DNA from: Circinella umbellata
Taxonomy: Eukaryota > Mucoromycota > Mucoromycetes > Mucorales > Lichtheimiaceae
Direction of reading: 5' to 3'
DNA length: 64,000 nt
Assembly: GCA_025093555.1 (NCBI GenBank)
Contig: JAIWNF010000001.1
Span: forward strand, 62,001 to 126,000
Positions within the stretch are counted from its first letter, which is position 1, and each line of letters begins with the position of its first letter. Shown piece after piece: positions 1 to 64,000 of the stretch. Position numbers and translations under genes: made by a program. Under the pieces are notes generated by a model. The model did not search any database and was not told where the DNA came from. It saw only the letters and a program-made list of their open reading frames with translations.

Positions 1-640
1 ATGAACCGCACGTTCGGGAAGTAGCTGTGCATGAACGTTATTCACTAAACTACAAAAGAATCGGAGACAATGTACCCGCATTCCGTAAGGTGTCTAAAAA
101 TAATAAATGATAATAATAATAAATAAGAGTGTAACTTCACACACACATATATACGTTTCTATAGTGTGTTGTTTCCCAGATATATAAAGATATCTTACAT
201 CAACTCGAGCAAATTCGACCAACTCTTCCAAAACGCGCTTATGTAAAAGATATTCGAGACATGGTCCAGTTTCCAAACTATCACTAGCACGTTCGTATTC
301 AAGCTCTTCGGCTTGAATAAGTTTAACAATATTCTGCAAACATACTGGGATGGGTGTTAAATCAACTGCATCCTTTAAAGGGTCTAATCATTAAGTATAT
401 ATTAAAATCATCTCGTCAGTATACCAATTGGTTTTTTTTTTTTTTTGGTTGTTTACACACAGCTTCATTTCTCTCATCGTTTTTCTCTCTTCCGATTGAA
501 TGTTCATTTATGTGTGTATTTGTTTTTTCCTTTTTACCTGCTGCAGTTTCATAATATTTCTGAATACCAATCCATGCTTCAGTCAAAAGTTCTAATTTGG
601 TCTTGGTATTATTTCTCGCCAAGAATTTTGACAGAAACAT
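1..640 (-). CDS. FHIP/FAM160 family protein (FTS-Hook interacting), N-terminal part, runs off the window
   Basis: N-terminal exons of a FHIP (FAM160/RAI16-like) protein. This family links the FTS-Hook complex to cargo for dynein-driven vesicle transport. Exons on the minus strand are 538-640, 199-344 and 1-93 (open at the left edge); phases agree at both junctions. The donors are GTAAAA and GTAAGA and the acceptors CCCAG and TTTAG. The spliced product reads MFLSKFLARNN... at the start, then LETGPCLEYLLHKRVLEEL, then TPYGMRVHCLRFFCSLVNNV. This follows the FHIP pattern GxxGPCxEYLLxxxxLExL followed by PxGMRxxVxxFF. The first ATG at 638-640 is a good start, but a further upstream exon cannot be excluded. 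The rest of the gene (FHIP proteins are usually 700-1000 aa) lies outside the window. Family assignment is by recognised motif and residue pattern, not by a search. Confidence 0.8.
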
Positions 641-3350
641 ATTTCTACAGCAAACAAATTCGTCGAACCCTTTTTTTTTTGTGGTGCGTTAGTTGGTTGG
701 GTGGGAAACAAAAAAAAAAGGTACCAGAAAACCTTATGGAAGAGGTAACCATGTTAACCCCGCCTCCTCTTCTCTTTTTGTCGATCCCCGCCAATTTTAG
801 GCTTGTATCCTTTTCAAACAAATGATACACAAAAATTGTTGTTGATTAAGCTTCCTTAGATCAAAAATTATAATCATAGAAAAAGAAAATGCAAGTTTAT
901 TTATATGATTTATTACTTTTGAAGATAGCGTATAAATGTAAATAGTCATTTATACAAAGCTTATGTACGTAGACTTGGATATGTATTGCATTTTTATGCA
1001 CATCATCCTTTTGTTTTTTCTTCTTCGCTTTGACACTATTAAGAAAAGAATCAATATGCTTTTGATGTTTTATATACGTACGTATCTATAGAAATAATTT
1101 CTATTAATCTACTATATCAGCTACTTTTTACCATAGATACAGTTACTATTGCACAAAAATATCATAAAAATAAACATATCACATTTACACTTTTGGTGAT
1201 AAAAATAAATTTACTACATCTTGAAAAATTTTACCACACTCTAATACTATATGTGTGTGTGTATTTTTTTTGTTTGTATTTATACATAAATTACAAATTA
1301 ATTCTAATAAGAATATGTTGATATATTGTTACAAAAGAAGCAAGAATTTTTTTTTCTTGTAGACAAGGGTTAAAGTTTTATATAGATGTTGTAAACTGAG
1401 TTGCTCATGTCCTGATAACGCTTTTTTTATAGGGCTCTTGTCATTAATGATTAAAACACCAAGTAATGCACTGATATACAGAAATGTTTGAAATCTTGTT
1501 ATTATAGCCGAGGAAGGTCGTTTGTATTTACTTGTTTGGGTGTCATTTGATGTTATGCCGCGTGGTTGAAATACAGCATATCTACCTTGTGTTAATATGT
1601 CAAAAATGAATTCCATGCTTTTATACTTATAAAACGTTGTATTGATTTTGTTTTTATTGAATAAAAAGATATGCAAAAAATAAAATGAAACAGCAAACAA
1701 AGGTATTATATACATGAAAAAGAAACAAAGGAAAAATACTAAAAAAAGAATAAAGTTGAGCTGTACGTATCGCTGTGAGACTTTCACCATGTTTGAGTCA
1801 AAATCAACAATATATCACTTCCATTATGTTATGTATAATAAAACTAAACTTGGGGGTGGGAGAGATCACATAGTAGCCAAAAATAACAACAAAGAAAACC
1901 AACACATAACTTCTCATTTGATGAATAATAAAAATATGTTGTGAAAAAACAACAACGAGTACGTACTATTTCCTGTTCATCACAGTATTGAAAGCTGTTT
2001 TTTTTACCTCTTTGTTTCAATATGCAAGATGCAAATTGCAACATATAGAAATTTATATATTAGTATGAAATTAAATCTTACAATAATCAATATGAATGTA
2101 AGGAGTCATTAATTAACCAGACTATTAGCAAATGTTTATTGTTGAAAAAATAATATACACTTGTTGGACTTGCATACCCTCAGTATTTTTCTGAACAACG
2201 GCTAATAGGTTTTTTTTTAACATTTTTTTATTTTGATATGTATTTAATGCGCGTATTCAAGTAAGAAAACATGAGAAAAATTTTGTGCTTGGATCATAGT
2301 TTATAATAAACATAATATATTGTCTAAAGTTTTTTATTATTATTGATCACTGTCAAGACTTCAGGTAATAACCAAAAAACATTTGCCTTGTTTGGAACTT
2401 TCTTACCTACGTAGCTTCAAATATGGGAAAAATTTCTGTTTTATGCAAAGAAATAGGTATAGCAAAGTCCGAAGCTAGATAAAGAAACGGTGATAGTGCG
2501 CAGTCAGGGATTATTTCCCTTTCTCTCTACTTTCACAGTAAATAAAACTTTAAAACAATCACAAGTCAAAAAGTCCATCATTGACCAGCCAAAGTAACAT
2601 AATCAACTTATCAATTGACATGTTCGAACTTTCAATGTATAAGAAGTTTGGTCCGAGGTACAAGAAACAATAGTTTTTGAAATGTGACGGATATGGAAGT
2701 ATAAAATTAGCAATAAAAACTACTATACTTTCAAAACATGACTGCATCTCTGAAATGAATAATAATGAACGTCATGATCAAAAAATCACAAGGTGAGTTA
2801 ATTAAATGAGTAGATCGTTTAAAGATTGTTCTCTCATTCTTACGTTCTTTTCTTTTTGATATATCAAAAAATGTATTTTGACAATTATTATTATAAAAAA
2901 TTAACACCTATATAAAATTAAGAACATTACCAGTTCACGATTAGATTACTGCGAAACCGAAACTGGTTGACAAGTTGCTATAACCAGAAATGAATCTTTT
3001 TCTATTCTCGCTAACATTGCGCTGCTATACAAAATATATGGTCCGTACCAAAATACAATGGATTTATTATAGTCATAATATTTGCATGCTAAGAAAATAA
3101 ATCTCACTCTAAATATTTATATGCACTTAATCACTATTAGATAACTTTTAAAAACGTCTGTCAAGTTCTTTGAATACATCTTAGCATCTTTTCTCTTTCT
3201 TTATAGCAAAGGAGGCCTTTACGTCATTATAAATTTGTTTTTAGACAAAAACAGGAAACGCGTTATAAGTACGTTTTTGAAATATATTTGCCATTATATA
3301 ATCATACAACATACTAAAAAAATTAAACGTACTAAACCAAAAATAGAGCT
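641..3350. other. Gene-free AT-rich stretch
   Basis: I see no gene I can support here. Several open frames of 60-150 codons exist (for example minus 1329-1790), but they are rich in Phe/Leu/Lys/Asn, as expected from AT-rich noncoding DNA, and have no recognisable domain. TACGTA-type palindromes recur (around 965-970, 1075-1085 and 1960-1968). The 5' side next to FHIP (641-840) has poly-T runs and may hold its promoter and leader. Confidence 0.6.
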
Positions 3351-3352
3351 AC

Positions 3353-4110
3353 TTGGAAAGAGTTATTTGGTTAAGCTTTTGTGTATGCCTGCAGGTTGAG
3401 CTGAGCTTGTACGCTATTTTGAATTACCTGGTTGAACTAGGAAGACAAACTGTTCTGTCAAGGGAACTATTGTCCAAGAAGGCAAGCATATTCGCTGACT
3501 CTTTGATAGACTCTTTTCTGATGTATGGTTGGTTAAATTTCGCTTTTTCGTGTTCTTATACACCTTTTACTTTTCTTATCATTATTATTGAAGTACTAAT
3601 ATTTATGTAATGGCACTGTCTTTATCTTTAATGTTGCACCACGAACTACTTTTCCCACCGCTGGCGTTAATAAACATATACGCATTATCCTCTTCAGATT
3701 CATCCTCATCCGGATTTTTATCATTGCCATTACCATCTAGCACAAAAAAAATTAACGAACAAATCTCAGCCTACCTCGTCCCCAGATACCAGTCCATTAT
3801 CATTATCATCGCCACCAGTAAATATCTTGATATTTTATTTTCAAAAAAGAAAACCTTACCGTCAGGAACTCCGTCCCTCGAGCTTGATAAATCCCATCTC
3901 ATCACTAATGCGATACTTATGGACACCAAGCAAAGCAAACTCTCGCTCACTTGATCCTGGTACCAAAACACTTTTTGTATCCAAATCAACATCATTTAAC
4001 CCCCATAAAAAAATGGGTGTTGCCGAACAGGAAGATGCGTAGAGGGTCTCGTGCTGGAATTTGGTCAACAACAAACACACGATCAGTAAGTAGTTTTGTT
4101 AAATCTGATT
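3353..4110. pseudogene. Degraded coding-like remnants beside the lineage-specific pseudogene
   Basis: Two pieces look like former coding DNA. On the plus strand, 3396-3525 lies between a CAG acceptor and a GGTTGG donor and encodes a helical piece (SLYAILNYLVELGRQT). On the minus strand, 4080-3650 reads an Asp/Glu-rich segment (DGNGNDKNPDEDESEEDNAY) once a plausible intron at 3725-3777 (GTAGGC...GCTAG) is removed, but its upstream half lies in another frame. I do not recognise the product. Acidic segments of this kind recur near the other decayed family members at 34.7 kb and 46.9 kb, so this may be a fragment of the same type of gene. Confidence 0.3.
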
Positions 4111-4200
4111 TCTATTATGCATAGGTATGATCATCATGAGTTTGAAAAATTTACTGAAGTTGTTTGTCTGTAGCTCTGCACATTCTTATTTTATTTGCTT

Positions 4201-5758
4201 AGATGACCCATGTTGGAAAGATGTATTTACATCAGACGAATTAAAAGAAATAATCAATGAAGACTCTAAACCATTACCGTCAATTAACCAGGATGTACAA
4301 AAAATTCTCGATCGTTTTCAAGAAGCAGGTGCCCATGTATATCAAAATAACGAAGATGAAATGGATGATCGAAAGTTGGATGATTTGATGCTAGATACTA
4401 TGATAAAAGAAGTTCGTGAGATTGGCCTGTTCGACCCTCGTACTCAGTATGAAGAATTTTGGGTTATTTCTATCATTACTCAACTATTGGGTTACTATAC
4501 AAATGATGTGATTACAGTAATGGGAAAGGACGCAAGTGAGCTTGACCTGGTGTCAAAGTTTTGGTGCTACTTCGATAGATGTTTTGATAACCTTCGGGTT
4601 AATACAACAAGGTACATTAATATTGGTATTATCTCATGTAGACTTGTCCTAAAAGTAGTATACTAATAAGATGTCTGATCATTAGAGTATGTCTCAACTA
4701 CGGGCTCGTCAAAAATTCAATTCGCTAGATTTAGAGCCAACCTTCGAGACTCTGGCTGTTTCGCTAAATTTGGGAAATCCAATTTAGTGATACCGTTGGG
4801 CATGTTCTATTAGCGATCAAACTTCCAATGCGACAGCTTTGCAAATTAGTTAAGGAAGAAAAGTAGCAGATACCAGTGTGATCACAGAGAAGAAAAAAGA
4901 AGTCGGCCCGATTGACTGGGAATAAAGAATGGTGTTCTGAAGTGGGTAAAAGTGATGATGTGGTCCCAACCAAGAAAGAAATAGTTGAAACAGAATCACA
5001 ACATTGTCCAAAGACAATGAAAGACATACTTGATCGTGTTGCTAGCCTTGTAGATTTCGATAAAGATGTGACCAAAAAACTTCAATTTATTTGTTTTCAT
5101 CAAACCAGTAAGTATCTTTGAGTAAAACTATGTGTGGATCTTGACCTGGGTCTGGGTTGTATATTGATTCCATCATGTTATCTTAGGTCAACCCCAGCAG
5201 CGGTGGTAAAATACATTTTTCGTAAAATAGAACCCGCAATGTATCTCCAGCAGCGGTTGTAAACGAGGTGGCAAAATGGATCGGTTGGAAAAAAATTGAC
5301 AATCGTTTGTAAATTGCAAACCTGCACGCAGGGGATGCAAAAAAAAACTCCCCATCTTTTACTTAGCTCCTCCAAATAGCAACTCACTGATGGAGAAAAA
5401 TCATCTGGGTTGCTAAAACGAATGTATTTTGATTCTAAAATAGAAACGATTATACCTCCACTGCTGGGGTTGCCCTTAGATCGTAGAATGAAGATCTCAT
5501 TCATTGACTGTCCCCGCGGCTACACCTGCCGTGTCATGAAGTCTATTGAATACGAAATATCTACAGATGTAAGTTTGATACCAGCACGGATAATTCCTTT
5601 GTTAAAACTCGTTTTACAAGCAAAGGTAAGTATTGAAATCGTTGATCTAGTGGGTGGAAGAACGTGTGCTTAACTTTTATTATGATTTTGTATATTGTAG
5701 GGCGTCGTTTCCCGAAACTATGAAGGTTCTGACGAAATATCAAATGAACAAACAAACT
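4201..5758 (+). pseudogene. Lineage-specific Mucoromycota-type gene family member, decayed (copy 4)
   Basis: A multi-exon gene of a repeated fungal family with no known function. Coding parts are: 4204-4610, starting with DDPCWKDVFTSDELKEII after a TTGCTTAG acceptor; 4912-5110, with WCSEVGKSDDVVPTKKE and LPKTMKD-like residues; and 5380-5625, with PRGYTCRVMKSIEYEI and LIPARIIPLLKLVLQAK, followed by a last short exon to about 5758. The order (acidic start, 'SE.GK' motif, 'P.GY.CR' motif, then 'lxxLLxLxxxaK') matches the paralogues at 40.5-47 kb and 50.9-55 kb. In-frame stops around 4735-4870 and the lack of one continuous frame between 4611 and 4912 suggest it is broken. A short internal duplication (CAGCAGCGGTKGTAAA) occurs at 5193-5262. 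A functional gene with extra introns is the alternative. Confidence 0.5.
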
Positions 5759-5938
5759 GAAGGTGAACTAAAATGCCAGCAGCAAAACAAGGGAAAAAAC
5801 ACCATTATCCCCCCATCATCATTAAATTTTACATACAATAAAACAAGAAAGCGAAAGAGAGCTAACCAAAATTAATTACTGTCATCAAATTATTTCACTC
5901 ATATTATTTATTGCTGCTTTCCCTTTTTCTGTACATAT

Positions 5939-6246
5939 TTGCTTCCTTTACCATCAATCTCTCAATCTATACATTTATTCTCTCTCTTTTTTAGCACTCT
6001 CCCTTCTATACATATTTTCTCTCTCTTTTTTAGCACTCTTCCTTCTATACATATTTCTCTCTTTGCGATCACTCTTTCCTTTTCTATACATTTATCTTCT
6101 TTCTTTGCTAGCATGCTTCTTTCTGCACATATTTTGCTCTTTGCTGTCACATATTCTCCTATACATAATTTCTCTTTTTGCTATTACTCCCTCTTTCTAT
6201 ACATATCTTCTATCTTTGTTATACACTCATTTTATCTACATAGCGT
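5939..6246. repeat. Degenerate minisatellite, about 38-41 bp unit, 7 copies
   Basis: Each unit begins with CTATACATATTT (or a close variant) and continues with a CT-rich tail such as CTCTCTCTTTTTTAGCACTC. Starts are seen near 5966, 6006, 6045, 6085, 6124, 6161 and 6199. The first units are the most alike and the later ones have drifted. It lies just 3' of the decayed gene. The open frames through it only reflect the repeat. Confidence 0.75.
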
Positions 6247-9200
6247 GTAAATTTCACCCATAACCACTCGAACTTCAAAATCTTCAGAGACATTCAAAGT
6301 ACCATCACCGCCCGCTATAACGAATTATTAGATAAGGTTTCAGCAAAAATATTGTTATATTGAGCGAATAAAAAATATATTCAAATTTTGAAGAAGTAAA
6401 TAATAGTAGCTGTTGGACATTTACTAATCTTTCTTTGTCAACAGTTTAATGATCTGAACATTAAATCTATCTTAAACCGTTGTTTTTTCCAAAAAAAAAA
6501 AAAAAAAAAAATTGGCTTCTGCTTCTGCTTCTTCCTTATGACAATCCAACTTTGCTTTTCGTCCAGTGAGGAAACCCGATTTATCATTTGTTATTTTACA
6601 TGGCTTCATAAGCAATAAACAGTTTTTGGGTTTTAGTAAGTACGTACGTACTCGCATGATTTTTTTCTTACATATGAACCACTAATCTTAATTATATGTG
6701 ATAATCACTGGTTCTAATTCAATTAAGATCACATTAAAAAAAATCATGCAAAAGGAAAAAGAATAAAGAAATTGTTATTTTATTACGTAGATAGTATGAA
6801 CGATACTAATAATCTAGAGCTTTCTTCTTTTTGCAAGACATATAGGTACAATTGAGGCAAAGTACATATGGATAGAATTATTATAGTTCAGATCAAGAAG
6901 ACCCTATACGTACCTATACTTCGATATAACTATGCTCTTTGGTCTCACGTGGCATATCTTTATAGCGAGCGATGACTAACTAAAAAATTAATAGTATATA
7001 TTTTAAAAAAAATTGGTTATGGATTAAGAAAAGAAGTTATGTCGAAGCTGAAGGTTGTCAAAGTTGATCAGTAAAAGCTCAATTTTAGCAGAGAGATGAG
7101 AGAAGGGAATTGAAACATCTCTCGATTTTGAAAGTTATAGGTAAAATATACCTTATATACTACTACGGCTACTCTCTCAAGATAAAAATCCTTAAAAATA
7201 ATATAGGTAAAAATATTCTATATATTATCAAAACCTATAAAATTCTTAACGAATTGAAATATTTTTTGTATCACTGATGCTAAATATATATGATACACTT
7301 TCTTGTCTATATCGTAATCCATTACTGATGGATTGAATTTCTTATACATACGTACTCATCTAATTACGTAGTAACTAAAGTAAAAGTAAGGCTCTAATTA
7401 GAAACTTCAAAATATTTAAGGACTGTATAATATAATAGACAATTGTCTATTATTCAGGATTTTGACTCTGGCGTTGTCTGCGTGAAATATTTTTTTGGAA
7501 GCTTACACCTCTACATAAATGAGCCTAAATATAAAGTACGTAGACTACTTTATGATTATTTTGTTAATGATGCAACTGTGATAGAATTAGTTTTTTTTGT
7601 ATACAATATTGCTTTTATAATGTATTCTATAAAATAAAACCTTACCGAGCAAGTGTAAACATTATAGTTTTTGGTAAGTTTTTATTGCCTTGAGATCTAC
7701 TGCGTGCATACAAGTTTATTTTAAGAACTTCATATCTTCAAAAGTTTTTATGTTCAGGAGTAAAAAAAAAATCAGATTCACTAATAGTAATAACAATAAT
7801 AATTATGCACTGAGATCAATCAATTTTTCTACATTTGGATGATAGTTATGGTAATAATCTTTGTATATACATCTTATAATACATAGACCATACATTATTA
7901 GGTTGAATTGTATGTATCATAAAATGGTGCTGTCATTCTTGAATATAACAGATACATTCAATAATCTTCAAAGAAGGTAATACGCTGAGTTTTTGGTAGT
8001 GTACATAAACATTTCTGCTACGAGTACTCATGATGGAATTACCTTAAATAACTATGGCCCCTTATTATTTATAATAAATACGTAAAATAAAGTTACGTAG
8101 CATATTGCCTTTCAGAATTCTATAGTAAATTATAGTAAGCTATAATTGGTAATAACTGATGATGCAATAAGATTATCACTCTAATAATAATTTCTTACTG
8201 TATTTCTTTTTGGTGATAAACTACGATCTTCTTTTTCAATGGGAGATCAAATACTCTTTCCAACAATATGGGATTCAGGAGTCTATTTTAATTACGTATG
8301 TACGCCTGTCATTAGAAAACTGATCGCCAATAAAAATATCTATATAATATATCTGGCTGTTGCTTCTTTTGGACATGCACAGTAGTGCACGTATCTGAAA
8401 ATAACTCATATTATATTTCATTATGTGTTTTGTTACGTACAAATAGATTATTATTATTACTATTATTATTATTGTATAAACACAACAGAATCTTATGAAA
8501 AAAAATAGCAATGCACATTTTGAGCATCCGTAATCTTCCTTATTATGATTCTTTATTTAGCAAGAAGCGTAACTACCACATATATAAAAATAGAAAAGCA
8601 ATTCTATGTTTACGTATTTATTTTTATCTAGTACTTATCTCTTTATAAATATTTAAACCAATAAAAAAAGTTCACTCTATTATCCAATTACTGTTGCTCA
8701 TATTTAAGCATTCTGTGTATAGGTTTAAACAAGAAAAAATGTAAATAATATTATAGAAGACATTTATATGGTATGATATTACAACCAGGAGATTTTGAGG
8801 GGGAGTTATAAGAGGTCTCTTGATTAATCATTCTAAACTACTTGGTGGATCATTACTGTTCACATTATTTTCATATCAATAAATTGAACTCTCACTCTAA
8901 TATATTACTGCAAGTTTTTTATTGTTATACATGAGGTATTTGATTTCTTTTATTACTATACTCCTGAATACAATTGGGGATTTTTCTTATCTTTTTTTTA
9001 GCGAAAGATAATCACCAATAATATTTGTCTTGATTCTATGATTGGCAATTTTATGTATCTACAAAATATCATTCGAATGCATTCGTCACACATACTCATA
9101 TGTTACTGAATTGTATAGGCATAATGACTAAAAGTAAAGCAAGATGAGTATGTGAGAAAAAAAAATAATTACTACTGAAAACCACACTTCTATTCAAATA

Positions 9201-11957
9201 TAATACACACCAGTTAGAGAGTTTTTATTAGTACCATGCTGTAACGCCCGACTCCCCCTTTTTCCTTGACATACTTATCCTTGGTACAGATACACATGAT
9301 ATTCTAATCCCTTTAAACTTTTTTTATGATAGATTTTTTTACTGTAACTGAATAATTATCAATAATAATGTAAGGTCTAGAACGTAAACCTATTCGTCAT
9401 TTACTAGCTCCCTTGTGTTCAATATTCATCTCCATTATTACTGTATTTGGTTTTCTTTCGTTGGGTATTCTAATACCCTCGGAATTGAAAAAACAAATCC
9501 GCTTTCTTCTGCCACGTTTTTTTTCTTTTCTTTTCTTTTTTACTGATGTCATGTAAAAAAGTTTTTCCCTCGCTTTTTTATTTTTCTATAATAAATCGGT
9601 GGGGTATTTTAGAGCTTGTTTAAATAAATAGAAAATTAACTATTGTTATTTCAATATTATTGTACTCAAATCAAATTTTTGTAATTAATAAGCGGACTCT
9701 CTTTTTTTTTTTTTTCGAATATTCTATGTCTGTACTCAGCTCTGCTGTTGTGTCCCTACTTCAAGGTCATAATTACTTCATTATTGATGACTCTATATAG
9801 TTCTGTGTGTGTGAGAGAAAAAAAAAGCGATAGTGAACCATTGTGTATTATATTACGATATCATCTATCGCATCATATGTTTTTTTTTGTGTTTAATAAA
9901 ATTACAAATAAAGATTTTGAAATATAAAGTTTTTTTTTTATTATTAATTATTACTGTTCTAATAAATCATTTAATAATGAAATAAAAAAAGAATTCCCGC
10001 AATTTGATTATTCATACTATACTAGAACAAGGTATTGTTGGTTATTCATCCAAAAGATACGTAAAAAAAAAGGTACTTGCTAGTAATATTTTACAAAAAT
10101 CAAAAGATTTTGGATTATGACATCAGCTCAAATCTAAAATCACCAAAAAAAAATAAAAATATAATAGTCTGTGTTAAAAGAAACCTGATACGTTCATATT
10201 GTTACACCAAGATCGACACGCGTTTGGCGCATTCTTCTCATCCAAGAATTTCAAACTTTAAAAACTAAATCGTGTTGAAGCACACTTTGTTGGCAAAACA
10301 CTTCATATAAACAAAAGATCCAATCGTTTTAGCAAATGATGCGCCATGTTGTTGTTGTTGTTGTTGCTGTTGTTATATATATATATTAATATATTTATAT
10401 TACAATGTATAAAAAGAACTGGGTATAAAATGAGTTACATATTTACAGTACATTTGCATTAAATGTACTATTATAAGTGTATGAAAATGTTCATGAAAAC
10501 TCGGGGTCAATAAAAAAATGGTTTCCGCGTACGCTCCGATATATTCTTCTTTTCGTCGGCATTCTCGGAATTCAAACCAACATTACAAGTTGTTAAAGCC
10601 TAACATAATCTTTACCTACAAGGGGTTGATTTTTAAGCATTTACCGATTCACTGGTTTTTATTGCATCGAGCAATCTTTTTTTTTTTTTTTTTTTTTTTT
10701 TTTGCAAAAAAAGAGAATAATAAGACCAAGTTTTTTTTTTGGGGAAGGGGGGGGGGAAAGGATAAAATCTTGTCCAGGGTACTTACAACATAACATATAT
10801 ATAATAACAGTTATAAAAATCTTATATAACACCATGCATTTTTTTTTGGTTCTTACAGAAAGTATTATATGTATAAAAAGGAAAAAGTTGAGAAAGAAAA
10901 ATCTTTGCTTAAAGAAGAAAAAATGACAGCTTGGACCGGGTAACCCACATGTTTTTCAGTGATACAGATTTGTGCTGCTTTTTTTTTTTTTGCGGCACAT
11001 TACTTATTGTAGCAACTCTTACAAAATACTAAATTGAAATGTGTGAATGAGAAAAATAAAAGACAAAAATAAAGATCATGGGGATAAAGAAGTTGATAAG
11101 CCTTCATTATATATGTAAAGACAATGTGTTATAAAATGTATACATGACAGCATCAACTTTATAAAGATATATTTTTAATCAGACGAATTGTACAAAAAAA
11201 GCACCTGTCATTATGCATTCAATGCTGAGAGAAGCCAAAAAAAAACATCTCATGACCTTATTTAATAAATAATTATGACATTAAACATCTTCTCGTCTAG
11301 GTAACATTATTTCTATATGTGTATATATAGAAGTGTTACTACGTAACAAAAAATCAACTCTTTCTTCTTTTTAGTTAACCCCGTTGTTATGATAAATGTG
11401 AAAATATATTTTTTCATTTATTGTATAGCAATAGTAATAGTAATAGTTTTTTTTTTTGATCGGACACAACACAGGTACACAACGATATTAGAGGTCCGAA
11501 GGGTTAAAATAAGGGTTGATAATATTTGAAATGCGTTAAAGTCGAAATGAAGCAAATAAAAAAGGGAGTGGGGGAAACAAAACAAAAACAAAAACAAAAA
11601 AAAAAAGGGATGATGATGTCCGATTGTCCCCCAAAGTAGCGAACTTATTAGAAAAAAAAAACAGATGCTACTAATATCATACATGTGCCCGGGAAAATAA
11701 GAAAGAGACAAAGAGCAAAAAGGTAAAAATTACTCTTTTCTTTTCTCTTCTTTATTTTTATTTTTTACCTCTCTTGTTGTTATTATTATTATTGATTATT
11801 TGCTTTGCTTTCCCTTTTATCGTGTCACACAACATACTTTAACAATATATAAATATAAACAACAAAATTACTCATTTAGAGAAACAATTATTATAGAAAT
11901 TTAATATTTGTGTATATATTATATTGCTATTTTTTTTTGCAATCGCGTCTTTCATAA
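6247..11957. other. Long gene-free AT-rich region
   Basis: No gene, tRNA or rRNA could be supported. It contains many homopolymers, including a 27-base T run at 10,677-10,703, a GTT microsatellite at 10,348-10,374 and TTATTA repeats near 8445-8475. TACGTA palindromes occur at 6640-6652 and 7345-7350. Short open frames (7443-7637, 10,518-10,793, 11,418-11,711) have compositions typical of noncoding AT-rich DNA. Its length contrasts with intergenic gaps of 70-760 bp in the following gene block, so regulatory DNA or unrecognised noncoding RNA genes are possible. Confidence 0.5.
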
Positions 11958-12349
11958 ATGAACATAATCGACATGAATTCGAAACAAGCTTCACCACCCC
12001 TCCCGAAACGAAGGCGTCGTGTCGTCGTCTCTTTACCTCCTAAGAAATCAATGGTAGAAAGAGAGGTAAGAAGAAAAATTAAAATACGGAGCAAAACAAA
12101 AAAAAAATGATATGCATGCTGATGAAACGATATATGTATATAATTATTATTTTCAGTGGTCGAATGATGGTTGTAATAAATGCTGCAATAGTAATAACAA
12201 TAATAATGAAGAGCAAACAGCTTTATTTTTACAATTAACACAGCATCACCAGGTTAGCCCCAATTCTCATTTAAGGAGTCCCATTGTTTTATTTAATCCC
12301 ACTCCAACTAACATATAAATATATATTTAAAATCCCTTATTTTTTTTTC

Positions 12350-12387
<38 letters not shown>

Positions 12388-14157
12388 CATTTTTATTTTT
12401 CATATCTTCTAGTTAAATTCTGCCGACTATTGCCATCCTTCTACTTATTTACTAGCGAAACGACCACCGTTGAAAATGGAACCTTCAGCTGAGGTAGTGT
12501 TTTTTTTCCTCTCTTTCCTTTTCCTTTTCCTTTTTTTTTTTTTCGTAATTTCTTATGGATATATATAATTTATTTTAGTCTTATCAAGTTCCACAACCTA
12601 CTAGCACTAGTAATGCCACCGTCGACATCCATCCCAGCGAGAAACATGAAAGGTAATCAAATATATATATATATATATATATATTCATTTCATTGCAAAC
12701 TTTTCTTAGTAATATTTAATATGCATTGTCCCTATACAACAATCCTTTCAGTTAACTAACTTTTATATATATATCAATTATTTATTTACCATAAACCAAT
12801 AAACTTATATTATTTTAATCTAAATTAAAATTAAAAGTGATTCATCGATCAGTCCAGCTCCTAACAACAATAGAACATCCATTTTCGGCAACCTTTATGA
12901 TGATCCAGCTATCGTCCACGTGATAGAACATACTAAGGAAGCAACTTATAATAATTCAAGCGATCATAGTGTAAGTTTTATAGTATTATTAATTTTCTTA
13001 ATTTTTTATTTTTTACTCCCTGACCCTTTTTTGATCTTTTTTTTTTCTTCTTCTTTTCTTTTACGTTCAATTACTTGTTTTTTTTTTCCTTAGTAGGGAA
13101 ATAACGAGTAATAATAATGTTAAAGATAAGAGAGAGAGATAGATAAAAAGAAAAAAAAGAAAGAAAGAGGGATGAACAAAAAAAAAAATTATAATACAAA
13201 AAGAAAGGGAGAGGTTGATATGAAAGAGAAGGGGAGGGGAGAACTCTTGTGGTAGTTCCCAAAAATGCACGAGATATTATATAATATGATAAACATATAT
13301 ATTTTCTTAATAACTTATTACTATTCAATTATAATTTATAGATACGTTCTAATAGTCCTAGTAACAATATACGACCAGGAGTAATAGGAATTGGTCCATC
13401 CGTTCATGAGACACACTGCCCCTTGCAATGCGGGAACAGTTCATCACCCAAAATGTGCCAGGACCGTCTCTGGCAGATGATAGTTAAAAATGTTGATAAA
13501 CAAATAGACGCACGGATTCGATCCACATTTTATTCTAGTTATAATAATAATTATCCTAATGAACGAAAACTTGAGGAACTCGAGATTGCTACAGCACAAT
13601 TTGATCGTCGGCTTTTAGCTTTGGAACAACAACATTCTCAGCAACGTACATCTACTACTAATACTATGAACACGACAACTACTTCCGGTGGTACAGCCCT
13701 TCGACGTCGACAATCCATGCCTTCTGCTCCTAATCGTAGTAATAATAACATTCAACAACTTCTAGTGACTGATAACAATAACAATGAACAAGCCGAAGCA
13801 GCAAGAAGACTTATTGATTTATCAAGTCAAAACGCGAGATTAGAAGCCGAAAAGTTAACATTGCAAAATACAACTCATAATCTCAAATTGGCACTACAAA
13901 AACAAAAGCAAGATACCAAGCAAGTGCAACGTGAATGTCAAGGACTTCATCAACAATTAGCCGAAGAGCAAAAGAAAAGTAAACAATTAGAACAACAACA
14001 TGTAGAATTTCACAAACGACAAACATCCGATATGCTTAAAATGGATCAAATGCAACGTCGTATTCGCCAGTTAGAAACCGAACTTTCCAATGCCAAATTA
14101 CCGACACCAAGTTCATCACCTCCATCTTCTACTACTACACAAAGTAGTAGTAGTGGC

Positions 14158-14188
<31 letters not shown>

Positions 14189-14475
14189 AAGAAGAAGAAG
14201 AAGAAGAAGAATCGGTAAAAGAAGAAGATGGTTATTTAGTATTTAATACTAATATTAATGGCGAATTGATTCATTGCCGGGTAAAGATTCCAAGTAGCGC
14301 TGCAACCAGTATGCGTTCATCACCTATTATACGTCGACATACAGGCTTTCCACTTGCACTCGTTTCACCACCCATTACACGCACAGGTTCGCCAAAGGTT
14401 GCATTAATTCCTCCATTTCGTCAAAAGAAGAAAGGATTGAATCCAAACGCACCAGAATGGAAAAATGGTTTTTGA
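11958..14475 (+). CDS. Coiled-coil, low-complexity protein of unknown function (541 aa)
   Basis: Six exons with consistent phase: 11958-12065, 12157-12252, 12413-12493, 12579-12652, 12838-12970 and 13342-14475. The N-terminal 165 residues are Pro/Ser/Asn-rich with a basic patch (PKRRRRVVV) that could be a nuclear localisation signal. A short helical part (LWQMIVKNVDKQIDARIRST) precedes an Asn/Gln-rich linker. A long heptad region follows, about residues 290-395 (AARRLIDLSSQNARLEAEKL onward, with many Gln/Lys/Glu), predicting a coiled coil. After it comes a Ser run of about 15 residues followed by an 8-Glu run, then a conserved-looking segment (GYLVFNTNINGELIHCRVKI) and a basic C-terminus. I do not recognise the family. 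The last exon is long and clean, which supports a real gene. The start is the first ATG of the first exon. Confidence 0.75.
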
Positions 14476-14923
14476 TAAGGATTAATATATTTATTCATAT
14501 TTATCCATTTTCTATTCTATCCTCCTCCCCCGTCCCCTCTGCCCCTTCCTTCTCCTCCTTCAAAAAAAAAGAAGACCTTTATCCTTTCAGACATTTTTTT
14601 TTACACAAATCTATTTCCATTTTTATTCATTAATAGTATTTCATACAACGGCCGCCTTTTTTTATACATCTTTTTTTTTTCTATTACTTTTAGCATTTCT
14701 TCTTTGATTATTACACTACTACTAGCATTTTTTTTTCTTCTTTTCATTTTATTATACCCTTTCTTTTTTTTTTTTTTTCTTCTAGAGAAACAAAAAAAAA
14801 AAAAATACACACTCGCACTCACACTCACTCTCACTTACACAATCACATTACATTGACATCAGACATATACAATAGTACGCAAACAAATATACAGTTTTTT
14901 TTTTAATTTTAATTTTAATTTTC

Positions 14924-16524
14924 TTAAGCATTAAATTTTGGCTCAAGTTGAGCCCATGCTTTCCAATAATCTTCTTGCACTTTTCCACATGTATGTAATG
15001 CCCAAGGAGTGACTTTTAACAAAAGACTTGTTTCAAACATAAAAGCTTGTGTATGATCACCTACACGAATAGGTTTTAAATCTGCATGATAAGCACCTTC
15101 AAATGCTTTTGTATCAGGTCCGTGAGGTGTCATAGGACTATGCAAAGATGCACCACCGGGTGCAAATCCGCCTACTTTGCCTTCATAATCACCCAGAATT
15201 AATCCCATGAATTCACTCATGCAGTTACGATGGAAATAAGGCGGGCGGAACTATAAATAAAACATTAATAACCCCAACTTCCAGTTTCTTTCGATGGCTA
15301 TTATACAAAACTCCATATTAAGAAAGAAAGTTACTTACAGTGTTTTCAGCAACAGCCCATCTTGGAGGGAAAATGACAAAATCTGCAATAGCGACACCAG
15401 GAACAGTTGACTGGGCAGTAAGTACAGTAAAAATGGATGGATCCTATGATGTCAAAAATAAAAAAATGTTTTGTGAGTGAGAATCATCATTCATTTAGAA
15501 CAACAAATTCCCCCCCTCCCATAGGAAAACAAACTTATACTTACAATATGATCATAAGAAACAGTATTGATAACACAGAACTTTGCTAAATCATATTTGT
15601 ATGGAACATAATTACCATGCCAAGCAACTACATCAAAGGGTGTATGCTGTTGTTCTGCAACGAATAATTTGTTATCAAATTTAGTAACTATTTGCCATTC
15701 TACATTATTTTCTTTGGTATAATTTGCTTTGGGAGTAACAAAGTCTCTTGGATTGGCTAAACCATTAGCTCCAATAGGACCCAAATCAGGGATTTGGAAA
15801 TGAGTTTGACCAAATATTTCAAGAATGTATCCACGACTAATAAGAGTAAAAAGCATTCAAATTCCTTTTAGTTTCATTTGTTCTATCCCCTCCCACCCCT
15901 CACCCTTCTTGTTCATTCGAATTATATAACTTACACAGGTCCATCAGGTAATGCCACTGAATATCGAATACCTCGTGGAATCACACATATTTCATTGGGT
16001 GCTACCATCATTTTACCAAACTCGGTAGTAATGTCTAAACGACCTTGTTGTGGTACTATTATTATTATCATTCTTTTGTTAGTATGTCACATATATAAGG
16101 GGAATAATTAATGCAAAAAAAAAACAGTCAACGCGCAATCTTAAAATACCAGTGCACACTTTGTTATACTATGATTCTTACCAATTAAAAAATCACCATC
16201 CGAATTATAAAATGCTTTATGATCCATATTTTGATTGGCAGTATAGATATGAATAGCCAATCCATTTCCAGTAGAAGGGTCACCTGAAAAACTAACTGTT
16301 TTCAATCCTTGAACAAAATCTTCATTTTCTTTAGGAATATCAAAAGGATTCCAACGAAGTTGTGTAGGTGTAGATTCCCCTTTTAATGATAATAAAGGAT
16401 TTTCAGTAGGTTGAAAAGGGGAATGAACAACGGAAGGTCGAATACGATAAAGCCAACTAAAATATTATAGACCGTTCATTATATGAGTTTATTTAATAAA
16501 AGCATGGATACCCCATCTCTCTCT

Positions 16525-16566
<42 letters not shown>

Positions 16567-16831
16567 ATCCAAAAACTAACGTTCTTTGATTATGAGCTCG
16601 AGGAGCAGTAAAAGCTGTACCCGATAATTGTTCTGCATATAAATCATATGGACACTTTTGTGGAGTGTTTTGACCTATTTAAATAAAAAAAGATCAATCC
16701 TATGTCTATTTTTTTTGAGAGTAATATCATTCTCTCTACATACCTTTAGGAAGAGAATCAGGTAAAGCTTCCGAAGAAAAATGATTTCCAAAACCTTCGT
16801 GGTATGTATAAGGATCTTTTTGTGCAGTCAT
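14924..16831 (-). CDS. hmgA: Homogentisate 1,2-dioxygenase
   Basis: Opens the aromatic ring of homogentisate to maleylacetoacetate in Phe/Tyr breakdown, using Fe(II) and O2. Seven minus-strand exons with agreeing phases: 16744-16831, 16581-16674, 16182-16456, 15935-16055, 15545-15836, 15339-15443 and 14924-15250, giving 433 aa, the normal family length. Diagnostic stretches are [20 protein letters not shown], the iron-site motif [10 protein letters not shown] (His and Glu ligands) and the second His ligand in [26 protein letters not shown] and [10 protein letters not shown] are also typical. The frame is complete from ATG to stop, so it looks functional. No fumarylacetoacetase or maleylacetoacetate isomerase gene is next to it. 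The neighbour on the 5' side is the divergently transcribed splicing factor at 17,594, 762 bp away. Confidence 0.96.
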
Positions 16832-17552
16832 ATTTGTTTTGTTCGTAAAAAGAAAAAGGGAGAAATAAGAAGGAAAAAAAAAAGGGGGGATGAAATCGAT
16901 TTATACAAGAAAGAAATCCCTATTTTTTACTTTATGCCTGCGATTTTATCGTGGGAAAAAATGATAGGCTGAGCGTGCGAAATCAATTCGGTACATAGAA
17001 ACTCCATCTCTCTCTCTCTCTCTCTCTCAAATATATGATGAAAAAAGAAGCATAATCAAAAACATTTTTATATAAACTCCCAATAATAAATGATGACTCT
17101 TTTTTTCATTAGCAAATAAAAATCATTCTTTTTAAAAAAATAAATGGTGTCATTTAATTCATTTGTAAGATTATAAAAGAATATCAAGAAATATCTTTGT
17201 TTTGTTTCAATTCATCCATGCTAAATGGAAACCCCCTCCTACCTTATTGATTTTCTTTGACAATGCTTTTTTCCATAAGTCTGTGGTATATATATTTTCA
17301 CTAAAAATAACTATATTCATTTCATTATTAATAAAAGACCCCCCACCCCCATTTCTTTTATTATAATGTTATTATTTACACTTCATAAAATTAAATAATG
17401 ATAGCTGTGTCTTTTTTTAAAGTGCCATAAACTTATTAACTACTCTCTAGTTACTATAAAAGCAAAAAAAAAGCTCCGCGGCTTTCAAGCGGAAATTCTT
17501 TTTTTTTTCTTGTTCGTCCTCTTTTATTTTTTGTTTGTACTATTTGGTTATT

Positions 17553-17583
17553 GGTATATAATATATATATATATAATACATAT
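17553..17583 (+). promoter_or_regulatory. TATA-like stretch upstream of the SR-type splicing factor
   Basis: A run of alternating T and A (TATATAATATATATATAT) ends about 15-40 bp before the ATG at 17,594. It could serve as a TATA element, but simple TA repeats are frequent in this DNA. Confidence 0.25.
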
Positions 17584-17593
17584 ATACTACAAC

Positions 17594-19234
17594 ATGAGTG
17601 ATTCCACTAGTATAAGTAATAGTAGTAGTAATAGTAGTGAACGAACTGTCAAAGTTGCTAATATTACTTTGAATGCAACTGAAGATATTGTTCGTAAACT
17701 TTTTGAATTTCTTGGTCCTGTCACCAGTTTACAATTAAGAGACAGGTAAAAAAAAAAAAAAAAAAAGAATCAAAAGAAAGAGCAACCTTTTTTTTGACAC
17801 TCGATTTTTTTCTCTCTCTCTCTCTTTTTTTTTTTTGATAGTTTGTTAACATTCAATGTATTCTATATAGTCCTCACAAAGATGGTTCACAAGAAGCAAT
17901 AATAGAATTTCAAGATCATGAAACGGCAACAACAGCTTTACATTTATCAGGAACTGAATTAGGCGACCGTATTCTTGTCATTTCATTGTATTCAGCCCAT
18001 GTTTCTTCCACACCTACTTCTTTTTATAAACCCAATGTATCAACAACAGTAGGAGAAAAAGAGAATGATAATACCATTCATGTATACCATGTGGCATCGA
18101 CAGTGACAGAAGCTGATCTTTCTCATTTATTGAGTGTATGTGGACCTATGGTTAAAATGACATTGGAAAAAGAACAAGATGGTCAAGATGAATTCCAACA
18201 TGCTATTATTGAATTTGAAACATTACAAGGTGCGGTGGCAGCCGTTCATTTTAATGGTCGTTTATTAAAAGATCAACCTATCAGGTAAAATTGTTGAAAA
18301 ATAGATAACTCTCCTAAAAAAAAAAGATTATGCTTCGAAATAAAAAAAAACGCTCATATATATATATATATTTGTTACTATGGTATACATTAGCATTTAT
18401 CGTCATAGCAACAATAAATCATCTCGAGATGAAAAAAAGAATCATCATGATGAAATGGATGAGCGACGTAGTAGTAGAAAAAGAAGTCAAAGTATTGAAA
18501 CACGTGATGATAGAAGACATGGACGATCCAGTGAACGAGGAAGAGAAAGTTCAAGAAGGAGAAGTCGTAGTAGAGAACGATTGGATAGATATAGTTCATC
18601 CTCTAGAAGAGGAAGAAGTCGAAGTAGTGAACGGGACAGATATAGAAGAAGTAGTAGAAGAAGAAGTCGAAGCAGAGATCATCGTGATCGTGATCGATAT
18701 TATAGTTCTAGAAGAGGAAGAAGTCGAAGCAGAGAACGCCATGATAAATATAGTTCTTCATCGAGAAGAAGTAGAAGAAGTCCAAGCAGAGATAAACATG
18801 CTAGTAGAAGAGGAAGAAGCCGTAGTAATGAACGAGGAAGAGGACGCGATGATAGCAGACACCACAGTAGAAGAAGAACAAGTCCAATGGATGAACGGGA
18901 TAATAATAGAGAATTAAGAAAAAGTAAAAGTGATGAATCGTCAAGAAATGGAGAGAGCAAGGATAAAGAGCAAGATAAATCGACTGTTCATGATGGTAAG
19001 AAAAAAAAATGGGTTTTTGCTATTGTATGTAAAAAAAAAAAGGAAGAAAAGACAACTGAATATAGCAATGGATGATGTTATTGTTTTGTTTTAGATCATC
19101 ACCATTCATCATCTGAAAAATCACGACGTAGAGATAGTAAGAGTGAAATGGATGGTAAAAACTCTCGTCGTGATAGTACAAGTAATACCAGTGATAATAA
19201 GCAACACCCCAGTAATAGCCAACATAGTGATTAA
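17594..19234 (+). CDS. SREK1-like SR splicing factor (two RRMs plus RS domain)
   Basis: Four exons: 17594-17745, 17871-18284, 18394-18995 and 19095-19234, 435 aa. A first RRM-like domain (about residues 15-95) has RTVKVANITLNATEDIVRKL and LFEFLGPVTSLQL. This resembles the first RRM of SREK1/SRrp86, which has a 'FLGxIxxLxL' core. A second RRM (about 125-190) has NTIHVYHVASTVTEADLSHL and ends with HFNGRLLKDQPIR. The rest is a long RS domain with dozens of SR/RS and RSRSRE blocks, typical of proteins that act in spliceosome assembly in the nucleus. A divergent promoter region is shared with hmgA. Exon 3 read in other frames gives long Glu/Val- or Leu-rich shadows; the RS frame fits both splice junctions. 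Naming as SREK1 is by similarity of pattern. A generic two-RRM SR protein is the alternative. Confidence 0.8.
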
Positions 19235-20398
19235 GTTCATTCACTTTTCCTTTTTTTTTCTTTTCAAATATATAAATAATAATAATAATAATAATGATCA
19301 ATTATATATTTATTGGATGATATTTGGATTATTTCAATTAAGTTATATGGTTCTTAGACTATGAGAGTTACTATTTAGAAAGAGTATGATTAGGGAAAAA
19401 TTGTTTCCCCGTAAAATCAAAAATATAAGCTAGGAAAAAAAAAAGTATGGGATCTCCAAATGTTTATAACACAATAGTGTGAAAAATCGGGTGACGCGTT
19501 ACAAAAAAAAAAAAAAATGGGTGAGAAAAGAGAGCAAAAAGTAAATTTGTGAAATGATAAAAAAGTTTAAGTAAGGGGAGAAACTTGCCTTTTGAGTAAA
19601 AGTGAGAGGGCTTGGTGTTCCGTTCTCGGCCGAAAAGCCATCATCCTACTACCATGCATTTTTTTTGTTTTTGCTTATACATTGGTTCTTTTATTTGAAA
19701 CCCCAGTATTTAATAACACTATATAAGTATATATTATTTTATAATTCTTCTCTTTTTTTTTTCTACTTTTTACCGTTGCTGTGTGGGGTAGAAAAAGGGA
19801 AGGGGAAGATGAAGGAAAACGAAAGAAAAAATCGGGAAGAGATGGACGATCTTGGGGGTTGACATCATCCACAAAACAAAAACGTGGTGAAAAGGAAAGA
19901 GGGGAGGGGGTCCAAAGAGAAAGAGAGTGTGTGTTTATATAAGCTTCCGTGATTTTCATAACCACATGTCTGTGAATTTTCGTTTATGGGGATCCCGTTG
20001 CCCCCGCCTAATTTTTTTTTTGTTTTTCTTTTTGTGGAATGCTTATGTGAAATAAATCCCCCATTTTCCCTTTATTTTGGGATTATATGAGTGTTGTTTA
20101 CAAGAATTAAAAAAGGGAGAATGAGGTCACGAATTAGAATTCACAAGACCATACTATTGAGATAAGTTATAAACAATCGAAACATGGAAAAAGAGAGAGA
20201 GAAAGTATGCAAACATATCATCCATGTTGTCCAGGTTGACAAAAGTGGCGTGCGAAACCATAGTAACTTTTAAAGTAACACAGTGTTCGGCAAATGAAAA
20301 AAAAAACATTGATGCTTGAAAATTCGAAAAAAAAAAAATCGTGTTCTCTTTTTTTTTATAATTGTTTGTACTCTCTTTTTTTTTTTTTGTCTCTCTTA

Positions 20399-20430
<32 letters not shown>

Positions 20431-20485
20431 TTTCCAACAAACTTTTCTTCCATATACTCTCATTATTAACAACCATTAGTATTCA
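19235..20485. other. Intergenic region between the SR factor and the SAPS gene
   Basis: No gene supported. It holds poly-A/T runs, a GAGGGCTTGGTGTTCC GC-richer patch near 19,605-19,640 and, just upstream of the next gene, a pyrimidine-rich tract with CT repeats at 20,388-20,431. The tract may be part of the promoter of the SAPS gene at 20,486. Confidence 0.5.
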
Positions 20486-23473
20486 ATGTGGATAGACAAT
20501 GAACGTTATCGTCTACACAACGATCGTAATAACGATACAACCACCGTAAATTCCTTAACTCCCGAACAACAACGGTATAAAGCAATGACGGATGCTACAC
20601 TTTCTATTAAAAAAACAGCTTTAATGGAAAGTGGTAAACCTATTACCAATGACAATGCCAAAGATCTTGAATCTCGTGAAAAACAAACACTTGACAATAC
20701 AGAATTTAAAGCAGCATCATTAGCTGTTGTTCAAAAATTATTACAATTAAGTACTCCACGATTGGATTCTCGAATCGTGAGTGCACTTTTATTAGAAGGT
20801 ATTTTATTTTTAGAAAAAAAGAATAATAATATTTTTAAAAAATACAACAACAACAATAACAATGAGAAAAGAGTGAATCTAATTATTTATTTATCTTCAA
20901 ATTAAAAAACAATTACAAAGGAATGATGGATGTTTTTATGAGTCACATCAATCGATTGGAAGAAACAGATAATAATAATGCAATTGATTTACATTCATTA
21001 TCATTGGAAACCAAAGTTAGATTGGCAAAACATCATCGTGATTTAAATAATATGGAAGCACTTAAACTATCGGCTCATGCTACGGAACTGCTTTGTGGAA
21101 CCTCAGCCAATCATCATCAATTAATGAATGAACGATTTGACATTATTGGTAATTGTTATCATCCTCCTCCCCCCTCCCCCCCCCTTATCTTACCTTTTTT
21201 TTTAAAAAAAAGAAGGAGGACCGAAAAGAGTTTATTGCTAACGCTTATCTATTTATTCATGCAATATAATAACAATGCAGTATCACGACTCATGGAAACA
21301 TTATTACCTAATTCTATTGGTCATTTATGTCATTTCGGTCGGGTTTTTCAACAATTAACACGTAGACATATGAGTGCTATGTTAGATTATATTATTTTGG
21401 ATAATGACGCTTCTATGTTATTCGATTATATGTTACCTTATCTCAATCAAGGACCTGTATCCGATGCATTATTAAGTCTTTTATTTTTTCACGATACGGA
21501 TAAAGAAGCTCAAGAAAAACGTATCAAGTGTTATAAAAAATTACGTGAACTTGGATTTTTAGAATGGTTTATGGATGTCATTCAACGTTCAGGTAAAAAT
21601 AATAATAATTATATTTATTTAACCGATGAGATGACTCAATTCACACAACGTGTTCTACAGATTTTCCAGATTTTTCAAATGATACCAAAGAATTTTTGTT
21701 ACGTATTATTGAAGAAGCATCCCAATTAGATGATACAAATGAGTTATTCAAATCATTGGAATCGGACAAAGGTCCCGAAATTATTAAATCACTTGTTACT
21801 GTAAGTCTCCTTTTGTTTTTGTGTGTTTCTTCCAGTCATTAACTCGTATTTATTTTTTTAATAATAATATAGAGTATTTCTGATCAAGGAGCAACGAGAG
21901 GAAGACAATTGATGGTACAAATACTTCGTGGTTTTGTAATAAGGTTTGTAAAATATTATTTGAAGCATTGATAAAAAATAAATGTACTAATATTATTATA
22001 ATATGAAAATTTAGTGGAACACCCCCTGTTAGACAATCTGCTATGAGTCAACCTGTTCAAGGTCCTCTTTATAGTTTATGTCATCACATACGTGTATTAT
22101 TATCAGAACATATTCCTACATTATGTAAAATTATTATTCGCGATTATGATTATGCTCCAAAGAAAATGTAAGTAAAATTATAATAAGAACAAAGGAAAAA
22201 AAAAAAAAAAAACTAAACTAAAATATTTATTATTACTGTTGGTTATAGATTTTCATTCACTATTATGCATGTAGAGTTATTGGAAGTTATATATCATTCA
22301 TTATCTGATGCACCTGATAAAGAAAAGGTATTGGATGCTTTACCAGGAGGATTTTGGAAATTATTTGCTGATTTATTCTTTGAAAAATCGTAAGTTTTTT
22401 TTAAGTATAGTGGATCGTTTATGTTGATAGAAAGCTAAAAAAAAATGTTATATATAGATCAAGTAGTATCTTCTTAACAGTCTATTACAAGATCTTTGTT
22501 TTACTTGTAAATATTAATTATGAACAAGCTATTTCATGTTTTTTGGAAAAACAAAACTTTATTGCACGTATCATTGATCTTTATGAAAATAAGACACAAA
22601 ATACAGGTAATATATTTATATATCCATGTCTATTGAATTGTTCTAATTTAAATATATATATTCATTTTCTAGATGCTCGAGGTCACATTCTTTTAATATT
22701 AAATCATTTACGTCTTACATCCGATTCAAAGAAGAATGGTATTGTTTATCAAATTCTTAAATCAAATTCACAATATCAACACTTCTTACCAACATTGAGG
22801 TAAATTTACTTGACAATGAAGTCTTTTTTTTTTTTGGGAGAAATGATATATTGAACCTTCTTTTCTTTTTTCTTTTTTTTGGTTAGAACTGATACCCAGG
22901 CACAAACGGATGCTAGCTACAAATGGAAATTAGATACTTGTCCAAGACCTGCTCCTCATCTTGGTCCTGTACCACCTTTACGACCTTCTGTCATGTTCTC
23001 AGCCTATAATAGTGCAACATTACCATTATTTGGTGCTATTATTGATAATCATATGGATGAAGTCAATGGAATTGATCTGGGTAGTGATTGTAAGTAACTT
23101 TTTTTTTTTTGTTTTTGATTGGATATATATAAAAGACAATCAATAAGTAACAAAAAAGAGATAAATTTTTTTAGTTGCTTATTGTCTTGGATTCGATGAT
23201 ACGGATGATCAACTGAGTGAAATGGTAAATTCAAGTACTTTTCAATCACGACGCACTTCACTTCATTCTGAATCGGGTGATGATAGTTATTATTCATCAG
23301 ATAATGATTCCCGACCTTCTTCTCCAAATAATTTGATTGATGATCCTCATTTCCCCTGTGATCTTGTATTTGAAAGTCTTACACCCGAAGAACCCGATGA
23401 ACCTGTTATGGATGCAAAGAAAAAGAAGAAAAAGAAAAAGAAATCTTCTCTTACTAACGGTGATGTTATATAA
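20486..23473 (+). CDS. SAPS-family (SIT4/PP6-associated) regulatory subunit, divergent
   Basis: Likely regulatory subunit of a PP6/SIT4-type phosphatase. Eleven exons with matching phases: 20486-20798, 20921-21148, 21281-21592, 21661-21800, 21873-21943, 22015-22167, 22249-22389, 22458-22606, 22673-22799, 22887-23089 and 23175-23473 (711 aa). The helical-repeat core contains MLDYIILDNDASMLFDYMLP, GPVSDALLSLLFF and KCYKKLRELGFLEWFMDVI. Later it has WKLFADLFFEKS, FLEKQNFIARIIDLYEN and DARGHILLILNHLRL. This parallels the SAPS layout ('LxxLIxxxxxxlvxRIlxAwexN ... GhltxIAN'). The C-terminus is acidic and Ser-rich and ends in a 9-Lys tract. The N-terminus lacks the usual 'FW.f' SAPS opening, so an upstream exon or a divergent subfamily is possible. 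Exon 4 has two in-frame acceptors 9 bp apart (21,660 and 21,669). Confidence 0.65.
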
Positions 23474-23904
23474 AACTTTTTAATTTCTGCCCTCTTTTTT
23501 TTATTTGTATAAAGACACTCTTTCCTCATTCAACAGTTCATTTCATTTTTATTTTATTTACGCACATACACACATTATTTTCAACACAACAAGCATGTAT
23601 ACTTTTCTTTTCTCTCTCTTTCTCTATCTCTCCCCTCCCTAACTTTGTATCTATATATATACTTCTTCCTCTTTCTATTACACACACATACGCACACACG
23701 CATTCATGACATAACATAACAAATTTATGATCCCGTAATTCCATGTCAAACATAATATTTTTTTCTTTAAAAAAAACATCATTATTATTTTTGCAATTCA
23801 TATCATTCTCTTTCTTTCTTTATTAAAATATTTTTGTACCTATATTTTTTTTTTACCTTCTTTTTTTTATTATCATAATGATGATGATGGGTGATTATAT
23901 ATAT

Positions 23905-24954
23905 TTAAACAATAAAGGTATCAATGGCTATCCAAGATGTGGCGCATCCTGCTCCCAAAAGTACAATATTACCTTTAGGTAATAATTCAGTGATTTCTAA
24001 GGGTTTTAAAACAGAATCTTTATCTGATGTACAATTACCGTGTTCATTCCATCCCCATGCATACATTTTATTGTGATGAGCCGCTAACATATGTTCTGAT
24101 CCACATACAAATTGATCGACTGGATCCAAAAAGGGTACTGTTTGTGCATGATCATTTCTTCCCCATGTATAAAGTTGACGAGTGTTATTCGTTGCTGTGG
24201 ATGCTGCTACATGATGCCATCCTGTAGATATATGTCTTGTACTAGTAGTTGATTTCACATGGTCTGGTATATCCAATTGACCATATTTATTTGATCCAAA
24301 ACCATACAAGGTACCATCTTCAGCAAGTAACATGGAAAATGTATGACCACATGTAATTTGTTTTATTTTTGGTGCTTGCGATATAAATGATAAAAGTCGA
24401 GGGGCTTGTATATAGGGTTTTGGAGATAGGGGTTCACCTAATTGACCATGGCGATTCCATCCCCAACCATAAACTTGACCATGTTCATTCAGTGCAATGG
24501 CATGTCGCCAACCACACGCAACTGAAACAATCTTTGTGTCAAGATGAATAGCAACCAATTCAGTTGTAGAATTATTATCCTTGTTGTTGTTGCTAGGTAA
24601 TGGAGTACCTAATTCACCTGATCGTGCAGTACCAAAACCATAAACATGTCCTTGATTAGAAACAACCAACGTAAATGCCCAACCACAAGCAACGTCGATC
24701 CACGAATGATCTTGTAACCATGTTGGAATATGAAATGTGGTGGATTGAACAATATCACCTGTCATGTAAATTCTCCCGGTTTTTGTTAATGCAGCTGCAT
24801 GGTTACCACCTCCTACCACTTTTACAAGTGATTCTGTTTCTGGAATCCCAATACAACGTTCAGGGATATTAAGGTCTTTGACATGATTGACTCCAAGCTG
24901 ACCATTGCCATTGGATCCAAAAGCATATAATAAAGTCATGATAAATGAACCCAA
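23905..24954 (-). CDS. RCC1-repeat (beta-propeller) protein
   Basis: Single-exon gene of 349 aa. The RCC1 repeats are clear: LLYAFGSNGNGQLG near the start, then VYGFGTARSGELGTPL, VYGWGWNRHGQLGEPL, LYGFGSNKYGQLDIP, LYTWGRNDHAQ and MYAWGWNEHGNC. They alternate with VACGWxHxxAL/xGxHTFSMLL-type strands, giving about six to seven blades. There is no extra domain, so a small ATS1/RCC1-like protein is likely (GTPase exchange, tRNA-modification or ubiquitin roles are known in the family). I cannot say which. The second ATG at 24,939 (MTLLYAFGSNG) fits the start of the first blade better than the upstream one at 24,954. It is convergent with the SAPS gene and only about 73 bp upstream of the end of ATP11 on the same strand. 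Confidence 0.85.
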   Translation of the reverse strand: MGSFIMTLLYAFGSNGNGQLGVNHVKDLNIPERCIGIPETESLVKVVGGGNHAAALTKTGRIYMTGDIVQSTTFHIPTWLQDHSWIDVACGWAFTLVVSNQGHVYGFGTARSGELGTPLPSNNNKDNNSTTELVAIHLDTKIVSVACGWRHAIALNEHGQVYGWGWNRHGQLGEPLSPKPYIQAPRLLSFISQAPKIKQITCGHTFSMLLAEDGTLYGFGSNKYGQLDIPDHVKSTTSTRHISTGWHHVAASTATNNTRQLYTWGRNDHAQTVPFLDPVDQFVCGSEHMLAAHHNKMYAWGWNEHGNCTSDKDSVLKPLEITELLPKGNIVLLGAGCATSWIAIDTFIV

Positions 24955-25027
24955 AAAAATAAAATATTTATATAAAATAAAGAAAAAGAAATTCTACCAG
25001 TTTTATTATTATTATTGTCTTTATTTA

Positions 25028-26180
25028 TTATACTACACGTTCAATCTCATTCATAAGTTCTTGATAATCAAAGTTTTGAGGTTCTTTATGGAATTTTTCT
25101 ACAAGCTTAAACTTGCTTTCACCCCCTGTGGCATAGAATTGTTGTAAAGCAAATGCAAGGAATTGAGCATTTTGTGTATCAATCATACGTGGATTATCTG
25201 AAATTTCACCCTTCATTAATACAATGCCTTTGGAGTCTTGAAGTTCAGGGAAATGAGTGACAGTAAGATAGGGACGCGCTTCAGTTCCCTTTGCTTTATA
25301 TTCCAATAAAGAAGTAAAATGACATTGATGAAAGTTAAATTGCATAAAAAAGAATTCTACACCAGATTCTCTTGGCATAGGTACCACAAACTATAATAAA
25401 TAATGTCAGTTATAAATAAATAACCCACCCACCCCTCAAATGTATATAAATATTACAAAAAGTCATAATCAACTTTACCAAGGGATATTCTTTACTTCTC
25501 TTGAAAATAACATCATATTGTTCTTTTGGAATAATGGCAGTAATACAATCTTTATCAGCATGATATTGTGTCCAAATTTTTTGAATTGTTTCTACATCTT
25601 CTTTTTCCAATAATTCCAATTTGACAATTTTATCTAAAGTCTAAATTCGTATATTAGTTTTATATAGCCTGGCTGTCATCCCCCACCCCGCTCTTCCATC
25701 CCCCATATCACTTCAAGAAAAAAAAACATACAGGAGCTGATGAATCATAAGGCATATTGGATTTAGCAGCTACAGCTTCAGGTGAAGCACGTGTTGTAGG
25801 TTTAGGTTTTACTGGTGCTTTAGGTACTTTAGGTGCTGTGGTAGCTTCTACTTCTTTTGCTGCCTTTTTAACATTATCTTTTATCTTGGTCTTTAATTCA
25901 TCTACAGACAATCCCTTTCTAAATATAATAAATTCAATTAGTTTGATCCTATCTATCTATATAAAGAAAAATTACACATACTCTTGAGCTGCTTTTCTTA
26001 ATTTTTCAGCATATTTGGCATCGTAATCAACTTTAACACGATTGGCTTCAGTAGCCATGTGACGAACACGTCCTAAAAAAAATTTATAATATATAAGTTT
26101 TGTGTTAGATTCTTTCATGTGTAATTTACAAAGAGTAGTAGTAGTAGTTGTTGTTGTCCTCGTCGTCCTCGTCGTCCTCG

Positions 26181-26214
<34 letters not shown>

Positions 26215-26435
26215 AATGAGACTAATTATCCTTTCTTTTTTTATTATTATTATATGAAAAAGAAAAAGAAAAATGTCAAAATCTTACCATAACGATTTTG
26301 AGCAAAATAGAGGTTGGATGGTGTACTCACTACTTCAGCTTGTCGTGTTTGACGAAAAACAGCAGTGGTTGTACGCTGACTAACACCTGATTGTACAGCA
26401 GAAATACAACGTTTTGACAAGAGTGGTAAAAGCAT
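25028..26435 (-). CDS. ATP11: Mitochondrial F1-ATPase assembly factor ATP11 (ATPAF1)
   Basis: Chaperone that binds the F1 beta subunit during ATP synthase assembly in the mitochondrial matrix. Five minus-strand exons: 26288-26435, 25982-26072, 25732-25918, 25479-25640 and 25028-25390, 316 aa, close to family length. The N-terminus (MLLPLLSKRCISAVQSGVSQ) is basic and hydroxylated, like a mitochondrial targeting peptide. A Lys/Ala/Pro-rich linker follows. The ATP11 domain starts at TLDKIVKLELLEKEDVETIQ and includes IWTQYHADKDCITAIIP, MPRESGVEFFFMQF, CHFTSLLEYKAKGTEARPYL, LTVTHFPELQDSKGIVLMKG and a C-terminal helix. Intron 1 (26,073-26,287) carries a trinucleotide repeat. A 715-bp region upstream is shared with the divergent BRCA1-like gene. 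Confidence 0.93.
26134..26214. repeat. Trinucleotide/nonanucleotide microsatellite in ATP11 intron 1
   Basis: GTA repeats, then GTT, then three CGTCGTCCT-type units, then about ten GTT units. It lies wholly within the first intron of ATP11. Confidence 0.85.
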
Positions 26436-27105
26436 TTTTTTTCTTTTTTTTTTCGGTTCAATCGAAAAGTGTAGAAAATAAAAACACACACCACAAAAGT
26501 ATCAAATGAGGGCGGGGGGACGCTTTAAAATGGCAGACAACATTATTTCAATTACCGATGGATTTTTTCTAGTTTTACTACACTCAATTTAACTTTATAA
26601 AATAAAGTGGTTGCATTCATATTACTACTTGAATTCAAGCATGGTTTCTACTACTAAAAAGATGGAATTATTCTCTTTCCTAATATTATATATATTATTC
26701 GATGGAGGGGGGGTTATATATTAATTAATATCTTCTTTGAAATTGTCATAATCCTCCAGGAAAATATTAATGAGAAATCTGTCTCATATATTAATATACA
26801 CCCCCCCCTTTTTTTTTTACACGTACTCTGACAATCTGAATAGGACAAGAGAGAGTATCACAAGTTAAAACGTTTTATGCATGAATAATTAAAAGTCTAA
26901 TTAGTTATAAACTTGGGTGTATATTACAAATATAATATAAAAAGATATTCAGCCTATAATTTTATTATGAGAAAAGAATGAGTGTTTAGCACGGAAAAAA
27001 AAGGTAAAAAAAAAAACACGTAAAACAGAAACGCGTAGAAACAATCACGCGTTTTTTTTTTCTCTTTTTCTTCTTCTTTACACACACACACATACACACA
27101 CACGC

Positions 27106-27121
27106 ATATATATATATAAAC
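27106..27121 (+). promoter_or_regulatory. TATA-like element upstream of the BRCA1-like gene
   Basis: ATATATATATATAAAC directly follows a CA repeat and ends 30 bp before the ATG at 27,151. Spacing to a transcription start is possible but unproven. Confidence 0.3.
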
Positions 27122-27150
27122 CCTCAGTTATCGTGTGTATATGTGTATCC

Positions 27151-28807
27151 ATGACATCGTATGAAAGATCAGGATCAGCTCTTGCTAATGAATTACCTAA
27201 TACCTTTGGTGGTTTATTATGGCGAATGCGAGGTGAATTGACATGTCCCATTTGGTAAATAAATAAATATATATCTTATGGTTTATGTATAATGTTTGGA
27301 GTGAACAGGTTTAAATCTCATAACTTTTTATAATTCTAGTCTTCAAATGTTGAGTAATACAAAAAGAACCCCTTGTGGTCATAACTTTTGCAAAGAATGT
27401 ATTGAACAAGCATTACAAAGTAATTTGAAAACATGTCCTGTATGTAAACAAGGGATTCATCGTCGAGCTCTTGTTGATGCAAGTTCAATAGATTTGATTG
27501 TAAAAGACTTTATACAACTTCGGTCTGATTATGAAAAAGAATTTGATCAAGGTAAAGAATAAGAAATAGAAATAAGAAATAAGAAATAAAGTGTAATTAA
27601 TATGAGATTATATATATATCGCAACAAGATTTATCATTACAAGTACCTATACAAACTGATTGGCGGAATGATCCAATTTCTGATCTTTCATTAAAATTTC
27701 CATATCCAACAAAAGAATCTGCGGTAAAGAAATATAGCTACTATATACTACTTAGTAAAAGAGTAAGAGTAATATTAAGTTATTTTAATAGGAAAATAAA
27801 CAAGAAGAAGAAGTATCAAGTACAGAAAGACAACATAGTGTTATGTTATCAAATATTCCGGATGAAAATGTGGTAAATTATATCGAATTTATTACTCTCT
27901 TAAAAAACAATGAACTATTTCGATTAACTTGGGTGTATATTTATATATAACAAATAATTATAGAAGGAATATTTTAAAGAATTAATAAATAGATACCCAA
28001 ATAATATACGTGAAGCAACAGATATATCAGAAATGACTTGTCTTGTAACAACTACAGGTAAAAAAAAACATTGTTCTTCTTAATAATAAATAAAGTGTAG
28101 ATTTGAACCGCTTCTCCCATCCCACACAACAGATGATAATAGGTTGGTAATAAATCGAACAGTGAAATATTTACAAGCAATGCTTATGGAAAAATCGATT
28201 GTAAATCAAGATTGTAAGTAAGAAGAAAAGTATCCTATTATTATGATGATTGATTTACTCACATGTTATCATTACAAGGGATAATTGCGTGCCATGAACA
28301 AAATCAATTGGTTTCAACAGATGCATATCAAATACTGGGTGATACATTCAGTCAACAAAACATTCCAAAAAAAATTCAAGAACAACATGCACAAGGGGTA
28401 CATAGAAAAGAAATAAATATATACGATGATAATGATGATACGTAATTATATATTAATGATTCCTATTATTTATTTATTAGAATAAACTATTCAATAATCG
28501 AGAATTTTGGTTATATAAAGATAGTTTTCAAGAAAATTTCAAACCAGATGATATTAAATCACTTATCACGTTAGCTGGGGGCCGAGTTGTCTTATCTCCT
28601 CACGAGTTTTCATCATTATCTCAAGGAGAAATCATTTGTGGCACTAAAATGACGACTGAAGAATCTCAAACTATTTTTAATATGTATGGTAAAAGACCTA
28701 TACATTGTCAATGGATTGCTAGTTGTATTCATCTCTATCAACTTAAAAAATTAAAAAAATATATTGCTGGCGATAAGAACAATAAAAATTATTATCGAGA
28801 AGAGTAG
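27151..28807 (+). CDS. Compact BRCA1-like RING + tandem BRCT protein
   Basis: Eight exons with consistent phases: 27151-27254, 27340-27551, 27629-27723, 27792-27872, 27964-28057, 28133-28213, 28279-28397 and 28481-28807, giving 370 aa. A C3HC4 RING lies at residues 32-70 (C32, C35, C47, H49, C52, C55, C67, C70), followed by QGIHRRALVDASSIDLIVKD. This matches the helix after the BRCA1 RING that pairs with BARD1. Two BRCT repeats fill the C-terminal half, about 185-245 and 265-360, each with its signature Trp (W223 in QDWIIACH, W340 in CQWIASCIHLYQ) and with LITLAGGRVV in the second. This RING...BRCT-BRCT order is that of BRCA1/BARD1, E3 ligases in homologous recombination. The long middle of animal BRCA1 and the ankyrin repeats of BARD1 are absent. 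A different RING/BRCT repair protein is the alternative. It is divergent from ATP11. Confidence 0.8.
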
Positions 28808-28958
28808 CTCATATAAAAAGTAATCTATATTTATGCAGTGTTAAAATAATATAAAAAAAGGTCCGAGCATAAACTGCGGCATCAATTTTCTCTCTCTTTT
28901 TTTTTTTCCTTTTTTTTTTTTTTCATTACAAAAGAAATATAGGGTGTCAAAACTAATA

Positions 28959-29186
28959 ATGAACTTGGGTGATTTTTTACGTCGTTTTTTGCTTAATCAA
29001 CAACCGACAACAACAACAAGTAATACACAAGATCAACAAGTGAATGCTACTGACAATGTAACTTCTGTTTCTGTCGCCATTGATCCCAGACAACAACTTG
29101 TTCATGTCCGTCATTTAAAACGGGGTCGAAGTACTGCAAGTCGACGAGCTACTTTTCTTTTACCTGATGTTCCAGCTGCTTCTTGA
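28959..29186 (+). CDS. Small hypothetical protein, 75 aa
   Basis: ATG at 28,959 to a TGA at 29,184. The product starts MNLGDFLRRFLLNQQ, has a Thr/Asn/Gln-rich middle and ends with a basic then hydrophobic tail (HVRHLKRGRSTASRRATFLL). Codon use is less AT-driven than in noncoding frames nearby. A 28,890-28,923 poly-T tract precedes it, similar to other gene starts here. It sits 150 bp after the BRCA1-like gene on the same strand. No family recognised; it might instead be an alternative 3' part of a transcript. Confidence 0.4.
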   Translation: MNLGDFLRRFLLNQQPTTTTSNTQDQQVNATDNVTSVSVAIDPRQQLVHVRHLKRGRSTASRRATFLLPDVPAAS

Positions 29187-29497
29187 CTAAAAAAAAAAAA
29201 GAAACTTTCTTCTTATTATGTTACAAACTTTTTATGCTACATGTATTATGATAACAAAAAAAAAAAATAATCAAAAAATCAATCATATACAAGCTTATAT
29301 ATGTACACATAATTGTTATATATACATGTGAAGCTTTTACCCCGTTACTCCTTCATGAACTAACCAGACACATATTCCCATTTATAAGAAAACAATAACA
29401 GATATATATATATATATATATACCCTTCTTGGTCCGATCTTCTTTCTCTTTCTCTCTTTTTTTTTCTTTTCCTTTTATTAACAATATCATTTAAACA

Positions 29498-30834
29498 TCA
29501 TCGTATGGAAGAAGTATTCGTATTGTTTGTAGTAGTTGTAATAGTACTATCATTATCATTGTTGTTATTGAGATTATTTTCGTCGTCTATTGTATAAGCA
29601 GGAGTGTATTCAGGAAGATCAAAATCAACAGCGACTGCTTCATCACCACCCACTATTGGTGACACGGAAGGTTGATCTGCAGGATAATCAGTAACAATAA
29701 TAGGATATTCGAGAATCAATGGTTCTGGTTGTAATGAAGATGATGTTGTAAAATAAATAATAAGACGAAGACGATGTGAAATGTCCAAGAAAGGATTAAA
29801 CATATGTGTTCGAACAGGTCGTGTGATTTGATGTATAGGTGTTGTGACAGGAATGGGTGTGCGAATAAAATGAGTTTCTGAATTGCCTGAATAAGTAGGC
29901 GGATGATAAGCTGTTGGAGGGAATCGACTAATCATTGGTGGTAAATTATGTACACCCGATTTTGTTGAAAATCTTGAAAAAAAAAAAAAAAATTGAATGA
30001 GTTTCTCTTGTCATAAATGCGGGGTAGGGAAGCGGGGGAGGGGTAAGAAAAGGATAATAAACACATTTTTTAATTATTACTACACAATGAGAGAGAACCT
30101 TTTTATTTTTACCTATAAGTTTCTATTTCTTCCAAAGCTAACTCTATTCGATCCACTTCAACAAGTTCTTTTTCTACACTCCAACGTAATGCAATAACTA
30201 CTTCTCCAGCTTCTACTGCTACTGCTTTTGGAACTTCTGCTGACCATTCAAACCATTCCTTGGCATTATTATATTCAATGCAGGGTATCATTGCACTTGG
30301 ACTTGGTAAGTAATGACGACATAAAGTAACGGATCGTTGAATCCTATATTTCTTGAAAAACGAACCACCTGAAAAAATGGCAAGTAAAGTATATTCAACA
30401 AAAGCATGTTTGGTACGAGTCGATGCGGGTAAAGTCGTTGGAAGATGTAATCCAAATTCAATTATTTCCTCTCCTGTGAAAATAAGTTCCTTTTCAATTT
30501 TACATAACGACATGGTTGAATCCAATCGCATCGTATTTTTACTATTACTTCCAGCTTCATCCCCTGCTAGTTCCCTTGGTAAAGCGGCTACAGGTGCTTG
30601 AATATCTAATCCGGCTTTACCACTTAATTGTAAAGTAATACGATTCCATTTCAATTTTCGATCATTAAATAATACGTGACCCATCAATCGTGTACGAACG
30701 TGTGACATTGGGTTATCCGTAGAAGCTGGACCGATAAAGTAAACAGGTGCTTCTTCGATATGTAATTCAACTGGGGGTTTCTGTGGTTTCACGGATGATA
30801 AATCATGTGTATTGAATCTTTTCACCATTCCCAT
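29498..30834 (-). CDS. Arrestin-domain protein (alpha-arrestin type)
   Basis: Two exons, 30113-30834 and 29498-29972 (398 aa). The first exon codes for an arrestin-like N domain: ELHIEEAPVYFIGPASTDNP, MSHVRTRLMGHVLFNDRKL, then IEKELIFTGEEIIEFGLHLP and HAFVEYTLLAIFSGGSFFKK. This strand pattern is typical of fungal alpha-arrestins, adaptors that bring Rsp5/NEDD4 ubiquitin ligases to membrane transporters. The C-terminal part has several Pro/Tyr sites, including YHPPTYSG (a PPxY-like PPTY, candidate ligase-binding motif) and PEYTPAY, and ends in a long Asn/Thr-rich tail. The ATG at 30,834 is followed by MGMVKRFN. The next gene downstream on the same strand has no shared promoter. Confidence 0.8.
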
Positions 30835-31546
30835 TTTGTTGTCGATGTTATTATGTTATTACTGGTATATATATATGTATAAAGGGGGGGCGGCAGAGAA
30901 AGAGGGGTTTGATATGAATGATACAATGTTATTGTTTATATATGATAAAGAAAATAAAAGATAAAAAAAAAAAGAAATGCGGGAAAGAAGGAGTTACAAA
31001 TAAAAAAACCAGGGAAAAATTACCCATTTTTTTTCATTTCAGCCCTTCCAAACCTCGAGTTAATAAATAATCTTTTTTTTCCCTCCGCTCCCGCTAATTG
31101 GTTTCTCTGAATTTTTTTACCCACATTTGATAAAAAAATATATGTCACCTGGTTTGTTTTTAATGGTGATAATCGGATAAAAGTAAATAATCTGTGTTCA
31201 ATGTTTTTTGTTTTACTCATGTCACTTTGTTTGTTATGTGTCCAAGCTTTTATTGTATAATGACATATATGACAAGGACTATTTATTATTGTTATATCGT
31301 ATTATTAAGGTTAAAAGAAGTTATACCACTATAGATGGTTTGTTTCATAATTCCACAATCGTCTAGTATAATTATAATATATGACTTTTTATATTCAAAT
31401 TTGTAATAAAAAATACTTTTGTTTAGAAAGTTAAATATATTTTGTTATTTTTCAAGACCCAATGAATTTGAGATAAAAGGGGGTGAGGGGGAAGAGAGAG
31501 GGAAAGGGAGGGTATATCGTGTGTAATGGTGTGTCCTCTTGAAAAG
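30835..31546. other. Intergenic region between IST1 and the arrestin gene
   Basis: No supported gene. A 66-codon minus frame at 31,020-31,220 has no recognisable features. GA-rich stretch at 31,475-31,515. Confidence 0.5.
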
Positions 31547-32678
31547 TTATCTTCGTTTCAAAGCTTCTAATCTTTTAGCTAAAGCATCAAAATCATTTGT
31601 ATCATCTTTAGGTTTTGGAGTAACAGGAGCGGGTGAACGTTTCATATTGGATGGTATATTGGATGGGATTTCAGGTAAATCAATGGTTGGTTCTGAAGGT
31701 ACCGATGATGTCTAAGATTACTATTTAATTAATATATTTTATATAGATTAATTATGGGGAAGAATTATAAATAAAAATAACTTACAGAATCATTATCTGT
31801 AGTAGGAGCTTTTAGGTCAGCTAAAAGAGGAGATTCTAATTCACCAGGATATGTTTCAGCTAATCCACCACCTCCACTTGAAGTATCATCATCGTCTACT
31901 TCTTCTTCTTCTTCCTCAGCAGCTAATATACTTGAAGTCCATGGTACATCGTATGATTTAGCAATTTCTTCAAGATATCTTTCAACAAGATAAGGATCAG
32001 GTGCACTAACTTGAAGTTTATGTATAACCTATAAAAGATAATAAATTAGTTTATATGATTATCTTTATATATTCGTAGGGTTAATTCTTACTCTATCACT
32101 GACAACATGATCTACATTATCAAGTGCATTCATAACAAATTCTTTTCCATATCTTGCAATAAATTGATCTCTAACCTAAATAATAATAAAGTTTAATCTC
32201 TTTCCTTCATTTATATTTATATGACCTCTTACCGCTGCTAATTCTTTGACTTCATCCGTACGAGGTGCTGCCCAAATTAATGTATTGACAGCTTCAGAAA
32301 TACCTGGGTCACATTCCCTTTTATAATAAAGAAAATATTGTAAGTATACATTAACTGTTTCCACCCTCCCCCTTCCTACATTTCACACACACACACACAC
32401 ACAAAATAAAAGAAAGTTTACTTGTATTGTTCAATTAATCCAAATCGTGCAAGTAATAAATCACAGTAAAGCTCAAGCATTTCCATTGTTTCAATTAATA
32501 AATCTTCACGAATAATATGTTCTACTCGAATACGTGCACTTTCTTCTTTCCCTTTATCAAGAAGTGTTGCAATTTCTCTACGTTGATGTTGACCAAGAGA
32601 ATTTTTTTTCGCTTGTAACATTTTTAAACGATTAATAGATAATTTCAAATGAACTTTAAGTTTATTAGGTTGAAACAT
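31547..32678 (-). CDS. IST1: IST1, ESCRT-III-associated regulator of Vps4
   Basis: Acts at endosomes, binding ESCRT-III and the Vps4 ATPase. Five exons: 32422-32678, 32233-32317, 32092-32175, 31786-32028 and 31547-31711 (277 aa). The N-terminal IST1 (DUF292) domain is clear: KVHLKLSINRLKMLQAKKNS, RREIATLLDKGKEESARIRV, EHIIREDLLIETMEMLELYC, DLLLARFGLI, then VNTLIWAAPRTDEVKELAAV and DQFIARYGKEFVMNAL. The middle has an 8-residue acidic run. The C-terminus reads DFDALAKRLEALKRR, which fits the MIM1 motif (LxxRLxxLK) that docks the Vps4 MIT domain. The frame is complete and start and stop are as in the family, so it is likely functional. Confidence 0.94.
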
Positions 32679-32845
32679 GTTTTATTCCAAATGTATTGAT
32701 TGAAGGAGAAAGAAAAGGTTATGCAAAAAAAAAAAAAAAGAAAAGAAAAAATTATACGCGTAACACTAAAGAATGAGTTTCGATTTTAGAGTTGTTGTAT
32801 ATAAAATATGATCTTTCAACACAAGTTGAAAGTCCCTTCTTTCAT

Positions 32846-33445
32846 TAAAGAATTATCAGGTCATTTTTAATAAGTACTGAGAATCAGTTTTGAGCATTAC
32901 AAAGGTTTATTTGATATATGATCGATGCTTTAAGGTTAGAGTCACTAAATTTATTCTTATGAGAACGTACTTCTTCAGGTACATTACGAATGGATAATTA
33001 ATTCCCTGTCATTAACTACTGTACTACTTGGTGTGGTTAAAGTTGATAGAAGAGTAAGATAAGTTGGAAATGTTTGATATATAAAAGTAACAACACAATA
33101 ATACTTTACTGCCTAATTCTAAGATTTAAGTATGTCTCGGGATATGGAGATCACTGATTTTTTTTGGGGGGTGGGGAATCAGGATATCGTGGTAATGGTA
33201 CTTTAGTTTCAAGTAACCTTTCGAATGGGGTATCTAAAGAAGGAAAAGAAAAAAACACAAGTAAATAGTTGATGTATAACAAAACGGACAACTTTAGGTT
33301 CATCCAAACCATCACCAGCAGCCATTTATAATCACCTTCCGCTTCTTCGATCTTTTCATCATCCTTATTTATATTGTCTTCGTCACTACTAATACTTAAT
33401 TCAGTGAATGTTTTATTTTTTTCATCATACATATTATTTTCTCGA
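32846..33445 (-). pseudogene. Degraded repeat related to 47.4-48.1 kb, with acidic coding remnant
   Basis: 32,850-33,090 is a diverged copy of sequence at 47,437-47,590 and 47,985-48,100 (shared pieces include TTTATTTGATATATGAT, TTTATTCTTATGA and GTAAGATAAGTTGGAAATGT). 33,151-33,432 on the minus strand encodes an acidic start (ELSISSDEDNINKDDEKIEE) and then non-descript residues. It is probably a remnant of the lineage-specific family or its flank. No function assigned. Confidence 0.4.
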
Positions 33446-33995
33446 AGTACCTTAATATTCTTCTTTGTAATCCATCATAACATTAAGGTTCCTTTATCAC
33501 CCTTATGGTCTTGTTTCAATTCTCCGACAGTTGTGATAGTTTATCATTTATTTATGCACTCATTTTTTTTTTACCAACCAGCAGGAACACGTTTTCTTAC
33601 TTTTTTACTTTTGCATATCACAATCCACCCCCATTATAATTAAAACCATATTTAAACGATAAATTCAAAATTAACTATCAAAGAGCGTGTTCTTAACGCG
33701 TCCCAGTCCTATGAATAGCTAAAGGAACTCTTGTTAAAGGACTCACCTAAAGAAACTGGGTACTACTACAATTTCATCGTGGGTTTTTTTTTTTCAAATA
33801 TTCCATTCAAACAAATTTAATTAACTTGAACTCATGGTTATTATTATTATTTTAGTTTTCTTTTAAGTGAAGAGAACTTAAAACATCATCAACAGTTTGA
33901 ATCTTAAAATTACAAACAAAGACTTCGTTGTATGTGAACAAGATGGAGTCATTGGCCAAGTAAGAAATAAGAAGCCTGGTGGCGTTTATTCGACT

Positions 33996-34046
33996 TTTAA
34001 TATGTGAGGATTTGTACCTGTTTAGCGAAATACCAGTTAACTTTGG
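33996..34046. mobile_element. Fragment of the pogo/mariner-type element
   Basis: TATGTGAGGATTTGTACCTG followed by TTTAGCGAAATACCAG is the reverse complement of the right-hand end region of the 38,290-39,119 element (39,050-39,090). No second end or target duplication was found, so it is a truncated copy. Confidence 0.55.
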
Positions 34047-34379
34047 AAATGCAGGTGAGAACTATAGAACATACTGAAACATAAAATATGTACATGATAT
34101 ATATTAAAAAAAATGACGGTTAATTTTAATGTACCTAACTGTTTAATATCTGTAGTCTTTCTGTTATGTGGTCTTCACTTCTAGTAATAAAAGTGGCCAT
34201 GCTCATGAAGTATTGGGCACGAGCTAAAAGTTGGATCGCGAATTGATTAAAAACAACGTATGTATTTATATAAAGCGTGGTGAACAGTTAAATAAATGTA
34301 TAGAAATAGATTGTACTAAAAAGGATAATTTACCACTATGCAAACTCTCATAAATAGATTGGTTCCTATATGGCTCATT

Positions 34380-35227
34380 GGCTGAAACAGGCCTATAAAG
34401 AAGCTCCTGAACCCGAAATATAAAATCGATGCTACAAACATTCCTGAGGAAAAACAAAACAATAGCATCAGACACATATTGAATAAAAAATCACATTCAC
34501 TCATAAAACAAGACAGTGCTGACCTCTTGTCTACTGAGCTACTAAAGCTCTCCTAATCCAACATTATAAACTTCATTAATCCACATTTACGCAATATACT
34601 CCCAGTGGTATAATGAAAAAATAACAGATGATAGACAGAAAAAAAAAAGAGGAGCTTGCATTTGATGGTGACATGAATATGATCATGATGATGGTGGATT
34701 CATCAAGGGTAATATTCAATTCAGTTTTGTCAATGAAGCTGATGACGGCGAAGACGACGACCCTCCGGTTCCTTTCTTCAGTGCATTAACTCTGGATGAA
34801 GACAGAGAAGATAATTACCCTTCAAGCCCCATGCTTAGTGTATCCAGCCTTACCGACGAAACAGATGAAGAAGAAACTCAAGTCTTATTATTGATGTCCG
34901 ACATCATTTCCCAATGATAACTGTACATACCGTAATACTACCTACTTATTTGAAGATCCAGCGCAGTTCAAATGAATGGTTGACCGTGGTTTAATGATTG
35001 ACCATATCAACAGATGTCCAGTGAATATTAGTTACTTGAATCTGCGTTGGGTAAATGTGCAAGAGAATGTTACACCTGGAGTGAAAATTATGTTGATGAA
35101 TCCATTAACTAGCAAGTATGAAGTATACACCAGTCAGCCCAAAGCTCTCAAGACGATCGGGGTCGGTGAATATAACGGTAAATTTGGTAATACAGATTTT
35201 TATACTCGTAGCCCCAAACTCGAATGA
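34380..35227 (+). pseudogene. Lineage-specific family, decayed plus-strand copy 3
   Basis: 34,390-34,700 translates, through frameshifts and a TAA, as KYKIDATNIPEEKQNNSIRH, then HSLIKQDSADLLSTELLKLS and NPHLRN. That is nearly the same protein as minus 46,800-46,560. 34,706-34,917 gives one open acidic segment (FVNEADDGEDDDPPVPFFSA onward). 34,976-35,227 opens with MVDRGLMIDHINRCPVNISY and ends TRSPKLE. Its relation to the rest is unclear; it may be a neighbouring broken gene. The orientation is opposite to the copies at 40-47 and 51-55 kb. Confidence 0.6.
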
Positions 35228-35816
35228 CATGGAAAATAATCGACACTATTTTTGTTTTCAAATGGAATGAAAAGGTAACAGTTGGGAATACATGTACGGA
35301 TCTGTATGTGGGTTACATATAATGTTTTGGTGTTCATCATTGTTGTAATTATTTTTATAGTGAAAACGATTATACAAAGCAAGCCCTTTGTCGCTATTGC
35401 CAAGATATCCAGCGAAAGGAACTGAAGTAGGAAATCATTTGACACACTAATGTCAATATCAATTATTTTATAGATAAACTTTTTCAAGTTACAAATAATT
35501 ATACATTTTTTTTTTATTTCAACATTCCTACGAACAACTTTTATTTTCTTTACGTATCAATAAAAAAGCATTTACTTATTCTAACTATTGTAAAGGAAAT
35601 GATTAATCTCTAGAAACTAGGAGTAGAGAATGGATTATGGAACATTTTTTTTTAAAAAGAAAACATATTTGCTATTTATAGCTAGATGATATGACAATGT
35701 TTGTACAGTGGGCGGAGGTCATTAATTTACTTGTTTTCTTAGGAGGATTATTATTATACACAATATTATTATTGTTTCCATTTATTATCATATGTTCTGC
35801 CATAATTTAATTGTAC
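35228..35816. other. Gene-free segment before the truncated Mutator-like end
   Basis: AT-rich, no supported gene, no repeat recognised apart from a poly-T run at 35,506-35,516. Confidence 0.45.
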
Positions 35817-36403
35817 TTCGCTTTTGCACTTTTTCACAAAGCTATTGAATGTTTTTACCATTGGTGATCAATATAAATCCGTCCCATTTTTTCAGTTCTA
35901 TTTTTACTTAATTTTATCTGTTGTCTTTGATTAAATAAATTATCTTTCATAAATAAATATTTAGCTGATTTCCTTTTTATAATTTTATCTTCAAGACTTT
36001 TTCCTTTTCATGGATTCAGACGTAAAATTCCTGAATATAAGAACTGCCATATACCATTATCTATAATTATTTGGTCTATTATAACCTTTATACTATTTTA
36101 TTCACATAATTTATATTATTTTATTATTATATGAAGCTCTTTGTCATAACAACAAACACTTCAATAGTACCATTAATTTTTATATTTGACGTATTATTAT
36201 TATTATCAAGTATTAAACGGTTTATAATCTTTCTCAATATATTTATATTATTATAGAAAAAATGAGAAAAAATGAGAAAAAAGGGTCGAGTAGTGGATGA
36301 TAAAAAAAATTAGATGAGGTGGGCTACAAAAGTTACTAAAATACCTGTAGCCCATGTGGTCTGACTTTGAAGTTTTGTAGCCCGTGTAGTAATTCTCTTA
36401 TAA
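35817..36403 (-). mobile_element. Truncated Mutator-like element end (about 590 bp)
   Basis: This is the reverse complement of the left end of the 43,181-45,870 element, from the terminal inverted repeat through about 590 bp of subterminal DNA. The outer tip is GTAGTAATTCTC at 36,392-36,403, with GGGCTACA-type motifs at 36,322-36,385. Homology stops at AAGTACAAT (about 35,817), so the rest of the element is missing. Identity by eye is high but not perfect (for example CCCGTGTAG against CCCATGTAG). Confidence 0.8.
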
Positions 36404-36559
36404 TATTGGTATGTTTTTATATTAGTTTGTACTTTGAACTCGCTTGAATCACAATATTACTAAGCGCCATAACACTTATAATAATTAAATTATATACTTG
36501 TATTAACGCTCGATTAAAAAGATACATTAAAAAAAACATATAGTTCCAAAGCTGTTTTT

Positions 36560-36931
36560 ATGGAGCAAGAAAGGATTGTATTACAAAAACTGCACAATGC
36601 AATTTTTGAGATGGAATCTGACCAGCAGAAATATGATCTACTATTAAGTATCAGTGATTTAATTGATGAAACCCTTTTGGACCCTACGAGTACTAGTGAC
36701 ATCGAGCTACCTAGTGATGTGATAACCAAGGGTCGTCCTAAGAACACAAAAAATGCACGCATACCATCAAAATTTGAAACTGAAGAAATTAAAAATCGCA
36801 AAACAACTAAAAATAAAAAGGCCGTATGCGAATCAGATCGAGAAATAGTTCAGACAACAATGATGAAATATTTATATTTCCTCAAATTGGCAAAAGAAAA
36901 GATCGTGAAATGGAATTTCTTGAAAATTTGA
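36560..36931 (+). pseudogene. C-terminal fragment of a Mutator-type transposase-like protein
   Basis: A 123-codon frame with LQKLHNAIFEMESDQQKYDL followed by SDVITKGRPKNTKN and a Lys-rich tail. A TKGRPxx segment at the end of a helical stretch is characteristic of the region between the transposase and OTU parts of Mutator-like proteins. The same motif (VKTKGRPPKRSD) occurs in the element at 43-46 kb. No transposase core is present here, so it is a fragment, probably connected to the truncated end just upstream. Confidence 0.5.
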
Positions 36932-36960
36932 ACAACAAAAAGAAGTAAGAATCATTATTC

Positions 36961-37580
36961 GGGTGGGTGTTTTTTCACATAGATTTTGATTTTTCAGGTA
37001 GATTTTTAAATTTCAGGAACAACCACTTTTGGCAAGGAAAAGCAGTCAGCTTACCCATTATTATTACTTCTTGTTGGTGCACATACATTACCAAGTGGCC
37101 AAGATATATTTATCCATTATTAATAATTACATTAGCTTAAAGAAATATCAAATTCAAAAATATATTACTATTCTATTTTTTTAAATTCAATGATGGCCAT
37201 ATGGGATTCCACAATATTGTACACAATCTCATCTTCTGATTTGTTATACTGATTGTTGTAATTTTTACTTTATTTAAATTGAGCGAGAACGTGATTATGG
37301 TGAATTTGTTTGCTTCAATCAGATATCGAAGTGAATATCAAACTATTAGGGTACAATGTGATGCATCGGAAATGTTGAACGGTCATTAGAATTGGTTGTA
37401 AACTATAAGCAAGATAGGCTATAAATGCGAAAACAATAAAAATATACACAAAAAATCACCCTTTGAAAAAGTACCTGAAAAATACGACGTGAAAAAACAC
37501 AAATTATCATGTGTAACCTAAGGTGTGTGCGAAGTACACAAAAAGTCGAAAATCTACGTGAAAAAACACACCACCCATAT
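36961..37580. mobile_element. Short TIR element, nonautonomous (about 620 bp)
   Basis: Imperfect inverted ends: left GGGTGGGTGTTTTTTCAC followed by ATAGATTTT, right (reverse complement) GGGTGGTGTGTTTTTTCAC followed by GTAGATTTTC. An internal CGTGAAAAAACAC copy lies at 37,481-37,494. No coding capacity. I could not see a convincing target duplication, so the class is open. Confidence 0.5.
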
Positions 37581-38289
37581 CATGGCGATATTCACCTATA
37601 AAAAAGAGAGACGATGAAAAGACAGAACACAATGACAACCCAGTAGTTTTTGATTAAAATCACCAAGACTATCCGTTATATATATATATATATTTGGCTT
37701 TATTTTTATTCTCTTGTTTTTATTTTTTTTTCATTTCCTTATTTCACTTACTCTTTTTCTTATTTGGCTCTTTTCTATATAATAATTCTTTTCATATTTT
37801 TTTTTCAAACTTATACATATACAGCACATTATTTCTTTTGTGGAGATTTCAATTGAACCGCATCCACAGGCTGTCTTATCTTATAGTTATTACTAAAAAT
37901 TTTATCTTGATAAACGATTTATAAAACAAATCTTAATTTTACCGTTTATTTAGTACAGTACAACTCAATTCCTATAATTATATTTTTGTTTGTCGTACAG
38001 TGTAACAAGCTCAAAGTTAAAAATAGAGTGGGGTGTCCGTAGCAATTCCCATATATCAAAACTAAAACAAGTGAACCCATCATCGTAGGATAGGGAAATT
38101 ATATACCAAAGAATATAAATATAGACTTATCTTGATACTTTATTTTATATAATAAAAGACCTAATCGATTCTCACAAGACTTCCATTTTATTTTATCTTA
38201 CGTACCCATATGGCAGTGGTACTAAGCTCCATAACTAATAGGATAGAAATCATATAAATACGGGTTGCAAATATTATTTTAAAGAAATA
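37581..38289. other. Gene-free segment
   Basis: Phe/Tyr-rich overlapping frames at 37,650-37,924 reflect T-rich DNA. No other content recognised. Confidence 0.45.
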
Positions 38290-39119
38290 CAGTGAGTATC
38301 CGCTAAACTGGTACTCGTTAAACCGGTATTTCGCTAAACCGGTAGTGTCTCTCAATTGTTTTTTATATACTTAGTAAAATACTGGTAATTTGCTTACATA
38401 ACCGGTATCAGGTGAGCTTTCCTAAATATTTACCAGGTTTATAGTAGTATTATGTATTTTATTTTATATATTATAATATTAGTCTTTTTATTGGTAAAAT
38501 CAGTAATACACTCTTCCTTTAACCTTGTCTCAGTTCTTCTCTTTGTATTCAGTTGGCTACTTTGTTTCCATAGCAATTGAAAACACACAAATCATTCTTG
38601 TCGTCAAGAAAAAGCTTCTCATCATCTTGTTGATAACAGTGTCTCTTTTTCGCCAACTTCACACAGATGCTTTTTTCTTCTTTCTTATCTGCATACGTAC
38701 GCCTTTTAAACTTTATCATATACTTATTCACTACCATTGCATATGTAATTATGTTGTTAATACAATTCATTTTTACTCATTTATTTAACTGCTAACCAAG
38801 CATGGTCCATATTAATCACACTTTGTTGTAAATTCATTATTAATCCAGTCTCGGGTTAATTATTACTATTTGGTGTATACACTATTATCATTTTTATCAC
38901 TAAAAGATTAGCTCATAGTAGCATTAAGCAGCCAGCTACATTATATGAACTATCAGTTTTTTAGCTTATTCCTCCGTACAGCTTAATTTAATTATAGTTA
39001 TTTTTCCAGTATATGCTCCATATTAGTACCAGTTTCGTTTCATTTAGCTAAACCTGTAATTCGCTAAACCCGTACAAATCCTCACATATATTGAGTGTCA
39101 GTTTAACGAATAGCCACTG
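38290..39119. mobile_element. Pogo/Tc1-mariner-type nonautonomous element (830 bp) with TA duplications
   Basis: Ends are imperfect inverted repeats: left CAGTGAGTATCCGCTAAACT, right (reverse complement) CAGTGGCTATTCGTTAAACT. Both are flanked by TA (38,288-38,289 and 39,120-39,121), the target duplication of this superfamily. Subterminal copies of CGCTAAACCGGTA lie at about 38,331-38,343 and, inverted, at about 39,045-39,075. The interior has no transposase-like frame, so it must be moved by an enzyme from elsewhere. Confidence 0.75.
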
Positions 39120-39199
39120 TAACTTCATTCTAGTTTTCAAATTATCATTAAAAATATATAACAAAAAGTCTCAATAGGATTTATACCTTGTCTGTTTTT

Positions 39200-40119
39200 A
39201 TTTCCTTCTCTTAGTAAAATAACCAAACATCACAACGTTGTTTAGAAATATTCGAACATTCAGGTTCAGAACAATTTTCATATTTGGAATCAAGATTATC
39301 TGGGTGAATGAAATCAAAGTTCTTTAGTGTTGGAATGTTATTAGCTTCTTGGAGCATTGTGTTGATTTGTGGCAGGTAGTGTTGGTGAATTATAGTATAC
39401 CAATGATATTTCGACCAGGATAAGAGATATTCAGAACACAAGAGGTATTAATCTTTAGACTACAGCATAGCTGACGAATTTCCTGTCGTGTTCTGTGTTA
39501 CAGGCATGGGATGTGTATGTTGTATTCAAATTTGGCTTCTGTAATATTGGTTACACAACAATGTTGTATGCTGATTACGTGCTTCCCCTTTTTGTTGGGA
39601 GACTGCATAGTTGTTAGACTATGGGAGTACATTGCTACAGGGTGGGCCTTATTGGGTCATGTTGGTGCAGTGCTAATGGTTGCTGACGTTGGTTTCATTC
39701 CATGAGAAATGACCGGAGATTGCATCTTATATTTACTTAATAGTAAATTTGACGATGTAGGTTTTGAACTTGACAATGTCAATTGTGATGGTGACAAAGT
39801 TTTCTCAGGTTGGGTTGACTTGGCTAGTATTGGTGGAAGTGATACGGAGAACAAGGAATGAGTAGTGATGGTGATAACGGTTTCGTGGATCGGACAGTAA
39901 GAGCTGCTTCGAGCTCCTTGGCTTCAGCTTGTAGACTTTATCAAATTAATGGCAATAATAGCGTTCATCATGTTGTGTTTGGCGAACTTCAGCTTTGAGA
40001 ACATTTATATGAGAGGGAAGGAACGAGTCTGAGGCCTTTCGTATTTCCTCTGATGTATATTCGCAATTTTGATTTGGAACATTTTTGGTTATATGCTTAC
40101 CACCCTTAAAAAGGTGAAA
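39200..40119 (-). pseudogene. Degraded coding remnants, origin unknown
   Basis: Minus-strand pieces: 39,211-39,441 (HWYTIIHQHYLPQINTMLQE and an end with two Cys, SEPECSNISKQRCDVW), 39,657-39,854 (Ser/Thr/Pro-rich) and about 39,890-40,075 (EYTSEEIRKASDSFLPSHIN). GC content is higher than in the flanks, which suggests former coding DNA. No family recognised; possibly part of the lineage-specific gene cluster. Confidence 0.35.
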
Positions 40120-40565
40120 AAGGCATACTATTTTCTATTTTCTAATATTACATGAGAGCTTTATAATAAGATAATAAATTGTTCATATGATGTCTTAGAT
40201 ACTAAACATTAAATAATGTAATGATAGACTATCAAAATTAAAAAGTTTCATTATGATGAAAAATGCTATATGTATTTCATCATTTGCTTTTAATTCATAT
40301 TGCAATACATGATAGGTATATTTATAGATATTTTACAATGGGTGTTATAGCAGAACACCATCGAGGGTGTTTCTTTTTTGTTTTTTGTTACTGTTTTTTA
40401 ATACGTAATTCCTATATTAGCTAGTAAACCCGTGGATCTGGTGTGATCTCAGCTCAACAGATATATCATAAGCTGGACCTCCATTTCCTATCTACTACAG
40501 GTGGTCCTGATGTGAGTGTTGGTGTTGTTGCTATTGTTGGTGCCGTGGGTTTGTACGCTTTCTGT
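40120..40565 (-). repeat. Duplicated 3' end of FIG4 (last about 45 codons plus 3' flank)
   Basis: The block aligns with 55,795-56,200. Shared landmarks include TTCTATTTTCT near its start, ATTTTACRAYGRGTGTTATA, CCTATATTAG, the coding piece for SVE..I followed by PxR, and the GTTGGTGTTG tract. It therefore holds a copy of the FIG4 C-terminus and about 270 bp beyond it, diverged by many substitutions and small indels. It abuts the end of the lineage-specific pseudogene at 40,531, whose last residues (RTNPRHQQ) come from this block. Confidence 0.8.
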
Positions 40566-41161
40566 GTGGAGTCATGAAGACACTGTTGAGATGTATGGGA
40601 GGGGGAGAGAGCCTTGACGATTTGTTGCTATCATCATCACATGTCTCAACAAGAGAGTATTTTCGTTTGTTGCTGTATAACGATTTTATTACTTCGACGG
40701 ATAGCCTTATAATATGTGATTTCCACATATACAAATGTTTCAAGGTACTTCTCAATATATCCAACTCAAATATATCTGTCGGTATATGAAGATCGGTAAC
40801 TCTCTGAGAAAACATGACGTCCTCATAGCAACACATCTGCGTCATATAACCTGTAATTCCAACAAAGTCAAAAGATAATATTTGGTTGCTAGAGTTTCTT
40901 ATGAGGGAGTTGATGCTGCTTAGGATACATGAGTTTATTCTAGCATTTTTGCTTTGTTGGTGAGTAACCACCGACTTACATGCATCTTGTTTTTTAAACT
41001 CTATGCTACATAGTTCAACAGTGACTCCTAAACGGCTGCAGTTAATAAGTAAATCGATTCTCCTCCCAAATTCAGTCAGTTCATCTTCTTCCATTATACT
41101 ACGTAACGAGTCTTGTGTCGAGACACAGACATTCTCTCCATCCGACAGTATCAGATCAGTG

Positions 41162-41519
41162 AGAAACAATTCAACTTACTTTATATATATTTTTCTTGAT
41201 ATAATTAGGTGTAAGTTGTTTAAAAACTTGCACCACGACACTTTATGGTTTTTTCTCTTAGAGAAAAGTTCTCGAATTTCAATAAAAAAATTTATTTTTT
41301 GTCTTTGAAAAATTCGAAATATATATTCTTAACATATAAATATTGTAATATATAAATCTTTATTAATTTATTATTGATAATTTATTCTTAAAATAGTATA
41401 AACACTTCTAAATATTTTATAAACTTAAAATAATTATAATTAATTAAAAGAGAAAAAAATAAATATATCTTTTATTAAATTTAAATACTAGTAAAAAACA
41501 TTATAGATAGAATTGTTCC
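41162..41519. repeat. Left 358-bp direct repeat of the chromodomain-DDE element
   Basis: It starts AGAAACAATTCAACTTAC and ends GATAGAATTGTTCCT, so it also has an inverted 10/11-bp match at its own ends. It contains GGTGTAAGTTGTTTAAAAAC. Nearly identical to the right copy; differences include ACCACGACAC against ACCGTGACTC and an 11-bp TAATTTAAAAG present only in the right copy. Confidence 0.85.
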
Positions 41520-41533
41520 TCTTATTATTATTT

Positions 41534-42922
41534 TTATGACCTTTTTATAGAGTTCCAGTAATTTTTTATTAGATCTTTTTCTATAAAGTCATGTTCTTTA
41601 ACCCAAGAGTTATTATCTTTTTTATAATTTTTCCATTTTGCAAAAAATTCATATTTATCTAAAACTTTTTTATGTGTTATTATATATTGAACTTCATAAA
41701 TTTTATCTTCTTTTCTATCTAAATTATTTTCATTAACTTCATTAATTTCCATTGATATATCTTCATATATATTTTCTATATCATTTATATTTAATGTGTT
41801 TAGAAATTGGTTCTGTAAATTCTTAATATCATTTATTTTCTCTATTTTATATTGTGTTTTTAAAGTTAAATCTTCATAGTTATAATTTTGTTTATGTTTA
41901 AAAATATATTCGAAATCATCTATCCTCCATTTACTATAATGATTGATATCACCAACAGGAAACAATTCATAAAAATATTTAATATTTAATAAAGTAACTG
42001 CTAATTTTAATTGAATATTATATATCTTTTTATCAGTAATTCTAATTTTAATTTTACCATTAAATCTATTAAAAATATTTCCTAGTTCAGCAAAATATGC
42101 TTCAATTTTAGATCTGAATCCCCCTAACATTTCATTGAAATCTTTTTCATCTTTTGTTAATAAAATATTTTTATCTTTTTTTATTGGATAACAGAAATTA
42201 TATAATGAGATATTATATCCTATATTTTTATACTTTTCTATATATTCTTTTATACTATTTTCATATAATCCATCAAATGCAATACAATCTGTTTCATAAT
42301 AAAAGGAATCTAGATTTATATCTAATAGCATATTATCATCTGTATTAAGTTTACAAGGTAATGATTCTGAAACATATATACAGATTTTATTTATATCAAT
42401 TATAAATTGTGTATTTAGTCCATTATTTTTTAACTTCCATGAATATAATTCTTTCTTATCTAAATTTATATCCTGATATATTATTCGATTATGATGTCCA
42501 TCTAACATTAATGTCACATTATCAAATATATCTGGATTAATCTTTTTAGCACATAATAATCTTAATAAAGGAGAACTAAAACAAAACTTCATTTTTTCAT
42601 TTAACCATTGTTCTAAAAATTCATAGTTTTTAATAAATAAGCTTTCATAAATTTTAAAAAAGGATGATTCTGGTATATAAATTTCCATTTCACTATGTGT
42701 ATAACCTGTTAATAAATATTGTATTAGTAATAAACCTTTTTCAATCATAAAATAAGGGCCTGGCATTTTTATATTACTACAAATTTCTGTTAAAAAAACA
42801 AAAACTGGTATATCTCCTAATTTATCATATATATTCTCTTTAACATTTTTTATATTTTTTATATTTTCAATTTTTTTTCTGTGAAATTTTGTTTCAATAT
42901 TATAAACATACTCATTTTTCAT
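41534..42922 (-). CDS. DDE transposase (DDE_Tnp_4/Harbinger-like) with C-terminal chromodomain
   Basis: An intact 462-aa frame without introns. The catalytic triad fits the IS5/Harbinger-type pattern. The first Asp is D141 in LMLDGHHNRI, followed by SWKLKNNGLNTQFIIDINK. The second is D217 in CIAFDGLYENSI. The Glu is E274 in FNEMLGGFRSKIEAYF, the 'N..L...R..vE..F' helix. The N-terminal 120 residues are helical and basic and could bind DNA. Residues about 407-455 (IYEVQYIITHKKVLDKYEFF, then AKWKNYKKDNNSWV) form a chromodomain with the aromatic residues expected for methyl-lysine binding. Chromodomains in mobile elements are best known from retrotransposon integrases, where they steer insertion to heterochromatin. 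Codons are strongly AT-biased (many AAT/ATA/TTA), unlike the housekeeping genes. Likely still capable of activity, but untested. Confidence 0.8.
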   Translation of the reverse strand: MKNEYVYNIETKFHRKKIENIKNIKNVKENIYDKLGDIPVFVFLTEICSNIKMPGPYFMIEKGLLLIQYLLTGYTHSEMEIYIPESSFFKIYESLFIKNYEFLEQWLNEKMKFCFSSPLLRLLCAKKINPDIFDNVTLMLDGHHNRIIYQDINLDKKELYSWKLKNNGLNTQFIIDINKICIYVSESLPCKLNTDDNMLLDINLDSFYYETDCIAFDGLYENSIKEYIEKYKNIGYNISLYNFCYPIKKDKNILLTKDEKDFNEMLGGFRSKIEAYFAELGNIFNRFNGKIKIRITDKKIYNIQLKLAVTLLNIKYFYELFPVGDINHYSKWRIDDFEYIFKHKQNYNYEDLTLKTQYKIEKINDIKNLQNQFLNTLNINDIENIYEDISMEINEVNENNLDRKEDKIYEVQYIITHKKVLDKYEFFAKWKNYKKDNNSWVKEHDFIEKDLIKNYWNSIKRS

Positions 42923-43125
42923 AAATCCCCAATATTTTGCATATATTTTTTTATATTCTTATTCTATTAAAGAATCCATAGCATATTTTTTAAAAATATA
43001 TAAAATTCAATTTTTTGTTTTTTAAATATAAATGAGTTTTGTATTTTTAAATCCTAATAGTAACAAAATAAAAATAAAAATTGATACTATGAATTCAAAA
43101 CAAAGAGCAATTTTTATTTAAGAGA

Positions 43126-43180
43126 AACAATTTAACTTATTTTATATATATTTTTCTTGATATAATTAGTAATTTAAAAG
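43126..43180. repeat. Right direct repeat of the chromodomain-DDE element, first part
   Basis: AGAGAAACAATTTAACTTAT begins a 55-bp piece that matches 41,161-41,208. It is cut off from its remainder (45,879-46,189) by the Mutator-like insertion and ends with the TTTAAAAG target duplication. Confidence 0.85.
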
Positions 43181-43869
43181 GAGAATTACTACATGGGCTA
43201 CAAAACTTCAAAGTCAGACCACATGGGCTACAGGTATTTTAGTAACTTTTGTAGCCCATCTCGTTGTCTAATTTTTTGTAGCCCACCTCATCTAATTTTT
43301 TTTATCATCTATTACTCGACCCTCTCATTTTTTCTGTAATAATATAAATATATCGAGAAAGGTTATAATTTCAATATAAACTGTATGATACTTGATAACA
43401 ATGATAACAATAATAATAATAATAAAATATGTACGTCAAATATAAATATTAATGATACTATTGAAGTGTTTGTGGTTATGACAAAGAGATTCATAATATA
43501 AAATGATATGAATTATGTGAATAAAATAATATAAAGGTTATAATAGACTAAATAATTATAGATAATGGTATATGGCAGTTCTTATATTCAGGAATTTTAC
43601 GTCTGAATCCATGAAAAGGAGGAAGTCTTAATAAAATTATAAAAGGGAAATCAACTAAAGATTTATTTATGAAAGATAATTTATTTAATCAAAGACAACA
43701 GATAAAATTAAGTAAAAGTAGAACTGAAAAAATGGGGAGAATTTATATTGATTACCAATGGTAAAAACATTCAATAGCTTTTGTGGAAAAGTGCAAAAGC
43801 AAAGTACAATGATTCTCTAATATTAATTATAATATAATGTACCTTTTGGCTCTAGCTTAATAGCATCGG

Positions 43870-45046
43870 CTGCTGCAAGTAATTCATTTAATTCTTGTAA
43901 ATTATCTTTTTTCATTTGTGATTTCCCACCATCACCTTTTACTGTAATCGGAATTTTTCCAGTTTCATGGGAAGTGTTTTGAACTATAGGATACTTTTTC
44001 TATGGATATAGCTCCATGTATTCTTGTAACGTTTCGGATCCCTACCGCGAGATTCCCAGATAGTCAATAATTTGGGCGAAACAGGAGGCCAAGTCATCCT
44101 TGGAAATCTTTTTGTTCTAATGGTTTGAAAGTGGTTTCCATGAACGAGATATATTATTTCGGGTAGTGGCTGTTGAGCAGGTATGTCATATGGTAGGTAT
44201 AATTCTGAATCATAGATTGAATCAGAATAACTAGTTAGAGGTAAACTGAAAGTATTCGCTGCAACTTGTATATCAAAAGCTAGATCAAACCAATATTCCT
44301 TGCAGCAAGCAGAACGGGTTCGTAATTGTGGTGCAACGCCATATGCCATTCTTTGAAGTAGTGCGTCATATAAAACACGATGTTCACTACAAATATACTC
44401 AATGCAGATATCTCGACTATCTTTGACATTTTCTCTTTAACATCTAAGTACTTTTTAATCTTTATATACAATATACGCCAAAGCCCTAAAGCCATACCAA
44501 CCATCATCCACAATTTTGATTTCTTCTACTGTGTTCTTTGCTGGGATGTCTGGATGTATAATTCTATACAAATTTGAAATATAGTTATACCATGTATATT
44601 ATCAGTTCATTGTCAATAGGTATATATATCTTGAATAGTTATTTATATACTTTTGTTCCTTGTTTCCTTTAGATGGATCGTCATCCGCATTTTTTTCATT
44701 GTTTTTGACTCATTTGTTACAGTAGGGAACCAAAGGCTCGTTTGAGGGGGATAATTGATTTTTATTTTCTTTCGATTGATTCGCTTCTTTTTTGTCTTTC
44801 ACTTTCTGCTTTTCTTTTGCTTCATTTTCTAATTTTTCCCAACATGATGGAATTCTCGAGCCAATCGCTTCTTTTTGGTGGACGTCCTTTGGTTTTTACT
44901 GACTTGGGTAAAGTAAGATTCTCAATAGAAACAGACAAACATTTCTTCAAGGCAGAATTAATGGCTCCAATTAAGTCTTGACATTGTTGATTATTTTGAC
45001 ATGCGATGTACGCTGAAGTGATTTTTTCTTTCATTTCTTGATACAT
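43870..45046 (-). pseudogene. Decayed Mutator-type protein with dead OTU-like cysteine protease domain
   Basis: Upstream piece 45,046-44,822: YQEMKEKITSAYIACQNNQQ, CQDLIGAINSALKKCLSVSI, then VKTKGRPPKRSDWLENS. The OTU-like piece starts near 44,570: IKIVDDGWYGFRALAYIVYK. In OTU proteins this motif reads DGxCxFRAxA, so the Cys nucleophile is replaced by Tyr (TAT). About 110 residues further on, LPEIIYLVHGNHFQTIRTKR carries the expected catalytic His (NHF), followed by MTWPPVSPKLLTIWES. A stop after VYK-D, one after YP and a frame change near 44,000 break the gene. The last piece (TSHETGKIPITVKGDGGKSQ, then LNELLAAADAIKLEPKG) is in another frame. OTU domains in Mutator-like elements are established; the assignment here is by motif. 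Confidence 0.6.
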
Positions 45047-45356
45047 CCCTTGTAAAGAGTCTGCAAGTCATCATCGGTTTCAATTTCGCCCTTATCTTCG
45101 GTAGCGGTTTTACTATGCGACTCCTTTGAAGTGCTGTCTAATTATAATATATTAATAAAATCATACATAATATCAAATTACATTGTTTATCTATCTTTTA
45201 TTTTTACAGCCATACATAAATATCAAATATTTGTAATAAATATAATATTCTTTACCTGTTGGCGGAACTAACCACTATCTCTTATTGTACAACTTTCGAT
45301 ACAAGGGCGTAACAGCATATCAATAATGATGCTAATATTACTGCGGGATCTAGCAA

Positions 45357-45400
45357 TAATTGTAATTGTAATTGTAATTATAATTATAGTTGTAATGCAT
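45357..45400. repeat. TGTAAT hexanucleotide repeat
   Basis: Five to six tandem, partly degenerate TGTAAT/TATAAT units inside the Mutator-like element, in its non-coding right part. Confidence 0.7.
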
Positions 45401-45878
45401 ATGATTTATGTTGTTAATATTGTTGTGCACCTTGACAATATTGATTATTATATGTTATAATATATAACAAGCAGAAATCAATGCGTATTACAAGAAGCAT
45501 GAAAAATAAAGTATGAACGTTTCTTTTTAAAATTTAAAAATTTGTCAAAGAGAAAAAGGTGCACCAAGTAATTTTACTATACATTTACGTACGGAAGAAA
45601 TTATACAATAATAAAAATATAGTTATAATGTAAAAAGATAGTAACAATAAAATTAATCATCTTAGAAATTTTATCATGGAAATAACAACTATGTGATATT
45701 AAAAAAATTACAAAAAATTGGACGAGATGGGCTACAAAAAATTGGACGAGATCAAAAATTGGACGAGATGGGCTACAAAAAATTAGACGAGGTGGGCTAC
45801 AAAAGTTACTAAAATACCTGTAGCCCATGTGGTCTGACTTTGAAGTTTTGTAGCCCATGTAGTAATTCTCTTTAAAAG

Positions 45879-46189
45879 GTGTAAGTTGTTTAAAAACTTG
45901 CACCGTGACTCTTTATGGTTTTTTCTCTTAGAGAAAAGTTCTCGAATTTCAATAAAAAAATTTATTTTTTGTCTTTGAAAAATTCGAAATATATATTCTT
46001 AACATATAAATATTGTAATATATAAATCTTTATTAATTTATTATTGATAATTTATTCTTAAAATAGTATAAACACTTCTAAATATTTTATAAACTTAAAA
46101 TAATTATAATTAATTAAAAGAGAAAAAAAAATATATCTTTTATTAAATTTAAATACTAGTAAAAAACATTATAGATAGAATTGTTCCTT
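45879..46189. repeat. Right direct repeat of the chromodomain-DDE element, second part
   Basis: Begins GTGTAAGTTGTTTAAAAACT and ends GATAGAATTGTTCCTT. It is the continuation of 43,126-43,180 and is nearly identical to 41,208-41,519. Confidence 0.9.
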
Positions 46190-47060
46190 AGTGTCATCCA
46201 AAATAACATCTAACAACTCTTCAAACTTTCTTAAAAATGATAATTCTGACTTAGGTGAAGCACCCTTCCAAAATCGAAAATTTCTAACACTTGTAAAAAA
46301 AATACGAAGAGTAAATAAAACAACTATTTGATTAACAAGAAAAATAAAAACTTACACAATTTCAACTACGTTCAGCAGTTGATACTTTTGTGAGCGCTTG
46401 TTTGTCTCTTAGTATTTTAGTTCATCAATTATACTATGCAACATATCGGTGTTACTGGTTGTTACATATGGCTCGAGTTGATCAAGTACTTCATCGATGA
46501 TCATGTTCATATCACCATCAAATTCAATCTCGTCCTTTTTTTTCTGTCTATCATCTGTTATTTTTTTCTTTGTATCACTGGGAATAAAAGACTGGTACAT
46601 ATTGCGTAGATGCGGATTATTGAAATTTAGAATATTGGATAAGGAGAGCTTTAATAGCTCAGTAGACAAGAAGTCAATACTGTCTTGTTTTATGAGTGAA
46701 TGTGATTTTTTAAGCAATATATGTCTGATGTTATTGTTTTGCTTCTCCTCAGGAATATTTATATCATCGATTTTGTACTTCGGGTTTAGGAGCTTCTTTA
46801 TGGCCATATTTCTAACCTTGCTTACATAGTTGTCATCCCCGTTTTTTTCAGCTACCGAACTAGTTTCATCTTCTATTGCTTCCTCTTCCATTTCACTGCT
46901 TTCGTCTCCATCTTCAACATCTTCGTCTTCTGCAGAACTTTCATCGTCGCTTTCTTCTGTGGTACTATCATTGCTTTTCAACAGCCTGACCGAACGCTGA
47001 GCTTGATTACCAATTGCTGTAATAGATGCAGTGAATTTTGAGCTCGTGAAGTTTTCTAAA

Positions 47061-48464
47061 TATAATGAAGGTAGTTAAAAGATTTGCTTAACAACGATAT
47101 TTTTCCTTTCTTACGTACCAATGCTTTCGCTTGAATATATATATTTTGAAAAACAGTTGTTGTCTTGTTTCCTCTATTTTGAGTCGCTTATTAGTTTTGA
47201 TAGTTTCTGTACTGCGGTCAAAAATAAAAAATTACCTGGATGCAGTTTGGATTTTAGGTCTTTCACTCAGATGGGGGTCGCCACAGGTGAATTAACATGA
47301 CATCATCTGCTATCCATACTTGCTAATAACAACAAGGAGCACCATATCCCTACAAGGTCGTATGAGATTCCTATGTTGTTGAGGATAACGCCTTTGCGAT
47401 TTTTCACCAAGAATTTAAAAACAAGCTCTTCATAAGAATTATTAGGTCATTTTTTAATAAGTATGGTAACAATAGACTCGAAATACAGTTTTGAGGTTTA
47501 TTTGATGTATGATTAATGCTTTGAGTTAGGCTAGGGTCGCTATTTATTCTTATGAATACGTAGGTATGAAACACTTTTAAGAAAGTAAAGGTCTATTTTG
47601 TTCATACAGCAAGGTTGTGAAAAGATATACTTTATCACCTTTTTATTGATTTCAAAGGTAAAAATGTAAAATAGCGAACACCTTTCGTCTTTTGGTCTAT
47701 GAGACATGTTAAAAAGGGACCAACTTTATGAACTCTGGTTAGAACAATAGTATCTCATAGATGCTTTGTTTGATAAATGAAAAGGGCTGGATAAATACCA
47801 TTTTATGATTAAATTTTATTTGGGTGATAAAAAGTATATGTTTCGATTAGTAAAGTAGTTCTCCCATTCGATAGATACTTGTATATTTGTAGTGGTTTGA
47901 TCGAAGAAACTATTAAACATGATTAAAGCAATAAAACAAGAAGATGCAAAAGTTATTAGTGAGGATACGTATCCTTACTTCTTTACGTACGAAAGGATAA
48001 TTTACGAATACGGTACGTACATTCTCATCAGCTGTAACGTAGTATATTGAAGTTGATCGAATAAGATAAGTCGGGAATGTTTCATTTAGGTCCTTTTTAA
48101 ATCTTTTACCTAGCACGTACGTAGATAAGCTCAAAGGATATAGATATTAACATAATAGGTATGATATTTAAAATACTGTTATCTTTTTAATCATAAAAAA
48201 CAAATAGAATACGTATGTACATTTAAGATAAGATGTTACGTATTATATGAATAGATATTTGAGGTTAGTAATTAAAGTGGATCAGAGCTTTAGAAGAATC
48301 CTATGAGGTGTGGGGTATCTCTTATTCTTATTTGTTACTAGGGAGAATATACCTTAGTTTTGGTATTTAATAAAGACTGAAGTTTACAAAAAAATTGTAG
48401 TTCACAAATTTTTTTAAAAATAATTGAAATTGAATTTTCAACTTACAAAAAAATAACTTTTCAA
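47061..48464. other. Flank of copy 1 with a diverged repeat of 32.85-33.1 kb
   Basis: No intact gene. 47,437-47,590 and 47,940-48,130 are related to 32,850-33,100. The minus-strand frame 47,913-48,134 (LNETFPTYLIRSTSIYYVTA) has a degraded partner near 33,090-32,990 (both contain NYPFV), which suggests an old coding sequence. TACGTA palindromes are frequent. Confidence 0.45.
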
Positions 48465-50005
48465 ATGGATCAACAAAATATAACTGATAAAATTAATAAT
48501 GAAGTTAATAAAATTATTATAGATAATTGGAACTTTTTAGAATATAATTGGCCTGTCATAAACTATAAATATAAACATCGTACTATAATAAAACATATTA
48601 ATAATATAAATGAAATTAAAAAAAAATTAATTAATAAAGCTGGTTATATTGCTGTATTTTATTTTCTAATTATACTATATACAAATAAGGAATATCCAGG
48701 TCCTTATTTTGAACTTGAAAAAGGTTTATTTTTACTATTTCATTTAGTAGAAGGTATATCAGGTATAGATATAAATAAATATATACCTCAAACAGCATGT
48801 CATAAATATTATAAAAAGTTTTGGATGGATGAAGATAATTATAAAAGAATAAATAAGATAGTTAATAATTCATTAGAAAATATGTTTTCATCATTAAGAT
48901 TAAGAATTTTATGTGCACATAAAAATAATCCACCACTATTTAAACATATTACATTTATTATTGATGGACATCATGATTCCCGTATTAATTATGTTAACAC
49001 TGATATAAAACGTGAAAGATTGTTTTCTTATAAGTTTAAAAAAAGTGGTTTACATACCCAAATTATAGCAGATATTAATGATATGATAATTTATACATCT
49101 AAAAGCGAGTTTTGTGCAGATAGTTCAGATGGAAGTATGTTTTTAAATATGAAACTTTATAATAAATTAAATAAAAATGATGTATTAGCAACTGATGTCG
49201 GCTATACCTTATTTATTAATCAATTAATAGAACTCTCTTCTGAAAAAGGATATGATTTATTAAAAAATAATTTATATATCCTATAAGAAAGGAAATTAAT
49301 GTAAATTTAACAGCTGATGAACGATATTATGATGATGTTTTTAGAAGTTTTAGATCAAAAATTGAGAATCAATTCTCTGAAGTTGGTAATAAATATAAGA
49401 GATTCAATAATAACAAATATATTGTCTAAATGGATAATATAAAATTCTATAACCTTCAGTTTCGTGTTGCATGTCTATTAAAAAATATACAAAAGTTTTG
49501 TGAGATATTTAATATAAATGTACAACCACATCATAAATTATGGGAATCAGATGATTTTGATTTTCGATATGAAGCTAAGTTGGTTGATATTGTTATTAGT
49601 AGTTCAGGTGAAGCTGCATTAAAAAAAGATGAGATTCTTAAATTACAAGAACAGTTTTTAAATCTTGATATTGAAAATGATAATATGAATATTGATAATG
49701 AGATTAGTGAAAATGATAATGAAGATAATAATAGTAGTGAAGATGATATTCCTAAATTTAATAAAAAGAAAAGAAGACGTAAAGGAAAGGAAAAAGCTAT
49801 TAATATAGATAAAGTTAGAAATACAGAGGATAAAGCATATGAAATTAAAAGTATAGTTGATCATAAAATTGAGCATAATGAGTACATATTTTTTGTAAAA
49901 TGGAAAAACTATCCTTTTACAGATAATAGTTGGTTACATATCAATAAGTTTAATGAAAAAGATTTATTAAATGAATATATTTTAGAACATTATCTTCATA
50001 TATAA
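48465..50005 (+). pseudogene. Second chromodomain-DDE transposase, frameshifted
   Basis: Homologous to the 41,534-42,922 protein along its full length but clearly diverged. MDQQNITDKI... carries PGPYFELEKGLFLLFHLVEG, the first Asp D167 in FIIDGHHDSRIN and the second D244 in LATDVGYTLFI. A frame change at about 49,270-49,285 follows NNLYI. The next piece, PIRKEINVNLTADERYYDDV, carries FRSFRSKIENQFSE with the catalytic Glu. An in-frame TAA at 49,427-49,429 precedes MDNIKFYNLQFRVACLLKNI. An acidic linker and a nuclear-localisation-like KKKRRRKGKEKA segment lead to a chromodomain at the end (AYEIKSIVDHKIEHNEYIFF, VKWKNYPFTDNSW). No direct repeats or clear ends could be seen around it. Confidence 0.75.
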
Positions 50006-50282
50006 TTCTTTATATATTTAAGGCAAAACATTATTAAAACAAAGAAAGAAAGGATTACCTATAATTATTTTTATTGGTTTTCTTTCTTTTCTTTTTTATA
50101 ATTAGATCATCTTCCTGTTTCTTTACAATTTTTTCAATTTTTTTCTTTTTATTGGTATATGTTTTTTACTATGAGAGCAACAAAGATAGTCTGGCTTACT
50201 ATCTAATAGGTTAGTTTGTATTTTTTTCCTGCAAAATTTGCCTTCATTTTATCCTTTTTGAAATTTATGTGTACAAAAATCA

Positions 50283-50576
50283 TTATGCATAGATAGATAT
50301 ATGTAGGAAATGATCAGTAGAGAATAGATTTTTTATTTTTTTATTTATTTTTTTTGAGATTTCTTCAATTATGTTTTTATTAATAAAATTATCGAATTCA
50401 GATTGTATAAAAACATCTAATTCATTACATAAATTTATTTGTAGTTGAATGTGGTTGATAGGTAAAAATTCATTGAGGCAAACCATTTTGAGTGTTCTTT
50501 TTACATTATAAAAAAAATTCAATTTTTGTTTTAAACAAAAAAATTTATTATGCATCATTTCAAACTCCGAATCCAT
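50283..50576 (-). CDS. Hypothetical small protein convergent with the second chromodomain transposase
   Basis: A 97-codon frame, FEMMHNKFFCLKQKLNFFYN to KKIKNLFSTDHFLHISIYA, mostly helical in appearance with LQINLCNELDVFIQSEFDNF. No domain recognised. It lies 280 bp past the end of the transposase, on the other strand, and shares its AT-biased codons, so it may be a second gene of that element (Harbinger-type elements often have one) or chance. Confidence 0.3.
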   Translation of the reverse strand: MDSEFEMMHNKFFCLKQKLNFFYNVKRTLKMVCLNEFLPINHIQLQINLCNELDVFIQSEFDNFINKNIIEEISKKINKKIKNLFSTDHFLHISIYA

Positions 50577-52164
50577 AAAATATCTATAATTTAAAAGAAA
50601 ATTATATTATATTTGTGAACATTAGACTATGGTTTATTCCTCTAGGCCTAACAAGAAACATCATATTTACGCTTATTTAGTCGTTTAATCAGAAATTTAA
50701 TACAAACCAATGACCATCCATGAAAAAACTGGAGTATCATACCTTCATATATTTATCAGTTTACATGGCATGCATAACAGATTGTACAGATGTTTAAACA
50801 TTTCATTCATATAAAAAGACCTTTTTTGTATGTAATATAATAACACAATTTACATAGTAGCCTTTACAATAAGTAGCAAGTACATTTTAAAAAAAAATTA
50901 TCAAGTATTTCTGTGCGGAATCATGAATACATCATTAAGAGAAATAGGGGGAGGTGTAAACCGATCAGAGTGATTGTTCTCATCTTCACTAGTTTCAACA
51001 AATGCATACTTTCTTTTGTTTCAATATATGGATTTGACTACTGTGTTAGCTAATTTTATAACATAAAATTTCCATAAATAAAGATGCTTCAATGTACTTC
51101 TTAAATGATCCAATTCTAGAACATGGGTAGGAATATGAAGATTGTTGATTTTTTGCAAAACCATGACGTCCTTATAGTAGTACATTTGGAATATATAACT
51201 GTTATTTCCTGCAAAATCAAAGCCTAATACTTGGTTAGTGATGTCCTTCATGAGAGAATTAATGCTGCTCAAAATACACGAGTTCACTCTTGCATTCTTG
51301 CTCTGCTAGTGAATGATAAGTGAATTACTTGCATCTTCTTTTTTAAATTCAATGGAGGATAATTCGACTTTAGTATCCAAATGAGCACAGCTCACCAATA
51401 AGTCAATTCTTCTTCTGTATTCTGTGTTTTCACCTTCTTCTAGCATACTCCATAACGCGTCTCTAGTGGAGATACAGACACTCTTACCATCTGACAACAT
51501 AAGATCTGTATCATCCATGATCACCTCAAGTAACCCTTCAAATTTTCGTAGATATATGAGTTCTGATTTTGGAGATGCACTGCTCCAAAAGCGAATGTTT
51601 TTGACACTAGTAAAAAAAAAAGAAAAAAAGAGTAAATATGAGCAGTATGTATTCCACTAAGAAAAAAAAACAAAGATAACTTATACCATCTCCACCACAT
51701 TTAAAACTTGATAATTGGACGAACGTTTGTCGGATTCTCGGTGCTGAAGTTCGTCGATTATTGTGTAAATAGTATATATATTACTTGTAGTAGTTACTGT
51801 ATTTAAGTTTAATTTATCAAAGATACCATCTATAACAGTGTTCATTTCACTATCAAACTGAAGTTGACTCTTCTTTTGTTGCCTGGAATATGTAATGTTT
51901 TCTAATTCTTCAGCAGGAATAATGCTTTGATAAACATCTCTTAATTAGGGATTTGCGAAGTTGAGGATGTTGGATAGTGATAGCTTCAAGAGTTCGGTTA
52001 ATAGATGATCAATGGAATTTTGTTATAATATAGTATGTGCTTTTTGCAAAGAATGTGGCTGATAGTTTTGTTGTGTTGACTGACAGGAATATTCAAGCTT
52101 TTGATTTTACGCTTTGGATATAAAAGTTTTAATGAAGCCATACTTTGCACTTCTTTTTCATAAT

Positions 52165-52987
52165 GGAGATTAAATAATAATAGTAAATATTTTTGTAAAC
52201 TATAAAATTTTTGTAATCCTTAGATTATTAAAAATTAACATGTTTACTTATATTTATTCAAGTATATAAAAACTAAAGAAATTAATTTTTATTTTCTGCT
52301 ATAACAACACACAACACCAACACTAACTATAAAAGAAAACAAATTCTTTATTTCCTTTTCTTTGTTATTAATTATATATATAAAAAACATTTATTCATTA
52401 TACAAATTATGTTTTTAAAATCTTTATTAAAGATATTGTATCTTATCTTAAAAAAGAATCAAAAAAGAATTATTTTTTTTATTTTATTTTTAATCTTCTA
52501 TATAGAATTGATCTTTTTAACTTTTAAATTATATTATATGTTAAAATGATTACGTAATCATTTAATTAACATGTGAAAATTAATTTTATTAATTTTGATG
52601 TTTATAAACATCTTGATATATTAAATATATTATATAAATAAATATCAATAAGAATCACCCTAAAGGGTTAAAAGCTTGCAGTGGCGAGCTGATTCTTATT
52701 TATAAACTTTTATTTTTATATATTTTTATTTCTGAAAAGCATAAAAATCAATTGATTTTAAATGTTTTTTATATATATAATTAATAACAAAGAAAAGGAA
52801 ATAAAGAATTTGTTTTCTTTTATAGTTAGTGTTGGTGTTGTGTGTTGTTATAGCAGAAAATAAAAATTAATTTCTTTAGTTTTTACATACTTAAATAAAT
52901 ATAAGTAAACATGTTAATTTTTAATAATCTAAGGATTACAAAAATTTTATAGTTTACAAAAATATTTATTATTATTATTTAATCTCC
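52165..52987. mobile_element. Foldback-type element, about 220-bp inverted arms
   Basis: The left arm 52,165-52,390 (GGAGATTAAATAATAATAGT...) and right arm 52,768-52,987 are inverted copies with few differences, including ACAACACACAACACCAACAC and its complement. A loop of about 370 bp separates them and itself holds AAGAATCACC...GCTGATTCTT. No ORF. I found no clear target duplication (left flank CATAAT, right flank TAGATG). Its RNA would form a long hairpin. Confidence 0.8.
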
Positions 52988-53066
52988 TAGATGAACATTA
53001 TAAAATTTCATCATTATTTGTAGTAATATCTATAGAAAATATATTCCTTTTCTATAAGAGGGTTAA

Positions 53067-53679
53067 TCATTAATTTAGTGATTACAAAAAATTTATAAAT
53101 TTTACATTTATCATTTTTAATTTTTACTCATACCATATTACATCACCAATACTACTACTACCACTATCAACTACTATTAATTACTACTAAACTTTATTAA
53201 ATTATAAGTTTATATTGTTTTATATATCTAGTTTTATATCTAAATATTAATATATTAACTATATTTATTTCTATATATAAAAAATAAAAATAGATATTTT
53301 TTTTTATTTTTAATTAAACATTTAATTTATTGATTTTTATTTAATTTAAAATTTATATCTATATCTATATCTATATTTAATTAGAAATATAGTTTTCATT
53401 ATAATTTAATAAAGTTTAGTAGTAATTGATAGTAGTTGATAGTGGTAGTAGTAGTGTTGGTGATGTAATACGATATGAGTAAAAATTAAAAAATGCTAAA
53501 TATAAAATTTGTATTTTTCTATAATTAATTATAAATTGAGAATTTATTTTTATCTTTTTTAAAATATAAATCAAAATTGTTGATATTTATCAACATTTTT
53601 ATTTTCATATTTCTTGGCATCTAAAAAAATTATAAAATTTGTAAAATTTATAAATTTTTTGTAATCACTAAATTAATGA
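53067..53679. mobile_element. TTAA-flanked palindromic element (613 bp)
   Basis: Inverted ends TCATTAATTTAGTGATTAC at both termini, followed by a further inverted inner arm (53,118-53,215 against 53,395-53,495: ATTACATCACCAATACTACT). It is flanked by TTAA at 53,063-53,066 and 53,680-53,683. No coding capacity. TTAA targets are typical of piggyBac and Kolobok elements; which one cannot be told. Confidence 0.75.
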
Positions 53680-53683
53680 TTAA

Positions 53684-54457
53684 GGTGCATACATTTTAGA
53701 ATCGAAATTTTTATAAGTAATGTTTCAATTTTATTCTTTTAAAACACCGCCACTATACTAATTTTTTATCAGGTAATGGAGGGATATAGGATATTAGATG
53801 AAAGGTTATATGTTCCACTTGTTCAGTAACTCTATAGTGAGATTTATATCATTTTAGAACTTCTAATGACTTCAATTATTTATATAGCATCCGTTACTGA
53901 ACAATATAATTCAATATATCATTAACATATATTATAATAATTTCTAGGATTTTTATATTACTAGCAGCATCAAAAACCCATGAATGCTTCTTGTAAAGAA
54001 TTTGAATGAATAATCACATTTTAGTTAGTACTTCTTTTCTTCAACATTTTAACTTTTAGAAACAAATTTACCTGGCATATCTTTTTTCTTTGCTTTGTGC
54101 TCTACATCTTTTTCTTTACTCTTCCCATTTTATGATGCTATTTTTATGTATTAAATGACAATATCCATATATCCACATATGGTTAAATATATACCCGTTA
54201 TTTACATAGATTTGCGAGTGTTTCAACTTTGGTTCGATCATAAGATATCCCCAGCCAAAGTTGGAAATCATCCACCAACTTTGAGCCTCAAAAAAAAATA
54301 TTTTCTGTGAAAACCAAACAGACTAATCCACAAATATTGTTCTCCATCATTATAACTTTCATTTTTGTGGGTTAGTTTTTGTTTTGGATTTAGCTGTGTT
54401 TATTAATAGGCCATTGAAAATAGACAGAAAAAAATTCGATTCTAAAATGTATGCACC
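53684..54457. mobile_element. TTAA-flanked TIR element (774 bp)
   Basis: Ends are a 23-bp inverted repeat starting GGTGCATACATTTTAGAATC. It is flanked by TTAA at 53,680-53,683 (shared with the previous element) and 54,458-54,461. The interior has no recognisable gene. piggyBac- or Kolobok-type by target. Confidence 0.8.
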
Positions 54458-54990
54458 TTAACCCTCAATGTGCATCTTCTTCTTCAATATTATCAATGTG
54501 GCTTCCTTCTTCTTCTTTCTCTTCCTGTTCCTCTTCTTCCTGCTACTTCTTCATGCTCCTCGTCATCAATCAAAGTCTCAGCTGCAGCGCTATTACTTCT
54601 TGGTAGTAATCTTACTGAGCTCTCTGCTTGATCTCCTATAGCTGTGATGGATGCGGCCAACAATCTTGCATTTGTATTTTTCTAAATGTAATAAAGATGG
54701 TTAAAAATGGTTGTCGAATAAAAGTGCCATTATTATACTGTTATTATTTCTTATTACCAGTGGTTTCGCCTTTGGAATACAGCTGAAATCATTGTTAATC
54801 TATTTTGAATCAGTAATTAATTTTAATCATTTTTAGCACCACAGTCAGTTAAAAGTCTAAAAGCATACCTTGTTGTCATTGGCGTTTTAGGTCTCTCTGC
54901 TGTAGCATCCTTGTTATACTATGTGTTTGTAACTGAAGACGCGTCTCAAAAGGAATATTTGCTGATCTTGTAACGATTTCTGTTTTTCTT

Positions 54991-56065
54991 TGAAGGGAAA
55001 TTGCTGCGGACACCCATTACGGCAACCTAGGCCCCTTTTTGAAAAAAAAATTGGGTTCCATTATACACCATGCTATAGATTTTTCAATCTTTGACTTTTC
55101 ATCAACACTGGAACTTGGTTAATTTTACAGTACTACAAGGGGGTACTTTTTTTTTGCAGTAGTAGACACACAGCATTACACAATTGACATCACTTGCAAC
55201 ACAAGGTTTTTTTTTGCTCCACACTACTATGCGGTAGTTTGCTGTACTTTGAAGTAATTTGTTCCTGTAAGTATTTGCAGTAATTTTAATACATTTACAT
55301 GATATATTTTTTTATATAATAGTACATACTTTTAATAAATCAAGGGCTCTATATAGTTCATGTTAACATTGAAAAGTTTGGTCTTTTATCAGTTGAGGAG
55401 ACAATTTTAAAATCATGCTTTTGAAAATCGGAGATAGAAAGCTTCTCGCGCATTCCGAAATGAGAGGGAAAAAGCTTGGATAGATAACTTACTAGTATCT
55501 GTTGAAACAAAGAAAATTCTTTTTATTTAGTCTATCAAGTTGTGGCAAAAATATAGGCTTGACTGTACTAAATTAAGGAAAGCTATGGGATAATTATCTT
55601 CACAGTAGTTTTATCCTTTAAAAATACATCTTATGATTGTTTTAAATAAATGTAAACGCTGATATTCTTCTAATTTAGCTTTTGTACGTAACATTATTGA
55701 TAGAATCAAAGCTATTTACGTACTAATTTAGATTCAGTTTTGGGCTATGTATAACTGTTGTTTTGTCAAAAAAAATAGACATGCATACTGTATAGACTAC
55801 CGTTTTCTATTTTCTTATATTACAAGAAAGCTTTGATACACAGTATAATAAAAAATGGTCATGCGATGTTAGATACTATATAAACGTTAAACAATGTAAT
55901 GATACATAATGAAATCAAATAATTTCATCATGATGAAAAGTGATATATTTTATCATTTGTTTTAAGTTTATATTGAAATGCATGGTATATTTATACAGAT
56001 ATTTTACGACGAGTGTTATAGTAGAATAACATGGAGAGGCTTTTACTTAATAAATCCTATATTAG
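54991..56065. other. Gene-free segment upstream of the FIG4 3' end
   Basis: No gene supported. 55,795-56,065 is the FIG4 3' flank that has a diverged copy at 40,120-40,420. A GC-richer patch at 54,985-55,045 (GCGGACACCCATTACGGCAA) is of unknown origin. Confidence 0.5.
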
Positions 56066-59000
56066 TTAGTAAAACCGTCGTTCTGGCGTGATCCCAGTTT
56101 CAACAGATATAGTATTAGCGGAACCTCCTCGTCTATCTACTGTACTTGATCCTGATGTTGGTGTTGACATTGTTGTTGTTGATATTGTGGGCGTTGTGGC
56201 TGTTGTAGAACTTTTCCGTCGATTATTACTGTTGTTGTTATTAGGATTATTACCATTGGTTTCCAAAATAGCTTGTGCAGCAGCAGCTGTAGCATTCAAC
56301 ACATTATTTTGTAATGTAGCCATTAATTGACGTTGATGTTGACTTCCATGATGATGAGGATATTTTCCAGTTTTTAAATAAGATGCATATCCTTCATAAC
56401 GGCGTCTTGCATTTCCACTCCAATCTCGCGTCATTTGTACAGCAGCTACTCGCCTTGGAATATCTACATAGGTTCGATATACTTGTTCATCAATAGAATG
56501 GGTTTGTAATCCAGCATGATTACCATTATCCAAAGCTGTCGTTCGATTAAAATAATTGTAATACTGTTGATACTCTGGAAATGATTCTAATCCGCCAGGT
56601 GTACCTAATTGATCACTTTGTACCGCTGCAAGTTTATCTATTGTACGAAATTGTTGAGTATACCTAATTGAAAAGATGTATAATTATTAATTAGTAGAAT
56701 GAGAAAAAAGTTATTGAAGAGAGTGAAATCTTGCATCATAATAAAAAGCAAACCTTGTATATTCCTTTTGTTCAGTTGCAGATACTTGTGGGTCAAGACT
56801 ACGTTTAGCCATGTTTTCAATTGCCCATTTATCTTTAGCTCGATGTGTTGTTGTTTCCTCTGGTACTTGTTTTTCATCCATAGTAGTTGCAGTTACAGCT
56901 GAAGGACGTGTGCCTTGAATAGGACGAACTGTAAATGGACTCAAGTTGGATGCTACTTCTTTTGTTAATCTATAGTTTTTCATTTTATAATTTTTAGTAT
57001 TATTTTAAAGTAATGATTCATCGAGTTACAGTTAGATACACCCTATCAAATAGGAACACTTCAACATACGCTGTTTCACATGTATGACTATTAATAGCAA
57101 CTTTAGGGAATCGATATTTAAGTGTTCCATTCATATTATAAGCAAATAATGATTCAAATGTTGTCAAATGCTTAGGATCATAATACTCTGCCCAATATCC
57201 ATGATACGGATCACTTTCATCAGGATTCTCGGCTGGTTTTCGAAGATTACTTGGAATATGAAAACCAGATGAATCTTCTTGTTCTTGTTTTGGTACAAAT
57301 ACTTTTGTTGAACACCATTTTCGATAACTATAAAGAATAAAGAAAAGGTCATTTACAAGAGAATCAATATATTATAAACTACAGGCTATGCACGATAATA
57401 ATTCTTACTCTCGTTTTGTTGGTTGTATTCGAGGATCTTGATTATGAAGATGATAATCAGAATTTAATTCCCATAACATTGGTTGACCATCTTCAGTAAC
57501 AAAGTTACCCAAGAATAAATTAATAGCATCTTGTTTATCAGCGTCTAAAATAATAATAAAAAATAATCAGAACAATAGAGAAATAAAGAGAGAGAATTAA
57601 GAAACCAAAGATATTTATATATACCTGAAAATGCATTTGCATAAAATCTACGAATGGTTTCAATCATATCACGAGGATGACTTGTCCATTGATTAATTTT
57701 TCGATATGTTTCCATAGTATTAACAAGATGTGAACCACCATATTGTAAAGCAATTGTATCACCATGATCATGATACATTTCTGTAAATATATTAACAGCG
57801 TCTGAATCAAAATCAATTTTTGGTGAAGATACTACACCAAGAGCATATAATTGATGACCAAGAGCACATTTTCCCATCAAAAACTGAGCTGCATTTGTAC
57901 GATCTAAACAGTCAATACAATTTGTACGTAAAGCACCATGTTGTCTTGATCCTTCTGATCGTTTTGGCTCATCACTAATTAATGTTTTATTTTTACAAAT
58001 ATAAAAGAAAAGATTAGTCCTTGTTGCTTTTTGAATAGAAATATATATATATTACCCGTGACTACGACGCATTGCATTAATATATGGTTCAGGTCCACTA
58101 TGAAAAAATCCTGTAGAATCAATTGTTTGTTGAGCAACAGTTTCTAAGTATCCAATAACGTCTTGATTACTGAAAAAAGAAGACATACAAATAAAAAAAC
58201 AATAATTAATTTCTCTGATCAAATCAATCTTAATATACTTCTACTTACCTTTTAGATGCTCTTGACATATCCCATGCAATATATTTTATATTCTTATCTT
58301 TAGGTAAAAATTGATTTAAATAAGTAATAGCTTGTTCAAATTCACTTCCAAGAATAGATTCACGTTTATGTGATTCTTTTTGCTAGATAAAATGACATCA
58401 AATTTTAATCGTCTTTTCGTTTTCCAATTTCATCTTTAAATAAACATATATTCATATATATATTAACCTTTATTAGATTCAATACAATAACTGGTGCTCC
58501 ATATCTACTAAAAACGTTTTCAAAATGTAAGGCTGCTGCAGTATAGAATGGATCCACCACATTTACTATTAAAGAAAGAAAAAAAAATAAAACAATTAGA
58601 AATAATTTTCCAAATCATCTGATTATTGTTTTTAATGAGATATGTTTACATTCAATAGGTGGTTTAGGTGACATATTAGTCGGATCTTGAGTCCATATTA
58701 AAGGAATAGATCCACGATGTTGTACATAAGATGTGTAACGTGGATTGCCAAATAATCGATCTGTAGAATGAAATGATGTTGTTGTCATTTCTGCTACAAT
58801 TTGTTCTGTTTCAACATCATTTGCAACAAATCCCTTGAATTGAAGAAAATACAATAGTGTAAATATCTTGGTTGAAGAGCTTTTTTAAAAAAAGAAAAAC
58901 TAACCATATCATTCACACCACGTTTAAGAAATCTTGCACCTGCGAAATGTCGAGAACGTCTAGCTATTAAAGTAATAACTACATTTCTACCTAATACAGA

Positions 59001-60362
59001 TATTTCTATAAAGTAAACAAAATCTGTTAGTAAGAAAAATCATACGAGTATGAGCTTTTCTCTCTCTTTTTTGAGTGAGCTAAAATATTGACTTACTTGC
59101 TTGGTCAACAAAACCATAAATCAATGGAAGAATCCAACCAGACCGACTATTTAAATCTTTGAATCCGGATTTTAATAAATAATGATTCCATACAAACATA
59201 TCATTGTGCTCAACAGGCACATTTTTTGATTTATTATTATCATTGCTGTTATTGATTCTTTCATTATGGGTGTTATTATCGTTATCGTTATCATCATCAT
59301 CACTGTCGTTATTATCATTTTTCTTTGCTTCTCGTTTTTCATTATTTGATGTATCCATACCAGGTGGTGGACCTGTCATATTGACTTGAAGGGTATTGGT
59401 GATATCATATGTATATGAAAAATAAAAGTTTTTCGTTAAATCAATATTTTGAAATGTAGCAATGTAACTATAGTATTAAAGTAAACGAGTTAGAGACCAT
59501 GATATGAAATATATTACATATTACATATAAACGTGAGTATGTGGAGGGAGGAATTAAATCAATTGAAAACAAAAAAAAAGTTGGGTTTTTTTTACCGAGC
59601 TTCATCTGAATTTTTATCCACTTTTACTTGAGGACCAATAGGTACAAGACGTGTTTCATCAATATGATAAACATAATGACCTCCGATTAATGCAACTTGT
59701 TTGACATTGGTAATAAATATCATATACCATCCTTGAGTAAATCGAATAAAACCAACAATACCATAGATTCTCATAGGTACTAAGTGAAGACCTCCCACAG
59801 ACATATTTCCATATTCAATCATATTTAATAATCGTGTCTTTTCCGTTTCAGAATAAATGACATCATCTTCAATAACCACCAATTCTTTTGGATTATTACG
59901 ATGAATTTGAAGGACTCGATATTTTTGTCTCGATTGATTGGTACCTATCAGATAATATCTCTGAGAATAAGAGGAGTGTTGGTTTAGCATAATAGTAATA
60001 ATAATAATGAACTCACTAGTCTGTTTGTTTTCGTTTCAAAGGTTTCTTTTTTTTTTAAAAAAAGGTGTACAACAACAAAAAAAGTATTCAGAAGTTTTGT
60101 TATGGCTTACAGTCTTTGTTTCATATAGTTCAAAACTACTCATTACAAAACGATAGTTAGCAAACCCAGTGACATCTTCTTTTACATTACTGTCGTCAGG
60201 GTTCGTTGACGTAGTCGTCTTATTAAGGTTGTCAGAAGCAACGGAGGTATTTGATTGTTGTGGTTGCTTTCTTGTTGTTGGTGATTCTGGTATAGTTGTT
60301 TCTAAATATTCTTCATTCAATGAATGTTGTGTTTCATTAAAGAATTGTGCATCTGGATTCAT
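56066..60362 (-). CDS. FIG4: FIG4/SAC3 polyphosphoinositide phosphatase
   Basis: SAC-domain phosphatase that turns over PI(3,5)P2 on the endosome/vacuole membrane together with Fab1/PIKfyve and Vac14. Thirteen minus-strand exons: 60111-60362, 59596-59960, 59097-59467, 58905-59005, 58650-58833, 58468-58565, 58249-58382, 58056-58169, 57625-57974, 57409-57544, 57070-57327, 56754-56969 and 56066-56663, 1058 aa, all in phase. The SAC core runs from [20 protein letters not shown] through [36 protein letters not shown] and [20 protein letters not shown]. The catalytic CX5R motif is [12 protein letters not shown], with C559 and R565. After the core come [17 protein letters not shown] and a Thr/Ser/Asn-rich tail. 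An acidic Asp/Asn insert lies at about residues 240-280. It looks functional. A copy of its 3' end is at 40.1-40.6 kb. Confidence 0.95.
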
Positions 60363-60824
60363 TGGAGAAGAGAGAGTTTAAAGTGGATATTATTTATGCA
60401 CGCTGATTTTTTTTTTTTTTTTTTTTTTTGAAAAGGAGAAAAGAAAGAAAGAAATCAGAATAAAGTATTGATTTTCTCAGTAACATAAACTTTTTTTTTT
60501 GACAGACACATAGCAATTATCAAACCTTCACCCCCATTCTCTTCTTCTCATTAAATATTTCTTCAATAAGAAATAAAACGAAATAATAATAATAATTATA
60601 ATAAAAAAAAAGAGTTGGATAAAAAGATTGAGAATCAATCAGTAGATAGATAGATAGAAGGAGAAGACAAAATATGAAGAAAAAAAAACAGTATATATAT
60701 ATAATATATATAATAATATAAAAGAGTTTGGGGTTGTTTTTTTTTGTAAAGAGAAAGAAAAAAAAATTAAAGACTATTCTCTTTTTCTTTTTTTTTATAT
60801 GTTTTTTAGGGGAGGAAAAAAACT
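60363..60824. other. Intergenic region between 14-3-3 and FIG4
   Basis: No gene. Contains a 20-base T run at 60,410-60,429 and a GATA repeat (GATAGATAGATAGA) at 60,644-60,657. The FIG4 promoter is probably in the 60,363-60,550 part. Confidence 0.5.
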
Positions 60825-62634
60825 CTACTTGGATTCTTCAGTTTCTTCGGCCTTAACATCTTCATTCTTATCAGCTTCTATATAATTTTAATAATAATAA
60901 TAATTGATAAGTTATCCAATTATCCCCTTCAGTCATCATTTCCCTCTAAACCTTCCCCCCCAATTTCACCCTCAATTCTAAATAACTCTTTTCCTTAATC
61001 CACTATCATTTTAAAGAAACTTACCACCCTCTTGCAAATCAGAAGTCCACAAAGTCAAGTTATCTCTAAGCAATTGCATGATAAGAGTAGAGTCCTTGTA
61101 AGATTCTTCGGAAAGGGTATCCAATTCTGCAATAGCATCATCAAAGGCTTGCTTGGCCAAATGACAAGCACGATCGGGAGAGTTCAAGATTTCATAATAG
61201 AAAACGGAGAAGTTCAAAGCAAGACCCAAACGAATAGGATGAGTAGGGGCCAATTCAGTTTGAGCAACATCAGTAGCAGTCTTGTAAGCTTCGTGAGCTT
61301 GAGTAGCGGATTCCTTACGGGCTTCACCAGTAAGGAATTCAGCAAGATAACGATGATAATCACCCATCCTATTAAATTATTTTTTAATAATTTTTTTCAA
61401 GTATATATATATATATATCATATAACTACTTACATCTTATAGTAAAAGACCTTGGATTCACCACCTTGAGCATTAGGGATTAAGTTATCCTTCAAAACGT
61501 TCAAGATATCAGAGCAAACATCTTGAAGTTCAGCTTCAATCTTTTGACGGTAAGCCTTGATTTTTTCAACTTGAGCAGCATTACCCTTGCCTTCTTCCTT
61601 TTGTTCAATAGAAGAAACAATTCTCCAAGATGCACGACGAGCACCAATGACGTTTTTGTAAGCAACAGAAAGAAGGTTACGTTCTTCAACGGTTAATTCA
61701 ACACCCATCTAATAAATAATTTATAATTGTTTTAATTATTTGATTTGTTTATACTATTGTTATTTTTTTTGTTTAGTTTACCTTTGAGACTTCCTTGGTG
61801 AATTGGACCATTTCTAATATAATAATAAATAATTAGTATTATTTTATTGAATACTCTCTAATGTGATATATGTGGTGTATGACCCATGACACACGTACGA
61901 AACGTTTCTCACGCGTTTCATTATCTCCTTAACAAAAACAAAAAAACACACACATAAACATATAATATATATATACATGTACTTACCATCGTAACGCTCG
62001 GCTTGTTCGGCCAACTTGGCCATATAGACATTGTTTTCACGTTCCTAAAATGAAATAACAAATATTTTCAAACGTTAATATCATTGTTTATATATATCAA
62101 AAAAAAAAAATAAAGTTAAACAATAATGGATAATATATAAGAAAATTCTTTCTTTTTTTTTGTTTAGAAAGAAGAAGAAAAACGGTTAAGGTTAAAGGGG
62201 AGTGAAGAGAACAAAAAAAGGTTAATTTCAATAATGAAAAGAAAATAAGATGAGGTTTTTTTTTCGGATGAACTTCTTTTCTTTTTTTTTTATCTTTTTA
62301 CATATAATTCTATAGTGTTAAAAATCAACTTGTTCGTACATTTTTCTTTTAATAGTAAAAAGAAAAGAATAAAAAAAACGCGTTTCATTATAGCATTATA
62401 AAATCTTTTTTTTTTATCTTTCATCGAATTGGATGAAAAATTATATATATTTCTCCATAATTGAGTTCGTGAAATGAAAAAAAAAATAAAATAAAATAAA
62501 AAATGGATATGGGTGGTGTATGATGTAAACGTGATTGTTTTAAAGTGTATATAAAAAGGTATATTATATATAAATGAAAAAGAGAAGGAATTAGGCTTTT
62601 TTTTTAAAAAAAAATATAAACTTACAGTAGACAT
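60825..62634 (-). CDS. 14-3-3 protein
   Basis: Dimeric adaptor that binds phosphoserine/threonine partners in signalling and cell-cycle control. Six exons: 62626-62634 (only nine bases, coding MST), 61987-62044, 61782-61813, 61434-61708, 61025-61368 and 60825-60877, 256 aa. Family signatures are [40 protein letters not shown] (signature 1, with groove Arg/Lys), [15 protein letters not shown], and the second signature in [18 protein letters not shown]. The tail is Glu-rich ([17 protein letters not shown]), as usual. Codons in this gene are noticeably more C/G-ending (GCC, AAG, GTC) than in the neighbours, consistent with high expression. Intron 1 is long (62,045-62,625). Confidence 0.96.
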
Positions 62635-63297
62635 TATTATTATTTTTGTAAGTAGTTTTGTTTAAAGATGAAGTTGGAAGAACTTTTTTTTATTTTCTTT
62701 CCTTTGGTTGTCAAATAGGGCCCCCAAATACACGCGGTATACGAAAAATTCAAAAAAATGCTATGTATTATATTTTTGGGACCTTCGTAGGTTTAATGGG
62801 GTTTGATTGTTGACGTAACCGGAAACAAAACAGAGTGTTATATGTAATGTTGTATGTATGTTATGTCTGTATGTGTATAGCGGGCTTTTAAAAGATTGAA
62901 TGTTGTACAAAGAAACTACCAATAAAAAAATAGTACTAAAAATGATTATTTTTTGATACAAGTTAAAAAAAGCTTGTTCTCTTTTATTAGGTAACAACAC
63001 TATGGGTCCTTTACTTGAAAGTGACCCGTTGAAAAATGAAAGAGTAAAGAGAGCTTCTTTTAATTCAATTGTCCTACTGTGAACGCGCTTTTTGCTTTAA
63101 AGTTAGTTGTTCCTAATCTTTTTTTTTTTTTTTGTGATGGGATCTCTTTTTTTTCGTATGTGATACAAACCATCATTTGACGTTCTCATCACTTCTTTTC
63201 CTTTTTTATATATACTGGTTATCATTAGTTGTTACTTGCTTCTCATATCTATTTGATTATTATAGTTATTATAGATTGTCAATCATTTCATATTGTT

Positions 63298-63334
<37 letters not shown>

Positions 63335-64000
63335 GTGTATTTCTAACTTTCTTTTTTATTTTTGTAAAGAAGTGTAACAACAAATGTATATTATTTTGCA
63401 CGGGGAACAAAATATTATATTATATTCGATAAGTATAACTTTATAATACCCACCAGATCAAGCTGGGTTTTTATACTTTTTAAGGAGGAAAGAGGTGGGT
63501 AGTACAATCCAAAAAAAAAAACGAGGTTCGGATGGAAATATATGTAGCCGACACAAAAACCTCTTTCATTTCATCTCCCCTTACCAACGTGTTTGTTTTT
63601 TATAGAGTCAGTCAGTCAGACCACGTTAGGGATAACAATAAGTCGTTGTGAAACTGACAGCTAATAATCATATTGTGGACTATTGATAATGACCCTTAAT
63701 AACTATTTATAACGTTTTTATCCATATTAACTCCCCCCCTATTTATGCTAGTAGAACAAAGTTATGATTTACTAACCGAATCAAATAAACCATATTATTT
63801 TACTACCAGAAACCAACAACAGACATATTTAAATACATAATATTTCATTTGTTCATGCCGTAAAAAAAAATACATAGAAAGCGTATCCAAACTTCTTTTT
63901 TTTCCCTCATTTATAAACATTGATTCCCAATATACAAAAGAAAAGATTTTACATCATTAAAAAAAAGTGGGATAATAAGAAAAAGAAAAAGTAAAAGAAA
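62635..64000. other. Gene-free 3' part of the window
   Basis: Upstream region of the 14-3-3 gene, then nothing recognisable. A 33-base TA repeat lies at 63,301-63,333. Short frames at 62,761-63,000 and 63,177-63,432 have no support. A CAGTCAGTCAG motif is at 63,608-63,619. Confidence 0.5.
63301..63333. repeat. TA microsatellite
   Basis: 33 bp of perfect alternating A and T. Confidence 0.95.

Follow-up and report, generated by a model that had tools for sequence, protein, structure and literature searches.

A probable composite-like DNA transposon with a chromodomain transposase and long terminal direct repeats in the fungus Circinella umbellata

KolobokP elements are animal DNA transposons described by Kojima and Bao in 2022 (PMC9587614), who presented them as composite-like eukaryotic transposons unlike any other DNA transposons in their repeats, and who proposed that a homing endonuclease aids their multiplication and offsets the loss of structure (PMC9587614). 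In the parts of that paper on which we draw, an internal region with a DDD/E-type transposase lies between long terminal direct repeats, each bearing RR..YY inverted tips; solo repeats also occur, and the architecture is restricted to one lineage within a larger superfamily (PMC9587614). The PHIS superfamily comprises PIF/Harbinger, ISL2EU, Spy, Pangu and Nuwa; in the sections of its description used here, its elements have DDE_Tnp_4-kind transposases, short inverted tips usually beginning with A or G and, in most groups, 3-bp target duplications (PMC4482050).

In this work, we describe an element that shares the above features of both systems, located in a stretch of 64,000 nucleotides of the fungus Circinella umbellata (contig JAIWNF010000001.1; hereafter the window) from an assembly of 50.8 Mb. 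It appears to differ from KolobokP, as described in the same parts of the paper, in its transposase, for which the Pfam matches (DDE_Tnp_4, of the PIF/Harbinger type, and Chromo) point to another superfamily, and it differs in its host, a fungus rather than an animal. Elements of this kind measure about 2.1-2.3 kb without a nested insert, against 4.0-4.7 kb for the autonomous oyster families, and have repeats of 201-370 bp, compared with about 450 or 660 bp there (PMC9587614). The window element and four further copies (L003, L004, L005 and L024) differ from PHIS elements in their terminal direct repeats, the PHIS ends covered in those sections being plain inverted repeats, and in having one gene with a chromodomain, whereas several PHIS groups combine a transposase with a Myb/SANT protein (PMC4482050).

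Structure of the window element and its insertion site

The element occupies positions 41161-46189 of the window. A left long terminal direct repeat of 361 bp (41161..41521), with solo relatives flanked by 3-bp duplications elsewhere in the genome, is followed by an internal region of 1,600 bp in which one gene was found (41522..43121), and then by a right repeat of 370 bp in total, recognised by repeat comparison in two parts (43122..43180 and 45879..46189) on either side of a nested transposon. Six of the 359 aligned bases differ between the two repeats, which are further distinguished by an 11-bp gap and a 2-bp gap; chance is ruled out for two copies of about 360 bp at 98% identity. Both copies carry short inverted tips of their own, GAGAAACAATTC and GAATTGTTCCTC, with T as the final base of the right copy. 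An earlier reading of the window from its sequence only had reported near-identical direct repeats of this size with inverted termini of their own; this is borne out, with the addition that the right repeat is split by the 2,690-bp insert. The insert, an inverted-repeat element at 43181..45870, is foreign to the composite. An 8-bp duplication of its own, TTTAAAAG, flanks it (43173-43180 and 45871-45878), its inverted arms of 87 nt are 98% complementary, and its insertion point is fixed by solo repeats in which the sequence is uninterrupted.

Identical copies of AGT at 41158..41160 and 46190..46192 form the target-site duplication. The sequence-only reading had given it as AGTG; the duplication exists, but is better taken as 3 bp long, with the G as the element's own first base, since the second repeat likewise begins with G inside the element and the clear duplications of the relatives are 3 bp long. 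The flanking gene has an open frame once the element and one copy of AGT are omitted. A paralogue of this interrupted gene at 51003..51608 on the minus strand was aligned to the joined flanks as a paralogous empty site. It has 62% identity to residues 1-202 of the joined-flank protein, with two stops inside, and no gap was found at the junction in either the protein or the DNA comparison.

The transposase and its relatives

The transposase gene is an ORF of 462 aa on the minus strand (41534..42922), whose stop codon lies 13 nt from the left repeat. Its product matches PF13359 with 23.3 bits (E 5e-5), slightly below the cut-off of 24.8, and Chromo with 28.5 bits, above the cut-off of 25.1. Both profiles are matched at E <= 0.01 by all 23 sequences selected for alignment, the window's included, and D141, D217 and E274 are invariant across this alignment, so that the call of a DDE_Tnp_4 transposase with this triad and a C-terminal chromodomain, made previously from the ORF, is upheld. 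The predicted structure contains a DDE-transposase fold and a chromodomain fold, and the chromodomain has the fold and aromatic cage of an HP1-like methyl-lysine reader. The named relatives of the protein belong to Mucoromycota-type fungi. Their conserved N-terminus is found in the window copy upstream of the ORF, beyond an in-frame stop; the ORF is single, as had been claimed, but for this reason not fully intact.

According to the ORF list, it is the only one with 80 aa or more that lies wholly inside the internal region. No second ORF with Myb/SANT was found there at this length, a limit that spliced or very short genes would escape. Likewise, the search for a His-Me finger homing endonuclease gave neither a further ORF of 80 aa or longer wholly in the internal region nor a Pfam match of this kind in the transposase; with no second gene, the endonuclease described for KolobokP in the parts of the paper used here has no counterpart found in this element.

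In the transposase tree, the five composites (window, L003, L004, L005 and L024) are parted from 22 relatives by one branch with support 100/100. Terminal direct repeats were found in none of the 22, about half of which were assessed from 1.5-kb flanks alone, with their ends unsettled. The distribution of the five composite rows against the 22 others requires a single change, in 100% of 200 bootstrap trees, and none of 500 shuffles gave a number as low. Thirteen rows labelled P, which are proteins from other sources within the composite clade, are represented by the protein alone. The architecture is thus limited to one side of the tree in this genome. For the sequence-only reading, copies with the same ORF that lack the repeats would have marked the repeats as unrelated elements; copies with this kind of ORF and no repeats occur solely across the tree, and not in the window's clade where the DNA is readable.

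Elements related to the composites through their transposase are plain transposons with inverted repeats, and their tips are similar. Among the ordinary ones, six of eight had a 3-bp duplication as first cut, and all eight after a shift of one base at the right end in two of them. L013 likewise has a 3-bp duplication, and L009, L006 and L026, the ends of which were guessed, gave no match.

Chromovirus LTR retrotransposons share three features with the window element: terminal repeats in direct orientation, solo repeats, and a DDE enzyme with a C-terminal chromodomain. One might therefore take it for a TRIM or small LTR retrotransposon with a captured transposase gene, and with a chromodomain as in chromovirus integrases. 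We consider this extremely improbable: the repeats end in GAGAAAC/GTTTCTC instead of TG/CA, the duplication is 3 bp long, the transposase family is unrelated, and there is no gag-pol or reverse transcriptase. In addition, the internal regions of the composites (1,487-1,711 bp) leave little space besides the transposase and cannot fit a reverse transcriptase beside it, and the relatives are the plain inverted-repeat transposons described above.

Further composites and solo repeats

The genome search that the sequence-only reading had proposed was productive: L003, L004, L005 and L024, the last being a damaged composite at locus C189, have the same repeat-gene-repeat build with the same ORF class and direct repeats of their own, the sequences of which differ. 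Together with the window element, these composites are effectively four lineages, all from one assembly. The repeats are in direct orientation in all five; the 345-bp pair of L003 matches at 345/345 positions, and the 201-bp pair of L004 shows 0/201 differences. Multimers of the form (repeat-INT)n-repeat were found in none of the five composites examined, few as these are, which may be a further difference from KolobokP as described in the portions used. L004 and L005 are one 2,113-bp unit at two sites, which differs at two internal bases and one outermost tip base and stands between unrelated flanks with the different duplications CTT and ATT, so the comparison of boundaries, also proposed earlier, assigns the repeats to the element.

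Solo repeats bounded by tips occur elsewhere in the genome, and such units with duplications of their own had been anticipated by the earlier reading. Duplications of 3 bp flank 4/4 composites with both outer tips and 3/3 solo units, a count that omits the damaged L024 and C157, the partial C206 and the half-lost C19, in which a tip is missing or altered. The seven are AGT, TAA, CTT, ATT, AAA, TTT and AAA, three of which, being AAA or TTT, carry lower weight. Equal 3-mers occur with a frequency of 0.025 at random positions of the window, as compared with 7/7 composite or solo units with readable tips. As a set, the duplications do not conform to any one group motif (TWA, ANT, CWG or TNA) given in the consulted sections on PHIS (PMC4482050). 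The whole unit inserts as a single piece, with duplication of 3 bp of the target.

The solo repeats could be leftovers of recombination or independent insertions. One of them, C157, has the flanks of the C189 (L024) composite on its two sides; judged by these flanks, the two would be one locus in two states, with the internal region present or absent, in either order of change.

The ability of the repeats to exist separately, as solo units with 3-bp duplications, is what would be expected if an ordinary transposon had come by accident to lie between two separately inserted short non-autonomous elements, with no role for the repeats in its life cycle. This explanation is largely refuted and appears very unlikely. 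The same build recurs in five elements, always with direct repeats and on one side of the tree, and one unit stands at two sites between outer duplications that differ. Moreover, only two of the four genome matches of the L003 repeat are full-length, both in its own element (the others are pieces of 112 and 67 bases), and all four matches of the L004 repeat lie inside L004/L005; since the search passes over common words, the lack of full-length free copies is a lower-bound statement. Finally, none of eight single repeats (window, L003, L004 and L005) is flanked by equal triplets of its own, a weak argument because moves of the whole unit would erase them. The sequence-only reading had offered either an undescribed element type or a transposon flanked by its own short derivative. 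Each alternative holds in part. The latter is in keeping with repeats that are each bounded by tips and also found solo, with 3-bp duplications; the architecture in general is not undescribed, because KolobokP is built alike, as far as the cited parts describe it (PMC9587614).

Between the window and C19, the repeats differ at 67/356 and 70/365 positions, and no significant similarity was seen beyond the 7-base tips when the repeat ends of L003, L004, L024 and the window were compared (z -1.8 to 1.9). The internal regions of L004 and L024 have 70% identity over 1,718 columns. At permissive settings, BLAST gave AT-rich partial matches that link repeats across lineages, such as one of 36 bp at 86% for the right ends of L004 and L024, so that a distant kinship may still exist among them. 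The two repeats of an element thus stay near-identical, and those of different lineages have diverged past clear recognition. This pattern, alike within an element and unlike between lineages, suggests that the repeats are homogenised.

Movement, maintenance and significance

We regard the window element as probably a composite-like PIF/Harbinger-type (DDE_Tnp_4) DNA transposon with a chromodomain, which moves as a unit by its outer tips and keeps its repeats alike by recombination. The short tips that bound each repeat are the expected recognition sites of the transposase, which would cut at the outermost pair and paste the entire repeat-gene-repeat unit. The repeats would be re-homogenised by homologous recombination with each other, whether by gene conversion, by unequal exchange, or by loss of the internal region in the form of a [repeat+gene] circle that re-enters a solo repeat. 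The chromodomain may direct insertion to chromatin with methylated histones.

In bacterial composite transposons and IS26 translocatable units, two direct, tip-bounded copies flank a cargo, the whole is able to move, and the flanking unit is also found alone. The present element is alike in these respects and differs in that its transposase gene lies within the cargo rather than in the flanking unit. By analogy with IS26 translocatable units and cointegrates, a circular [repeat+gene] might integrate replicatively via the tips of its single repeat. Each insertion would then copy the repeat and yield identical terminal repeats and a 3-bp duplication. This would account for the observed build with its outer duplication, for the identical repeats of young copies (L003 and L004) and, within the lower bound of the search, for repeats of which no free copies were found. 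A circle was also considered by the KolobokP authors, in the parts of their paper used here (PMC9587614). However, PIF/Harbinger transposases are regarded as cut-and-paste enzymes, plain recombination accounts for the same data, and the C157/C189 locus matches what recombination predicts; we therefore consider this route rather unlikely. The data are compatible with gene conversion alone, with circle re-entry and with replicative integration. If replicative integration were true, a DDE transposase would sustain an LTR-like life cycle, with identical repeats at each insertion, without reverse transcription or a homing endonuclease.

For the element as we interpret it, a composite-like transposon with recombination-kept repeats, the same build in an unrelated animal transposon lineage makes it seem that the architecture evolved more than once. 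The existence of a second such lineage, which belongs to a different kingdom and has a transposase of another type and no endonuclease that could be detected, indicates that this architecture can have more than one origin and that a transposase together with recombination can maintain it. An element of 2.1 kb with a single gene would offer a small test system for the regeneration of terminal direct repeats, and would also be suited to testing for chromodomain-guided targeting of heterochromatin by a cut-and-paste-type transposase.

Structure of the element and its insertion site

The element (41161-46189) consists of a left direct repeat of 361 bp (41161-41521), an internal region of 1,600 bp containing one gene, and a second direct repeat that starts at 43122 and is split by a nested inverted-repeat element of 2,690 bp (43181-45870) with an 8-bp duplication, TTTAAAAG. 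The uninterrupted sequence of this second repeat is present in solo repeats elsewhere in the genome. An alignment of the element's two repeats has 6 mismatches in 359 positions, with additional gaps of 11 and 2 bp. The nested element has inverted arms of 87 nt and subrepeats of the GATGGGCTACAAAA type; the single ORF tried in it (43984-44349, minus strand) gave no Pfam match.

The insertion interrupts an uncharacterised gene (40531-41160 and 46190-46291): AGT is present at both flanks, and once the element and one AGT are removed the reading frame stays open through the junction. A paralogue of this gene, ~5-10 kb apart in the same window (51003-51608, minus strand; 62% identity over 202 residues), aligns with the joined flanks without gaps over the junction, in protein and DNA alike. 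The duplication was taken as AGTG (4 bp) in the sequence-only reading, but the fourth base is assigned to the element's own tip, GAGAAAC, because the second repeat has the same G inside the element. Neither gene matches a Pfam family with a meaningful score; the family of the interrupted gene has 39 genome matches in all, including weaker relatives.

The repeat also contains a palindrome, TTTCTC-TTA-GAGAAA (41252-41266 and 45922-45936), in which two tip-like motifs abut with a 3-bp spacer. It is also found in solo repeats and in the repeat on contig C19, and resembles either two element ends joined together or a site for the transposase. A second, decayed relative of the transposase family lies at 48567-49978 (plus strand) and matches in three pieces with stops; no repeats were detected around it within 46600-52500 (E <= 1e-4).

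Composite, solo and ordinary copies in the genome

Other copies were sought in the genome (50.8 Mb, 210 contigs), as the sequence-only reading had suggested, and a protein search in which 92 of 205 candidates were scored gave at least 109 matches; 30 were taken further as loci. Direct repeats (>=100 bp, >=80% identity) on the two sides of the ORF were sought in 28 loci, excluding the window's own locus and L002 on C19, a broken copy whose break is adjoined by a nested inverted-repeat insertion and whose second half was not found. Flanks were up to 1.5 kb (shorter in L003, L008 and L030), so that any more distant repeats would escape detection, and within them 5 of the 28 loci had direct repeats: L003, L004, L005, L024 and L009. 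The L009 repeat was rejected as a terminal repeat, being a neighbouring copy.

L003 has two 345-bp repeats, each matching 345/345. L004 and L005 have a common 2,113-bp unit with 201-bp repeats, which shows two internal differences plus one at an outermost tip base, and the duplications differ between the two sites (CTT and ATT). L024 is damaged, and its second repeat holds a nested palindromic insertion. The stop codon of the gene is 8-72 nt from one repeat in L003, L004, L005 and the window element.

Searching the genome with the window repeat gave 13 matches, of which three belong to the window element itself (both repeats and a fragment of the right one). Among the other ten, solo units with their own duplications do occur, at C142:260527, C79:701290 and C192:706 (3-bp duplications AAA, TTT and AAA), a count that omits the single repeat adjoining the half ORF on C19, a partial match on C206 and five pieces of 98-145 bp. 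On C157, a solo L024 repeat is bordered on each side by the sequence that flanks the L024 composite (~170 bp on the upstream side, ~160 bp on the downstream side); C157 and L024 are therefore the same locus state without and with the internal region, a pair that recombination between the repeats would produce in either direction.

Eight ordinary relatives (L007, L010, L012, L014, L020, L021, L023 and L025), which are inverted-repeat elements of 1.8-2.4 kb with similar tips, have 3-bp duplications (6/8 at the first cut, 8/8 after a one-base shift of the right ends of L023 and L025). L013 also has a matching 3-bp duplication, and none was seen in L009, L006 and L026 with guessed ends. Two extended loci of the L015/L016 group share a unit of ~4.0 kb without terminal direct repeats; among the ordinary rows, ends are settled for those eight, and extent for this unit as well.

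L012 and L013 (G000:C198:2264-10215) are identical copies of an ordinary relative that face opposite ways in a long, perfectly inverted arrangement, a possible assembly palindrome. L026 (G000:C146:449427-453332), a truncated relative between 161-bp perfect inverted repeats, is 99.6% identical to L006 over 1,538 columns. The few transposase relatives with a named source belong to Mucor flavus, Apophysomyces, Rhizomucor and Entomortierella, on which basis the host was taken as a Mucoromycota-type fungus. Relatives (35 and 40% identity) are also encoded by L061 and L062, contigs of 26% G+C filed as rabbit-gut 'Bacilli' MAGs, possibly mis-binned eukaryotic DNA.

Transposase tree and evolution of the repeats

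In a maximum-likelihood tree of 45 transposase rows (5 terminal-repeat, 22 ordinary and 18 unlabelled), a single branch divides the 5 terminal-repeat rows, which represent about four lineages given that L004 and L005 are near-copies, from the 22 ordinary rows. Its support is 100/100, it is recovered in 100% of 200 bootstrap trees, and label shuffling gave 0/500 as low as observed.

Within one element the repeats are nearly identical, whereas the repeat ends of the window element, L003, L004 and L024 show no significant similarity to each other past the 7-base tips (z -1.8 to 1.9); permissive BLAST gives AT-rich partial matches across lineages (e.g., L004-L024, 36 bp, 86%). The internal regions of L004 and L024 are alignable (70% over 1,718 columns). 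In a search that skips common words, the only full-length genome matches of the L003 repeat are in its own element, and the L004 repeat has none beyond L004/L005. Together, these observations argue against a transposon flanked by chance by two short elements, and suggest that the two repeats of an element evolve in concert.

Known systems and a possible mechanism

KolobokP has the same architecture as the window element; its authors state that no other DNA transposon is like it in this architecture and propose a multiplication role for its homing endonuclease (PMC9587614). PHIS transposons have the transposase type and short duplications in common with the window element, and several groups have a second gene; the terms 'direct repeat' and 'chromo' are absent from the available part of that text (PMC4482050). 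Among the open-access titles listed, a scope outside which most subscription papers and Repbase fall, none concerned terminal direct repeats in an element of PIF/Harbinger type or a DDE_Tnp_4-chromodomain transposon, and the available parts of PMC12730594, PMC12477816 and PMC10799480 describe neither.

We infer the role of the chromodomain from its sequence and fold alone. The unit inserts whole, with 3-bp duplications, and solo units exist; a locus is known with and without the internal region, and repeats are near-identical within elements and diverged between them. Replicative integration of a circle is a less likely alternative to the favoured mechanism, in which cutting would occur at the outermost tips and the repeats would be renewed by recombination.
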